IMG/VR virus record: IMGVR_UViG_3300030098_006729
Span: 6,286-52,641 of that record
Direction: 5' to 3' (one strand)
Length of the DNA: 46,356 nucleotides
DNA from: a virus
The notes beneath the pieces are model-generated. The model ran no database searches, was not told where the DNA came from, and worked only from the letters and a program-made list of their open reading frames with translations. The translations under genes and the position numbers were made by a program. Each line of letters starts with the position of its first letter. Position 1 is the stretch's first letter. Positions 1 through 46,356 of the stretch are shown one piece after another.

Positions 1-65
1 TGAGACCTGTGGATGTGGATACAAAAGAGGACTTGAAAAGATACTATGACAAAAATAATCGCTGA
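1..65 (+). CDS. Sugar nucleotidyltransferase (NeuA-like), C-terminal end only
   Basis: Reading frame 3 is open from the window edge to a TGA at 63-65 and gives the tail RPVDVDTKEDLKRYYDKNNR. The D-V-D-T-x-E-D-L signature is what closes many nucleotidyltransferases of the CMP-sialic-acid synthetase type (IDIDTPEDL-like), where the aspartates help bind metal and the sugar substrate. The frame overlaps the start of the following synthase gene by 20 bases, as expected for neighbours in one operon. A NeuA-like activating enzyme next to a NeuB-like synthase makes functional sense: one makes the nonulosonic acid and the other loads it on CMP. Only about 20 residues are visible, so the substrate and even the exact subfamily are inferred. 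Confidence 0.5.
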   Translation, partial: RPVDVDTKEDLKRYYDKNNR

Positions 66-864
66 AATTGGAATCAATCATAACGGCTCTATTAACATGG
101 CTAAAGACTTAATTGATTTATCAAAAGTTGCTGGCTGTGATTATGTAAAGTTTCAAAAGAGAACGCCCGACATTTGTGTTCCAGAAGAACAAAAATTAAA
201 GATGCGTGTAACACCTTGGGGTGAAATGACGTATATTGATTACAAGAAAAGAATTGAGTTTGAAGAGGAACAATATGATTTTCTCTTTTCTTATTGTAAA
301 AAAATAGGTATTGGCTGTTTTGCCTCCGTTTGGGACAATCCCTCGGTTGATTTTATGAACAGATATACCGATATAACAAAAATTCCATCTGCCTTGATTA
401 CCAACCATGAGCTTTGTAGTTATGCCAGGGAAAAGAACGATTTTTTGATTGTATCAACAGGAATGAGCACCGAGGAAGAAATAGAAAAAAATGTTGACAT
501 TTGTTCACCGGATGTTATAATGCATACAAACTCTTCGTATCCATCTAAAGTTGAGGAACTTAACTTGAATTATATCAAGTGGCTTGCTGAAAAACACCCT
601 AACGCTGAGATCGGCTATAGCGGTCACGAGTATGGGCTTGTTACAACCTTTGCAGCAGTTGCCTTGGGTGCCACTTGGGTTGAGCGTCATATCACTCTTG
701 ATAGAGGCATGTGGGGTAGTGATCATAAATCCTCTATCGAGCCATCTGGTTTGATTAAGCTTGTTAAGGGCATTCGAGACATTGAAAAGTCGCTTGGAAG
801 TGGTGGACCTCGACAAGTCTTGGGTAGTGAGTTGGAAAAAAGAAAATCTTTAAGAGGTAGTTGA
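46..864 (+). CDS. NeuB-family nonulosonic acid synthase, catalytic barrel only
   Basis: 272 residues of the NeuB fold, which condenses an N-acetylated hexosamine with phosphoenolpyruvate to give a sialic-acid-like sugar in the cytoplasm. Visible family marks are AEIGINHNGS at residues 6-15, YVKFQKR near 34-40, IVSTGMST near 136, GYSGHEYG near 190 and ERHITLDRGMWGSDHKSS near 213, which supplies the metal- and PEP-site residues. The protein stops right after the RKSLRG stretch, where normal NeuB proteins (about 340-350 residues) continue into the antifreeze-like SAF domain that reaches into the partner active site. That domain is absent here and there is no sign of it in the next frame. The start ATG at 46 overlaps the upstream nucleotidyltransferase; the stop overlaps the next ATG by one base. 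Whether the product is neuraminic, legionaminic or pseudaminic acid cannot be told. Confidence 0.88.
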   Translation: MTKIIAEIGINHNGSINMAKDLIDLSKVAGCDYVKFQKRTPDICVPEEQKLKMRVTPWGEMTYIDYKKRIEFEEEQYDFLFSYCKKIGIGCFASVWDNPSVDFMNRYTDITKIPSALITNHELCSYAREKNDFLIVSTGMSTEEEIEKNVDICSPDVIMHTNSSYPSKVEELNLNYIKWLAEKHPNAEIGYSGHEYGLVTTFAAVALGATWVERHITLDRGMWGSDHKSSIEPSGLIKLVKGIRDIEKSLGSGGPRQVLGSELEKRKSLRGS

Positions 865-1178
865 TGATTATATACGTCGATATCGACGAGACAATTTGCG
901 AAACTCCGCCCGACAGGAATTATAAATTGTCAAATCCGATAAAGGAAAATATTAAAAAGATAAACGATCTTTATGATGAGGGACACACAATCATATACTG
1001 GACAGCAAGAGGCACCGGCTCTGGAATAGATTGGAGAGATCTTACAGAAAAGCAGTTTGAAAAATGGGGAGTTAAATATCACCGCTTAAAACTTAGCAAG
1101 CCAATTTATGATTTGTTTATTTGTGATAAGGCAATTAACACAAGCACATATTTTGAAAAACAAGGGTGGGCGACATGA
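864..1178 (+). CDS. Small HAD-superfamily phosphatase
   Basis: About 104 residues. The N-terminal YVDIDETIC is HAD motif I, where the first Asp is the nucleophile and the second the acid/base. IIYWTARG in mid-sequence fits motif II (Thr), and DLFICDKAIN near the end fits the acidic motif IV. The short length, with no cap domain, resembles capsule- or LPS-operon HAD proteins and PNK 3'-phosphatase-like domains. In this setting it may remove a phosphate from a sugar intermediate, for example after the NeuB-like condensation; that is inference from position. I choose ATG 864, overlapping the upstream stop by one base, rather than the TTG one codon earlier. The end overlaps the next gene as ATGA. 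Confidence 0.72.
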   Translation: MIIYVDIDETICETPPDRNYKLSNPIKENIKKINDLYDEGHTIIYWTARGTGSGIDWRDLTEKQFEKWGVKYHRLKLSKPIYDLFICDKAINTSTYFEKQGWAT

Positions 1179-2323
1179 TTAAACTAGCAGAGAAAATAAT
1201 TGATGAAAAAGATGTTAGTAGTCTTGTTGAGTGGCTTAATTCCGGTGACAGATACACCAAGGGTGAACAAACAATAGCATTTGAGCAAGAGTGGTCAGAC
1301 TGGCTGGGTGGTAAACACTCTATTTTTGTAAACTCTGGCTCATCAGCAAACTTATTAGTGGTCTTGGCTTTGCTTTATTCAGGTAGACTTAGAAACAAAA
1401 AAGTTATAGTGCCAGCCATCAGTTGGGTTACCACTGTTTCTCCCGCAATTCAACTTGGCATGACACCTATTCTTTGTGATGCCGATAAAGACGACCTGGG
1501 ATTAGATATAGAACATTTTGAAAAGCTCTGCGAGAAACACCGCCCAGCATTGGCTATATTGGTTCATGTTCTGGGTCACTCTAACAAGATGGAAAAAATC
1601 TTACAAATCTGTAAAAAGTATGATATATTATTGATTGAAGACACATGTGAGGCTTATGGAAGTGAAATTGGTGGTAAAAAACTTGGAACTTTTGGGTTAG
1701 CAAGCACACACTCATTTTTTTATGGACATGCAATGTCAACTATAGAAGGGGGTATGGTCACCACAAATGATCGAGAATTATATAATATAATGCTCTCATT
1801 GCGTTCTCACGGCTGGTTAAGAGATAATGATTCAGACTACAGGGAGGAAACATTTAGCAAGTATAATATGGATGATGCTTTTTTAGCTAATTATTATTTT
1901 GTATTCCCTGGTTTGAATATTAGAAATACTGATTTAAGTGCATATATAGGAAGAAATCAATTGAAGAAAATTGACACCTTTGTCGCCAATAGGAGCAATA
2001 ATTATAATAGATTTATTGACAAACTAGAGAATCATGTATGGGTTCAACGAAGTAATACAGACCCTGTATCATCCCTTGCCTTTGGTATCATACATGAGAA
2101 CAGAATTAAAATTGCCGAGGAACTGGTAAATAATGGTGTTGAATGTAGACCTTTAATTTGTGGCTCTATTCAGGAGCACCCATTTTGGTACACAAGATAT
2201 GAAAAAGTTCATTTACCAAATGCCACTAAGGTCCACAAGGAAGGACTTTATGTCCCTTGTCATCAGAATCTTAATGCTGAACAGATTGATTTTATAAGTA
2301 AAATTATTTTGGATAATGTATAA
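1175..2323 (+). CDS. DegT-fold PLP enzyme with His for Lys: ColD-like sugar 3-dehydratase
   Basis: 382 residues of the DegT/DnrJ/EryC1/StrS aminotransferase fold: FVNSGSSANLL (PLP phosphate site), LIEDTCEAYGS (Asp that holds the pyridine N) and FFYGHAMSTIEGG. In aminotransferases the last motif carries the PLP-binding lysine; here the residue aligned with it is His185. The same Lys-to-His swap defines ColD (GDP-4-keto-6-deoxymannose 3-dehydratase) and the E1/RfbH dehydratases, which remove the C3 hydroxyl instead of transaminating. ColD is about 388 residues with His188, a close match in length and position. Gmd two genes downstream makes exactly the ColD substrate. Start is ATG 1175, an ATGA overlap with the HAD gene; the GTG at 1166 is less likely. 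Family is certain; the dehydratase assignment is a strong inference from one residue and context. Confidence 0.82.
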   Translation: MIKLAEKIIDEKDVSSLVEWLNSGDRYTKGEQTIAFEQEWSDWLGGKHSIFVNSGSSANLLVVLALLYSGRLRNKKVIVPAISWVTTVSPAIQLGMTPILCDADKDDLGLDIEHFEKLCEKHRPALAILVHVLGHSNKMEKILQICKKYDILLIEDTCEAYGSEIGGKKLGTFGLASTHSFFYGHAMSTIEGGMVTTNDRELYNIMLSLRSHGWLRDNDSDYREETFSKYNMDDAFLANYYFVFPGLNIRNTDLSAYIGRNQLKKIDTFVANRSNNYNRFIDKLENHVWVQRSNTDPVSSLAFGIIHENRIKIAEELVNNGVECRPLICGSIQEHPFWYTRYEKVHLPNATKVHKEGLYVPCHQNLNAEQIDFISKIILDNV

Positions 2324-2335
2324 TGGAGAAAACGA

Positions 2336-3592
2336 ATGAAATGTAGAATCTCTGGTAAGGAGACTGTTGAGGTTTTTAACTTAGGCGATCTTCTAATGTC
2401 TGACTTTACACCAGACGGAGAAAAGCCCCGCACAGGTCTTGGAGAGCTTAAAATGATGCTCTGTACTGAGTCTGGTCTTCTTCAATTGGAAACAATTCTG
2501 CCTCCTGAAGAAATGTATGGAAAATACTGGTACAGGTCCGGTATTAATGATACAATGAAACAGAAGCTGAAGGATGTCGCTGTATCCTGTCTTGATTCCA
2601 TTGACACAAAGGAAGGTGATGTATTTTTGGATATTGCCTGCAATGACGGCACTATGTTTGATTATGTTCCAGACTACATGATTAAGGTTGGAATTGATCC
2701 TGCTGACGATTCTTTTGTCGAAGAGTCTTCCAAGAAAGCCAATGCTATCGTGCAAGACTTTTTTAGTGCTGAAGCATACAGGCGAACTGAGTACGCCCAC
2801 CTGAAGCCCAAAATCATTACCACAATCGCGATGTTTTATGATTTGGATGATCCACAACCTTTTGTAGATGACATCTACGATATCTTAGACGACGATGGCA
2901 TCTGGGTTCTCCAACTGAGTTACACTCCCCTGATGCTAAAGCAGCTTGCTTTTGACAACATTTGTCATGAGCACATCTGTTATTATTCACTCAGTTCTAT
3001 GAAGTATCTGATGGATCGTGCCGGATTTGATATTGTTGATTGTCAACTAAATGATGTTAATGGTGGCAGCTTTAGAATTTATTTGATGAAGAAGACTGCT
3101 AATAAAACCAAGTTTAGAAACCAACAAGAGCGAGATGTCGCAAACTTTAGAGTTAACGCTCTGCTTGAGTATGAAAAATCACTTAAACTTAATGACCCTC
3201 AGACTTACATTGATTTTTATTCTGAGATCTGTAAGCTTCGTGATGACACGATGTCATTTATCAAGCAAGAGAAAGCTAAGGGCAAGAAGATTGCTGGCTA
3301 TGGTGCCTCCACGAAGGGTAACACCCTGTTGCAGTGGTATGGGCTGGATCACAATTATGTGGACTACATTGCAGAGCGGTCTGAATATAAATATGGACTT
3401 AAGACAGCAGGAACCAAGATTCCAATTATTGCAGAGGCAGATATGAGAGCAGACCACCCTGATTATCTTATTATCTTGCCCTGGCACTTTATCAACGAGT
3501 TTGCTGAGAGAGAGACTGAATATATTGAGAAAGGCGGAAAGTTTATTGTTCCGTGCCCAAAGTTTCTTGTTTATCCTGACGAGGGCAAGTGA
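2336..3592 (+). CDS. NovU/TylC3-type sugar C-methyltransferase
   Basis: 418 residues with the three-part layout of SAM-dependent sugar C-methyltransferases (TylC3, NovU, TcaB9): an N-terminal putative zinc module (1-52), a Rossmann SAM domain with FLDIACNDGT near residues 93-103, the family motif FDNICHEHICYYS near 205-217 that carries the catalytic His-Glu-His region, and a C-terminal domain with KIAGYGASTKGNTLLQWY. These enzymes methylate the carbon next to a 4-keto group of an NDP-deoxysugar. The zinc module is odd: two of the four usual cysteines are serines (C3, S6, C43, S46). The neighbouring Gmd and ColD-like genes would provide 4-keto sugars, so the likely product is a branched GDP-deoxysugar. 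Preceded by TGGAGAAA as ribosome binding site; its stop overlaps the next ATG. Confidence 0.88.
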   Translation: MKCRISGKETVEVFNLGDLLMSDFTPDGEKPRTGLGELKMMLCTESGLLQLETILPPEEMYGKYWYRSGINDTMKQKLKDVAVSCLDSIDTKEGDVFLDIACNDGTMFDYVPDYMIKVGIDPADDSFVEESSKKANAIVQDFFSAEAYRRTEYAHLKPKIITTIAMFYDLDDPQPFVDDIYDILDDDGIWVLQLSYTPLMLKQLAFDNICHEHICYYSLSSMKYLMDRAGFDIVDCQLNDVNGGSFRIYLMKKTANKTKFRNQQERDVANFRVNALLEYEKSLKLNDPQTYIDFYSEICKLRDDTMSFIKQEKAKGKKIAGYGASTKGNTLLQWYGLDHNYVDYIAERSEYKYGLKTAGTKIPIIAEADMRADHPDYLIILPWHFINEFAERETEYIEKGGKFIVPCPKFLVYPDEGK

Positions 3593-4533
3593 TGAATTTA
3601 TTAGATGTACAAGATAAACTTCTCGTGACTGGTGGCACAGGAATGGTCGGAGTTGCCTTACAAAAAGTCCTACCCCACGCAACTTATGTGGGTAGCAAAT
3701 ATGACCTGACCAACTTTGACAGAACTATGGAGCTTTTTGAGGAAGTTAAGCCAGAGTATGTTGTTCATCTCGCAGCAAAGGTCAGCGGCATGAAAGGCAA
3801 TATGGACGCCCTTGGAGCACACTACACAGAAAATGTGTATATGAACACAAATGTATTGGAGGCAAGCAGGATTCACAATGTGACAAAGGTTCTCTCAGTT
3901 TTAAGCACTTGTGTGTATCCAGAGTTTGCCAGACTGCCTTATATCGAGGAAGACATTCACAAGGGCATGCCTCACTACACCAATATGGGATATGGTTTTT
4001 CCAAGCGAATGCTTGATGTGCAAGCCCGAGCCTATCGGGATCAATATGGTAGCAACTTTGTTAATATCATTCCAAATAATCTTTTTGGAGAGAATGATAA
4101 TTTTCACTTAGTTGAGAGCCATGTTATCCCGTCTGTTATCCGCAAGGTATACGAGGCAAAGAGAAGCAACACCAATATTACGCTATGGGGTGACGGATCT
4201 CCTCGTCGAGAATTTACATATTCTAATGATTTGGCAGAAATAATTTTATTTATGTTTAACAACTATAATGATGTAGATCCCATCAATGTTGGAAATCCAG
4301 GCGAGCACACAATTAAAGAACTCTGTGAGATGGTCTGTGAGTTTTTGGAATATGAAAACGAAATTACTTGGGACACAAGTGTTAGTAACGGTCAACCAAG
4401 AAAGCCGTCTGATAATGGCAAATTTTTGGAGTTAGGTTGGAGCAATGATCGTTACACCGATTTTAGAATTGCTTTAAAAAATACTTGTGACTGGTTTGTT
4501 GAAAATTATGAAAATGTAAGGGGTGTAAGATGA
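3592..4533 (+). CDS. fcl: GDP-L-fucose synthase-like epimerase/reductase (Fcl or ColC)
   Basis: About 313 residues, extended short-chain dehydrogenase. TGGTGMVG binds NADP(H); [15 protein letters not shown] (catalytic Tyr-x3-Lys), [22 protein letters not shown] and [14 protein letters not shown] are the standard marks of GDP-4-keto-6-deoxymannose 3,5-epimerase/4-reductase. The Cys of STCVYP and the His of SHVIP correspond to the two acid/base residues used in epimerisation and both are present, so the enzyme looks active. With the ColD-like gene upstream, the role could instead be that of ColC, a homologue that epimerises at C5 and reduces the dideoxy ketone to GDP-L-colitose. Sequence alone does not separate the two. 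ATG 3592 is chosen over GTG 3589. Confidence 0.9.
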
Positions 4534-5507
4534 AAACAGCACTGATAACAGGGATTACGGGACAAGACGGATCCTATTTAGCGGAATTGCTATTAAATAA
4601 AGGCTACAAAGTCGTAGGTGTTAAAAGACGCACATCGCTAATAGCCACAGATCGTATTGATAATATTTTTAATGATCCCGACCTGATTATGAATTTTGAT
4701 TTGGTCTATGGAAATATGAATGATTCAGGATGCCTTCACCGTCTTTTAATTGAACATAAGCCGGATGAAATATACAATCTTGCCGCCCAGTCTCATGTGC
4801 GTGTTTCTTTTGAAACCCCAGAAGAAACAACAGAATATGTTGCTATGGGTACACTACGTCTTTTGGAAGCATATAGAAATATTTGTCCCGAGGCAAAGTT
4901 TTATCAAGCGTCTTCATCCGAAATGTTTGGCGATAACCCTGAGAACCCGCAGAGTGAAACTACAAGACTTATGCCTGCGAGCCCTTATGCTTGCGCGAAG
5001 GTATATGCTCACAATCTTTGTAGAAATTACAGAGAAAGCTATGGACTTCACATTTCCAGTGGTATTCTTTTTAATCACGAATCTCCACGCCGTGGAGAGA
5101 CATTTGTCACCCGTAAAATTACCCAAGCAGCCGCGAATATAAAAATGGGCATACAAGATGACCTATTATTAGGTAACCTCGATGCTAAGAGAGACTGGGG
5201 CTTTGCAGGGGATTATGTGAAGGCAATGTGGCTCATGACACAACAGCAAACACCCGATGATTATGTTGTCGCGACAGGTGAAACTCACACAGTTAGAGAA
5301 TTTCTACAAGTTGTTTTTGATTATGCTGGACTTGACATAGACAAATATGTTAAGATTGATGAAAGACTTTTTAGACCTCACGAGGTTCCACTTTTGCTTG
5401 GTGATGCCACTAAGGCAAAAGAAAAGCTTGGCTGGGAACCAAAAGTAGACTTTGAGGGTCTTGCAAAGATGATGTATGACGCTGACTTAAGGGCACTATC
5501 AAAATGA
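4530..5507 (+). CDS. gmd: GDP-mannose 4,6-dehydratase
   Basis: 325 residues, very close to the Gmd family. [14 protein letters not shown] at the N-terminus is the NADP-binding loop; [31 protein letters not shown] (catalytic Ser/Thr and Glu region), [12 protein letters not shown] (Tyr-x3-Lys) and [19 protein letters not shown] follow in the usual order. It converts GDP-mannose to GDP-4-keto-6-deoxymannose, the branch point to fucose, rhamnose, perosamine and colitose. No mannose-1-phosphate guanylyltransferase gene is in the window, so GDP-mannose must come from the host or from upstream genes. Start ATG 4530 overlaps the preceding stop (ATGA), showing tight translational coupling. Confidence 0.95.
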
Positions 5508-5833
5508 GAAGAGTAAGTAAGCCTTGGGGGTATGAAATAATATGGGCTGAAACCGCAGATTATGTAGGCAAGATTCTGCATATTAATGCAGGACACAGAC
5601 TTTCAAAACAATATCATAAAATAAAAGAAGAAACTCTTTATGTTTTAAGTGGGGTACTATGTAATTACGGTGAAAATGAAGAGATTGAGCGTATTTACCC
5701 CGGCGAAGCTTTTCATGTTATACCAAACCAGATCCACCGTTTTGGTGCCCTTGAAAACGATGTAGAAGTCGTTGAGGTCAGTACACCACATTTGAATGAT
5801 GTTGTCAGACTTGATGATGATTATTCAAGATAA
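5504..5833 (+). CDS. Cupin protein similar to type II phosphomannose isomerase domain
   Basis: 109 residues forming one cupin barrel. [11 protein letters not shown] at residues 4-14, [21 protein letters not shown] near 31-51 and PNQIHRFGA near 85 match the C-terminal isomerase domain of ManC/PMI type II proteins. The metal ligands expected from the fold, His of QYH, Glu of KEET and His of IHR, are present. It could interconvert fructose-6-P and mannose-6-P to raise the GDP-mannose supply for Gmd, or it could act as a sugar 3,5-epimerase; the first fits the sequence better. It is the last gene of the sugar operon, overlaps gmd by ATGA, and is followed by a promoter for the next transcription unit. 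Confidence 0.8.
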
Positions 5834-5862
5834 TTGAAAAATACTAACTTATGTGTTATTAT
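5834..5862 (+). promoter_or_regulatory. Sigma70-type promoter with extended -10
   Basis: TTGAAA at 5834-5839, exactly 17 bases of spacer, then TATTAT at 5857-5862, preceded by TGT so that the -10 reads TGTTATTAT (extended -10). It sits in the 52-base gap after the sugar operon, 23 bases before the ATG at 5886, with AAAGGAGA at 5873-5880 as ribosome binding site. A host-polymerase promoter here would drive the small genes and the late sigma factor. A second promoter of the same form is at 40787. Confidence 0.68.
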
Positions 5863-5885
5863 ACAAATATTAAAAGGAGATACAC

Positions 5886-6158
5886 ATGCAACTTTCAGAC
5901 CAAGCGCTTGGAGCACTTATGCTTGCGCTACAAAACTCGCTCTTAAATCAAACGGATATTGTTCCAGTATTAAAAGAGTTTAACTTTACAGCTACAGATG
6001 ATGGTCTCGTTGTAGAGAACCCCCCCGTTGTTGATATGGGTGAAACCGCCACCGACACTGGGGGTGCTGTCTTTGATGCTTATATAGATGCAATTGAAGA
6101 GCCCAAAGTTCAAGATAGTGAGTTATGGGACGATTCATACATGGAAGACGGTTGTTAG
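5886..6158 (+). CDS. Conserved hypothetical small acidic protein
   Basis: 90 residues, no function recognised. The first 35 residues (LSDQALGALMLALQNSLLNQ and TDIVPVLKEF) look like two amphipathic helices; a short segment with ENPPVVDMGE follows, and the C-terminal third is rich in Asp and Glu. I believe similar short proteins occur in other marine T4-like phages near regulatory genes, but this is from memory and not checked. It has a strong ribosome binding site (AAAGGAGA, 5 bases before ATG) and is the first gene after the promoter at 5834. It may be an early or middle protein that binds a host factor; nothing in the sequence proves this. Confidence 0.7.
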   Translation: MQLSDQALGALMLALQNSLLNQTDIVPVLKEFNFTATDDGLVVENPPVVDMGETATDTGGAVFDAYIDAIEEPKVQDSELWDDSYMEDGC

Positions 6159-6159
6159 T

Positions 6160-6432
6160 TTGCCTAAATATGTTTATAAATGTTTGGAATGTGAAGAAAT
6201 CTATGAAGTAGTTCACGCTTTTAGTGAGACAAAATTTCATTGTTCCGAGGTAAATAAACAAAGTGAATGTGAGGGTTTTTCTACTTTAGAAAGAATACCT
6301 CAATCGATTAATTTTGTTAAAAAACAAAAAAAGAAAGTACAAGTAGGACAAATTGTAGACAACTTTATTAAAGACACCAAAAAAGAAGTCGAAGAATATA
6401 AAGAAGAAATGATCAACTGGAAACCTGAATAA
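6160..6432 (+). CDS. FmdB-like zinc-ribbon protein (TTG start)
   Basis: About 90 residues when started at TTG 6160, one base after the upstream stop. This gives the N-terminus MPKYVYKCLECEEIYEVVH, which is the usual beginning of FmdB-type zinc ribbons. The first metal pair is CLEC; the second is HCSEVNKQSEC, with a longer spacing than the usual CxxC. The C-terminal half is a charged, Lys/Glu-rich helix (KKEVEEYKEEM). A longer form from ATG 6088 would run through the previous gene in another frame and is less likely. A purine-rich GGAAGACGG lies just upstream of the TTG. The function is unknown; its place just before the late sigma factor makes a role in transcription possible. Its stop overlaps the next ATG by one base. 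Confidence 0.72.
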   Translation: MPKYVYKCLECEEIYEVVHAFSETKFHCSEVNKQSECEGFSTLERIPQSINFVKKQKKKVQVGQIVDNFIKDTKKEVEEYKEEMINWKPE

Positions 6433-6731
6433 TGTCCATATTTTTAATAATAACATTCATACTATCATTGACACTCAATGTGCTATTGATTTGGTATGTC
6501 CGAAAGGTTCAAGTTGATTATATTTTATACCTAAGAGATAATTTAGAAGAGTTTGCTTATATGCATAATCAATTCACTGAACATATAGATGAAGTATATA
6601 ATATGGAAATGTACTTTGGTGATCAATCTTTGTCTAAATTATTAGAGCACTCAAGGTTTGTAAGTGAGCAAACACAACAATATTTAGATGTTTTACGAGG
6701 GTTAGATTTTGAAGAAGATGAAGAAGAATAA
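6432..6731 (+). CDS. Small membrane-anchored protein
   Basis: 99 residues. Residues 3-22 (IFLIITFILSLTLNVLLIWY) are a clear transmembrane helix followed by positive charges, suggesting the N-terminus faces out or is a short anchor and the rest is cytoplasmic. The remainder is a long charged helix, probably coiled-coil, ending in a run of acidic residues (DFEEDEEE). No family recognised. TAATG overlap with the zinc-ribbon gene and two bases before the sigma factor gene place it firmly in the early/middle operon. Many phages carry such proteins of unknown role at this position. Confidence 0.75.
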   Translation: MSIFLIITFILSLTLNVLLIWYVRKVQVDYILYLRDNLEEFAYMHNQFTEHIDEVYNMEMYFGDQSLSKLLEHSRFVSEQTQQYLDVLRGLDFEEDEEE

Positions 6732-6733
6732 TT

Positions 6734-7423
6734 ATGCCGAGAAAACGAAAAGCAGGTAAGCATTATTTTACCAAGGATCACGAAAACGCAATTATTGACT
6801 ATGTTGCCACCGATGATCAAAAGATAAGAACCCAACTATACATAGACTGGATAGGTCCAGCCTTTGATGAGATGGTGGATAAGATTGTATACACTTATAA
6901 ATTTACTACTCTCCCAAACATCGATGCGCTCAAAGACGAGTGCAAAGTCTGGCTGACAACAATCCTTGACAAATATGATCCAAGCAAGGGATCAAAAGCA
7001 TTCTCATATTTTAGTGTAATAACGAAAAACTGGTTTATTCACAAAGTAAAGAAGAATGCTAAGAGAGCCAGAACCGAGGTTCTTTATGATGAAATGCCAA
7101 AAGAGGTTGATAACGAACTTGTTACAACCAGTAACCCATATCACGAAGAACGAGAGGAATATGAGTTTTGGCAGTCCCTGTGGGGAGAGATAGAAAGCTG
7201 GGACACTGGAAATCTAAAAGAAAATGAGAAAAAAGTATTAGAAGCAATTAAAATATTGCTCGACTCAATTGATGAAGATACGATGATATATAACAAAAAA
7301 GCAATCTATCTTTATTTGCGAGAACTTACCGGACTTAATACAAAGCAAATTGTTAACAATCTTAATAAGCTTCGTGTCAAATACAGAATTTTTAAGAAAA
7401 ATTGGGTCAATGGCAAAATATAA
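6734..7423 (+). CDS. 55: Late transcription sigma factor, T4 gp55-like
   Basis: 229 residues. The stretch from residue 66 to 107 holds the gp55 signature: LKDECKVWL, then YDPSKGSKAFSYF, then ITKNWFIHKVKK, which corresponds to sigma region 2 that opens the -10 element. T4 gp55 is 185 residues and recognises only a TATAAATA-type -10 at late promoters, together with the sliding clamp and gp33. Here the C-terminal 60 residues (AIYLYLRELTGLNTKQIVNNLNKLRVKY) look like an additional helix-turn-helix. The acidic-hydrophobic clamp-binding tail of T4 gp55 is not evident; the protein ends in basic residues. It is the last gene of the 5886 operon and is immediately upstream of the structural block it would control. 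Confidence 0.88.
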   Translation: MPRKRKAGKHYFTKDHENAIIDYVATDDQKIRTQLYIDWIGPAFDEMVDKIVYTYKFTTLPNIDALKDECKVWLTTILDKYDPSKGSKAFSYFSVITKNWFIHKVKKNAKRARTEVLYDEMPKEVDNELVTTSNPYHEEREEYEFWQSLWGEIESWDTGNLKENEKKVLEAIKILLDSIDEDTMIYNKKAIYLYLRELTGLNTKQIVNNLNKLRVKYRIFKKNWVNGKI

Positions 7424-7447
7424 GCTTGATAACCTCTAATTAATATT

Positions 7448-7453
7448 GGAGGG
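7448..7453 (+). promoter_or_regulatory. Strong ribosome binding site for the Cys-rich peptide
   Basis: GGAGGG seven bases before ATG 7461, in a stretch with no other candidate start in range. This near-perfect Shine-Dalgarno is the main argument that the 20-codon frame is translated. Confidence 0.6.
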
Positions 7454-7460
7454 CTGAGTC

Positions 7461-7523
7461 ATGGAAAAATGCGCCTGCTGCGGCTGCGCCACACCTTGTC
7501 AGTGTGAATGTTGCTGTAAGTGA
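7461..7523 (+). CDS. 20-residue cysteine-rich microprotein (nine Cys)
   Basis: The frame reads MEKCACCGCATPCQCECCCK and stops at TGA 7521-7523. Nine of 20 residues are cysteine (4, 6, 7, 9, 13, 15, 17, 18, 19), giving overlapping CxC, CC and CCC motifs like those in metallothionein clusters. It starts at ATG with GGAGGG seven bases upstream, in an otherwise empty gap between the late sigma factor and the structural block. Both TGC and TGT are used, so the Cys content is not a simple nucleotide repeat. Likely roles are metal binding (Zn, Cu) or thiol chemistry; no homologue comes to mind. Too short for standard gene callers. Translation is inferred from the ribosome binding site and composition. 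Confidence 0.62.
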   Translation: MEKCACCGCATPCQCECCCK

Positions 7524-7529
7524 TTAAAA

Positions 7530-7592
7530 GTGCTCCATAGTAGTTAGCGATACTGTAAATAAATAAAAGTGCTTCTAATTATTATGGAGCAT
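7530..7592 (+). promoter_or_regulatory. 18-bp hairpin covering the RBS of the next gene
   Basis: Bases 7530-7547 (GTGCTCCATAGTAGTTAG) pair without interruption with 7575-7592 (CTAATTATTATGGAGCAT): 15 Watson-Crick pairs and 3 G-U pairs, loop of 27 bases (7548-7574). The 3' arm contains GGAG (7586-7589), the only Shine-Dalgarno for ATG 7598, so the folded RNA should block translation. There is no U-run after the stem, so it is not a standard terminator. A ten-base direct repeat, TAAAAGTGCT, occurs at 7525-7534 and in the loop at 7564-7573. The layout matches T4 gene e, where early read-through RNA is folded shut and late RNA starts inside the hairpin. Confidence 0.75.
7554..7561 (+). promoter_or_regulatory. 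Candidate T4-like late promoter in hairpin loop
   Basis: TGTAAATA matches the T4 late consensus TATAAATA at 7 of 8 positions. A start about 13 bases after its first base (near 7567) would give a transcript lacking the 5' arm of the hairpin, leaving the GGAG of the 7598 gene open. No -35 is needed by gp55-type factors. The matrix for this phage is unknown and AT-rich DNA gives chance matches, so this is a candidate supported mainly by its position. Confidence 0.45.
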
Positions 7593-7597
7593 ATATC

Positions 7598-7882
7598 ATG
7601 AAAAAAACAGACAACTATCTTGACGAAGCGATTGAAAACATCAGAAAAGATCGAGAGATTACAAAAGATCTGTTAAACGATTTAATTGTATACTTGAGCA
7701 AAGACGAAGCACGCCACACGGAAGTCGGCACCGTCGCAGCCAAATATGTTGAAACATTGCAAAGGTCCAATGAGCAGCTTGTTAAGCTTGTTACATTATT
7801 GGAAAAGAAAAAAAACACATCTGTTGGCTTAACCGAGGATGATAAGTCGGAAATCTTTGACTTACTCAATGGAGATCACTGA
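7598..7882 (+). CDS. Small helical protein, first gene of the structural block
   Basis: 94 residues, predicted almost fully alpha-helical: an N-terminal helix (YLDEAIENIRKDREITKD), a central one ending in YLSKDEARH, and VAAKYVETLQRSNEQLVKLVTLLEKKK, which has heptad-like spacing. A short acidic tail follows. I do not recognise it with certainty; its size, helicity and the RSNEQLVK-type helix would suit a small terminase subunit (T4 gp16 role) or an assembly helper, but the large terminase is not in this window. Its ribosome binding site GGAG is inside the 7530-7592 hairpin. The stop overlaps the next ATG as TGATG, so its translation should control or feed the next gene. Confidence 0.75.
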   Translation: MKKTDNYLDEAIENIRKDREITKDLLNDLIVYLSKDEARHTEVGTVAAKYVETLQRSNEQLVKLVTLLEKKKNTSVGLTEDDKSEIFDLLNGDH

Positions 7883-9420
7883 TGTCTGATCAGGAAAGAA
7901 GCGAAAAAATAGAAAAACTACAACAAGAATTGAACGAGGATTATCAATACTCTCTTTTCTTTGATGCGCTTATAGACATTTTTTCTGATTCTCAAGGCAC
8001 AGTAACAGGAAAATTAGACCCACAAGCTGGCGCAGTGCAAACAAGTACATTTAATGATGTTATAAATGCCAACGCTCATTTAAGGCACATGCAAACATTG
8101 GTTGCGAACAACCACAACAAATCACTCGCTGGTTTGTATGCCATGGTAATGCAAAAACACGAGGTTTTGTTAGATCAGCAAGACTCCGAAGTTGAAAACA
8201 TACCAGCGCCCCGAACCAATTCTGGTTGGGGATATGCTTTAAACAAACTATCTCGTGGTCTCAGCGTTCTTTCAAACATTGGCGAACAGGATCCTCCCCC
8301 AACTCTTAATGATATTATTGATGAGGCTTCAAGCGGATTGGAAATATTAGATTTTCCCGAATATTACATTTATGTATTTTCAAATATTGCAGATAACAAT
8401 CCAGTGCCGACCGTGGTAGAACAAAATCGCACAATTGAGGGTCGGAGTCTTGGTCCCATTCAAATTACCGCAGACAGGACCACTATAGAAAGAAAATTTG
8501 TTAATGTAGATGCATATCCAAAAGCCATGATAACATCTAAACGATTAAGGGATGAAGAAGAGTTAACCTCTGGAACAATTGTTAGGGTATCATTTGAGGC
8601 TTCAGATAATAGTCAAAAATTAATTATTCAAGAAATTGTTGAGAATTCTACAGTATTCACAGAGTTGACAATGAGATCCCTCGGTGCAAGAAGTGCCATC
8701 TTAACAAGCGAACTTTGTAGAACAGACTCTGCTTTAACAAACACAACGCATGCAATCGGCGATGTTATTGGTGAGGAAAGCAATGTTCCTGAATTAAGAA
8801 TTGTTGACAATATAATTTATCCATATACACAAGGTGCCACTGTAAACTTGGTTGTTTTTGCTCCTGGAAGTGTTTACACTTATGATGATTTAAGCAAACG
8901 ATCATATCTTTATAAGAAAATACAAGAACTTGCCCCGACAGACACTATGTTTTTATTACCAGCCTCCAATCCCCCCAACGAGGTTGGTATTAATTGGACA
9001 AATATTGAAAACGCAATTAATACTTTAGAAACCGAGCACAATATAACATTTAATTCTAAATCAGTCGCCGCCTTTGAGTCGGGTATTTTTGGATTAGGAA
9101 ATGCTATTATAGGCGCTCCAAATGGGTATTTCGATGGTGGTCTGTTTTTGGCAGAGCCCCGCCCTTTTGCGCCGACTCAAACTAATACTTTCGTCAATGC
9201 ATTGACGCGAAAAGGATATAGTGGAAGAGTTCATGTGGAATATAACATTAGTAATTGGGACGCAGCGGTGGACGGACGTAACTGGCCCTCTTTTATATCA
9301 ACAATGAATGAAGGGGCGGGAGTCGTTTTTCCTCCTCCATCTAGCGGGCAAAATCCTAATCAAATATTAGAATCTGTTTTAAACAAAGTAAACAATCTGC
9401 CTTTTAATTTTACATCTTAA
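7882..9420 (+). CDS. Putative virion protein with possible OB-fold segment
   Basis: 512 residues. The first 110 residues are helical (KIEKLQQELNEDYQYSLFF; then LRHMQTLVANNHNKSLAGLYAMV). The region around residues 210-260 (YPKAMITSKRLRDEEELTSG followed by TIVRVSF) looks like a beta-barrel/OB-type segment as found in baseplate hub proteins such as T4 gp5. The rest alternates beta-strand-like stretches with a Pro/Asn-rich tail. No catalytic motif. Its place directly before a cell-wall peptidase and ahead of gp25 and gp6 suggests a baseplate hub or tail-tip component; that is inference from order. Translationally coupled to the gene before it. Confidence 0.6.
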   Translation: MSDQERSEKIEKLQQELNEDYQYSLFFDALIDIFSDSQGTVTGKLDPQAGAVQTSTFNDVINANAHLRHMQTLVANNHNKSLAGLYAMVMQKHEVLLDQQDSEVENIPAPRTNSGWGYALNKLSRGLSVLSNIGEQDPPPTLNDIIDEASSGLEILDFPEYYIYVFSNIADNNPVPTVVEQNRTIEGRSLGPIQITADRTTIERKFVNVDAYPKAMITSKRLRDEEELTSGTIVRVSFEASDNSQKLIIQEIVENSTVFTELTMRSLGARSAILTSELCRTDSALTNTTHAIGDVIGEESNVPELRIVDNIIYPYTQGATVNLVVFAPGSVYTYDDLSKRSYLYKKIQELAPTDTMFLLPASNPPNEVGINWTNIENAINTLETEHNITFNSKSVAAFESGIFGLGNAIIGAPNGYFDGGLFLAEPRPFAPTQTNTFVNALTRKGYSGRVHVEYNISNWDAAVDGRNWPSFISTMNEGAGVVFPPPSSGQNPNQILESVLNKVNNLPFNFTS

Positions 9421-9436
9421 TAATTATAGGAGTAAT

Positions 9437-10414
9437 ATGTCACAAGTACCAACATCAAATGACAGCGCAGAAACTCCAACGGAAAACTCTTCGGTTCCAA
9501 ACGCTTCAGCACAAGTGTCAAACCCAACAAGAACTATAGAACAAATTTGTAGCTATGGAGACAATATTTCAGCCCAAGGTGCAGGACCAGGCGCCGGAGG
9601 CGTTTATGTTGGCATTTCAGAGAGTGAGATAATTGTACAGCAAGAAAATACATACTACAATGGGAACATAACGGGCACAATAGAAAGATTTGTTATGTTT
9701 AATCAAAAAATAATTCCAGTAGAAATAGCAGTTTATCTAAAACCCATGATTGCCGCAGCCGCTGCTGATGGGGTGGAATTAATAGTAAATAGTGGGTTTA
9801 GAACAATGGCAGAACAAGAAAAACTAAAAGAACGCTTTCCTTATAATTCCGCCACGCCAGGAAAATCGCCACACCAGCGTGGTTGGGCAGTTGATTTCCA
9901 AACACGAGAAGGAGGTAGATATGCTTGGCTTGTAAAAAATGCTTACCGATTTGGCTTTGTTCGAACTGTTATTTGGGAGCGATGGCACTGGGAATATCGT
10001 GGCACATGGCCAGGGCAAACAAAACCGGAATGGGCATCGAGTCAATATGGATGGAGTCAGGCATCAATGTTTAGTTTTGTAAAAAGATATCATCGCTGCG
10101 GAATTCCAGCGCAAAACGGCGGCACCAAAAACATGAGAGGAAACACAAAATGGGGTAAAAATTTAGGTGACAAACATCCCGATAGGGTGTTAGACGGATT
10201 TTGTAATTCTTGGGTTGGTCCTGATGGCAACATTCTTCCAGACTATTTTGACCAAACGGACCCTGGTTGGGATCAGCGTGGTCCAGCCACCCTTGCCGAT
10301 GCGGGATCCACAGATGCTAGCTCCCGGACTGATATTCCAATTTTTCGACAAGATGATGATGAGAGCGGAAATAGTGCAGCGCCAGACGAAGGCGGATTCT
10401 CGTACCTTCGGTAA
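9437..10414 (+). CDS. VanY/M15-type peptidoglycan peptidase
   Basis: 325 residues. The catalytic domain lies at about residues 90-190. NSGFRTMAEQ opens it; SPHQRGWAVD supplies zinc ligands His146 and Asp153; WERWHWEY supplies the catalytic Glu181 and ligand His184. This is the full zinc set of D-Ala-D-Ala carboxypeptidase/endopeptidase family M15B, which cuts peptidoglycan cross-links. The first 60 residues are Ser/Thr/Asn-rich, low in complexity and without a signal peptide, and a 130-residue C-terminal extension of unknown fold follows. Its position among baseplate genes, far from the holin-like gene, suggests a tail-borne enzyme that opens the wall during injection, although an endolysin role cannot be excluded. 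Ribosome binding site TAGGAG precedes ATG 9437. Confidence 0.85.
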   Translation: MSQVPTSNDSAETPTENSSVPNASAQVSNPTRTIEQICSYGDNISAQGAGPGAGGVYVGISESEIIVQQENTYYNGNITGTIERFVMFNQKIIPVEIAVYLKPMIAAAAADGVELIVNSGFRTMAEQEKLKERFPYNSATPGKSPHQRGWAVDFQTREGGRYAWLVKNAYRFGFVRTVIWERWHWEYRGTWPGQTKPEWASSQYGWSQASMFSFVKRYHRCGIPAQNGGTKNMRGNTKWGKNLGDKHPDRVLDGFCNSWVGPDGNILPDYFDQTDPGWDQRGPATLADAGSTDASSRTDIPIFRQDDDESGNSAAPDEGGFSYLR

Positions 10415-10450
10415 TTAGTAAGTTTTCCAGTTAGACATAGCAGAAGAAGA

Positions 10451-10519
10451 ATGAGCAACTTTAAAGAAAAGCAATCTGTCAAAATTACCAACTGCCGAGT
10501 AAATATAACTTTAACTTAA
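10451..10519 (+). CDS. Possible 22-residue peptide
   Basis: An ATG frame in the 118-base gap between the peptidase gene and the next virion gene: MSNFKEKQSVKITNCRVNIT plus two residues, stop TAA at 10517-10519. A purine-rich AGAAGAAGA lies just upstream but is not a good Shine-Dalgarno. No family recognised. It could be real or a chance frame in a leader region; the gap otherwise holds only a CTATTTAT element. Confidence 0.22.
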   Translation: MSNFKEKQSVKITNCRVNITLT

Positions 10520-10520
10520 A

Positions 10521-10528
10521 CTATTTAT
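10521..10528 (+). promoter_or_regulatory. CTATTTAT element upstream of virion gene
   Basis: One of three CTATTTAW octamers found in the short gaps before structural genes (10521, 16035, 36993), each within 5-32 bases of a start codon. It could mark late promoters or RNA processing sites. It does not match TATAAATA well. Confidence 0.25.
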
Positions 10529-10532
10529 TAAC

Positions 10533-11519
10533 ATGTCAAATATTCCAACAACATCATTAGTTTCAATGACAAATCGAATTTTTGCCGCTGCTGTGGATGA
10601 ACAAGGACTCGATACAGTTTCTGCCGCCGTTGTTGAAACCGCAGGTGTTGAGCCATCACTTAGAGTATCTGGTGTTAATAACGAACCAATTGTTGAACCG
10701 ATTGCTAAATATATTAGAGCCCCTGCCGAAAAGGTTTTAAAATATGGAAATTCATATATTGTTTTAGGTAGAGACCGCCCAGGCGCCCGCGATGAGGGAT
10801 ACGGCGGTAAAGGGCACACACATGCATCCTCGTTAGATCTTGTTGTGGGTCGAAATTCTTCGCTAATTAAGTCTGGATTAAACTATGATCCCAATTTTGC
10901 AGACGACGCTGCCCGACTTTATATAAGCCAGAAAACAGATATAGATGATAATTTTGGATTGCCTGTGGGTCGTCGCGCCGGACCTGCTTCAAGGGCTAGA
11001 TCCGCTGCTGCTTTAAAGGCTGATGCTGTTAGAATAATTGGAAGAGATAGTATAAAACTTGTTACCAGAACAGAGTCCACAAACTCCAGAGGTGGCACAG
11101 CCTCACATAATGGAATATATCTCATAGCCTCTAATGATAGTGCTAGACTTCAGCCAATGGTCAAGGGAAATTCACTTGTATCAAACCTTAAAGATATGGA
11201 TGATAGAATTCGTGAGCTTCATGCAATTGTATTAAAATTTCAAAAAGAACAGCACAAGTACAATATGAAATTAATGAATCACAACCATGCGCTTCCAGTC
11301 GTCTTCCCGCCTCCAGTAGGCGTTGTCCTCACTTATCCCCTTCGATCGGCGGCTTGGCAGGTCGGAGTGTTGCAACAAGGCGTTCAAACGGCACTAACAG
11401 CGGTAGAGTGCATAGTAGACAATTTTAAAAATAGAATCAATCTGGAACTTATGGAATTTAAATATCTGTCTGGTATCACCGGACAAGGTTTTAATAGTAG
11501 CTATAATAAGGTTAATTAA
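10533..11519 (+). CDS. Putative baseplate/tail structural protein
   Basis: 328 residues. The N-terminal 70 residues are small-residue rich. The middle has ADAVRIIGRDSIKLVTR near 170, a beta-strand-like stretch, then a long helix (NLKDMDDRIRELHAIVLKFQ, near 223-242) and a His/Pro-rich turn with MNHNH and VVFPPPVGV. The helix-turn pattern recurs in structural proteins of large marine phages as I remember them, but no function is known to me. Context (peptidase before, 1501-residue protein after, then gp25 and gp6) places it in the baseplate. It has no clear Shine-Dalgarno before ATG 10533; the stop overlaps the next ATG by one base. Confidence 0.62.
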   Translation: MSNIPTTSLVSMTNRIFAAAVDEQGLDTVSAAVVETAGVEPSLRVSGVNNEPIVEPIAKYIRAPAEKVLKYGNSYIVLGRDRPGARDEGYGGKGHTHASSLDLVVGRNSSLIKSGLNYDPNFADDAARLYISQKTDIDDNFGLPVGRRAGPASRARSAAALKADAVRIIGRDSIKLVTRTESTNSRGGTASHNGIYLIASNDSARLQPMVKGNSLVSNLKDMDDRIRELHAIVLKFQKEQHKYNMKLMNHNHALPVVFPPPVGVVLTYPLRSAAWQVGVLQQGVQTALTAVECIVDNFKNRINLELMEFKYLSGITGQGFNSSYNKVN

Positions 11520-14500
11520 TGTCAACATTAACACCAAATTTAAATGTAAAAGAAGATGTGCAAACATGGAAATATAAAAATGAATGTTCGCCCTTTAAAG
11601 ATTTAGATAACTACTACATTGTAGTGGATAGTGAATATCTCACTCCAGGTAATGATCCAGATGGAAGGCTGGGAGAGACACAACTATACGCTGTCACAAA
11701 ATTATTAGAATTTTACGGAAAAGACTTATCAGAAATAGATGATGTTATTAAAGTCTCTACCGTTGAAAATTATTTGGTATCTTCTGGTGCCGCTACCCCG
11801 ATGAAGGTTTTGGTATCTGTTCCGATAAGCGATTTTGATTTAGTTAATGATGATCCAAGCGCTTGTGAAATTAATCGACCAGAAAATCCAATTGAAGTCG
11901 TATATGACATAGATAAAATATCCAGTAAAATAGGCTTAGTCACTTCTGCTTTAAAGAAGATACTTGAAAGAGTTCAGTTTAATTCTAAATTCGTAGTTAA
12001 TCTTAATTTACCAAAAGAAATTGCCAGATTGTCTGCAATGCGATTGGCGATACAAGAATATTTAAATTACAACAATATATCCGCTGCCTCTGTGGAAGAT
12101 CCGAATTGTGTTCTTCCAAATATTATATCAAAACAAATGACCCTTGGTTTTGACCATTGTTATAAATGTCAATATGTTTTAATTGATGGAAATCAACACA
12201 CCATAGGGTATAATTGTTTTTTAAAAAAATTAGATAATATAACAACTACCTTCTTTTTAATTAATCTAAACTCAATGGTAGATGAGTTTATGTTGTCTGA
12301 CAGAGATGATTTTAATGATATGGATTATCTTAAAAATTTTCTTAAGCCAACTCCTGTTATATCCGATAAACAAAATCTTGAAGATGGATTAGAAGTTTAT
12401 GATGAAGATGGAAACTATAATCCACCTGACCCCACCGCCGACACAACCAGGTCCAGCGCTAAAACGGATGCTGAATTATCACGAGAAACCTCAGAAATAA
12501 ATTCTACAACAATTAAAAAAAGAAGAGCAGAAAACGCAAGACAAACAACTGAGTATGTTGGTGATATAAACACCTCGCCAAGTGCCATTAAGGAAATAAC
12601 AAACAATGTTTCAGCAATCTCGACTGACTCAACACCAAATATTGACACAACAGAAAACTCAAATGATGTGCTAACACCTCAACAATCTGCCGAAAACAAA
12701 GATCTTAAAGATAAGCTATATGAACATATGCAAATGCTTTATCACGATATAATTGCAAAAATTGATTTTAATGTTTTACAAAAACAAGTGTTGCCAGTTA
12801 TGCTTGAAAACTTTGTTTGCAAATATGGTAAAGAAGCTTTTGAGGATCCTGATTTGCAAGCGGTGTTTGGTCTACAAGATTACATTTCAGAAGCCCGCAA
12901 AATAGAGCAAGAAGAAGAGGGAGATTTTTCTAAAGACATTGGTTTACCTAAATTACAACAAATTCAAGTCCCTAATTATTTTGAAAATAAAGAAGACTTT
13001 TTAAAACCAGCAATGGATGAATTATTGTTTAAGTTAATGAACACTTTTCTAAAAGCATCAGTTTCTCTTATATTGGACACTTTCGACAATTACTTGGATT
13101 TTGTATTATCAAAACCACTTTGTGGAGAATTTCTCGGCGAAGTGATATTCGATCAAAAATATAAAGATTGGTTAGCTACAACTTATGGATTGTCCAATGG
13201 CGCCGCCGATGATGATGAGGTCTTTTCTTCTATTATAACAACTCAGGGAGGATTGACATTTGCGGGCGTAATCAGCAACATTATTAACAAAGCTTGTTTT
13301 CCGCCAAGATCAGAATCTTTTGATATAGAATTACACGAAGAGCCCATCCAAGGTGGTTTTTTAGTTTATGTTGAAGACTTGGTTTATGGAAGAGCGTTAC
13401 CAAGATACATATCTCCTCAAGATTTAAAAAGAATAACATCCGAAATATCTCAAGCGGTTGATGAACTGAATGCTGTATTATCGCCAGATGAATTTAAATC
13501 CTTGCTTAAAGGAACTTCCTCTAATTATGTTTCGAATCTCGCCACAGTTATTTTAACACGAGGGATTTTTGGAAGAAGTTCAAATATTGTATTTTATACA
13601 GAGCAAGATGTTGTAGATGTATTTGCTGTTCTTGGAAGAATGGTTGCTCCCGTATATTTATCAGAGCAATACAACAACAATAGGCAACCCTATAGCCCTG
13701 AAATTCTTCCTGATAGTGAAGAAGCCTTATTTTTGGTTAGACAAAATTATCTCAAAACGCAAGACCCTTCTTTAAGTGATAAAGATGCATATGCTTTAAT
13801 CCTTAGACAAAAAAAGCGTGCAAAAGATAGAATTTTAAAAGCATACAATGCATTACAAGATTTTTCAAAAGGTAAATTTATGCCTTTGGTTTCTTATGTT
13901 TTTGGTCCAGGTGGATTAATTGAAGAACTGCCCCCGGTTGTTGAAGAGGTTTCAAAAATAACAACAGAAGCGACCATTGATCCAATTATAGATCTTTTCT
14001 CTCAAGAAGTGGCTCCATCAGACGAAACAAAATCATATGCTAGAATTTGGAATTTGCAGTTAGCATCAGATTATTATTTAGGTAACTCAATGTCGATATA
14101 TAACTCATTTTTGTTAGATGTTAAAAATGATGTTTACACTTTTGGATACGAACCATCTCAAACAATATCCAATATTAAAGAACCCGCCGTAAAAAACGCA
14201 ATTAAAAGTTTTGATTTTGAGTTCGGCAAATATTTTGATTTTTTAAATAGAGAGGGTGATACTGAAAGACTATTTGATCAAATGGTTTCCGAACTTGGCT
14301 TAACTTCCAGCAATAAGACTTATAAATGGTATGTAAACAATATAGTGACGTTTATCCAAGATAATGATAACGTCATGGGATCAAAAAATTCTGGAGTGGC
14401 TGAAGAGTGGACCGATCCTAATAATAAAAGTGTTTCTTACGAAGTTAGGATTTTTGAATCCGAAGGAAGTTTGACAGTAACACGATATGAAAAAGAGGAA

Positions 14501-16024
14501 TCAAAAGAAGTTCAAATAGAAAGAGGATCCGGTTGGACAGATGATATCGTAGTTCTTGAAGTTAATACAAATACTGGAAGAAAAGAAATAGATTACAAAA
14601 GTGATGATTATGATATTTCAAACTCTTTGGCAACTCTTGGACAAAAACAAACAACAGGAAAACTTAAAACAAGGGGCTTTTCTTCTGGCTTGGAACTTGT
14701 TGATTTAAGTGAGGTAGCTAGCGCAGGGGCTGCCTCCCTTGCTAATTTAGAAATACAAGCTATGAGCGGCGAAACTTTCGGTTCAGAAATTAAAATAAAA
14801 CGCACCAACTCAAACATAATTGATCAATTTATAAATTATATATCTGAACAAAAGTATAGTAATGCCACTATAGATTCAACAACCAATCAACAGATCACAG
14901 CTTTTAATTCATTAGATTTATCATACCCAAATAGCGATATATATGGAGTTTCTGAACTTAAAGACAATATTTCTGAGTCAATGACCAAACTTCTTAACGC
15001 ATCGTTAGCTGGACAACATTGTGACAATTTAAGCGAAATTAGAAGAGTCACAGCTACAAGCTCGATGCAATTATTGATACGCTCTTATATCATTGAGCAC
15101 TCTTTAATAACAATTCAAGTGCTTGATAGTTTTGATTTAGCTTTTATGGAAGACAGTATGTTTGTTAATTCTATATACAGCTTGTTGAAAATGGAACTAT
15201 TAAATTATCAAAATAGCTTTGATAATTTAGAAACTTCGTTGTTAAACGAAGTTAAAGATGCAGCTATAAAGCATTATGAAATTTTAAATGCCAGCGACTC
15301 TGACATAGAAATACCAGAAGACGGCAAGAGTGCAGTTAGGCAGCTTATATTAGATGAAATTAAGATTCTTAAGAATCCAATATCTAATGCTCTGAATCTT
15401 CAATGGAACTATAATAGCTGGGATAATTTTCTAGTTGAAGTTGTGTTTGGTGAATACGACAATATAGAAGATTCAGAAGACGATGATACAACAATAGTTA
15501 ATGTTGACAAGAAACCATCATATATTTTTGTTAAAGAATATACTTATGATTTTAACGACAAGAAGCATATCTACAGTTATTGCATATATTATGTTAGCAT
15601 CGCCGAAAATGTTTCCATTCAAGAATTTTCTTCTGATTACAATATAAGATCCAAAGAGTTATCATCTACAAAAATTCTTTCAACTCAGTGCTCACGCAAA
15701 ACAAAAGCGGAAGATGTAGATGATGTATATGATCGTTTAAAGAATTTAATGTTTAATACAAAAGAGTATGACACTTTGTTTAACACCATATCTCCGATCA
15801 AATCGTTTATCTCTTCTATTGCTCTTTATCAATATTCCGCGTTGTCAGACCCCTCTACCTTTGGTATAAATTATCTTTCAAACACAGAAGGTCCGCCACA
15901 TACTTTATTTACTTTGATGTCGCGAGTAAAATTGGCGACACTGCAATCTTTTACAACTTCTATATATGGTGGAGGAAAAGTAAACTATCAAGATCCATTT
16001 CTTGAAAAAGCAGAACGGAACTAA
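11519..16024 (+). CDS. Very large virion protein (1501 residues), probably baseplate
   Basis: No known domain recognised. Residues 1-290 form a globular-looking region with a CYKC pair near 217-220 that lacks a clear partner pair. Residues about 300-395 are a Thr/Ser/Asn/Asp-rich linker likely to be disordered. The remainder is mostly helical with several acidic stretches. There is no signal peptide, transmembrane helix or tape-measure-like coiled repetition, which argues against a tape measure. Its place immediately before gp25 and gp6 suggests a wedge or hub-associated part of an enlarged baseplate. Coupled to the upstream gene by TAATG. Confidence 0.65.
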   Translation: MSTLTPNLNVKEDVQTWKYKNECSPFKDLDNYYIVVDSEYLTPGNDPDGRLGETQLYAVTKLLEFYGKDLSEIDDVIKVSTVENYLVSSGAATPMKVLVSVPISDFDLVNDDPSACEINRPENPIEVVYDIDKISSKIGLVTSALKKILERVQFNSKFVVNLNLPKEIARLSAMRLAIQEYLNYNNISAASVEDPNCVLPNIISKQMTLGFDHCYKCQYVLIDGNQHTIGYNCFLKKLDNITTTFFLINLNSMVDEFMLSDRDDFNDMDYLKNFLKPTPVISDKQNLEDGLEVYDEDGNYNPPDPTADTTRSSAKTDAELSRETSEINSTTIKKRRAENARQTTEYVGDINTSPSAIKEITNNVSAISTDSTPNIDTTENSNDVLTPQQSAENKDLKDKLYEHMQMLYHDIIAKIDFNVLQKQVLPVMLENFVCKYGKEAFEDPDLQAVFGLQDYISEARKIEQEEEGDFSKDIGLPKLQQIQVPNYFENKEDFLKPAMDELLFKLMNTFLKASVSLILDTFDNYLDFVLSKPLCGEFLGEVIFDQKYKDWLATTYGLSNGAADDDEVFSSIITTQGGLTFAGVISNIINKACFPPRSESFDIELHEEPIQGGFLVYVEDLVYGRALPRYISPQDLKRITSEISQAVDELNAVLSPDEFKSLLKGTSSNYVSNLATVILTRGIFGRSSNIVFYTEQDVVDVFAVLGRMVAPVYLSEQYNNNRQPYSPEILPDSEEALFLVRQNYLKTQDPSLSDKDAYALILRQKKRAKDRILKAYNALQDFSKGKFMPLVSYVFGPGGLIEELPPVVEEVSKITTEATIDPIIDLFSQEVAPSDETKSYARIWNLQLASDYYLGNSMSIYNSFLLDVKNDVYTFGYEPSQTISNIKEPAVKNAIKSFDFEFGKYFDFLNREGDTERLFDQMVSELGLTSSNKTYKWYVNNIVTFIQDNDNVMGSKNSGVAEEWTDPNNKSVSYEVRIFESEGSLTVTRYEKEESKEVQIERGSGWTDDIVVLEVNTNTGRKEIDYKSDDYDISNSLATLGQKQTTGKLKTRGFSSGLELVDLSEVASAGAASLANLEIQAMSGETFGSEIKIKRTNSNIIDQFINYISEQKYSNATIDSTTNQQITAFNSLDLSYPNSDIYGVSELKDNISESMTKLLNASLAGQHCDNLSEIRRVTATSSMQLLIRSYIIEHSLITIQVLDSFDLAFMEDSMFVNSIYSLLKMELLNYQNSFDNLETSLLNEVKDAAIKHYEILNASDSDIEIPEDGKSAVRQLILDEIKILKNPISNALNLQWNYNSWDNFLVEVVFGEYDNIEDSEDDDTTIVNVDKKPSYIFVKEYTYDFNDKKHIYSYCIYYVSIAENVSIQEFSSDYNIRSKELSSTKILSTQCSRKTKAEDVDDVYDRLKNLMFNTKEYDTLFNTISPIKSFISSIALYQYSALSDPSTFGINYLSNTEGPPHTLFTLMSRVKLATLQSFTTSIYGGGKVNYQDPFLEKAERN

Positions 16025-16034
16025 TAGTTTAATA

Positions 16035-16042
16035 CTATTTAT
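16035..16042 (+). promoter_or_regulatory. CTATTTAT element upstream of gp25-like gene
   Basis: Second copy of the CTATTTAW octamer, immediately before the ribosome binding site AAGAGGAGA (16043-16051) of the gp25-like gene. Shifted by one base it reads TATTTATA, 6 of 8 matches to the T4 late consensus. Confidence 0.3.
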
Positions 16043-16059
16043 AAGAGGAGAAACATTGA

Positions 16060-16461
16060 GTGCCAGGATTATCACCAAAACTTCCATTGTCAATTGATCA
16101 GATTGATGGACTATCTACAACTAAAGACTTTAGAGAAGTAGCGCAACAAAACTTAAAAACAATAGTCCTGACAGCACCTGGCGAAAGGATCATGATTCCA
16201 AATTTTGGCGTCGGTATCAGAAATTTTCTCTTTGAAAATGCCACTGAATCAACATTCAGTATAATACGACAAAGAATTATTGATCAAACAAGAATTTTTG
16301 CTCCATACATTAATATTCAAAATATTTCATTTTTACAGCAAGGCGCAAGCGTTTCTTTATCTGATATCGATCCATCAATGAGTTCAAATTATGTTAACAT
16401 AAAAATTTCTTATACTATTCCAACAATGTTTATTTCTGACACATTAACACTACAAATTTAA
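16060..16461 (+). CDS. 25: Baseplate wedge protein, gp25-like
   Basis: 133 residues, the normal size for the GPW/gp25 family (T4 gp25 is 132). VLTAPGERIMIPNFGVGIRN at about residues 36-55, FLFENATESTF just after, and the helix IIRQRIIDQTRIFAPYINI are the hallmark of this family, in which the PGER-type turn and the acidic residues form the wedge core that contacts the sheath initiator. The start is GTG 16060, with AAGAGGAGA nine bases upstream; ATG is not available in this frame near the N-terminus. It lies directly before the gp6-like gene, the conserved order in contractile phages and related injection machines. Confidence 0.9.
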   Translation: MPGLSPKLPLSIDQIDGLSTTKDFREVAQQNLKTIVLTAPGERIMIPNFGVGIRNFLFENATESTFSIIRQRIIDQTRIFAPYINIQNISFLQQGASVSLSDIDPSMSSNYVNIKISYTIPTMFISDTLTLQI

Positions 16462-16464
16462 TTA

Positions 16465-16482
16465 TTTACATAATTATGTAAA
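16465..16482 (+). repeat. 18-base perfect palindrome in gp25-gp6 gap
   Basis: TTTACATAATTATGTAAA reads the same on both strands. As RNA it can fold into a 7-bp stem with an AATT loop, too AU-rich to be a strong terminator. It could also be an operator-like binding site. It is directly followed by, and overlaps by three bases, the AAAAGG/CCTTTT hairpin. Confidence 0.5.
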
Positions 16483-16496
16483 AGGAGAAGCCTTTT
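16480..16496 (+). promoter_or_regulatory. Small hairpin around the RBS of the gp6-like gene
   Basis: AAAAGG (16480-16485), loop AGAAG, CCTTTT (16491-16496). The Shine-Dalgarno AAGGAG is in the 5' arm and loop, and the GTG start follows one base after the 3' arm. A 6-bp stem is weak, so at most a mild effect on translation is expected. Confidence 0.35.
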
Positions 16497-16497
16497 C

Positions 16498-18300
16498 GTG
16501 GCAAATAAAAGAGAAAATATTAATGTAAATTATTTGAGCAGAGATTTTGCCTCAATTAAAAACGATTTAATTCAACACGCCAAGAGATATTACCCAGAGA
16601 CATTTAAGGATTTTTCTGACGCTGGATTTGGTGCATTGATGGTCGATGCCGTTTCTTACATCGGCGACATTTTGTCTTTTTATCTTGATTACCAAGCAAA
16701 TGAAAGCTTTCTTTCCACCGCGTTGGAATATAATAATATTATAAAACACGGAGAAGCAGTAGGGTTTCGTTATGACAATGTAAGAACAACATATGGTCAA
16801 GTGGAGTTATACATTAAGTGTCCCCCAAACAGCGTTAACACCGGACCAGATCTCTCATATGCCCCAAAACTAAGAGCAGGAAGCACTTTTACTAATAATG
16901 GTGGGTCTGCGTTTAGTTTGTTGGAAACTGTTGACTTTGCTGATCCAACAAATGAAATTGTTGTTGCAACCACAAATGCATCTACTGGTGTTCCAACAAA
17001 CTACGCAATTAAAGCAATAGGTCAGGTGGCATCTGGAGAACTCCGCGAAGAAACTTATAATATAGGTGATTTTATTAGATTTCAAAGAATTAGAATTGCA
17101 GACCCAAATGTTACAGAAATTATATCTGTAGTGGATTCCGCTGGTAGAGAGTATTTTGAAGTTGATCATCTATCACAAAATACAATTTATATACCAATAG
17201 CAAATCCTGACACCACAACAAATGTACAGGCTCCCACAATTATTAAACCATTTGTAGTTCCGAGAAGGTTTACGAGAAGAAGATATCAATCTAACACAGA
17301 ACTAACTTTTGGCTATGGCTCTGATTCACAATTAAACTCTCCAAGTTTGGCAGAAGCTAGAGATCTTGTATTGGATTTACATTCAAAAAACCATGTAATG
17401 GATGTCGCAATGGACCCAACAATACTTATCAAAGGTGATAAATTTGGTGTTGGACCTTCCAATACAACCATAACCGTGTCTTATCGCGCAAACACTCAGC
17501 AAAATTCTAATGCTGCTGCTCGTTCAATTACTAAAATATCCTCTGTTGGTTTTGAATTTGCCAATAGGGCTAACTTAAGCAACTCAAGAATGAATGATGT
17601 TCGAAGTTCTTTAGAAATTACTAATGAAAATCCAATTCAAGGAGATGTTCGCTCACCCTCTACAGTTGAATTAAGAGAGCTTATTTCTGGCGCACACGCA
17701 GCACAGAACAGAGCAGTTACTATAGAAGACTATAAAACATTAGTTTTGTCAATGCCATCAAAATTTGGAGGCATAAAAAGGTGTGCAGTAGTTCAAGATG
17801 TTGATTCAAATTTAAGAAATATTAACATATATGTTATAAATCAAGATAACGCTGGTCAATTTGTCACAACAAATACTATTTTGAAAGAAAACATAAAAAC
17901 CTGGCTTAACACCAAAAGAATGATTAATGATTCCGTTGATATTTTAGATGCCAAAGTTGTCAATTTAGGTGTTACTTTTTCTGCTATCGCTACGAACAAC
18001 GAAAATAAAACAAAAGTATTTAGCAGAATACAAGCCAGAATGAGTGATTATTTTTCTGAAAAATTAGACATAGGTGAGGCGTTTAGTATTACAGAATTGT
18101 ATTCCTTAATAAATGCTACACCTGGCGTCATAGATGCAACATATGTCACGGTTTTCCAAAAAACTGGAGCAGGCTATTCTACAACAAAATTTAATGTCAA
18201 AAATAACATGACACCAGATGGGCGACTTATTATCGCTCCAAAAAATGTTGTTTTTGAAGTCAAATATTCACGGGCAGATGTTAAAGGCACGCTTACATAA
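16498..18300 (+). CDS. 6: Baseplate wedge protein, gp6-like (baseplate J family)
   Basis: 600 residues (T4 gp6 has 660). The N-terminal motif NYLSRDFASIKNDLIQHAKR, then ADAGFGALMVDAVSYIGDIL-type residues near 38-60 and YLDYQANESFL near 62-72, match the gp6/baseplate J pattern in which the first domain forms the inner iris of the baseplate. The C-terminal half has the repeated alpha/beta arrangement with VDSVDILDAKVVNLGV-like strands and PGVIDATYVTV typical of J proteins. It starts at GTG 16498 with AAAGGAG ten bases upstream. It follows gp25 as in most contractile systems. Stop TAA overlaps the next ATG. Confidence 0.85.
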   Translation: MANKRENINVNYLSRDFASIKNDLIQHAKRYYPETFKDFSDAGFGALMVDAVSYIGDILSFYLDYQANESFLSTALEYNNIIKHGEAVGFRYDNVRTTYGQVELYIKCPPNSVNTGPDLSYAPKLRAGSTFTNNGGSAFSLLETVDFADPTNEIVVATTNASTGVPTNYAIKAIGQVASGELREETYNIGDFIRFQRIRIADPNVTEIISVVDSAGREYFEVDHLSQNTIYIPIANPDTTTNVQAPTIIKPFVVPRRFTRRRYQSNTELTFGYGSDSQLNSPSLAEARDLVLDLHSKNHVMDVAMDPTILIKGDKFGVGPSNTTITVSYRANTQQNSNAAARSITKISSVGFEFANRANLSNSRMNDVRSSLEITNENPIQGDVRSPSTVELRELISGAHAAQNRAVTIEDYKTLVLSMPSKFGGIKRCAVVQDVDSNLRNINIYVINQDNAGQFVTTNTILKENIKTWLNTKRMINDSVDILDAKVVNLGVTFSAIATNNENKTKVFSRIQARMSDYFSEKLDIGEAFSITELYSLINATPGVIDATYVTVFQKTGAGYSTTKFNVKNNMTPDGRLIIAPKNVVFEVKYSRADVKGTLT

Positions 18301-19766
18301 TGGGAATAAAAAGATACAACGCAGAAAAAGATAATACGATTACTAACGCTTATAAGTCTAATTTAACTGCCAGGGCAACCGGGTCAAACATGGGCTTGTC
18401 TGACTCGCTTGAAGTTTTTAGAATTTATGGACAACAAGATTCGGGCTCGTCTGAATTGTCAAGAGTGGTTATTCAGTTTCCTATGAGTGGTATCACAACT
18501 GATAGAACAAATGGTGTGATACCTGCTAGCGGCAATGTAAGTTTTTATCTTCGAATGTTCAATGCAGAACATCCATTTACCGTGCCCAGAGATTATAATT
18601 TGATAGTTAGCACTATATCTCGTGCATGGGATGAGGGCACTGGATTAGACATGGAGGATTACTCTGATAGTGGATCTTGTAACTGGACAGCCGCATCGAG
18701 TGCTTCAAGTGGTGTTACATCTTGGTCAACAGCCGGTGGTGATTATGAGGCAGAACCAAGATTTACTGGATCTTTTGAAAACGGAATTGAAGATCTTGAA
18801 ATAGATGTTAGCGATGCTGTTGAAAGATGGATTGCTGGCAGCAGAACGAATTATGGATTTGGTATACGCTTAGAAAACGAAACAGCATTTTCCTCATCAT
18901 ATACAAAGAAGTTTTTTGCAAGAGGTTCTGAGTTCTTTTTTAAGCGTCCCGTTATCGAAGCACGATGGGATTCAGCTACGCGCGATGATCGTGGTAGTTT
19001 TTATTTTAGTAGCTCTCTTGCAACGTCTGAGGATAATTTAAACACTCTTTATCTTTATAATCATGTTCGAGGCAGACTTAGAGATATTCCCGATATTGGA
19101 ACCGGATCAATTCACGTTAGTATTTATTCTGGTTCGGCAGATAATTCTGAACCAACCGGAAGTCGAATTGTTAAGGTTGCAGATGGAACCCATGTTATTT
19201 CAGGCAATCCCTATGTTATTACAGGCGGACACGTTAGCACAGGAATTTATTCAGCATCTTTTGCCCTCACTGCTGCCGCAAATCCACTAACAACAGCATT
19301 TGATGTATGGCATAGTGGAACAACACAATTTGCAACTTCTTCATTCAGTCCAAAAAAACTTGAGTCGCTTGCCTATAATCCTTACTCAGAGTATGTTATA
19401 AATATCACAAACTTAAGAGATAGATATTATCGTAACGAAACTGCCCAATTTAGACTTTATACTCGTCAAAAAAATTGGCAACCAACAATCTATGTAAAAG
19501 CAAGCGAAGTTCCAGAAAATTTCTTAATTGAAAGTGGAGCATTTAAAGTAACCAGGCTCGTAGACAACTTAGACGTTGTGCCATTTGGAACTGGCAGCAA
19601 CAACCATACTCAGTTATCATATGATGTCAGCGGAAGTTATTTTGATTTAGATATTGATATGTTGCAGGCTGGTTATGCTTATGCAATTAAGTTTGCTTTC
19701 TATGACGATGCGGCTCAAAGCTGGAATGAATATCCTGATATTTTTAAGTTCAGAGTAGAGGAATAA
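18300..19766 (+). CDS. Virion protein with DNRLRE-like beta-sandwich domain
   Basis: 488 residues. The first 200 residues resemble DNRLRE-type domains: SRVVIQFPMSGI, VSFYLRMFNAEH, then AWDEG, and LEIDVSDAVERWIAG followed by TNYGFGIRLENE near residues 165-195, the usual 'V-x-x-W-x-x-G, N-x-G-F' ending. Such domains are jelly-roll modules found in surface and adhesion proteins. The C-terminal part is beta-rich as well and ends in DIFKFRVEE. It probably belongs to the outer wedge or a fibre connector; it takes the place gp7/gp8-type proteins hold after gp6 in T4. It is linked to gp6 by TAATG and lies one base from the next gene. Confidence 0.62.
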   Translation: MGIKRYNAEKDNTITNAYKSNLTARATGSNMGLSDSLEVFRIYGQQDSGSSELSRVVIQFPMSGITTDRTNGVIPASGNVSFYLRMFNAEHPFTVPRDYNLIVSTISRAWDEGTGLDMEDYSDSGSCNWTAASSASSGVTSWSTAGGDYEAEPRFTGSFENGIEDLEIDVSDAVERWIAGSRTNYGFGIRLENETAFSSSYTKKFFARGSEFFFKRPVIEARWDSATRDDRGSFYFSSSLATSEDNLNTLYLYNHVRGRLRDIPDIGTGSIHVSIYSGSADNSEPTGSRIVKVADGTHVISGNPYVITGGHVSTGIYSASFALTAAANPLTTAFDVWHSGTTQFATSSFSPKKLESLAYNPYSEYVINITNLRDRYYRNETAQFRLYTRQKNWQPTIYVKASEVPENFLIESGAFKVTRLVDNLDVVPFGTGSNNHTQLSYDVSGSYFDLDIDMLQAGYAYAIKFAFYDDAAQSWNEYPDIFKFRVEE

Positions 19767-19767
19767 A

Positions 19768-22700
19768 ATGTCAATTAAAGACCTTTTTAATAAAAGCTCC
19801 CAAGTTGTAGTCTCTTCTAGTTTAAGTGATTTATCAGAAGACACAGAATCACCAGAATATATTTCTGAATTTATTAGTGAGCAAGATAGAGTTGAGCCAC
19901 ATATAGATTTTAGCGATCCAGCGAATTTTTCAAAGTATGGATCAGCACAAGAGTATTACGAAAAATCTTTAGAATATATCTATGACGAGTATCCGTATGA
20001 TGGGTCTCTAAAAGAAAAAATAGAGTGGCGAAATAACGCTAGCCTACTTGATATATATCTTTACGACAATAGGTATCCAAAAAGCACTGGATACGGTGTT
20101 TTTGCAAGCGATGGATGGGGAACATTAGCAGGAAGTATAGTCAATGGTTATGGTCAGCCAGCTAGCAGTGATTATGAATATATTAATGTTAAAGGTGGAC
20201 CAAATTCAATATATGGCTCTTCATTAGGAACTTCATCGCTGCATTCTGTATTTGACTCTAAAACAAATGTTTTTGATGATAAAGTGACCGGCTCTTCTGG
20301 ACCAGTTTCAGCAACACGTCAATCAAACTTACAAACAAAATTAGATAGCGGTGTCACGGTTGAGTTTTGGTTAAAAACTGGGTCGCTTGATACCGCTTTA
20401 ACAGAAAAACAGGTTGTTTTTGATCTTTGGAACGGCAATGCATCATCGAGCGCAGATTATGGTCGCTTGAGAATTGAAATCGATGGAACGCGAGCATCTT
20501 CTCCGTTTATGCTTACGGTCTTATCAGGAGCAGTTGGTTTAAGCACATCGTCTGTTGAAATTGGGTCAAACTTGAACTTAAATTCTTTTTCCGATTGGCA
20601 GCATTACGCTTTTAGCTTTGTTAATAGTGGAACCGATATTGTAACAAGGCTTTATGTCAATGGCGAACTTTCCGAGACAATTACAACTGGCTCAAACATT
20701 TCAGAAATTAGAGATGAATTAGAAGCCAACATTGGTGCTCTTTTAACAGGCACATTTAACCCTTCAGGCGATGCGTTTGCAAACTTAGGCTCCGGTAAAC
20801 TTTCCGGTTCTATTGACGAGTTCCGTTTTTGGAAGACGCGCAGAACTGGCAAGCAAATTAAAAGAAACTATTTTACAAGCGATCTCGGCGGAGGAACAAA
20901 CACAGACACAGCAAACCTAGATCTTGGTGTTTATTATAAATTTAATGAAGGGGTCACGGGCGATACCACTGTTGATAGTGTTGTATTAGATTACTCCGGT
21001 CGTATCTCTAACGGAACATGGACTGGATATCCAAGCTCTAATGCTCGAAATACTGGTTCCGCTATTTCTTCGGCTTCTGTTGGTACGGAAATATTGGACC
21101 CAATCGTTCGTTCCACTCATCCAGATGTTTATTCATTGCAGGAAGAACTTAGTTTATCGGGATCTCTTTGGGACTATGAAAACAATTCATCTTTGTTTTA
21201 TACGATGCCATCTTGGATTATTGACGAAGACGAAGGAAATCAAGGCACATCTGGCAATTTGAAAAAAATAACCCAAATCATGGGTAGTTATTTTGATAAT
21301 TTAGATTTATTAATCGGCGAATTGCCAAAGATTAATATGGCTTCATACCCCAGTAGCAGCGTTGGGCACGATGGCAATCCAGATAAATTACACAAACTTT
21401 ATCCATATGGGCATACAGCAATTCGCTCTTTTGGGCTGAGTTCGCCCGAATTGTTTTTAAATGGTGATTTTTTAGAATATTATCGTAATCGCAATGAAAC
21501 AAAAGAATTTGAAGAAGACCTCTATACTGTTAAAAGTATAATTTATAACAATATTTACAACAACTTAACAAACATTTACAAATCGAAAGGAACTGAAAAG
21601 TCTTTTAGAAATCTTATAAGGTGTTTCGGTGTAGGAGACGATGTGATTCGTCTCAATGCTTATGCTGATAATGATGTTTATAAGTTTGAAACAAAACGAA
21701 GAGCAGATAGTGTAAGAACAAAGGCGATTAACCTAAATCATCAAGACAATTTTGCAGGTACAGTATATCAATATGCTGACACTTCAAACCCAAATAGTGT
21801 ATCTTTCATTTCAGGCTCCTCGGCAGAATCGCTCACTCTTGAAGACGGCTTTCCGATGACATTAGAGGCTGAAGTTGTTTTTCCCAAGAAAATATCCATG
21901 CGCAATGCTGGCTCTTCAACGCAAGAATACACTCAAATTACCTCTTCCCTATTTGGTATGCACACTGCCAGGGCTACACAAGATACAAGCCCAACTGTAA
22001 CTGATATAACATGGGCGGCTACAGATAGTGCAAATTTCCAAGTTTTTGCAATAAGAGATAAGATATATTCAAAAGATGTAAAGTTTATGCTTACATCTTC
22101 TGTGCCTTTTCCGATTCCAGAGCTTACAAGCTCCTATTACCAAAATGCTTATGAAAATCAAAAGTGGAATTTTGCTGTCAGGGTTAAGCCCAAAGGATAT
22201 CCACACAGCATTGCCAGCGGCTCACTTGACCACACATATGACTTAGAATTTTACGGCGTTAACTATGTCGCTGACAGAAAAATAAACGAATTTACAATTA
22301 CCGGCTCGCTTACAAAACAAGTAGCGGAAACTCTCTTAACATCGCCAAAACGAGTTTATGTCGGTTCACATAAAACAAACTTCACAGGATCAACATTGCA
22401 ATTTAGTGACGCTATGATAACATCCTGTCGTTATTGGTTTGATTATGTAGACGATGAGACAATAAGAAATCATGCGATTGATCCAGACAATTTTGGATTA
22501 ACCAGACCGAGCAGAAATACTTACCTGGAGGAAAGTGATTTTCCAAATATTCAAGTGCCTGGAATTGATTCGCTTGCTCTTTATTGGGACTTCCAAACTG
22601 TAACGGGCTCTAATAATGGTAGCGGTTCTCCGACAACTTTTGATGGAAAGTTTGTAGTTGAAGATGTTTCTTCCGGCTCTTTGGAATTAATTGGAAGATA

Positions 22701-25700
22701 TAATTGGCTGGGTAAGATATTAAAATATCAGCATACTGGACGAGGTGATGGTTTCCCGATTAACTCAACAGGTTCAGTAGAAAACTTATTTTTATACTCT
22801 GGAAGGCAGCAGCTTCCCGAGATCGTGTTTGGTGATGATAATATTCGTGTATTTAACCGGGAAGAGACAGAAGTCTTTACACGGGAAACCAGACCTATTA
22901 AAACATACTATGCTTTTGAAAAAAGCATGTATCAAGTTATTTCTGATGAAATCATCAACTATTTTGGTTCTATTGCTGATTTCAATAATTTAATTGGAGA
23001 ACCTGTTCACAGATATCGCCAAGAATATAAGAGCTTAAATTACTTAAGACAATTTTTCTTTGAAAGAGTTGGTAATACACCAGATCTTGATAAGTTTATA
23101 AATTATTACAAATGGATTGACTCTGCTCTGTCTACGATGTTGATGCAGCTTGTTCCGGCATCTGCACAGGTAAGTGATGGTATTGATAATGTTGTTGAGA
23201 GTCATATATTAGAAAGAAACAAGTATAGATCAAAATTTCCAACTCTTGAGTTTTCTGCTTCCGCCCCAGAAGGCGCAGCAGTAACGATTAACAAACATCT
23301 TTATAGCTGGGAGCGTGGACATCATCCAGTTTCCGATTTGCAATCTGATAATTGTTTTTATTGGAATCAGCGTGCTGAAAGAGATGAGGGTATTCTTACT
23401 AGCAGTAATTCCAATGTTGATGCAGATAGAAATGCTATACTATCTGCATCTTTGCAGGTATTTGAAAGAAAGTGGAACACTCCATATCGCTATAAATTGG
23501 AAAAAAATAGAGTTCTCCATGGCGGTATCAATTATTCCGAGAATAAAAAAACCAATTTTTATCGTGGAATGAATTTTCCTCACGGACCACTTGGTCCCAG
23601 GCACCGCTTTCCATTCAGTCATGGAGCAAAAGGTCCAAAAAATATTCTTAATGCATATAATGTTAATGTTGTAAGCTTAAAAGACTGCAATGACGATTTA
23701 ACACCTAAAGAACTACAAAAAATAAAATATAGTTTTGGCACAATGAATGATAGATCCCCTGATAGTGGGTCATTTGATGGCATTAAGGGTGAAATTGCAA
23801 TGCCATTTAATATTTTGTCCGGCTCTCCAGATTTAGGTGGTTACAATAAACTTATTCAAGCACGCTTTCTTGCAAACTCTCAATTGGTCAACCTGCATAG
23901 TGATGCCTATGGCGATAGAAATGAAACTCCAATGCAAGGTCCATTTACGGAAAAATATGTTGGCGGTCATCAATATAGGCATGTTAGAATTAATAATTAC
24001 GACGCTAATCGTCGTGGCGGCGATGGTGAATTAGCCTTAAACAACCTTGATGGTCAATACACACGTCCAGAAGGCTGGAGAATATTTCTTGGCGGCGGCT
24101 TTGGTGGAAACGGAGCTATTAGTTTAACTGGTCCTGATTATGATGGCAGCACTTATCCAGACCCAACAAGGTTCCGTGCTTGGTGGTGGCGAGAAGAAAC
24201 AGCTAAACGCCCTGTTAATATTAGAAACATCTTACAGACAACTGCCTCGGCTGATTCTGTTCTTTCTGGCACGCTACAATTTGGAGCAATTGGAAACTAT
24301 GAAAAAACTTATCAAGTTGTTCAAACCTCCGGTCGCAGCAAAAACAACTTCTGGTTTAATGATGTTGCAACATCTGCATCTTTACTTCCGGCAAGATTTG
24401 CCACTAATAACCCCAAAACAACGAATGTTCTCACTTTAATTGGAATAAGACCATTTAGCTCCTCGTCTAATGGTGTCTCTGTTATTGAATCCCGTGGTAA
24501 CACATTTATACCGGGCGCTGCTCAAGCGCCTGGGGATCTAACTGGCACACCTATAACCAGAGCAGAGCGAAGTCTTGGCAACCAATATGAGCCTTTCCAA
24601 AATGCCGTTACTTCTAATAGAAATGTGTTTCCTTTGCCAGAGAGAAGTGAGCAAAATGCTGTAATTGTTGAAAGATTTTCGGCTCCAGGTGGACCAGAAA
24701 TTAGCTCTCTTGGGTTCCTTGATGTTGTAGCGGCAGAAAAATCCGTTTACAATGCGTTGCCATTTAGAAACCTTTCTGTTAGGGGCTCTGGGTCTGGTGA
24801 AAATCCAAGCACGTTAGTCTCTGGCAGCACTATGCGAGTAGTAGATCACCAACAGAATCGTCGTGGTTTGCGAACACTTCATTCTCTTCACGCTGGTCCA
24901 TTTGGTAAAGATGGAACTTTTGGCACAATAGCAGCCAATTCATATACTTCATTTCCATCATTCCACAAGGTTAACAGAAATACTTCTTTCCGAATAAATC
25001 TTCTACAGGAGCCGAACAATCCAACACCAGGACACGCGGAACATGGAATGAAAGATACCTTCAGCACTGGATCTACATTCGACAACTTCTTTGTTCAACA
25101 CCCAATTCCACAAAACGATTTCCAATACGCTTGGATTAGTGCTTCTTATTCTGGCTCCCGACCCATAGGTCACGCTCACAGATCTGGTTTTGCTTCCGGC
25201 ACAACTGCATTTATACCAGCGATTGATTTCTTAACAGCAAGTAATGTATCCGGTGCAAGTTTAACCCCTGTTGATTTTGCTGGTCTTAATGTCTTTTTTC
25301 AACTTCCAACTGCCTCCTTCAATCAGTTATCCTCTAGCGGGGCTTTAAGAGATCGATCTGGGGTTCCTACAGCAACTGGTTCAATTAATACAGCAGTGGA
25401 CTTTTTCTTCGCTGATACCAATGGAGAACATATAACAAATGGCTATCTTATACACTTGAACCGAGGTGTCGGAGGCTTTTCGTCTTGGAAACAGATAAAC
25501 AATCAATATCACCCACTTGTCAAACAATTCAAGAAAAATAATACATATTCAATTATTGATCCAGATACAGAACGAGCAGCACTCTTATCCAAACGGGGCA
25601 AATATCGCGGATATGAATGGGATGGTCTTAAAAATAATCGTGAGATTTTTGGGCAGAAATTAAAATTTCAAAAAGCAGGTGTCCCAACTTACCGCTTAAC

Positions 25701-28700
25701 TCAAGATCGAAATGTTCTTGAATTTCATGAACCTGCTGTCGAGCGCAGTTTTAAACCGTTGCGGTTTACCACATATTTAGAAGGCAATACCGCAGCAACT
25801 ATAGTTGCGCCTTATGCTAATCAGAAAAAATATTTTACAAACTCAAAACTTAATGACAAATTAGGTCTTGACGAAAACTCTGAAACTTCAGCAGACCTTG
25901 TTTTGGAATCGTTCAGAGGAAACCTGGGTTTAAACAAGTTGATCAATATCCAATATTCTGAAAAAGTTTATCCCGCAGCAAATAATGCTTATCGTTCTTA
26001 TGTTCGTGAACGACCAACTTACGATTATGAGCGATGGAAGTTTCTCGCAAATGATAGACGAGGAAACATCAGCATGATCACTGGTGATGATGCAAGAGGA
26101 GATGAGCGAACCTTCTACCTCGGTGAAGATCGTCACTTCACTACTGCAAGTGTTTGGAGATTAGATGGACCAATAGAGCTTGATTTACGCCCTGGTGAGC
26201 CATCGCCAGTTGGTGACCTCAAATACATATACGGTGCTGTCTCGACTCCTCAAAAAGCCGCCGCATCAAAAGGGACACTTCCCAGCCTTGCCAATTACGA
26301 CCCTTCTTGTGGAATACTTCAAAATGTACATACAGTGGTTCACACATTAGGTTCTTCAGGTAGTGTTTCAGGCATTGGTCGCTCTCGTATGATCACAGCC
26401 TCATGCCTTTACGCCAGACCGCACACACTTGCAACAGGATCCAGTGCAGGGTCGCGTACCAATGGGACAAACAAACGATATCCCCCTTCAGGATCCATCG
26501 CCGCAAGCACTTCTGGAACAGGCAGTGGCTGGGGTTTTTGGGATGGCAATGTAGGTGTCAATCCTGCTAATGGTGCCGCTACTAAAGATTCTTTACGGAT
26601 TGATCAGCCGATTTCTACTTTCCAAGGTCAATCACCTTGGGATGCTGGAAATATTTCTGGAAAATATCCTTTTTATAATTCTTATGCTGAATACGCACAA
26701 GAAATGAAACAACTTGGAAAAGAATATTCAATCCTTCCCGAATATCGAATGAGTGATAGAGTGGAGGATTATATCATAAATGATGTTGATCCGTTTACTG
26801 ACACAGCCATTTTATCACTTACAGGGGCTTTGGCAAATCAAACCGCCAGTAATAAACCTGATTTTTATAGAATTTATAGTCACTCTGACTTTATGAAATA
26901 TTTTGATGTTCTAGACGCCAAAGTGTCTGACAATGTTTCTATTGAAAGCACAACTCTTAAAGTAAAATGTAGTGCAATAATAAAACTTCTTCCATATGAT
27001 GGGTTTTATCCTGCTAATAGAACTGTACAACTTTATGAATTGTTTTCAGCATCATATTTGCCAAATGTTGATATGCAGTTCGTTGGCGGAGGAACTGTCA
27101 TTGGGTCTGTTGATTTGAACCACGCCGCAAATGCGATGATAAGACCATTTATAACACCAGTTTTTGCACCAGGTGTTTTATATAACACAATTAAATCAGG
27201 TATTGCTGTTGACTTTCCAGTCTTGACTGGTTCTGTTCTTTCGGCATCAGCTATTACAGGTGCTGATACGGGCCCCGATGTGCCTCCTTCTGCCCAGCGG
27301 ACCGGCAGCACAGCGGGCATTAACTGGCTTATTGCAAATCCGAATTTTGATTACCGAGTTCCTTTTGAGTCGCTTATCGAGCCAGAAGCGCACTTAGCAA
27401 ATATTAGTTTTCTTGATATGGAGCCCCATCCCTCTGCTGCTATACCAGCTACCGCTTCTTGGAATGGCAACGGCGACGATCGTTATAAAAAAGCTATGCA
27501 CAATTTCTTAGCAGAGGTTCCAGAATTCTTTTTAGAGAATGGCACTTTTACTTCTTTTGCGTCTTCTCCTTCAAATAATTGGAGATTTGAAAAGGGAAAA
27601 ACTTACAAGATGAGAGTGCAAATAAGAAAATCAATGGACGATCCGACAGGTCAGAAAAAAATTGCTAGAATTGGATACCTCGCCGCCGATCAGACACCTC
27701 TGGATCTTATTACGGATTCAGGAATTCCACAAGCAGTGTCAGGATCAGAAACTTTTGTAATGTATGACAGACCCACGGCATTTGGACCACCAAGTTTTGG
27801 AGCAAGGTTGACAAATAACAACTCCGCAGGTGCAAGAGGTGCTGGCTCAACAACCAGCATCCATGGAGGGTGTGTTCACTCTGGATTTGGTGGCGGCTCA
27901 TTATATGGATATAACGCACCTTTTACACCTGCATATTATGATGGAGCAGCTTGGGTTGATTTGGAAGTAACACCAGGATTTGAATCACCAACTTTTGATG
28001 AACTTATAAGTCAAATGACTTCCTCTTATTTAAGATATAAAGGAGTTTCGGGAGCCGATTGGGCCGACAATGTGGACCATGCTGGGGAAGATCTCGGTCC
28101 ACAAGCTGGCGCTCGCATGAACGATAACGCAAACCAAATTTCTTCCTCTGTAAATATTTTTGGCAAGGCTCGTTATTTTGACCCCAACACTCAAGAGCAG
28201 GATGAAAGGTGGATAATTCAAACAAAATTTGAAACACCAATGTTAAACTTTATAGACCAGCATTTGCATGAAAAGCTCACACCAGTTGCTATAGATACAA
28301 ACACTGGTAGCACCACATTAAATCAACCCGGTTCCTTCGGAAGCCTCTTAACACGACCTATTGGCATGTGGCATCAATATGGAAGGATGCCACAGGGTGA
28401 TGAGGGGGTTTTCTTAGAGGTCATTGATCATCCCGATGTTGCCCAGCGCAACCGTGCTAATGAAATTGGCACTGGTTCATTCTTTTCCATGGCTGACGCA
28501 CTAAACATGCCTAAAGAGTCACAACGCTTAGGTACGCCTGCTGAAACGAAAATGATTAGAGAAGCTGTTGTTGCAGTGCCATTTTATGAAGAATATGATC
28601 AAGAAAGTGGAAGCAATCAAAGAAAGTTTTTTGCAATTGATAAAAATCAGATTGATTATATTCTTGGTCGCAACCCAGAATTGTCCACACAAAAACCGCA

Positions 28701-29784
28701 ACAATCTATTGTGGATATGGTTGAATCTATGAAAAGATATCACTTTCCCCATTCTATGGATTTTATAAGATATTCTGATAAAGTTTCTCCGTTTACTATG
28801 TATATATTTGAATTTGAACATGAACTAACCAGAGAAGATGTTACTGATATTTGGCAAAATTTACCTCCTCGTATTGGAAGGGCATTTAATCCCGAAACCC
28901 CTCTTGAGACAAGTGAAGTAATGCAAACAAAAGAAGTTTCTCACGATTTGGCACCGGGTGAGTTATTAAACGCACCTCTCAAATCTAAGCTTCAATGGAT
29001 GGTTTTTAAAGTAAAACAAAAAGCCAAGAAAAATTATTATAAGAAATCGGTCGCATCAAGCCCCGTAACCCAGTTACCAACACCAGCCGAGGTAGCAACA
29101 TCATTTGATCCCAATGGTCTGGAAATGGGATCAGTTGTGACATCCAAACCAAGTATTACTGATCAACTTTCTAAAAAACCGGACGGCATATTTGAGTATC
29201 TTGCCGATGGAGCAGCACTGGGTGCAGCATCAAAAGACGAAGGCGGTTCCAATACAGAAGATTATCACATAACATATAATTGGCCATATGACTTTTTCTC
29301 ATTAGTAGAGATGGTAAAAATTGATCAAGAAGTTCAATTTAATACTGGAGAAAGCATGGCTTCAATTAGCGCAACTTCGGCAATGAGCTTTACAGATATT
29401 ACCAGTTATAACGAAGCGACACCAATTTCATTTGGGTTTAATAATAATTCATTGTCAGTTAGCTTTGAACAACAAAAAGCCGATATGATTAAAAAGTTTG
29501 AAATAGGAAAAGATTCTGCTTCTGTTATTGACGATATGGCATCCACTTTTGAAGATTATCAAAACGCTTACGAAAGAGGACTTTCGTTAGCCCAGGCGCA
29601 AGGCAGAGAGTCATATGGCGGATGGACGCAAACCAAAGGTCCAGCGGCTTTAACGACACGCGCTGTAATTAATTTTGAAGACCCAGGAAACCCCTCTGTT
29701 GTGTTCCGGGTAAAGTTTACGCCTAATGCATCAAAGACATCTTCCAAGGCTATAATTTCTAAAGTAATTACAAGGACAACCTAA
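19768..29784 (+). CDS. Giant virion protein (3338 residues) with two LamG-like domains
   Basis: One unbroken frame of 10 kb. Residues about 190-415 form a LamG/concanavalin-like domain: TVEFWLKTGS, DWQHYAFSF, TRLYVNGELSE, SGSIDEFRFWKTRRT and DLGVYYKFNEG. A second one lies at about 690-920: TLEAEVVFP, QKWNFAVRV, RVYVGSHKTNFTGS and RYWFDYVDDETIRNHAI. Between them, near 605-620, YKSKGTEKSFRNLIRCFGVG is reminiscent of the P2 gpI-type tail motif (GT-x-x-x-L-R-x-L). The rest is aromatic- and Gly/Ser-rich with no recognised family. It follows the gp6 region, so a giant wedge or host-contacting tail component is likely, with LamG modules binding glycans. The protein is far larger than T4 gp7 (1032 residues). 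Confidence 0.75.
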   Translation: MSIKDLFNKSSQVVVSSSLSDLSEDTESPEYISEFISEQDRVEPHIDFSDPANFSKYGSAQEYYEKSLEYIYDEYPYDGSLKEKIEWRNNASLLDIYLYDNRYPKSTGYGVFASDGWGTLAGSIVNGYGQPASSDYEYINVKGGPNSIYGSSLGTSSLHSVFDSKTNVFDDKVTGSSGPVSATRQSNLQTKLDSGVTVEFWLKTGSLDTALTEKQVVFDLWNGNASSSADYGRLRIEIDGTRASSPFMLTVLSGAVGLSTSSVEIGSNLNLNSFSDWQHYAFSFVNSGTDIVTRLYVNGELSETITTGSNISEIRDELEANIGALLTGTFNPSGDAFANLGSGKLSGSIDEFRFWKTRRTGKQIKRNYFTSDLGGGTNTDTANLDLGVYYKFNEGVTGDTTVDSVVLDYSGRISNGTWTGYPSSNARNTGSAISSASVGTEILDPIVRSTHPDVYSLQEELSLSGSLWDYENNSSLFYTMPSWIIDEDEGNQGTSGNLKKITQIMGSYFDNLDLLIGELPKINMASYPSSSVGHDGNPDKLHKLYPYGHTAIRSFGLSSPELFLNGDFLEYYRNRNETKEFEEDLYTVKSIIYNNIYNNLTNIYKSKGTEKSFRNLIRCFGVGDDVIRLNAYADNDVYKFETKRRADSVRTKAINLNHQDNFAGTVYQYADTSNPNSVSFISGSSAESLTLEDGFPMTLEAEVVFPKKISMRNAGSSTQEYTQITSSLFGMHTARATQDTSPTVTDITWAATDSANFQVFAIRDKIYSKDVKFMLTSSVPFPIPELTSSYYQNAYENQKWNFAVRVKPKGYPHSIASGSLDHTYDLEFYGVNYVADRKINEFTITGSLTKQVAETLLTSPKRVYVGSHKTNFTGSTLQFSDAMITSCRYWFDYVDDETIRNHAIDPDNFGLTRPSRNTYLEESDFPNIQVPGIDSLALYWDFQTVTGSNNGSGSPTTFDGKFVVEDVSSGSLELIGRYNWLGKILKYQHTGRGDGFPINSTGSVENLFLYSGRQQLPEIVFGDDNIRVFNREETEVFTRETRPIKTYYAFEKSMYQVISDEIINYFGSIADFNNLIGEPVHRYRQEYKSLNYLRQFFFERVGNTPDLDKFINYYKWIDSALSTMLMQLVPASAQVSDGIDNVVESHILERNKYRSKFPTLEFSASAPEGAAVTINKHLYSWERGHHPVSDLQSDNCFYWNQRAERDEGILTSSNSNVDADRNAILSASLQVFERKWNTPYRYKLEKNRVLHGGINYSENKKTNFYRGMNFPHGPLGPRHRFPFSHGAKGPKNILNAYNVNVVSLKDCNDDLTPKELQKIKYSFGTMNDRSPDSGSFDGIKGEIAMPFNILSGSPDLGGYNKLIQARFLANSQLVNLHSDAYGDRNETPMQGPFTEKYVGGHQYRHVRINNYDANRRGGDGELALNNLDGQYTRPEGWRIFLGGGFGGNGAISLTGPDYDGSTYPDPTRFRAWWWREETAKRPVNIRNILQTTASADSVLSGTLQFGAIGNYEKTYQVVQTSGRSKNNFWFNDVATSASLLPARFATNNPKTTNVLTLIGIRPFSSSSNGVSVIESRGNTFIPGAAQAPGDLTGTPITRAERSLGNQYEPFQNAVTSNRNVFPLPERSEQNAVIVERFSAPGGPEISSLGFLDVVAAEKSVYNALPFRNLSVRGSGSGENPSTLVSGSTMRVVDHQQNRRGLRTLHSLHAGPFGKDGTFGTIAANSYTSFPSFHKVNRNTSFRINLLQEPNNPTPGHAEHGMKDTFSTGSTFDNFFVQHPIPQNDFQYAWISASYSGSRPIGHAHRSGFASGTTAFIPAIDFLTASNVSGASLTPVDFAGLNVFFQLPTASFNQLSSSGALRDRSGVPTATGSINTAVDFFFADTNGEHITNGYLIHLNRGVGGFSSWKQINNQYHPLVKQFKKNNTYSIIDPDTERAALLSKRGKYRGYEWDGLKNNREIFGQKLKFQKAGVPTYRLTQDRNVLEFHEPAVERSFKPLRFTTYLEGNTAATIVAPYANQKKYFTNSKLNDKLGLDENSETSADLVLESFRGNLGLNKLINIQYSEKVYPAANNAYRSYVRERPTYDYERWKFLANDRRGNISMITGDDARGDERTFYLGEDRHFTTASVWRLDGPIELDLRPGEPSPVGDLKYIYGAVSTPQKAAASKGTLPSLANYDPSCGILQNVHTVVHTLGSSGSVSGIGRSRMITASCLYARPHTLATGSSAGSRTNGTNKRYPPSGSIAASTSGTGSGWGFWDGNVGVNPANGAATKDSLRIDQPISTFQGQSPWDAGNISGKYPFYNSYAEYAQEMKQLGKEYSILPEYRMSDRVEDYIINDVDPFTDTAILSLTGALANQTASNKPDFYRIYSHSDFMKYFDVLDAKVSDNVSIESTTLKVKCSAIIKLLPYDGFYPANRTVQLYELFSASYLPNVDMQFVGGGTVIGSVDLNHAANAMIRPFITPVFAPGVLYNTIKSGIAVDFPVLTGSVLSASAITGADTGPDVPPSAQRTGSTAGINWLIANPNFDYRVPFESLIEPEAHLANISFLDMEPHPSAAIPATASWNGNGDDRYKKAMHNFLAEVPEFFLENGTFTSFASSPSNNWRFEKGKTYKMRVQIRKSMDDPTGQKKIARIGYLAADQTPLDLITDSGIPQAVSGSETFVMYDRPTAFGPPSFGARLTNNNSAGARGAGSTTSIHGGCVHSGFGGGSLYGYNAPFTPAYYDGAAWVDLEVTPGFESPTFDELISQMTSSYLRYKGVSGADWADNVDHAGEDLGPQAGARMNDNANQISSSVNIFGKARYFDPNTQEQDERWIIQTKFETPMLNFIDQHLHEKLTPVAIDTNTGSTTLNQPGSFGSLLTRPIGMWHQYGRMPQGDEGVFLEVIDHPDVAQRNRANEIGTGSFFSMADALNMPKESQRLGTPAETKMIREAVVAVPFYEEYDQESGSNQRKFFAIDKNQIDYILGRNPELSTQKPQQSIVDMVESMKRYHFPHSMDFIRYSDKVSPFTMYIFEFEHELTREDVTDIWQNLPPRIGRAFNPETPLETSEVMQTKEVSHDLAPGELLNAPLKSKLQWMVFKVKQKAKKNYYKKSVASSPVTQLPTPAEVATSFDPNGLEMGSVVTSKPSITDQLSKKPDGIFEYLADGAALGAASKDEGGSNTEDYHITYNWPYDFFSLVEMVKIDQEVQFNTGESMASISATSAMSFTDITSYNEATPISFGFNNNSLSVSFEQQKADMIKKFEIGKDSASVIDDMASTFEDYQNAYERGLSLAQAQGRESYGGWTQTKGPAALTTRAVINFEDPGNPSVVFRVKFTPNASKTSSKAIISKVITRTT

Positions 29785-29791
29785 TTAAGAT

Positions 29792-30901
29792 ATGGAGTTT
29801 TTTAATAAAAAAGAAGAAGTTATAGATTTGCAACTTACTCAGTATGGCAAATTTCTTTTATCAAAAGGAAGGCTTAAGCCCGTTTTTTATGCTTTTTATG
29901 ATGAAAATATAGTTTATGACTCAAATTATGTTGGCTTTTCTGAAACTCAAAATGAAGCTGAAGGTCGAATTCAAAACAATACTCCGAACACAAAAGTAGT
30001 TCATAATTTTCACAGCATTGAAGATGATATGGTAAGAGCGGTTGAAATTAAAAATTCTGGAGATCCTGCGTTGGCTCAATTAATGTTGCAACAAACTCCC
30101 GATAAGTCTCAAGTTCTGACCAATCCTTTGGCAAACTCTGAAATAGCAACAGATAAAATTCCATCTTGGAGTTTATCTTTATTGTCTGGCAAGATTTTGA
30201 CTGGATCAACAACACCAACTTTAACATTGAGTGGTTCTGGCACCATCTTAGATATACCACAAATTGAAGTCGAAATGATATACGAAGTAAAAGTCGTAGA
30301 AGGTGAGCCGCGATCCGAAGAAGATCAACAAGCCATACAAGATGGTCTTTATGATGGAATACCTCAAGGGGTGCTGGAAAACATGTTAGATACCGATAGT
30401 ATATCTCAAATATATGATATTAGGGAATATAAAGACGGTTCGTATTTTAAAGCAGATCATATTGGAACAAATGGAACAGTTGTGTTACAAATTATTGAAC
30501 AAAATGTACCACAAGGTAACGACAATTTTGAAATTGAATTTTTTGAAATAGAAGATGTGGAAAAATTAGGTGCCTCAAACACAACAAAAATAACACAACT
30601 AAATCAATTAAGACTACTTGAGGAACCAGATTTAATTGTTGACAACATTTTAATTGATCAAGCGGAGGGTAGATCACTTCCTGTGTCCCAAATAGATAGT
30701 AGTTTTGCTGATTATTATTTTGATGTATTGGCTGATAGTCAAATAAGTGACGCTTTTGTGTGTAATTTATTAAGCAGTGGCGACGAGGATTTGTACAAAT
30801 TTGCTCGTAAAGACTTTATATGTCCCGATAATGAACAACAATATCTGATTACCAACCCTTATTCTCAGAAAAATAGCGACTCTTGTGGAGATGATGGATA
30901 A
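29792..30901 (+). CDS. Virion protein with LTQYGKFLLSKG N-terminal motif
   Basis: 369 residues. The N-terminus carries VIDLQLTQYGKFLLSKGRLK and PVFYAFYDENIVYD, a block I remember from structural proteins of large marine phages. A similar pattern (D-x-x-LT-x-x-G-R/K-x-x-L-x-KG ... FA-x-D-D/E-x-I-x-Y) occurs at the start of the 37025 gene product, which suggests a shared domain. The middle is rich in acidic residues; the C-terminus has two cysteines near the end (FICPDNE and SDSCGDDG). It probably sits in the tail or baseplate; no enzymatic motif. Coupled to the next gene by TAATG. Confidence 0.65.
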   Translation: MEFFNKKEEVIDLQLTQYGKFLLSKGRLKPVFYAFYDENIVYDSNYVGFSETQNEAEGRIQNNTPNTKVVHNFHSIEDDMVRAVEIKNSGDPALAQLMLQQTPDKSQVLTNPLANSEIATDKIPSWSLSLLSGKILTGSTTPTLTLSGSGTILDIPQIEVEMIYEVKVVEGEPRSEEDQQAIQDGLYDGIPQGVLENMLDTDSISQIYDIREYKDGSYFKADHIGTNGTVVLQIIEQNVPQGNDNFEIEFFEIEDVEKLGASNTTKITQLNQLRLLEEPDLIVDNILIDQAEGRSLPVSQIDSSFADYYFDVLADSQISDAFVCNLLSSGDEDLYKFARKDFICPDNEQQYLITNPYSQKNSDSCGDDG

Positions 30902-33900
30902 TGGCTAATGCATGTGGACTATTTGGAGATTTAATTCCCAACATTTATATTGACAGAGTGTTTTTAGAAGAGGCTTTGCAAGATACCAATAACGATGGTA
31001 TTGCAGATATACAAACGCCCACGATTTCTGTTAATCTCAAGGTTGTTGATACCCCATCGGCTAATGGAACATTTAGTATTTTAGGGCAAGCTCTAGAAAT
31101 AGAATCAGCAAATAGCACTTTAGATTTTAAAGACTTTATGAAAGTTCATTGTGTTATGTTCTCATCACAAGAAATTGCAGACGATTTTATAAGAAAGCTT
31201 GAAGATGGCAACTACACAAATACTAATACATATTTTTCTTTACCACAGCCAGAATCTCAAGATCCCTATTATTTAAAAACAAAAACTTTAAAAGATTTTA
31301 CTACAAGTTTCACCAATGACGAAGATCAAATAGAGATTAGTGCAAATTATGTATTTGATAAAACTAACTTTGGAAACAATAATGTTTTTGATTATTTGCG
31401 TATATTAACATTTATTGAACTTGACACACGTTTTTTAGAAAGCGAACTTAACCTTGATCTTCCATCATCTTTTAAATGTATTATAAGTAAGTATTGTGAT
31501 CAAGTGGTGATAAGAAATTCTGATGTTGTATCTGAAATGACAATTTTTTTGACCGAAGATGGTGACTTATGGGATGATTCGTTTCATGTACATCGAGAAG
31601 GTACTAACAGAACTTATATGGAAGGCAGAGTTCACACGCCCGACATACCCCACGGCACACTAACCAAAGCCTCTACTATCGTTAACAATGTTCAAGATTT
31701 TAGAATTAGAGACCAAATAAACTCCTTTCTTGCCAATATAAGTGTTACTAACTCAGCGCAGTTGTTATTTCCAGAGCAACGGGACTTACTTAAGCAATCA
31801 AAATCAAAAAATTCTTATTTTTCTGAAATTATGATAACAAAAGATGATGAAAGAAATGTTCGTTTTTATTTTGCTTTTGATTATGGTAAATTTATTTTAG
31901 AAGAGGATAAATTTGCTGGTTTAATATCTAACATGACACCTACGGCTAAAGCTGAATTAATTAAAAATGCACAAGTGGTTAAATTTGTTTTAAAAAGAAG
32001 ACAGGTTAGAGAAAAAGCAGCATTAAACCATCTTGGATCCCCAGTTTTAAACAAAACTATGTCAGATGGAGCGCTGGACATTCCAGTTGTTACTTCTTTA
32101 GACGATTCAAATATAAATGAGATAAATGTTATCTTGTCGGAGCAAGAGTCGAGCACAAAATCTTTTTTAAGACATTTTACCGGCTTTGATACAGGGATGA
32201 AACAAAATACAGACGGCATGTTTCAATATTCGATAGAGGTTGAAATAGTATCAGCATTTTCATCAATAATGAACCAGCTTATGAGAAATTTAGATTTAGC
32301 CTTATCTAGTTTCAATGAATATGTTAATTTAACTCAAATACCTGGGGTTTTTGACGATAAATCAAGAAAGTTTACCAACACAGGGCGGTCCATCATGTCT
32401 TCTTTTGGTGCCCCCCGTTTGTCAACTATTATAGATGTTTATTTAACTTCCTTAGATTATTTTATTGAGATTGATAGACCATCGCCAATCCATAGAACTA
32501 ACATGACACTACGAAGAATGATTTCTAATAATATTATAAGAAATATTAATTATACCGATGGGTCTGTCGATGGCATTATTCTTTTTCAAAAACTACTACA
32601 GGATTTAATAGCGCAAATTAGCAATGTTCTTAGTGTGGGCTCAAATAGTGTTGGTGCTGAAGCGACTAAAAGCCTCCCCCCTTCGGACAGAATTGGTCTT
32701 TTAAAAAATACAACAATTGGCATGACAGAATTTTTTGAAAACACAATCGGAGCTAGATTTATAAATGACACATATGTTGATAACATTAGTGCTTCAAGAG
32801 TAAAAACTCGTAGACACCCTGGTTTGCGCGTTTATGAAGGCACTGATTTATCAAAAGCCTCCGTAACAGAAGTAACTCCATTTAACTCTATAACCATTGG
32901 GACATCTAAAGCTGCTGAAACACAGGGGGTGATAGTAAACATTATGCCAAATCTTGAATTAAAAAAACTTTTGCCTAATCCTCTTCAACAAATTAGCGCC
33001 TACGGCGGCTCTGGAGGTCCAACATCAGGCTTACCAGCGTCTAAATTTCTTGGAAAAAATTCTCCTGGCGCAGATAAAAACTTAAACTCACAAACTTTAA
33101 GTGCAAAAGATTTAAAAACAGATGTCACTCCTGACACTAATATGGCTTCTCTTTCTGTGTTTCAGGGATTTAAGATCAATAAGAGCCTTAGAACTCAAGG
33201 CGTTGTTTCCGATGGTATAAGCAGTTTTACTTCAGAAGAGCTAAAAGGCGAAGTAGAGGTATTGACATCTTATAGTGTAGATAGCGAAACCTTGTATAAA
33301 GGCATATTGGTTTCGGGAAAAACTTATATGATTCGCAATGCCGTGTTTGAGACAAAAAAACTAGGTGATTTAAAATCTTCAGTTTCAAATAGGTATTATT
33401 TGTGCCGACAAAGAGCACAAGGCTTAAAAGAAGTGGTGGACACATATTTTCTACTAAATCCTGTTTCTGTTACATTTGCCACCACTCAAGACATAGCGTC
33501 CATGACACCTGAGCCTCTATCGCTTCCACAATCGTTTACCACCGTTCAAGACATAGCATCTACGACGCCTGAGCCTCTAATCGCCGCCACTCCAACTGTT
33601 ACAGGACCAAATGAAATTATGCAGCAAATAGCTTCCACCACACCCGAGCCATTATTTTCTTCTACTCCTTCAACCCCAGCTTCGCAAATCCAAACACCAG
33701 CAGCTATGGATTTTACCACTGCCATGGGGACTATAGCGTCAAGTCAGCTTGATACTTTGCAGAAAGAAACAAATTTAACAACAGCCGTTGCTGCCCCTAT
33801 TAAAGTAAGTACGGATTTAGCAGCAGCCGTCGCAGCCCCTGCTAACATAAATACTGTTGCAAAACAATTTGAAAGTGTAGCAAAAGGTATGACGCCTCAA

Positions 33901-33948
33901 GGCTTGCCAAAAGCTTCATCGCTTGGTATTAAAAAAGGAGGCTTTTAA
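30901..33948 (+). CDS. Large virion protein (1015 residues) with repeat-bearing tail
   Basis: The N-terminal region has PNIYIDRVFLEE and VNLKVVD, the 'NIYID' strand seen in tail proteins of related large phages by my recollection. Residues 1-650 seem globular. The C-terminal third becomes low in complexity, and from residue 861 there are three copies of a (D/Q)IAS-T-TPEPL segment followed by two AVAAP segments, probably an extended flexible linker. The repetitive tail suggests a tether or a part that is exposed in the virion. No catalytic residues recognised. It lies between two other large structural genes with a 3-base gap downstream. Confidence 0.65.
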   Translation: MANACGLFGDLIPNIYIDRVFLEEALQDTNNDGIADIQTPTISVNLKVVDTPSANGTFSILGQALEIESANSTLDFKDFMKVHCVMFSSQEIADDFIRKLEDGNYTNTNTYFSLPQPESQDPYYLKTKTLKDFTTSFTNDEDQIEISANYVFDKTNFGNNNVFDYLRILTFIELDTRFLESELNLDLPSSFKCIISKYCDQVVIRNSDVVSEMTIFLTEDGDLWDDSFHVHREGTNRTYMEGRVHTPDIPHGTLTKASTIVNNVQDFRIRDQINSFLANISVTNSAQLLFPEQRDLLKQSKSKNSYFSEIMITKDDERNVRFYFAFDYGKFILEEDKFAGLISNMTPTAKAELIKNAQVVKFVLKRRQVREKAALNHLGSPVLNKTMSDGALDIPVVTSLDDSNINEINVILSEQESSTKSFLRHFTGFDTGMKQNTDGMFQYSIEVEIVSAFSSIMNQLMRNLDLALSSFNEYVNLTQIPGVFDDKSRKFTNTGRSIMSSFGAPRLSTIIDVYLTSLDYFIEIDRPSPIHRTNMTLRRMISNNIIRNINYTDGSVDGIILFQKLLQDLIAQISNVLSVGSNSVGAEATKSLPPSDRIGLLKNTTIGMTEFFENTIGARFINDTYVDNISASRVKTRRHPGLRVYEGTDLSKASVTEVTPFNSITIGTSKAAETQGVIVNIMPNLELKKLLPNPLQQISAYGGSGGPTSGLPASKFLGKNSPGADKNLNSQTLSAKDLKTDVTPDTNMASLSVFQGFKINKSLRTQGVVSDGISSFTSEELKGEVEVLTSYSVDSETLYKGILVSGKTYMIRNAVFETKKLGDLKSSVSNRYYLCRQRAQGLKEVVDTYFLLNPVSVTFATTQDIASMTPEPLSLPQSFTTVQDIASTTPEPLIAATPTVTGPNEIMQQIASTTPEPLFSSTPSTPASQIQTPAAMDFTTAMGTIASSQLDTLQKETNLTTAVAAPIKVSTDLAAAVAAPANINTVAKQFESVAKGMTPQGLPKASSLGIKKGGF
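33481..33654 (+). repeat. Degenerate TPEPL repeats in a virion gene
   Basis: Three copies in frame: 33481-33519, 33541-33579 (exactly 60 bases later, mostly synonymous differences) and 33619-33654. Each encodes QDIAS-x-TPEPL or QQIASTTPEPL. The first two copies differ at several third positions, so the duplication is not very recent and the peptide has been kept. Confidence 0.8.
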
Positions 33949-33951
33949 TAA

Positions 33952-36945
33952 ATGGCTATTAAAAAATGTGATGATATTACCGAAGAAGGAAGCGTTGAAA
34001 CAACAGAAGAAACCACTACCCAGACTGAAAGCCAGGGTGTCACCGATTCTGCTGTGCAATCTCAAAATCTTGCCAATCAAGCAGCAACCATGGCTTCTCA
34101 AGCACTCACCAGCGAAATTGCCAGTGCAGAAATATTAGAAGCTGCCGCAGAAATTTATCAAAACAAATATAAACCAAAAGATAGTGCTTATCTTGGAAAA
34201 ACCTTATCAGCTATTGAATCAACAATATACGACGGCACAATAGACCCTATATTAAAAATTGTCAGTTTTGGTAACGGACTTATAAGCGCAGCACGTCCGG
34301 CTGATATTGCTGACCCTCTACGCGCAGAAAGTAGAAGTTTCTATACACTTGATTCAAATGAAAGATTGGTATATTTTGATGAGAATATAAGCGATCACGT
34401 CGAACGATATGGTAACTCTGTAATATCTTTAAATAAAGTTGGAGAACCCATTGAAACACAAAGCACCGCTGGTAGCTTATTAAAAGCTTATCGTCAAGGT
34501 TTTCAAATATCAAGTGACAAGTTTATTGTAAATTCAGACTCTGATGGAGTAATAAATTTAGATCCCGCTTGGGCTGCTTTTATTGACGGCGGTCAGGATT
34601 CAATAACAGGGCTTTCCAGACCATCGCCTCTTATTGATACAAAAACCACATTTACAGATCACTACACAAGAATTGAAACACCATTTACACCAAAAGAAAT
34701 GGAGCGATTTGCAAATGCAATAAACAATCCAGCGTATGGAAAAATAGAACCAGTTTATAGCTATTATGCAACAGGTTATGAAAAATATATTGAACCTTCA
34801 GATGTCAAAGAGTATCAACTTGAAAATCAATTTTCCGTAATAACAAGAGAGCGATCTCCATTGCAAAAAACGCTGACTGATTTAGGAACTGATTATAGAT
34901 ATGTTACAAATGTTCGAACTCTTCACGCTGATCAAGGATATGATATAACTGAAAAATATCAACATATTGGAATTCCACTTGCATCGATACCAGATATTAA
35001 AAAAGTTACGGATACAGATGAATTGTATTCAATGTATAATCTAATCGAAATAAACACAGAAAAAACTGGTCAATTCTTAGTTTCAGCAAAAGATTCCGGC
35101 ATGGTTGATGACTTGTTTAAACACCTTATGGACCAGAATATTGTATACCCAGAAAATATTGCATCTGCTGCACAAGCAAATCGCCTAAACTTTACTTTAT
35201 CCGCTGAAAAAGTTACTTTTAATAATAACGACACCATAATTGATACGGACCTTGTACAACAAAATGTAGCCTTGGTTGATTTAACATCTTGGATATTATC
35301 ATATCTTAGTAAAGCTGGACCAGATGATGTTAATCCTAAATTTAGTGATATTGCTATATTGTTGGGGGTTGATCCTAATTTAGCAGAACTCTCTAGTGAT
35401 TGTAATGCCTTCTTGCAAACTTTAAAAAGTCTTGTATTATCTGGTAAAATATCTCAAGTCATTAATGATAGATTTAGAACATTTGAAGAGATGATGGCTG
35501 GCAAAGAAGCTTATAATGAGACAATAATGTATGAAATTGTTCGAACTGGGGGCACCCCTCAAAGCATCTTCGTTGTAAATTCTGATGAATTAGATATTTT
35601 AAAATATGTCGATACTCAGGTAAAATATAACACTGAGTACAAGTATCGAGTATATGCTCATCAATTAATTGTTGGAACTTCTTATTTTTATGATATTTTT
35701 ACTGGGGCGCAAACTGGAAAAACTGCTAAATTTGCAGTGCAATATGAGCCATCTCTTAAGATTGCAAGATTGCCAGTATTTGAGCAAAGCGTTAGGATCT
35801 TAGATAATGCCCCTGTATTTCCTGATGTTGACATTATTCCATTTAAAGGGGTTAATAATCAATTGTTAATCAACTTAAACGGCAACACTGGCACTTATGT
35901 ATTACAGCCAATTATAATAACTGAGCAAGATAAGACTTTTATTGATTCATATTTAAAAACCAGAGATTTGAGTTCCGGCGACCCAATTACTTATGAATCT
36001 GACGATCCAGTAAATCAGTTTGAAATTTATAGAACAACAACCCCACCAAAATCATACTCAGACTTTTATAATAAACTGCACAAAACAATATCAACAGATG
36101 TCTCGACTTCTACATCTTTTATAGATGATATTGTTCCAAATACTAAATACTATTACACTTTTAGAGCTATGGATGTTCATTTAAATCTCTCAAATCCTAC
36201 AGAAATTTTTATGGTTGAATTAGTTGAATATGAGGGTATGATATTTTTTAATAAAAGTATATACAATTTTGATGATATTAAATACAACAATGTAAAGACA
36301 GAAAGAACATTTAAAAGGTATTTACAAATTAATCCAAACTTAATTCAAACAATGATAAATTATGATAAGACCTTTCCTGATAAACAAATGGACTCTGCTT
36401 TAAAAGCAACGGATGTGCATCTCGGTCGCTCAGAAGAGCCTGTTTGGGAAAAAAGATTTAAAATGAGAATTACATCAAAAAACTCTGGTAAAAAGTTTGA
36501 TATTAATTTTACATGTAAAAAGCGGTTTATCAAGCCAGAGAATCCTCCAATTGATCCAGGTACAATAGCATCAATTGCAAAAATTTCTCAAGGCTTGGCA
36601 GGACAAGATATTTCTAGCGCGGTGTTCCAAACCTTTGGGGAACAAGAGGATAGTAAGAGCCGCCTTCCAGTAACCAGGGAAAATATTTCTAGCGCGTATT
36701 CCCAAACCTTTGACTTTGGGAAACAAGAGGATAGCAAGAGCCGCCTTTCAGTAACCAGGGAAAATATTTCTAGCGCGTATTCCCAAACCTTTGACTTTGG
36801 GGAACAAGAAAAAACAAAGGCAAGCAGAAACCTTAGAAATGTTGACCTTCAAGATACAATTGAAACAATGGAAACAGAGCAGGTTGATACTGAACGCTTA
36901 GAGCAAATACGAAAAAATGTGGGACGTAACTACATTCCCAAGTAA
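33952..36945 (+). CDS. Large virion protein (997 residues), FN3-like module, C-terminal tandem repeats
   Basis: Begins with a Thr/Glu-rich, probably disordered segment (residues 8-30) and an Ala-rich helix. The central part has no recognised family. Around residues 690-760 TSFIDDIVPNTKYYYTFRAM and LNLSNPTEIFMVELVEYEG look like a fibronectin type III module. The last 110 residues contain an in-frame tandem repeat of 25-27 residues (ENISSAYSQTFDFG and QEDSKSRL-x-VTR) in two full and one partial copies. It is most likely a surface-exposed tail or fibre-associated protein, because FN3 modules and recent repeats are common in such proteins. The start is ATG 33952, three bases after the preceding stop. 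Confidence 0.65.
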   Translation: MAIKKCDDITEEGSVETTEETTTQTESQGVTDSAVQSQNLANQAATMASQALTSEIASAEILEAAAEIYQNKYKPKDSAYLGKTLSAIESTIYDGTIDPILKIVSFGNGLISAARPADIADPLRAESRSFYTLDSNERLVYFDENISDHVERYGNSVISLNKVGEPIETQSTAGSLLKAYRQGFQISSDKFIVNSDSDGVINLDPAWAAFIDGGQDSITGLSRPSPLIDTKTTFTDHYTRIETPFTPKEMERFANAINNPAYGKIEPVYSYYATGYEKYIEPSDVKEYQLENQFSVITRERSPLQKTLTDLGTDYRYVTNVRTLHADQGYDITEKYQHIGIPLASIPDIKKVTDTDELYSMYNLIEINTEKTGQFLVSAKDSGMVDDLFKHLMDQNIVYPENIASAAQANRLNFTLSAEKVTFNNNDTIIDTDLVQQNVALVDLTSWILSYLSKAGPDDVNPKFSDIAILLGVDPNLAELSSDCNAFLQTLKSLVLSGKISQVINDRFRTFEEMMAGKEAYNETIMYEIVRTGGTPQSIFVVNSDELDILKYVDTQVKYNTEYKYRVYAHQLIVGTSYFYDIFTGAQTGKTAKFAVQYEPSLKIARLPVFEQSVRILDNAPVFPDVDIIPFKGVNNQLLINLNGNTGTYVLQPIIITEQDKTFIDSYLKTRDLSSGDPITYESDDPVNQFEIYRTTTPPKSYSDFYNKLHKTISTDVSTSTSFIDDIVPNTKYYYTFRAMDVHLNLSNPTEIFMVELVEYEGMIFFNKSIYNFDDIKYNNVKTERTFKRYLQINPNLIQTMINYDKTFPDKQMDSALKATDVHLGRSEEPVWEKRFKMRITSKNSGKKFDINFTCKKRFIKPENPPIDPGTIASIAKISQGLAGQDISSAVFQTFGEQEDSKSRLPVTRENISSAYSQTFDFGKQEDSKSRLSVTRENISSAYSQTFDFGEQEKTKASRNLRNVDLQDTIETMETEQVDTERLEQIRKNVGRNYIPK
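36607..36810 (+). repeat. Near-identical tandem repeat, 75-81 bp units
   Basis: Copy 1 36607-36681 (75 bp), copy 2 36682-36762 (81 bp; it has GACTTT that copy 1 lacks), copy 3 36763-36810 (partial, 48 bp). Copies 2 and 3 agree almost perfectly over their shared length, and copies 1 and 2 differ by a handful of bases. All differences keep the frame. This points to recent duplication or a unit that varies in number. Confidence 0.92.
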
Positions 36946-36992
36946 CATACAGCACAACAATTTAAAATTTGGTGTTTTAATATAATTCAGAA

Positions 36993-37003
36993 CTATTTAA
37001 ATA
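36993..37003 (+). promoter_or_regulatory. CTATTTAA element overlapping late-promoter-like TTTAAATA
   Basis: Third CTATTTAW octamer (36993-37000). It overlaps TTTAAATA at 36996-37003, which matches the T4 late consensus TATAAATA at 7 of 8 positions. It lies in the 79-base gap before ATG 37025, the longest gap inside the structural block after 16 kb, with AAGAGG at 37008-37013 as ribosome binding site. Confidence 0.4.
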
Positions 37004-37024
37004 CGATAAGAGGTTTATAATACT

Positions 37025-37945
37025 ATGGCATTTCTTGATAACTCCGGCGACATTATTCTGGACGCCGTATTAACCGATACTGGAAGACTAAGATTAGCAA
37101 AAGGTGACGGCTCATTCAACATTACAAAATTTGCTCTCGGTGATGACGAGATTAACTACGCACTTTATGACAAGAACCACCCAAGCGGTTCGGCATATTT
37201 TGATATTGAAATTCTACAATCCCCAGTTCTTGAAGCATTTACAAACAATACATCAGTTTTGAAATCTAAATTGATGTCTATCTCAAGAACTAATTTGCTT
37301 TATCTCCCAGAAATTAGAAACAATGACACCGATGGTATTGCAGCAAACGCTACAACAAAACTGGTTTCTATCGCTGTTGACGAAACGACTGTGGATAGCT
37401 TAAAAGCTAGTGATGGAAACCTTTTGGCTGGAATTATTAATGGTGCGGAACTTGATAAAAATAAATCCGATAATCGACGCCTTTTAATGGATCAGGGCAT
37501 TGTTAGCAATGCTATTGGTGCAATTGGTAAAGTCGCCCTCGACGCTGACCTTGTTGAAACACAATATATTATTGAAATTGATAATAGATTGGGGTTCTTG
37601 GCAGACCCTTCTGGTGGTCGAGCCACTCCTTCTTTTATTGACGATGATAATATCGCAAGTTATTATCTGTCCTTAACAACAAATTCAAGTTATTTTAGCA
37701 ATGCTACATTAACAGACAGCGCTGTTTTAAGCGGACCAGCAGGATACAGACTTACTTTGCTTGTGGGACCATCTACCAATTTAAACTCAAGCACTTACTT
37801 ATTCACACAGCTTGGGAGCACAAGTACAATTACACCCATATCAGACGAAGTGCAACTTTACCACATCGATACAACGATTAGAATCACGGGCGCTACAACT
37901 GGATTTAGAGTCGATATCCCAATTAGATTTCTGAAAAAACAATAA
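37025..37945 (+). CDS. Structural protein, probably abundant
   Basis: 306 residues. The N-terminal block FLDNSGDIILDAVLTDTGRL and RLAKGDGSFNITKFALGDDE is one I recall from virion proteins of many large marine phages; function unknown. The rest is beta-rich with Thr/Ser, ending in FRVDIPIRFLKKQ. It has its own candidate late promoter and ribosome binding site upstream, unlike most genes here, which suggests separate and possibly strong expression. Possible roles are a tail surface or fibre protein. Three genes of similar size follow one another (37025, 37963, 39084). Confidence 0.68.
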   Translation: MAFLDNSGDIILDAVLTDTGRLRLAKGDGSFNITKFALGDDEINYALYDKNHPSGSAYFDIEILQSPVLEAFTNNTSVLKSKLMSISRTNLLYLPEIRNNDTDGIAANATTKLVSIAVDETTVDSLKASDGNLLAGIINGAELDKNKSDNRRLLMDQGIVSNAIGAIGKVALDADLVETQYIIEIDNRLGFLADPSGGRATPSFIDDDNIASYYLSLTTNSSYFSNATLTDSAVLSGPAGYRLTLLVGPSTNLNSSTYLFTQLGSTSTITPISDEVQLYHIDTTIRITGATTGFRVDIPIRFLKKQ

Positions 37946-37962
37946 AATATTAGGACTTAAAT

Positions 37963-39057
37963 ATGGCTACAACTTTTAAAACACTTACTGCAAATGATAT
38001 TACCAATACAAGGACATTGTTGCACGAGGCAATTCCATTAACAGGTACAATCGCATCTGGCACTTATTCTGACCTAAATATTAAAACATTCTCTCACGGA
38101 ATGTTTGAATCTGTATTTGACTATCCTTTTTTAAGTTCTTCAGCAAATCACATTTTTGATATTACACATGGGTATGCTGCAACTTCAGAACTCTCTGCCG
38201 CAGCCGCACCCACTCAACAAGCCAAGAAAATTAATATTTATAATCAAATGGCTGCTGTCCTTGTTGGTCACGATGCCAATGGTTCCATCCAGACCTTTGA
38301 CAAAGACGGGAACATCGCTGCCGGTGGCGAAAAAATGAAAGAGGTATTCTTTATTAACTTCTCCAGACTACTGAGCAAAGACGAGATTAAAAAAGACAGC
38401 TTTAGATTAACACTGGCTACCGGATCCGTGGCTGGAAACAAAAAAGGAGGTCCAATAACTCTTGGTGATTACGGCGCTGCGACAAGTTATTTGGTTAACT
38501 CACCAGCAGGTGAATATGGACTTCTGCTCACAGCATCTGCGGCGGCGGATGGAGGTATTGGCAGTCTTGCACCAGTTGGACAAATTTACTATCAAGCGGG
38601 TGTTGCAGTTATTAGTGCTTCTGTTTTTATGGGCACGACCAGTAAATACCATACCACTGTTACTGGAGGAACCTCACATCCACAATCACATCTTGGACCT
38701 GGGCTCGCCTCGGCATCTTATCAAAATCTTGCCACTGGGTCAAGCATCCAAGTGTTGGCAGATTCAATCCGAGATAGAATTGTAGATATTAACTTCAATA
38801 ATACAGTTGAGTTAAATTCAACGATTTATTTCTGTAGAGCAAATCACAATGAATTTAACTATAGTTCAAACCCAACTTATCTTTCTTCGAGTCAAATTCG
38901 TGTAAAGAATACAACTTCCGATAACCCTGTGGCATATATTACAACAGTTGGTCTATATTCATCAGACAATGAACTAATGGCAGTTGCTAAACTTTCTGAG
39001 CCTCTCAAGAAAGATCCAAACACTGAATTGACGCTTAGAGTTCGTTTAGATTATTAA
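37963..39057 (+). CDS. Virion protein, paralogue A (shared C-terminal domain)
   Basis: 364 residues. The N-terminal 200 residues are Ala/Ser/Gly-rich. The last 90 residues contain CRANHNEFNYSSNPTYLSSS, then YITTVGLYSSDNELMAVAKL and SEPLKKDPNTELTLRVRLDY; the same order of motifs ends the next gene product. The EFNYSSNPTY block looks like a conserved assembly or trimerisation domain of tail proteins. No catalytic motif or signal peptide. There is a small gap with TTAGGACT as a weak ribosome binding site before ATG 37963. Confidence 0.68.
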   Translation: MATTFKTLTANDITNTRTLLHEAIPLTGTIASGTYSDLNIKTFSHGMFESVFDYPFLSSSANHIFDITHGYAATSELSAAAAPTQQAKKINIYNQMAAVLVGHDANGSIQTFDKDGNIAAGGEKMKEVFFINFSRLLSKDEIKKDSFRLTLATGSVAGNKKGGPITLGDYGAATSYLVNSPAGEYGLLLTASAAADGGIGSLAPVGQIYYQAGVAVISASVFMGTTSKYHTTVTGGTSHPQSHLGPGLASASYQNLATGSSIQVLADSIRDRIVDINFNNTVELNSTIYFCRANHNEFNYSSNPTYLSSSQIRVKNTTSDNPVAYITTVGLYSSDNELMAVAKLSEPLKKDPNTELTLRVRLDY

Positions 39058-39083
39058 TAATTTAATATCTACTTACTAACATA

Positions 39084-40268
39084 ATGGCGTATAAAAAATT
39101 TAAAAACAACGACATCTTTAGAAATACGTTGGAGATGAATCCTGAATTTGATTTCATAATTAATGATAGCAGGATATTCCTTAATGGAAGAGGAACGGTT
39201 GCGGGGTCGCATGTTGCCAACGCGGGCGATGTGCCAACTGGGCATGTTAGTTTATACGAGTTAAATGTCGATAGACCTACCGGACAAAAGATATATCCAT
39301 TTATAACCAAAGGCGGCACGCTTTCGTCTTTCAGGACAGTTAGTAATTCAACTTTTCGACAATTTGTATACGGCGATGAAATTACTAGTTCTTACCCAAT
39401 GTCCGCAAGTATTGTTCGAGAATTTTTCGCTTCAACAGCCACTTCGAGAACTGGATCAAATAATCATTTAAATTCTCTCAAAAATACGTTAAACTATTAT
39501 ACTCCACATAGCCGACATTATGAGTTTAGCGGCGCTTTTGGGGATAAAGGGACACAAGATGTAAACCTTATCAGTATTCCATCGATTATTTTTGGTTCAC
39601 AAATTAAAAAAGGCACTGTTAATTTGCAGTTCTATGTCAGTGGAACACTTATTGCACAATGTAAAGATGAAAATAGAGATGGCGAACTTATCCAAGTTGG
39701 ACCCCCTGGCACAACAAACTCAGGCTCCGTTGCAGGCGTCGTGTTATATAATGAAGGTTTTGTTTTATTGACTGGAAGTTGGGATATGGCTACTGGACCT
39801 TATGCTACATTTGCCGGAGAAAAATATACTGGCTCACCTGTTTTAAAACCAAAGTGGATTTACTTTGGAGCCGGAGCCAATGATGGACTTGCAAAAGGAA
39901 ATGTGATATCATCTAGTTTCGGTCTTACTTTTAAAGGCACTACAAAAACACAAACAATTATGATGCTGGCGCATGCACAAAAAGGAGAGTTTAATCACTC
40001 CAACAATCCAACTTTTAAAACCTTTGGTCAAGGACAGCAACCAATGACTGCCTCTAATGCGTATGTCGAGCCCAACGATCTTACAATTAAAAATATCGCA
40101 TCCTCTTCGTATTCAGATCCATATGCAGATTTTAAAAAGACAACATACATATCTTCGGTAGCAATCTACGACGAGAACAAAAACTTAATCGGTATTGCAA
40201 AACTTGCAACTCCAGTTAAAAAAACCGAAGACATAGAATATACATTTAAAATGAAATTAGACATTTAA
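39084..40268 (+). CDS. Virion protein, paralogue B (shared C-terminal domain)
   Basis: 394 residues. The C-terminal 110 residues run AQKGEFNHSNNPTFKTFG, then TTYISSVAIYDENKNLIGIA and KLATPVKK-x-x-x-x-x-YTFKMKLDI, matching the previous protein motif by motif. The N-terminal region differs and contains GRGTVAGSHVANAGDVPTGH. The pair probably arose by duplication followed by replacement or divergence of the N-terminal part. A structural role in the tail is inferred from position at the end of the virion block. No good Shine-Dalgarno precedes ATG 39084. Confidence 0.68.
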   Translation: MAYKKFKNNDIFRNTLEMNPEFDFIINDSRIFLNGRGTVAGSHVANAGDVPTGHVSLYELNVDRPTGQKIYPFITKGGTLSSFRTVSNSTFRQFVYGDEITSSYPMSASIVREFFASTATSRTGSNNHLNSLKNTLNYYTPHSRHYEFSGAFGDKGTQDVNLISIPSIIFGSQIKKGTVNLQFYVSGTLIAQCKDENRDGELIQVGPPGTTNSGSVAGVVLYNEGFVLLTGSWDMATGPYATFAGEKYTGSPVLKPKWIYFGAGANDGLAKGNVISSSFGLTFKGTTKTQTIMMLAHAQKGEFNHSNNPTFKTFGQGQQPMTASNAYVEPNDLTIKNIASSSYSDPYADFKKTTYISSVAIYDENKNLIGIAKLATPVKKTEDIEYTFKMKLDI

Positions 40269-40269
40269 T

Positions 40270-40800
40270 ATGAAAACACTGGGACTTGATATAAGTTCCT
40301 CCAAGATAGGCATAGCACTCCTCAATGGGGATGATATCGTTATTAGCGAAGTGCTGAAGTTTAAGCCAAAAACATCTTTGGAGGAACGCGCTGAAATATT
40401 TGAACAGCGCATGCGACAAATAAACGAACAACATGTTATCTATGATGTGTTTGTGGAGCAACCTGCAATAATGTTTAAAGGCGGTAAAACCACTGCTTTT
40501 ACTATGGCAACACTCCAGAGGTTTAACGGAATGTGCTGCTATGTCGTGAATATTGTTTTTGAAATGGAGGCAGAACTTATTAATCCAAATTCTGCTCGCG
40601 CGACTCTTGGCATAAAGGTTCCAAGAGGTATACCAACAAAGGACAAGAAAAACTTTATTATCGAAAGAATGTCTGAAAAGTTTGGAGACGACTTTACATA
40701 CAATGTAACACGCCATGGAAACCCACAGCCAGGAACTGATGATAGGGCAGACGCACTTGTTGTAGCTTTGGCTGGACCAATATTGCTTGACGCAAGTTAA
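40270..40800 (+). CDS. RuvC-like Holliday junction resolvase
   Basis: 176 residues of the RNase H-like fold used by RuvC and related phage resolvases. The acidic active-site residues are in place: Asp7 in LGLDISSSKIG, Glu63 in VFVEQPA, and Asp157/158 with Asp161 in TDDRADALVVALAG. It would cut branched DNA before packaging, the job done by endonuclease VII (gp49) in T4, which is not related. It follows the last virion gene by one base with no Shine-Dalgarno, so its translation probably depends on coupling. Its coding end carries the -35 region of the promoter for the primase gene. Confidence 0.85.
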   Translation: MKTLGLDISSSKIGIALLNGDDIVISEVLKFKPKTSLEERAEIFEQRMRQINEQHVIYDVFVEQPAIMFKGGKTTAFTMATLQRFNGMCCYVVNIVFEMEAELINPNSARATLGIKVPRGIPTKDKKNFIIERMSEKFGDDFTYNVTRHGNPQPGTDDRADALVVALAGPILLDAS

Positions 40801-40815
40801 ACTTCGTGTTATAGT
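40787..40815 (+). promoter_or_regulatory. Sigma70-type promoter with extended -10, in front of primase
   Basis: TTGACG at 40787-40792, 17-base spacer, TATAGT at 40810-40815, preceded by TGT so the -10 reads TGTTATAGT. Form and spacer agree with the promoter at 5834 (nine of 17 spacer bases identical, including GTGT next to the -10). The expected start point is at about 40822, the A of the primase ATG. It would give the replication genes an early or middle transcript independent of the virion operon. Confidence 0.68.
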
Positions 40816-40821
40816 ATATCT

Positions 40822-41757
40822 ATGCAGAAAAAGTTTAAGATTATATCCGCCATCCTTGGGGATAGTTATCGCTCAAATGATGAGCATCTATTCGCGTGCC
40901 CATATTGCAAACATCATAAGAAAAAGCTTTCAATAAACATTGAAAAGAATGTATATAAGTGCTGGATTTGCGAAACAACGGGTAAAGATATTCGTCGCAT
41001 TGTTCGCCGCTATGGGGATTTCAATCAATTACAAGAATGGGATAAACTTAGCAATCGTGTTAATATCACTGACTTTGATGATATTTTTGCGATTGAAGAG
41101 GACAATGAACCACTACCGGAAAAATTAGATATGCCACAAGGCTTTACATCTTTAAATAATGAGCCATCGCTCTCGGCATCTCCAGCGCTAAACTATCTTA
41201 AAAGACGAGGCGTGACAGAAGCTGACATTCTATATTGGAAAATGGGATATTGTATGGAGGGTCGTTATGCCAAGCGGGTCATTGTCCCTTCGTTCGATGT
41301 CAATGGTGATTTAAATTATTTCATAGCCAGGGCTTTTTCATCTGATCCTCGTAAATATCTCAACCCGCCTTGCTCTAAAGATGTTGTGTTTAACGAGCTT
41401 TATTTAGAGTGGGATACAGACCTTATAATTACTGAGGGTGTGTTTGACGCAATTGTAGCAGGTCCAAATGCCGTACCAATTCTTGGCTCTACGTTACGAC
41501 CTAACTCTAAGTTATTTATGAAGATTGTTCAAAATGACACACCAGTTTTCTTAGCACTTGACCCAGACGCTGTTAAGAAAGAGCAAAGAATTATAAAAAT
41601 GTTCTTGAATTATGGTGTAGAATTGTATAAAATAGATACTGTAGGCTATGAAGATGTAGCCGAAATGGGTCGAGAAGAGTTTATCAGAAGAAAGCAAAAC
41701 GCTATTGCTGTTGTAGAAAGTGATTATCTTTTAGAGCAAGCGATTGCTAATATTTAA
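40822..41757 (+). CDS. DNA primase (DnaG/gp61-type)
   Basis: 311 residues. The N-terminal zinc-binding domain has CPYCKHH (C26, C29, H31/H32) and CWIC (C47, C50), the CHC2-type motif that reads the template. A Toprim domain follows, with TEGVFDA (Glu205) and ALDPDA (Asp247, Asp249), the metal residues for primer synthesis. T4 gp61 is 342 residues. It would make RNA primers for lagging-strand synthesis together with a helicase encoded outside this window. The frame is the same as that of the resolvase gene upstream and is separated by its TAA and seven codons. No Shine-Dalgarno is seen, and the promoter puts the transcript start at or next to the ATG, so the mRNA may be leaderless. Confidence 0.87.
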   Translation: MQKKFKIISAILGDSYRSNDEHLFACPYCKHHKKKLSINIEKNVYKCWICETTGKDIRRIVRRYGDFNQLQEWDKLSNRVNITDFDDIFAIEEDNEPLPEKLDMPQGFTSLNNEPSLSASPALNYLKRRGVTEADILYWKMGYCMEGRYAKRVIVPSFDVNGDLNYFIARAFSSDPRKYLNPPCSKDVVFNELYLEWDTDLIITEGVFDAIVAGPNAVPILGSTLRPNSKLFMKIVQNDTPVFLALDPDAVKKEQRIIKMFLNYGVELYKIDTVGYEDVAEMGREEFIRRKQNAIAVVESDYLLEQAIANI

Positions 41758-41766
41758 TGGGGTTAT

Positions 41767-44700
41767 ATGTATAAAATTGCACATATTGCGGACACGCATA
41801 TTAAAAATTTGAAGTATCATTACGAGTATCGTATTATCTTCAAAGAATTATATGAAAAGTTAGAACAAGAAGCGCCTGACTTTATCGTTCATTGTGGTGA
41901 TCTTGCACACACAAAGACACAATTGTCACCCGAGTATTTTGAACTTGCAACAGAGTTCATAAAGAATGTGGCGGACATCGCGCCATTGGTAATCATCCCA
42001 GGTAATCACGATGGCAACCTGAAGAACAGCAGCCGTCAAGACGCGATCACACCGATCATTCAGGCGCTGGAGCATCCGAACATTTATTTCTTCAAGAACT
42101 CAGGTGAGTTTCACGCCACTTCTGAGCTTTGCTTTAATGTTCTTTCAGTGTTCGATGAAGACAACTGGATTGACCCTACCGATACAGACAAAATTAATAT
42201 TGCGATGTATCACGGCTCTATTTCTAATTGTAAGACCGATATCGGCTGGGTAATGGAACACGGCGAGCATGAGCTATCTATTTTTAACAAGTTTGATTAT
42301 GCCATGCTGGGCGATATCCACAAGGCACAGGCACTTGACTTTGAGGGTCGTATACGTTATTGTGGATCCACAATTCAACAGAATCACGGCGAGACAAATG
42401 ATAAGGGCTTTGGTATCTGGGAGATACAGGACAAAACCAACTTTACTTATCGCCATGTCGAACTTATCAACCCCAAGCCCTTTATCACTATTGAGCTTAC
42501 ACCCAAGGGTAAAATGCCCAAGGGTATAAATGTTCCTGAAGGATCTCGTATACGTCTTGTTTCAAATAATAATTTACCTCTTGATCGAATGAAACGAGCA
42601 GTGGATATTGCAAAACATCGATTTAGACCAGAGGCAATTACATTTTTAAATAGAGCCGCTGGAAACCGGGCAGAGCTTGGAATATCTCAAGATGATTTTA
42701 TAAAGGAAAACTTAAGAGATCTTTCAGTGCAAAAGCGATTAATATCCGAGTACCTCAAAGATTATGAGGTAGATGGCGAGGTGCTTAATCGTGTCCTGTC
42801 GTTAAATGAAAAATATAATACAGTTGTAGAGGAAAGCGAAGAAGTTGCTCGCAACATTAATTGGGAATTAAATTCTTTCGAGTTTGATAACTTGTTTAAT
42901 TATGGTGAAAATAATACCATCAATTTTCAAAACCTTGCAGGTATCGTTGGAATCTTCGGTAAGAACTATTCAGGTAAGTCCAGCATCATTGACGCTGCCC
43001 TCTACACGCTGTTTAACAGCACTTCAAAAAATGAACGCAAAAACCTTAACGTAATTAATCAGAACAAAGAGAGAGGCGTTGGCAGGGTCAATATTTCTAT
43101 TGGAGATCGCCAGTTTCTTATTGAGCGAGAAAGCGAAAAATATATTAAGAAATTAAAAGGCGAAGAAACCGTTGAAGCTAAAACAGATGTCAATTTTACA
43201 GAAGTTGATGCCGTTATGGATGAAGTTGTAAGTCATAATGGTTTGTCAAGAAATGATACCGACAAGAACATTCGCAAGATGTTTGGAACGCTTGATGATT
43301 TTCTCTTGACTTCAATGGCTTCGCAGTTGGATTCTTTGACCTTTATCAAAGAAGGTTCCACTAAGCGCAAAGAAATTCTTGCTAAGTTCCTCGATCTTGA
43401 GATCTTCGATAAAAAGTTCAAGATGGCTAAGGATGATGCTGCTGATACCCGTGGAGCACTCAAGCGTCTTGAAGGTCGCGAGTTTGATGAAGATATCGAG
43501 ACTGCTAACCAAGAAATGCAGGAAAGTTTAGATTCTATCGAGGAGCACAAGACACGTTGTAATCAATACGATCAGACTATTAGCGACACACAGAAGCTAC
43601 TGGAAGAAATAGAAAACAAAATTACATCTATTCCAGTTGATATCATCGATATTAATGCTGCACGAACAGAGCTAAAAAATAAAAAGAACCAGATTCATAC
43701 TCTGACAAAGAAAAATGATCAGCTTGCTAAATCTAACAATGACAACCAACAACTTTTAGTAAGACTGACAAGTTTTTTGGAACAATATAATATTGATAAC
43801 CTACACGCTAAAAAACAGGAGGCTAATACAAAGACAGGCGAATATGAACAGCTACTTTCAATTCTAAAAATTAAAAATAAAGACATTGACAATCATAGAA
43901 AAAAAGTTAAACTATTAGAAACTCACGAATATGATCCTGATTGTAAATTTTGTTGTGAAAATAAATTTGTTAAGCAAGCACATAAAGCAAAAGAAGCATT
44001 GCCAGATATGATTGTCGAAGTGACTGACTTACGACAACAAAGTATCGCGTTGTTAGAACAAATTGATGAACTTGACATTGACAAACTAACCGATTATATT
44101 GAAAAATACAACAAGCTCGTTGATAGAAAGAAAGAAGTAAATCAAGATATCTCCGTCGCCACGGCAGGCATCGAAGGCAACAACTCAAAGATTGAAGTAT
44201 TTAAGCACGAGCTTGTTAATATTGGAAACCAAATCAAGACTTACGAGCAAAATCAAGAGGCTATTGAAAATCTTGAAACACTTGTGTCCAAGCGCAACGA
44301 ATACGCTGTGTTGATTTCCCGCACTCAAAAAGCGTGCAACACTTGTAAGGAGGAGCTAAATGAGCTTTATAAGCTTCACGGTTCTTATGAACAAAAGCTA
44401 CAGAACCTTGCAGATCAGAAACAAGAGCTTGCCGACCTCCGAGAAGAGTATTCTGCTTATGATTTGTTTATGAGATGTATGCACACTAGCGGCATTTCAT
44501 ATGACATTATTAAGAAAAAACTTCCAGCGATTAATGAGGAGATTGCAAAGATACTCGCAAACATTGTTAACTTTGAAGTGTTCTTCGAGAACGAGGGCAA
44601 CCGATTGAATGTCTATATCAAACACCCAAGTCACGAGCCACGCCCAATTGAGATGGGCTCAGGTGCTGAGAAAACAATTGCTTCTATGGCTATCCGTCTC

Positions 44701-44928
44701 GCACTATTACAGGTTAGCAATCTCCCCACTCCGAACGTGTTTATTATGGACGAACCAGGCACAGCACTTGACGCTGAAAATATGGACGGTTTTGTCCGCA
44801 TTCTTGATATGGTAAAGAGCTATTACAAGATTGTTATCCTCATATCACACCTTGATACACTGAAGGATTGTGTTGATTATGTTATCAATGTTGAAAAGGA
44901 GAGCGGCTACGCTAAAGTCAATGTGTGA
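41767..44928 (+). CDS. Fused Mre11/Rad50-type nuclease (gp47-gp46, SbcD-SbcC)
   Basis: 1053 residues uniting two proteins that are separate in T4. Residues 1 to about 340 are the SbcD/gp47 nuclease: ADTH (D9, H11), CGDLAH (D45), PGNHD (N80, H81), YHGS and GDIHKAQ give the metal ligands. From about 370 on is SbcC/gp46: Walker A GKNYSGKSS at 398-406, long coiled-coil arms, the zinc hook CKFC at 726-729, the ABC signature region GSGAEK near 963, and Walker B VFIMDEP with D995/E996. The product would resect DNA ends for recombination-dependent replication. No stop, frameshift site or internal ribosome binding site separates the halves. GGGG lies just before ATG 41767. Confidence 0.92.
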   Translation: MYKIAHIADTHIKNLKYHYEYRIIFKELYEKLEQEAPDFIVHCGDLAHTKTQLSPEYFELATEFIKNVADIAPLVIIPGNHDGNLKNSSRQDAITPIIQALEHPNIYFFKNSGEFHATSELCFNVLSVFDEDNWIDPTDTDKINIAMYHGSISNCKTDIGWVMEHGEHELSIFNKFDYAMLGDIHKAQALDFEGRIRYCGSTIQQNHGETNDKGFGIWEIQDKTNFTYRHVELINPKPFITIELTPKGKMPKGINVPEGSRIRLVSNNNLPLDRMKRAVDIAKHRFRPEAITFLNRAAGNRAELGISQDDFIKENLRDLSVQKRLISEYLKDYEVDGEVLNRVLSLNEKYNTVVEESEEVARNINWELNSFEFDNLFNYGENNTINFQNLAGIVGIFGKNYSGKSSIIDAALYTLFNSTSKNERKNLNVINQNKERGVGRVNISIGDRQFLIERESEKYIKKLKGEETVEAKTDVNFTEVDAVMDEVVSHNGLSRNDTDKNIRKMFGTLDDFLLTSMASQLDSLTFIKEGSTKRKEILAKFLDLEIFDKKFKMAKDDAADTRGALKRLEGREFDEDIETANQEMQESLDSIEEHKTRCNQYDQTISDTQKLLEEIENKITSIPVDIIDINAARTELKNKKNQIHTLTKKNDQLAKSNNDNQQLLVRLTSFLEQYNIDNLHAKKQEANTKTGEYEQLLSILKIKNKDIDNHRKKVKLLETHEYDPDCKFCCENKFVKQAHKAKEALPDMIVEVTDLRQQSIALLEQIDELDIDKLTDYIEKYNKLVDRKKEVNQDISVATAGIEGNNSKIEVFKHELVNIGNQIKTYEQNQEAIENLETLVSKRNEYAVLISRTQKACNTCKEELNELYKLHGSYEQKLQNLADQKQELADLREEYSAYDLFMRCMHTSGISYDIIKKKLPAINEEIAKILANIVNFEVFFENEGNRLNVYIKHPSHEPRPIEMGSGAEKTIASMAIRLALLQVSNLPTPNVFIMDEPGTALDAENMDGFVRILDMVKSYYKIVILISHLDTLKDCVDYVINVEKESGYAKVNV

Positions 44929-44941
44929 TTCTATATAGGGT

Positions 44942-45637
44942 ATGTCGGCAGTTAAAAATCTGAAATGGAAACGTAGTTTGTCTACATTAAGATATTCATA
45001 TGAGGAGCTTGAGTATGTCGAAGAGATTTCATCTGACGCAGCCTTAGAATTTGAAAAATATTACAGAAGATTCTGTGCTTTAAACAATCTTGATATTCCA
45101 ACACTTGAGAAGCAAAACAAAGAAAGAGTAGAACATTATTTTGTACAAGAACAGATACCTGAAAAAAGTGATGAACAGCCGAAAGTTGTTGAAGATAGTA
45201 ATACTTTAACAATTTATCGAAACACGCAAGAAGAAAATGAAGATTATCAAATGACTGCTGATGAGATTGCAATTCACGAAGCTTTTTCAAAATTGTTTAA
45301 AAAGTTGGCGCTCAAACTCCACCCAGATCGCATTAACAAGTTCTTGCCCGAGGATGAAAAAGAGATACGAGCAAAAGAATTCAAAGAAGCAAACGAAGCT
45401 TTTGATAAGGGTAGATACTTCTTTTTATTAGAGATTGCTGATAAATACCGTGTCTCTACGCCACGCAACTATGAACAGCAAACTCGATGGATGAAGCGAG
45501 AAACTGAAAAAATACAAGGGCTTATTTCCCAAAAGAAAAATACTTATAGTTACGGGTTTGCGGAAGCTGAGACAGAGGAAGAAAAAGAACTATTAATTAG
45601 AAAGTTTATATTTCAGATTTTTCGCATTAACGTATAA
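44942..45637 (+). CDS. J-domain (DnaJ-like) protein
   Basis: 231 residues. Residues about 112-165 form a J-domain: a helix with AFSKLFKKLALKL, the invariant HPD at 127-129, a loop, then KEFKEANEAFDKGRYFFLLE. J-domains stimulate the ATPase of DnaK through HPD. No Gly/Phe region, zinc fingers or substrate domain of full DnaJ is present. The N-terminal 100 residues are charged with an Asp/Glu-rich linker, and the C-terminal 65 residues are helical. The phage protein probably recruits host DnaK to a phage complex, for example for replication or virion assembly. It follows the recombination gene by 13 bases with a poor ribosome binding site (TAGGGT). Confidence 0.8.
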   Translation: MSAVKNLKWKRSLSTLRYSYEELEYVEEISSDAALEFEKYYRRFCALNNLDIPTLEKQNKERVEHYFVQEQIPEKSDEQPKVVEDSNTLTIYRNTQEENEDYQMTADEIAIHEAFSKLFKKLALKLHPDRINKFLPEDEKEIRAKEFKEANEAFDKGRYFFLLEIADKYRVSTPRNYEQQTRWMKRETEKIQGLISQKKNTYSYGFAEAETEEEKELLIRKFIFQIFRINV

Positions 45638-45648
45638 AGGAACTTATT

Positions 45649-45837
45649 ATGAGCAAACAAGCAGTTTTAGACAAAATTATGGCAAAAGCCATTTCACGAA
45701 AATTATTTACTTTTCTTACGGCAACGGGCTTAATGTTGTGGAGTGATTTATCTTCGGATACATGGGGTATGATTGCAATGGTTTACATTGGCACTCAAGG
45801 GGCTATTGATGCAATGCAGGCATATAGGCACGGATAA
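45649..45837 (+). CDS. Small membrane protein, holin-like
   Basis: 62 residues with two hydrophobic stretches: LFTFLTATGLMLWSDL (about 19-34) and TWGMIAMVYIGTQGAIDAM (about 38-56), separated by a short Ser/Asp turn and with basic residues at the N-terminus. Size and topology fit a class II-type holin or a related small phage membrane protein. Lying directly before two likely spanin genes supports a lysis role, though the endolysin candidate is 35 kb away and no direct proof exists. AAAGGAAC precedes ATG 45649; the stop overlaps the next ATG (TAATG). Confidence 0.6.
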   Translation: MSKQAVLDKIMAKAISRKLFTFLTATGLMLWSDLSSDTWGMIAMVYIGTQGAIDAMQAYRHG

Positions 45838-46241
45838 TGACTTGGTTAACAGTTGTATTATATTCAAAAAAGATTTGGACTTGGTGCAAGCATCACTGGA
45901 AGATTCTTGCACTTGCGCTCTGGACACTCGTTGTGTTTTTGATTGCTCGAAAGAATGTGAGAGCATATAAAAAAGTTCTGAACACCACAATCGAAAACTA
46001 TAAAAAAGAGGTTGAAGTTTTGGAAAATTCTCACAAGGAAGAGATCCGAAAAAGAGATGAGGCGATTAAAAAACACAATGATGACATCAGAAAACTTGAA
46101 GAAAAGTACGCTGGCGATAAGCACCAGCTTGATGTCAAAAAGCGCTCTCGATATCTTGAACTTGTAAAAATGTATGACACAGACCCAGAGAACATTAATA
46201 GAATTTTACAAGAAGAATTTGGATTTAAATATGAAGAATAA
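45837..46241 (+). CDS. Membrane-anchored coiled-coil protein, inner-spanin-like
   Basis: 134 residues. A short basic/aromatic N-terminus is followed by one transmembrane helix (ILALALWTLVVFLIA, about 23-38) and then about 65 residues of heptad-like coiled coil (YKKEVEVLENSHKEEIRKRD and on). This is the plan of an inner spanin (Rz, or T4 PseT.3-type), which spans the periplasm to fuse inner and outer membranes in the last step of lysis. The next gene starts inside its last codons in another frame and has a signal peptide, as in Rz/Rz1-type pairs. The absence of a visible lipobox in that partner keeps the assignment tentative. Confidence 0.55.
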   Translation: MTWLTVVLYSKKIWTWCKHHWKILALALWTLVVFLIARKNVRAYKKVLNTTIENYKKEVEVLENSHKEEIRKRDEAIKKHNDDIRKLEEKYAGDKHQLDVKKRSRYLELVKMYDTDPENINRILQEEFGFKYEE

Positions 46242-46356
46242 AATTATCGCACATATGTTAGCTTTTGGACTGGTGTTTCCTGCTCCTATATTCGCAGAAA
46301 CTTTAGAGGAAGCAAAATATACGCATCTTGATACCGGAGAGACGGCGCCATTTGCA
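46231..46356 (+). CDS. Secreted protein, N-terminal part only (cut by window end)
   Basis: ATG 46231 opens a frame that stays open to the window edge (42 codons). Residues 1-22 (MKNKIIAHMLAFGLVFPAPI plus FA) are a classical signal peptide with a probable cleavage after FA, before ETLEEAKY. The mature part begins THLDTGETAPFA, a motif I recall from secreted phage proteins that sit next to small membrane and spanin genes. No Cys is present in the signal region, so it is not a typical lipoprotein outer spanin. It overlaps the preceding gene by 11 bases in a different frame. Confidence 0.6.
   Translation, partial: MKNKIIAHMLAFGLVFPAPIFAETLEEAKYTHLDTGETAPFA

Follow-up and report, generated by a model that had tools for sequence, protein, structure and literature searches.

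A cysteine-rich microgene and its probable late-expressed cassette in uncultured marine T4-like phages

Introduction

Metallothioneins include some very small proteins, for example a fungal copper metallothionein of about 25 residues, and the beta domain of vertebrate metallothionein is a nine-cysteine M3S9 unit. Late transcription in bacteriophage T4 depends on promoters whose single element sits roughly one helical turn ahead of the start; in phage Aeh1, the C of this element lies at -12 (PMC2988020). The T4 late genes e, soc, 49, I-TevI, and segB, as well as mobE of Aeh1, combine a late promoter with a hairpin that sequesters the ribosome-binding site (PMC2988022, PMC3014915). In mycobacteria, short open reading frames (ORFs) with polycysteine runs act as cysteine-responsive attenuators (Canestrari et al. 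2020, as described in PMC9031893). Here, we compare these systems with a 20-codon ORF in the window, which is the whole 46,356-nt stretch of viral DNA that was analysed. Judged from its sequence and that of its relatives, this ORF is a genuine gene of a marine T4-like phage.

The microgene and its genomic setting

The microgene (7461..7523, + strand) encodes the 20-residue peptide MEKCACCGCATPCQCECCCK, in which nine cysteines (45%) are arranged in the motifs CxCCxC and CxCxCCC. A Shine-Dalgarno (SD) sequence, GGAGGG (7448..7453, + strand), ends seven bases 5' of the ATG. The frame, its cysteine content and motifs, and the SD with its spacing had been listed in an earlier note on this DNA and were reproduced on re-reading. 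The same note considered the cysteine density very unlikely to arise by chance, and when the window was Markov-shuffled 40 times, the richest stop-free stretch of 20 codons held 5-7 cysteines and never nine. The upstream neighbour (6734..7423, + strand) is a divergent T4 gp55-like late sigma factor gene of 229 aa (PHROG 234, E 2.4e-6), and the next gene (7598..7882, + strand; 94 aa) has no confident family match. The 52.6-kb uncultured virus record has further T4-like features, namely a baseplate wedge protein and an SbcC-like recombination protein in addition to the gp55-like sigma. A link between the peptide and cysteine metabolism through a cupin at 5504-5833 ('cysteine dioxygenase' in PHROGs) was rejected because the nearest Pfam matches are sugar-isomerase cupins and the cupin follows a nucleotide-sugar epimerase.

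With the sigma protein as the anchor, at least 80 related loci were gathered. A search beside gp55 homologues for short Cys-rich frames had been proposed as a check, and the 80 sigma-gene relatives listed contain no comparable microgene in the gap that follows the sigma gene. In the closest relatives among the matches listed (L001-L005, sigma identity 88-97%), the gap is 37 nt long and holds no microgene ORF, whereas it is 174 nt in the window. In alignment with these five loci, the window has a clean additional segment about 139 nt long (7431..7569, + strand), the ends of which are approximate because the leader motif is duplicated: the relatives' spacer motif CTTCTAATTATTATGGAGCA..ATG is present twice, in modified form before the microgene and again before the native gene at 7598. 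Besides the window, one sister contig, L300, has the insertion, and the two peptides differ by one amino acid. The placement between late sigma and virion genes that had been described therefore holds for these two contigs but is not the usual site of the family. The microgene is a cassette with no fixed place beside the sigma gene. Loci with the same gap but with stops or frame breaks, which would have spoken against a gene, were sought and not found; every locus has either an intact ORF or a clean absence of the cassette.

A probable late promoter

The element CTAATTA (7436..7442, + strand) lies 25 nt before the microgene ATG and is a probable late promoter on the grounds of motif enrichment and a constant offset in the family. 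The first G of the GGAGGG at 7448 is 12 nt past the C of this element, where transcription would be expected to start. Among the 7-mers upstream of genes in the window and in the relatives gathered with the sigma protein, the most over-represented are CTAATTA (17 found against 1.5 expected) and CTATTTA (15 against 1.5), and the preferred distances of CTANTTA to the start codon are 12, 15, and 25 nt. All 23 sigma-linked or RNA-linked microgenes have the element upstream at 24-25 nt from the ATG and 12 nt from the GGAG, three of them as the variant CTANNTA; it is at 27 nt in L261 and is missing in L223 and L306, which belong to another setting. Recurrence at a fixed upstream distance in a phage that itself encodes gp55 indicates that CTANTTA is probably the gp55-type late promoter of this lineage, and from its spacing we infer that the microgene RNA starts at the SD. 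The sequence TATAAATA was ruled out as the late promoter here since it has no association with genes.

CTANTTA is also found 11-15 nt before many start codons, leaving no room for an SD (window 10521-10533, 29781-29792, and 39069-39084; L001-L080). Its position at -12 from the ATG leads to the prediction of leaderless late mRNAs in a T4-like lineage.

A conserved family of cysteine microgenes

A first scan of 2.9 million viral contigs with the pattern GGAG-ATG-xx-CxCCxC recovered the same 20-aa protein in 16 further uncultured virus contigs, mostly as M[EKD]KC[EDNA]CCGCx[AT]PCxC[EDN]CCCK. It also yielded relatives of 18-24 aa and shorter Cys peptides of 12 and 15-16 aa; about 12 relatives of 12-21 aa have 6-9 Cys, and one 12-mer is MEKCDCCNCECC. 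A second scan without the SD requirement returned only loci that were already known, and thus every member of the 20-aa family has a GGAG SD. All nine cysteines, G8, P12, and K20 are invariant in 17 of 17 20-aa sequences; the Cys conservation of class I is in part the product of hit selection, because several queries demanded Cys, and no query demanded C19, K20, or the stop. The Cys codons alternate between TGT and TGC, and the Gly and Pro codons vary as well. The synonymous/non-synonymous comparison that had been suggested, made with the 16 same-length homologues, gives a summed pairwise pN/pS of 0.16 (pN 0.096, pS 0.585) with silent third-position changes, which points to conservation at the protein level.

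The bias from Cys-demanding queries is limited by two further searches. A promoter-anchored pattern consisting of CTANTTA, GGAGG, ATG, and one Cys only gave 27 matches, 22 of which are intact ORFs of 12-21 aa with 6-9 Cys; four others are longer Cys-containing proteins, one is a 34-aa frame, and none is a decayed copy. A census anchored on a structured RNA that follows many of the microgenes gave 28 matches, two of them to an unrelated RNA, and among the remaining 26 loci the microgene is intact in 18, absent from eight, and broken in none. Class II (MENCDKCGCSCPCECECCCK and relatives; L313, L316, L317, L325, and L329) was recovered through the RNA anchor or the one-Cys query; it has lost Cys6 and gained Cys11 and still has nine cysteines. 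Matches to a loose Cys-spacing pattern were mostly simple repeats and chance frames and were discarded. About 30 uncultured phage loci, including the window, have an intact cassette. The expectation that the gene is widespread yet unannotated was right as to the many phage contigs and a size too small for gene callers; its place, however, is beside tmRNA, tRNA, or structured RNA and not beside gp55.

A metallothionein-like peptide as the preferred reading

We consider it fairly likely that the locus is a self-contained late cassette of about 100 nt which makes a metallothionein-like thiol peptide. In it, the late promoter CTANTTA would be followed by a 13-nt leader that opens with the SD GGAGG and then by the 20-codon ORF. 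Late in infection, the gp55-like sigma would recognise CTANTTA and direct transcription from the first G of GGAGG, and translation of this RNA would yield a peptide of 20 residues and nine thiols. Most likely, this peptide would fold round a small metal-thiolate cluster, for which nine cysteines would be a fitting number with three divalent metals or with several Cu(I) ions. As a miniature metallothionein, it might benefit the phage by buffering or sequestering Zn or Cu during virion assembly, or it might serve as a thiol sink. The cassette has been acquired or lost at several sites in the genome, and in the window it would have been inserted between the sigma gene and the gene at 7598, whose T4-style hairpin would now have its 5' arm within the extra segment.

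The peptides are short and dominated by cysteines in CxC, CC, and CCC motifs, and they have no aromatic residues. Every 20-aa member, including class II, has nine cysteines, and shorter ones have 6-9. Protein-level selection, a constant number of cysteines although one has moved, interleaved acidic residues, and the lack of a constant downstream target together favour a peptide that acts in trans. A metal-binding or thiol peptide, as first proposed, remains the best inference. A special tie to the zinc-ribbon protein or the primase zinc site, which had also been suggested, finds no backing, as the members have no such common neighbour.

The hairpin over the start of the next gene

The earlier note placed a hairpin six bases after the microgene stop, and its start at 7530 was confirmed. 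The 5' arm GTGCTCCATAGTAGTTAG (7530..7547, + strand) is a near inverted copy of the promoter/SD region of the next gene, and its mismatches to a perfect complement become G-U pairs in the + strand RNA. The 3' arm (7575..7592, + strand) holds CTAATTA at 7575-7581, a probable late promoter, and GGAG at 7586-7589, the SD of the gene at 7598. The predicted 18-bp stem has a folding energy of -35 kcal/mol for 7510-7620 with a z of -7.0 (-6.2 in another calculation); the z of the L300 stem is -7.8. No U tract follows the hairpin. In the prediction, the SD is paired on read-through RNA, and RNA from 7586, where the putative late transcript would begin, excludes the 5' arm and does not refold over the SD. 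For L001-L005, where the insertion is absent, folding predicts a shorter hairpin (z about -2 to -2.5); one of its arms contains the same SD, and the promoter element lies at its loop. The switch is therefore probably older than the insertion, with which it would have been rebuilt. On these folding predictions, the hairpin can be explained as a matter separate from the microgene, namely a T4-style late-gene SD lock for the gene at 7598.

Neighbouring RNA genes and alternative explanations

The majority of cassettes directly precede a tmRNA, a tRNA, or a structured RNA of about 95 nt. The tmRNA starts within about 10 nt of the microgene stop in five loci (L258, L271, L279, L287, and L309), and tRNA-Asn comes next in L234 and L332. 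In most class I and class II members, the conserved RNA of about 95 nt comes after the microgene, and tRNA-Asn or tRNA-Thr usually lies on the far side of this RNA. The window and L300, where no tRNA or tmRNA is nearby, depart from this pattern. The recurrence beside tmRNA and tRNA genes hints at a role linked to translation, beyond metal binding alone, and because of this neighbourhood such a role is the main rival to our preferred reading. A thiol or zinc peptide whose target late in infection is the ribosome, a translation factor, or the maturation of tmRNA/tRNA would explain why tmRNA, tRNA-Asn, or structured RNA, the last usually followed by tRNA-Asn, so often comes next. The two exceptional contigs speak against it, and the RNA region may merely tolerate insertion, as eight of the 26 structured-RNA loci have no microgene. 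We regard this explanation as unlikely, though it is the strongest of the alternatives.

A second alternative, which had been raised in the earlier note, is a leader peptide responsive to cysteine supply: scarce Cys-tRNA would slow the ribosomes, alter the hairpin, and change expression of the next gene. The short ORF, whose translation is supported by its conservation, does contain contiguous Cys codons, a strong hairpin begins six bases past its stop, and attenuators of this kind are known from mycobacteria (PMC9031893). However, the elements downstream of the members are unrelated (a virion-region gene, tmRNA, tRNA-Asn, or structured RNA), and there is no conserved regulated downstream gene among them. 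Residues other than Cys are not free either, as G8, P12, and K20 are invariant while their codons change synonymously, the Gly and Pro codons among them. The varied downstream elements and the conserved non-Cys residues make an attenuator improbable. The hairpin itself, with no U tract after it, is accounted for by the T4-style SD lock, and L001-L005, which the cassette does not interrupt, are already predicted to fold a hairpin over the same SD.

It is slightly less probable again that the ORF serves only translational coupling, in which ribosomes stopping at 7523 would melt the hairpin and the peptide would be a by-product. The microgene stop is indeed six bases ahead of the stem, and structures that mask the ribosome-binding site regulate T4 late genes (PMC2988022, PMC3014915), but the protein is under selection, the same peptide occurs where no downstream ORF is close, and transcripts started late at the 3'-arm promoter would have no 5' arm to melt. 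A chance ORF in a non-coding spacer, for which only its length of 20 codons and its absence from the closest sigma relatives among the matches listed could speak, can be set aside, as it is contradicted by homologues, silent variation, an invariant SD, the promoter spacing, and zero broken copies.

Several observations concern the neighbouring elements themselves. The RNA of about 95 nt (GCGCTGTTCTGCTCGC..., at L210:12344-12440) has two-sided compensatory changes at three pairs, and equivalents are present in L206, L215, L221, L222, L235, L239, L247, L259, L267, L286, L313-L320, L324, and L325. No credible Rfam family was found for it or for the window hairpin, and the RNA is apparently undescribed. 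In the tmRNA regions of L287 and L309, the Rfam permuted tmRNA model also matches at the microgene end, and in L309 this match overlaps the standard tmRNA match. In L223, L306, and L261, a second frame, with CxCDPCxCxW, overlaps or directly adjoins a microgene of 21-24 aa, an arrangement that suggests a two-gene Cys pair of another phage group. A separate family of 15-16 aa, MSKCKCCKCCNCTCC(G), has no CTANTTA promoter (L216, L249, L294, L232, L256, L266, L276, L281, L304, L307, and L308), and several of its members precede a gene starting HIVFSYGRMNPPTAGH that looks nucleotidyltransferase-like by eye. In L273 and L291, a 16-aa Cys microgene is followed by an RNA resembling, by eye, a glutamine riboswitch (GACGGAAGTAG...GAAGGAACGC).

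Novelty and significance

The peptide has no match in Pfam or among PDB chains, searches in which a 20-residue query has almost no power. A tblastn search with it against isolated phages returned nothing, a null that is uninformative because low-complexity masking affects such queries. No isolate with the window region, class I, the 15-mers, or the structured RNA turned up in searches by DNA or by neighbouring proteins, and the class I pattern is missing from the GTDB bacterial and archaeal genomes scanned. Literature searches, whose incomplete coverage makes absence weak evidence, found no description of the family. These microgenes are apparently an undescribed family of tiny, probably metal-binding, late-expressed cassettes. 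Gene callers miss ORFs of 12-21 codons, and a conserved phage family can therefore escape annotation.

The finding amounts to protein-level selection on a minimal promoter-SD-ORF unit that travels among uncultured marine viruses. If metal binding proves true, phages in metal-poor ocean water would carry a metallothionein-like peptide of their own and make it while virions are assembled, and the possibility of synthesising the peptide makes this idea directly testable. A bolder proposal, which we put forward only tentatively, is that these are among the smallest autonomous phage genes: mobile late cassettes of about 100 nt encoding metal-thiolate peptides of 12-21 residues beside tmRNA and tRNA, which would control the metal or thiol supply for late translation in marine T4-like phages. 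Anchored searches, with a promoter, an SD, and one Cys or with an RNA gene and an upstream ORF, provide a recipe for finding other micro-cassettes.

Comparison with known systems

The mycobacterial polycysteine attenuators (PMC9031893) resemble the locus in having a short ORF, contiguous Cys codons, and RNA structure downstream. In contrast to them, the phage ORF is led by an SD, its non-Cys residues are conserved, its downstream genes are unrelated, and the cassette is gained and lost. The likeness to T4-type late promoters (TATAAATA in T4; a/gC at -13/-12 in Aeh1, PMC2988020) lies in a single -10-like element with a C at -12, a fixed distance to the expected start, and a gp55-like sigma encoded by the phage, although the element here is CTANTTA and many genes have it at -12 from the ATG. 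Like the T4 hairpins that sequester ribosome-binding sites, the structure at 7530-7592 is predicted to hide the SD on read-through RNA and to lose its 5' arm on RNA from the proximal promoter; unlike them, it has CTAATTA in place of TATAAATA, carries the promoter inside its 3' arm, and sits after a microgene cassette. With respect to metallothioneins, the peptides differ in being phage-encoded, only 12-21 aa long, under a probable late promoter, and without a detectable Pfam or PDB match, and their metal binding is putative. They share with metallothioneins a very small size, CxC and CC motifs, the lack of aromatic residues, and a conserved number of cysteines.

Follow-up and report, generated by a model that had tools for sequence, protein, structure and literature searches.

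A hairpin covering a ribosome-binding site beside the late sigma factor gene of an uncultured marine phage: a possible translational lock, apparently made by a template switch

RESULTS

Directly after the late sigma factor gene, a long hairpin buries a ribosome-binding site

How might a phage use a gene whose Shine-Dalgarno (SD) sequence is buried in a hairpin, when that gene adjoins the one for its late sigma factor, and how could such a hairpin have come about? For one locus of this kind, in an uncultured marine phage, we computed the fold and the occlusion of the SD, the statistics of candidate promoter motifs, the distribution of the hairpin among relatives, and the mosaic structure of the sequence. 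The window (the whole stretch of viral DNA that was analyzed, 46,356 nucleotides) contains the following features at this locus:

5834 to 5862, + strand: sigma-70-like (early) promoter, TTGAAA-17-TATTAT (10/12 match, TG before the second hexamer)
6734 to 7423, + strand: gene for the late sigma factor (T4 gp55-like; phrog_234, E 2.4e-6)
7530 to 7547, + strand: 5' arm of the long hairpin, a reverse-complement copy of the 3' arm
7575 to 7592, + strand: 3' arm of the long hairpin, located by the fold
7586 to 7589, + strand: SD (GGAG) of the 7598 gene, buried inside the 3' arm
7598 to 7882, + strand: gene for a 94-amino-acid all-helical protein, directly after the late sigma factor gene throughout the group
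7882 to 9420, + strand: next gene, whose start overlaps the stop of the 7598 gene (TGATG) and which has its own GGAG upstream

The long stem comprises 18 pairs, three of them G-U, around a loop of 27 nt, and the two A-to-G changes that distinguish the 5' arm from an exact copy of the 3' arm both retain G-U pairs. An earlier, sequence-only reading of the window had described this stem, its loop, the GGAG, and an octamer in the loop (TGTAAATA, 7554 to 7561), all of which lie exactly where it had placed them. It had also proposed a comparison with shuffled sequences, which the hairpin withstood: the minimum free energy of the 82-nt segment is -26.6 kcal/mol, that of the shuffles -9.6 ± 2.5 (z, -6.8), and none of 200 shuffles was as stable. 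Computed folds likewise bore out its claim that the hairpin hides the SD of the 7598 gene, which in the read-through RNA is sequestered by a stable helix. The cost of opening the SD in that RNA was 16.1 kcal/mol in the window and 16.2 kcal/mol in the relative L003; in relatives without the long stem it was 6.7 to 8.2 kcal/mol, and in an RNA beginning at 7586, inside the hairpin, 0.4 kcal/mol. A search of positions 5400 to 8200 against Rfam gave no match.

Three elements of this leader had escaped the earlier reading: a 20-codon open reading frame (mini-ORF) whose stop lies 6 nt ahead of the stem, a 25-nt direct repeat (7510 to 7534 and 7549 to 7573) that includes the loop octamer, and a second stem of 7 bp (7569 to 7575 with 7586 to 7592) that is mutually exclusive with the long one. 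Its proposal of read-through RNA from position 5834 is possible, since the promoter there is sigma-70-like and no + strand terminator was called between it and position 7900; this promoter is the likely source of such RNA. L086 has a similar site, equally far from its sigma gene.

Many marine phage contigs encode both the 7598 product and the late sigma factor. The two genes abut or overlap in most of the group and are presumably cotranscribed, with no promoter between them; in four relatives (L041, L060, L062, and L125), an insert of about 1.1 kb separates the 7598 homologue from the sigma gene. Weak syntenic relatives of the 7598 gene were found in Flavobacterium phage immuto and Microcystis phage Mel-JY01. 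The protein had no convincing match among PHROGs, Pfam, and PDB profiles, and its structure model (pLDDT 74.5, pTM 0.39) had none at an E value of ≤0.001 in a viral library. An identification as small terminase, suggested by a motif, was dropped, as only two members matched phrog_6299, with an E value of 0.011 at best. Gene content at the position of 7882 to 9420 differs between relatives. Codons 21 to 50 of the 7598 gene (7660 to 7747 in the window) vary little synonymously among close relatives, with 0.16 to 0.24 codon differences, against 0.43 to 0.62 in codons 51 to 90 and 0.34 to 0.60 over most of the sigma gene, which may reflect a hidden DNA or RNA signal or recombination.

The octamer in the loop is a duplicated gene end

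The sequence-only reading had taken the loop octamer for a T4-type late promoter from which an open RNA begins. Its resemblance to TATAAATA is real (7/8), and a promoter at this place would in principle be rightly positioned. The octamer belongs, however, to the second copy of the direct repeat:

7549 to 7573, + strand: direct repeat copy A2, containing the octamer TGTAAATA

It duplicates the sequence with which the mini-ORF ends, TGT AAA TAA, as seen in the relative L004. Sites with at most one mismatch to TATAAATA number 127 in the window, with 108 ± 10 expected, which is chance level. Neither TATAAATA (5 copies, 3.3 expected) nor TGTAAATA (1 copy, 1.3 expected) was enriched in 659 intergenic upstream regions, taken from L001 to L159, L237 to L316, and the window. 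Moreover, an RNA begun at the octamer would still form the small stem, with an SD opening cost of 4.1 kcal/mol. A T4-type late promoter TATAAATA inside the hairpin is thus not supported, and that the octamer starts the open RNA is extremely improbable.

A different motif is the putative late promoter of the group

In the same 659 regions, CTA[A/T]TTA was enriched 13- to 20-fold upstream of genes and in a strand-specific manner: CTATTTA occurred 97 times (4.9 expected; reverse complement, 3) and CTAATTA 69 times (5.3 expected; reverse complement, 5). The distance from its C to the start codon peaked sharply at 12 nt (23 cases, with 3 each at 11 and 13 nt) and again, broadly, at 22 to 32 nt. An SD was lacking in 28/29 genes with the motif 11 to 13 nt from the start and present in 89/97 genes with the motif at 22 to 32 nt. 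Because of this pattern of spacing and SDs, we read the motif as a promoter producing leaderless RNA or short leaders. The simplest interpretation would be a late promoter with the RNA start about 12 nt past the C; measured from that predicted start, the SD begins at +11 or later in most genes that have one. The 12-nt spacing to ATGs without an SD further predicts that the late mRNAs of the group are often leaderless. Our literature search returned no report of CTATTTA as a phage promoter, and the matches in the Felix O1 paper are terminator sequences.

The motif precedes the 7598 homologue in 32/130 relatives. It is present in nearly all of those with a post-sigma gap of at least 18 nt and in none in which the sigma gene and the 7598 homologue overlap or nearly abut. 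The window has it at 7436, 7575, 10521, 16035, and 36993, the first two lying at this locus:

7436 to 7442, + strand: CTAATTA, predicted late promoter of the mini-ORF, from the group-wide enrichment
7575 to 7582, + strand: CTAATTAT, predicted late promoter of the 7598 gene, from the group-wide motif statistics

At the former, the C lies 25 nt from the ATG of the mini-ORF, with a GGAGG at 7448 to 7452. The predicted RNA start of the latter falls at 7584 to 7587, inside the 3' arm; as this motif itself lies in the 3' arm, RNA from it would be without the 5' arm.

Relatives have a smaller, probably older hairpin around this motif

Where the long stem is absent, the leaders form a short hairpin whose loop carries the motif and whose 3' arm carries the SD. 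Its counterpart in the window is the second stem:

7569 to 7575, + strand: 5' side of the small ancestral hairpin, which pairs with 7586 to 7592 and excludes the long stem

The z scores of the short-hairpin fold were, for instance, -3.8 for L001 and -2.8 for both L011 and L014, while L009 and L013 were weak. In ten aligned leaders, 83% of the cells were paired, compared with 73.5 ± 2.0% in shuffled alignments (0/500) and 36 to 48% when the hairpin was slid along the alignment. Covariation was 0.316, compared with 0.192 ± 0.037 in the shuffled alignments, and exceeded 497/500 of them (3/500), a comparison in which related sequences may exceed shuffles without any structure. There is thus moderate support for a small hairpin conserved with some covariation, and this hairpin would preserve the core idea of the earlier reading, a late start within an SD-hiding hairpin, at other coordinates. 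Outside the leaders of 7598 homologues, promoter-in-loop hairpins were in no clear excess (mean, -2.45; permuted, -2.24 ± 0.15; 49/500). Strong hairpins with CTATTTA in the loop were seen at individual other late genes, upstream of 3561 in L245 (z, -6.2) and upstream of 11100 in L312 (z, -3.4).

A cysteine-rich mini-gene lies between the sigma gene and the hairpin

From the sigma stop to the 7598 start there are about 37 nt in the closest relatives (protein 92 to 96% identical) and 174 nt in the window, owing to an extra segment of about 137 nt, shared with L003/L165, that contains an SD, the mini-ORF, and the 5' portion of the hairpin. The contig of L004 begins within the mini-ORF, which is thus present there, and lacks the long stem. 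The mini-ORF is as follows:

7461 to 7523, + strand: 20-amino-acid cysteine-rich mini-gene, MEKCACCGCATPCQCECCCK

The mini-gene is absent from the closest relatives, present in L003 and L004, and found at another site in larger relatives. Members of its family occur in the window, L160, L162 to L165, L228, L317 to L322, L324, L325, L327, L329, L331, and L332; they are invariably 20 amino acids long and follow the pattern M.KC.CCGC.xPC.C.CCCK (C4 is R in L331), with a pN/pS of 0.00 to 0.18 in the seven compared that had synonymous changes. Ahead of the mini-genes lie a CTA.TTA-like motif and GGAGG. In 7/8 of the mini-gene records tested, the same virus encodes a late sigma factor 60 to 63% identical, and in those records the mini-gene precedes tRNA-Asn or tmRNA genes. 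A tblastn search of cultured phages gave no match, a result of little weight with low-complexity filtering on, and the DNA pattern had four scattered matches in bacterial genomes. Directly 3' of the mini-gene, an RNA-like element of about 95 nt, with three hairpins and paired changes (CG/UA), is conserved at L162:7689-7796, L164:3270-3371(-), L228:7810-7910, L321:171-275, and eight further sites (alignment A3); against Rfam it gave no match except the neighboring tRNA or tmRNA.

Since the coding sequence ends in CECCCK-stop directly ahead of the stem that buries the SD, ribosomes ending at 7521 to 7523, or pausing at cysteine codons, could open the base of the stem and so control the 7598 gene. 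By standard ribosome footprints, a terminating ribosome would reach about 7533; this would free only about 4 of the 18 pairs. The mini-protein is, besides, conserved at full length and not just in its cysteine tract, and elsewhere the mini-gene precedes tRNA or tmRNA genes without a long hairpin, so we regard such coupling or attenuation as very unlikely. Mycobacteria reportedly have polycysteine leader attenuators (Canestrari, 2020). The arrangement here shares with them a short reading frame that ends in a run of cysteines, behind which a structure covers the next SD; it differs in that the mini-protein is conserved whole and occurs elsewhere without the structure, which does not fit a mere leader.

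The stem begins so close to the mini-ORF stop (6 nt) that it could also serve to protect or delimit the 3' end of the mini-gene mRNA, the occlusion of the 7598 SD being incidental. No T-run follows the stem, which is therefore no intrinsic terminator, and none was called there; L004, furthermore, has the mini-ORF without the stem. A stabilizer or insulator is therefore most unlikely.

The long stem apparently arose recently and in one step

Among about 130 sequenced relatives, the long stem is limited to the window and L003/L165. When the viral collection was scanned for the arm sequence, L165 and the window's own record alone had both arms. Positions 7427 to 7740, approximately, are nearly identical between the window and L165 amid widely diverged flanks; the hairpin that they share is thus due to recent exchange or to common descent of this block, and not to long conservation. 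Just two nearly identical copies exist, too few to show covariation of the long stem or selection on it. The prediction that relatives conserve the stem pairs consequently fails for the long stem, which is the outcome the sequence-only reading had itself named as refuting, and holds for the shorter hairpin with CTA[A/T]TTA in its loop.

The sequence itself suggests how the long stem was made. Besides A2, it contains another copy of the repeat:

7510 to 7534, + strand: direct repeat copy A1 (mini-ORF end plus AAAAGTGCT), from the sequence and by comparison with L004

L004 has the order A-B, where A is GTTGCTGTAAATAATTAAAAGTGCT (the mini-ORF end) and B the SD region. The order in the window and L003 is A-B'-A-B, with A1 at 7510 to 7534, B' at 7530 to 7547, A2 at 7549 to 7573, and then B. 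A reverse-complement copy thus adjoins its source and is absent from the close, otherwise collinear L004. A single template switch apparently produced the long stem: in this replication copying error, B would have been copied backwards and copying then resumed upstream of A. The formal alternative is the opposite order, with the middle part lost in L004 by slippage between A1 and A2.

The hairpin as a proposed lock on the 7598 gene

We favor, with slightly better than even confidence, a translational lock: the hairpin would control the gene after the sigma gene by T4-like logic with a relocated promoter, and would be an enlarged form of the older hairpin. In RNA entering from the promoter at 5834 or 7436, the 18-bp stem would hide the SD; RNA from CTAATTAT would start at about 7584 to 7587, lack the 5' arm, and be open. 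The ancestor would have been a weaker hairpin such as relatives have, its loop holding this promoter and its 3' arm the SD. Insertion of the mini-gene, complete with a late-type promoter, between the sigma gene and the 7598 gene would have come first, and a template switch would then have copied the SD region backwards beside a repeat of the mini-gene end, enlarging the stem, which would silence the 7598 gene on early read-through RNA and mini-gene RNA alike. From sequence we infer that the motif is a promoter for the late sigma factor, where its RNA starts, how translation is affected, and in what order the events took place. A difficulty for the lock is that the predicted start puts the SD at the extreme 5' end of the RNA or clips it.

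As for the T4-like switch proposed earlier, the computed hiding of the SD and its predicted opening by an internal start stand, and the identity of the promoter does not. The accompanying rule, early RNA shut and late RNA open, is incomplete because of the second late-type motif at 7436 before the mini-ORF, which would give late transcripts still shut over the 7598 gene.

The main rival to the lock takes the long hairpin for a template-switch mutation that arose recently and has no regulatory role, harmless because the 7598 gene would be translated mainly from its own late transcript. Its very restricted distribution (the window and L003) agrees with such a neutral or tolerated scar, the A-B'-A-B structure accounts for the hairpin without selection, and many relatives cotranscribe the 7598 gene with the sigma gene and need no lock. 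Against this, the long stem reinforces an existing conserved occlusion, which is not a random place of origin, and the differences within the stem (two A-to-G and one C-to-T) all preserve pairing, although three changes prove little. On balance, a scar appears possible but rather unlikely.

DISCUSSION

Taken as a whole, the locus may be a regulatory switch caught at its origin, in which a single template switch, following the insertion of the mini-gene, turned a weak conserved hairpin with a non-T4 promoter into a strong lock; we put this forward tentatively, with less than even confidence. It suggests that late control by a start inside a hairpin has been reached with a non-T4 promoter in uncultured marine phages, and it offers a traceable case of a regulatory hairpin that could owe its origin to a replication error and not to pairing acquired stepwise. 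A motif with exact leaderless spacing would also make the late regulon of the group predictable from sequence.

In T4, the early RNA of genes e, soc, 49, and I-TevI forms structures that hide the SD, and late starts avoid them (PMC3014915, PMC2988022). The locus described here resembles these genes in that the SD is hidden in long transcripts, that the late RNA is predicted to lack the 5' strand, and that it is tied to a gp55-like late sigma factor. It differs in its promoter, which is CTA[A/T]TTA instead of TATAAATA and is situated in the 3' arm, in that late genes of this group are by prediction often leaderless, and in that the long stem is lineage specific. Given its different class of promoter and the lack of conservation of its long stem, the hairpin is better called a variant that would work like the T4 switch than a demonstrated member of that class.

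It has been proposed that RNA hairpins can originate by template switching (Monttinen and Loytynoja 2022, PMC8794818). The long hairpin shares with those cases a reverse-complement copy beside its source, an origin attributable to one event, a near-perfect stem, and known relatives without the hairpin; it differs from them in lying in a phage leader, at a ribosome-binding site, and in being accompanied by a 25-nt direct duplication.
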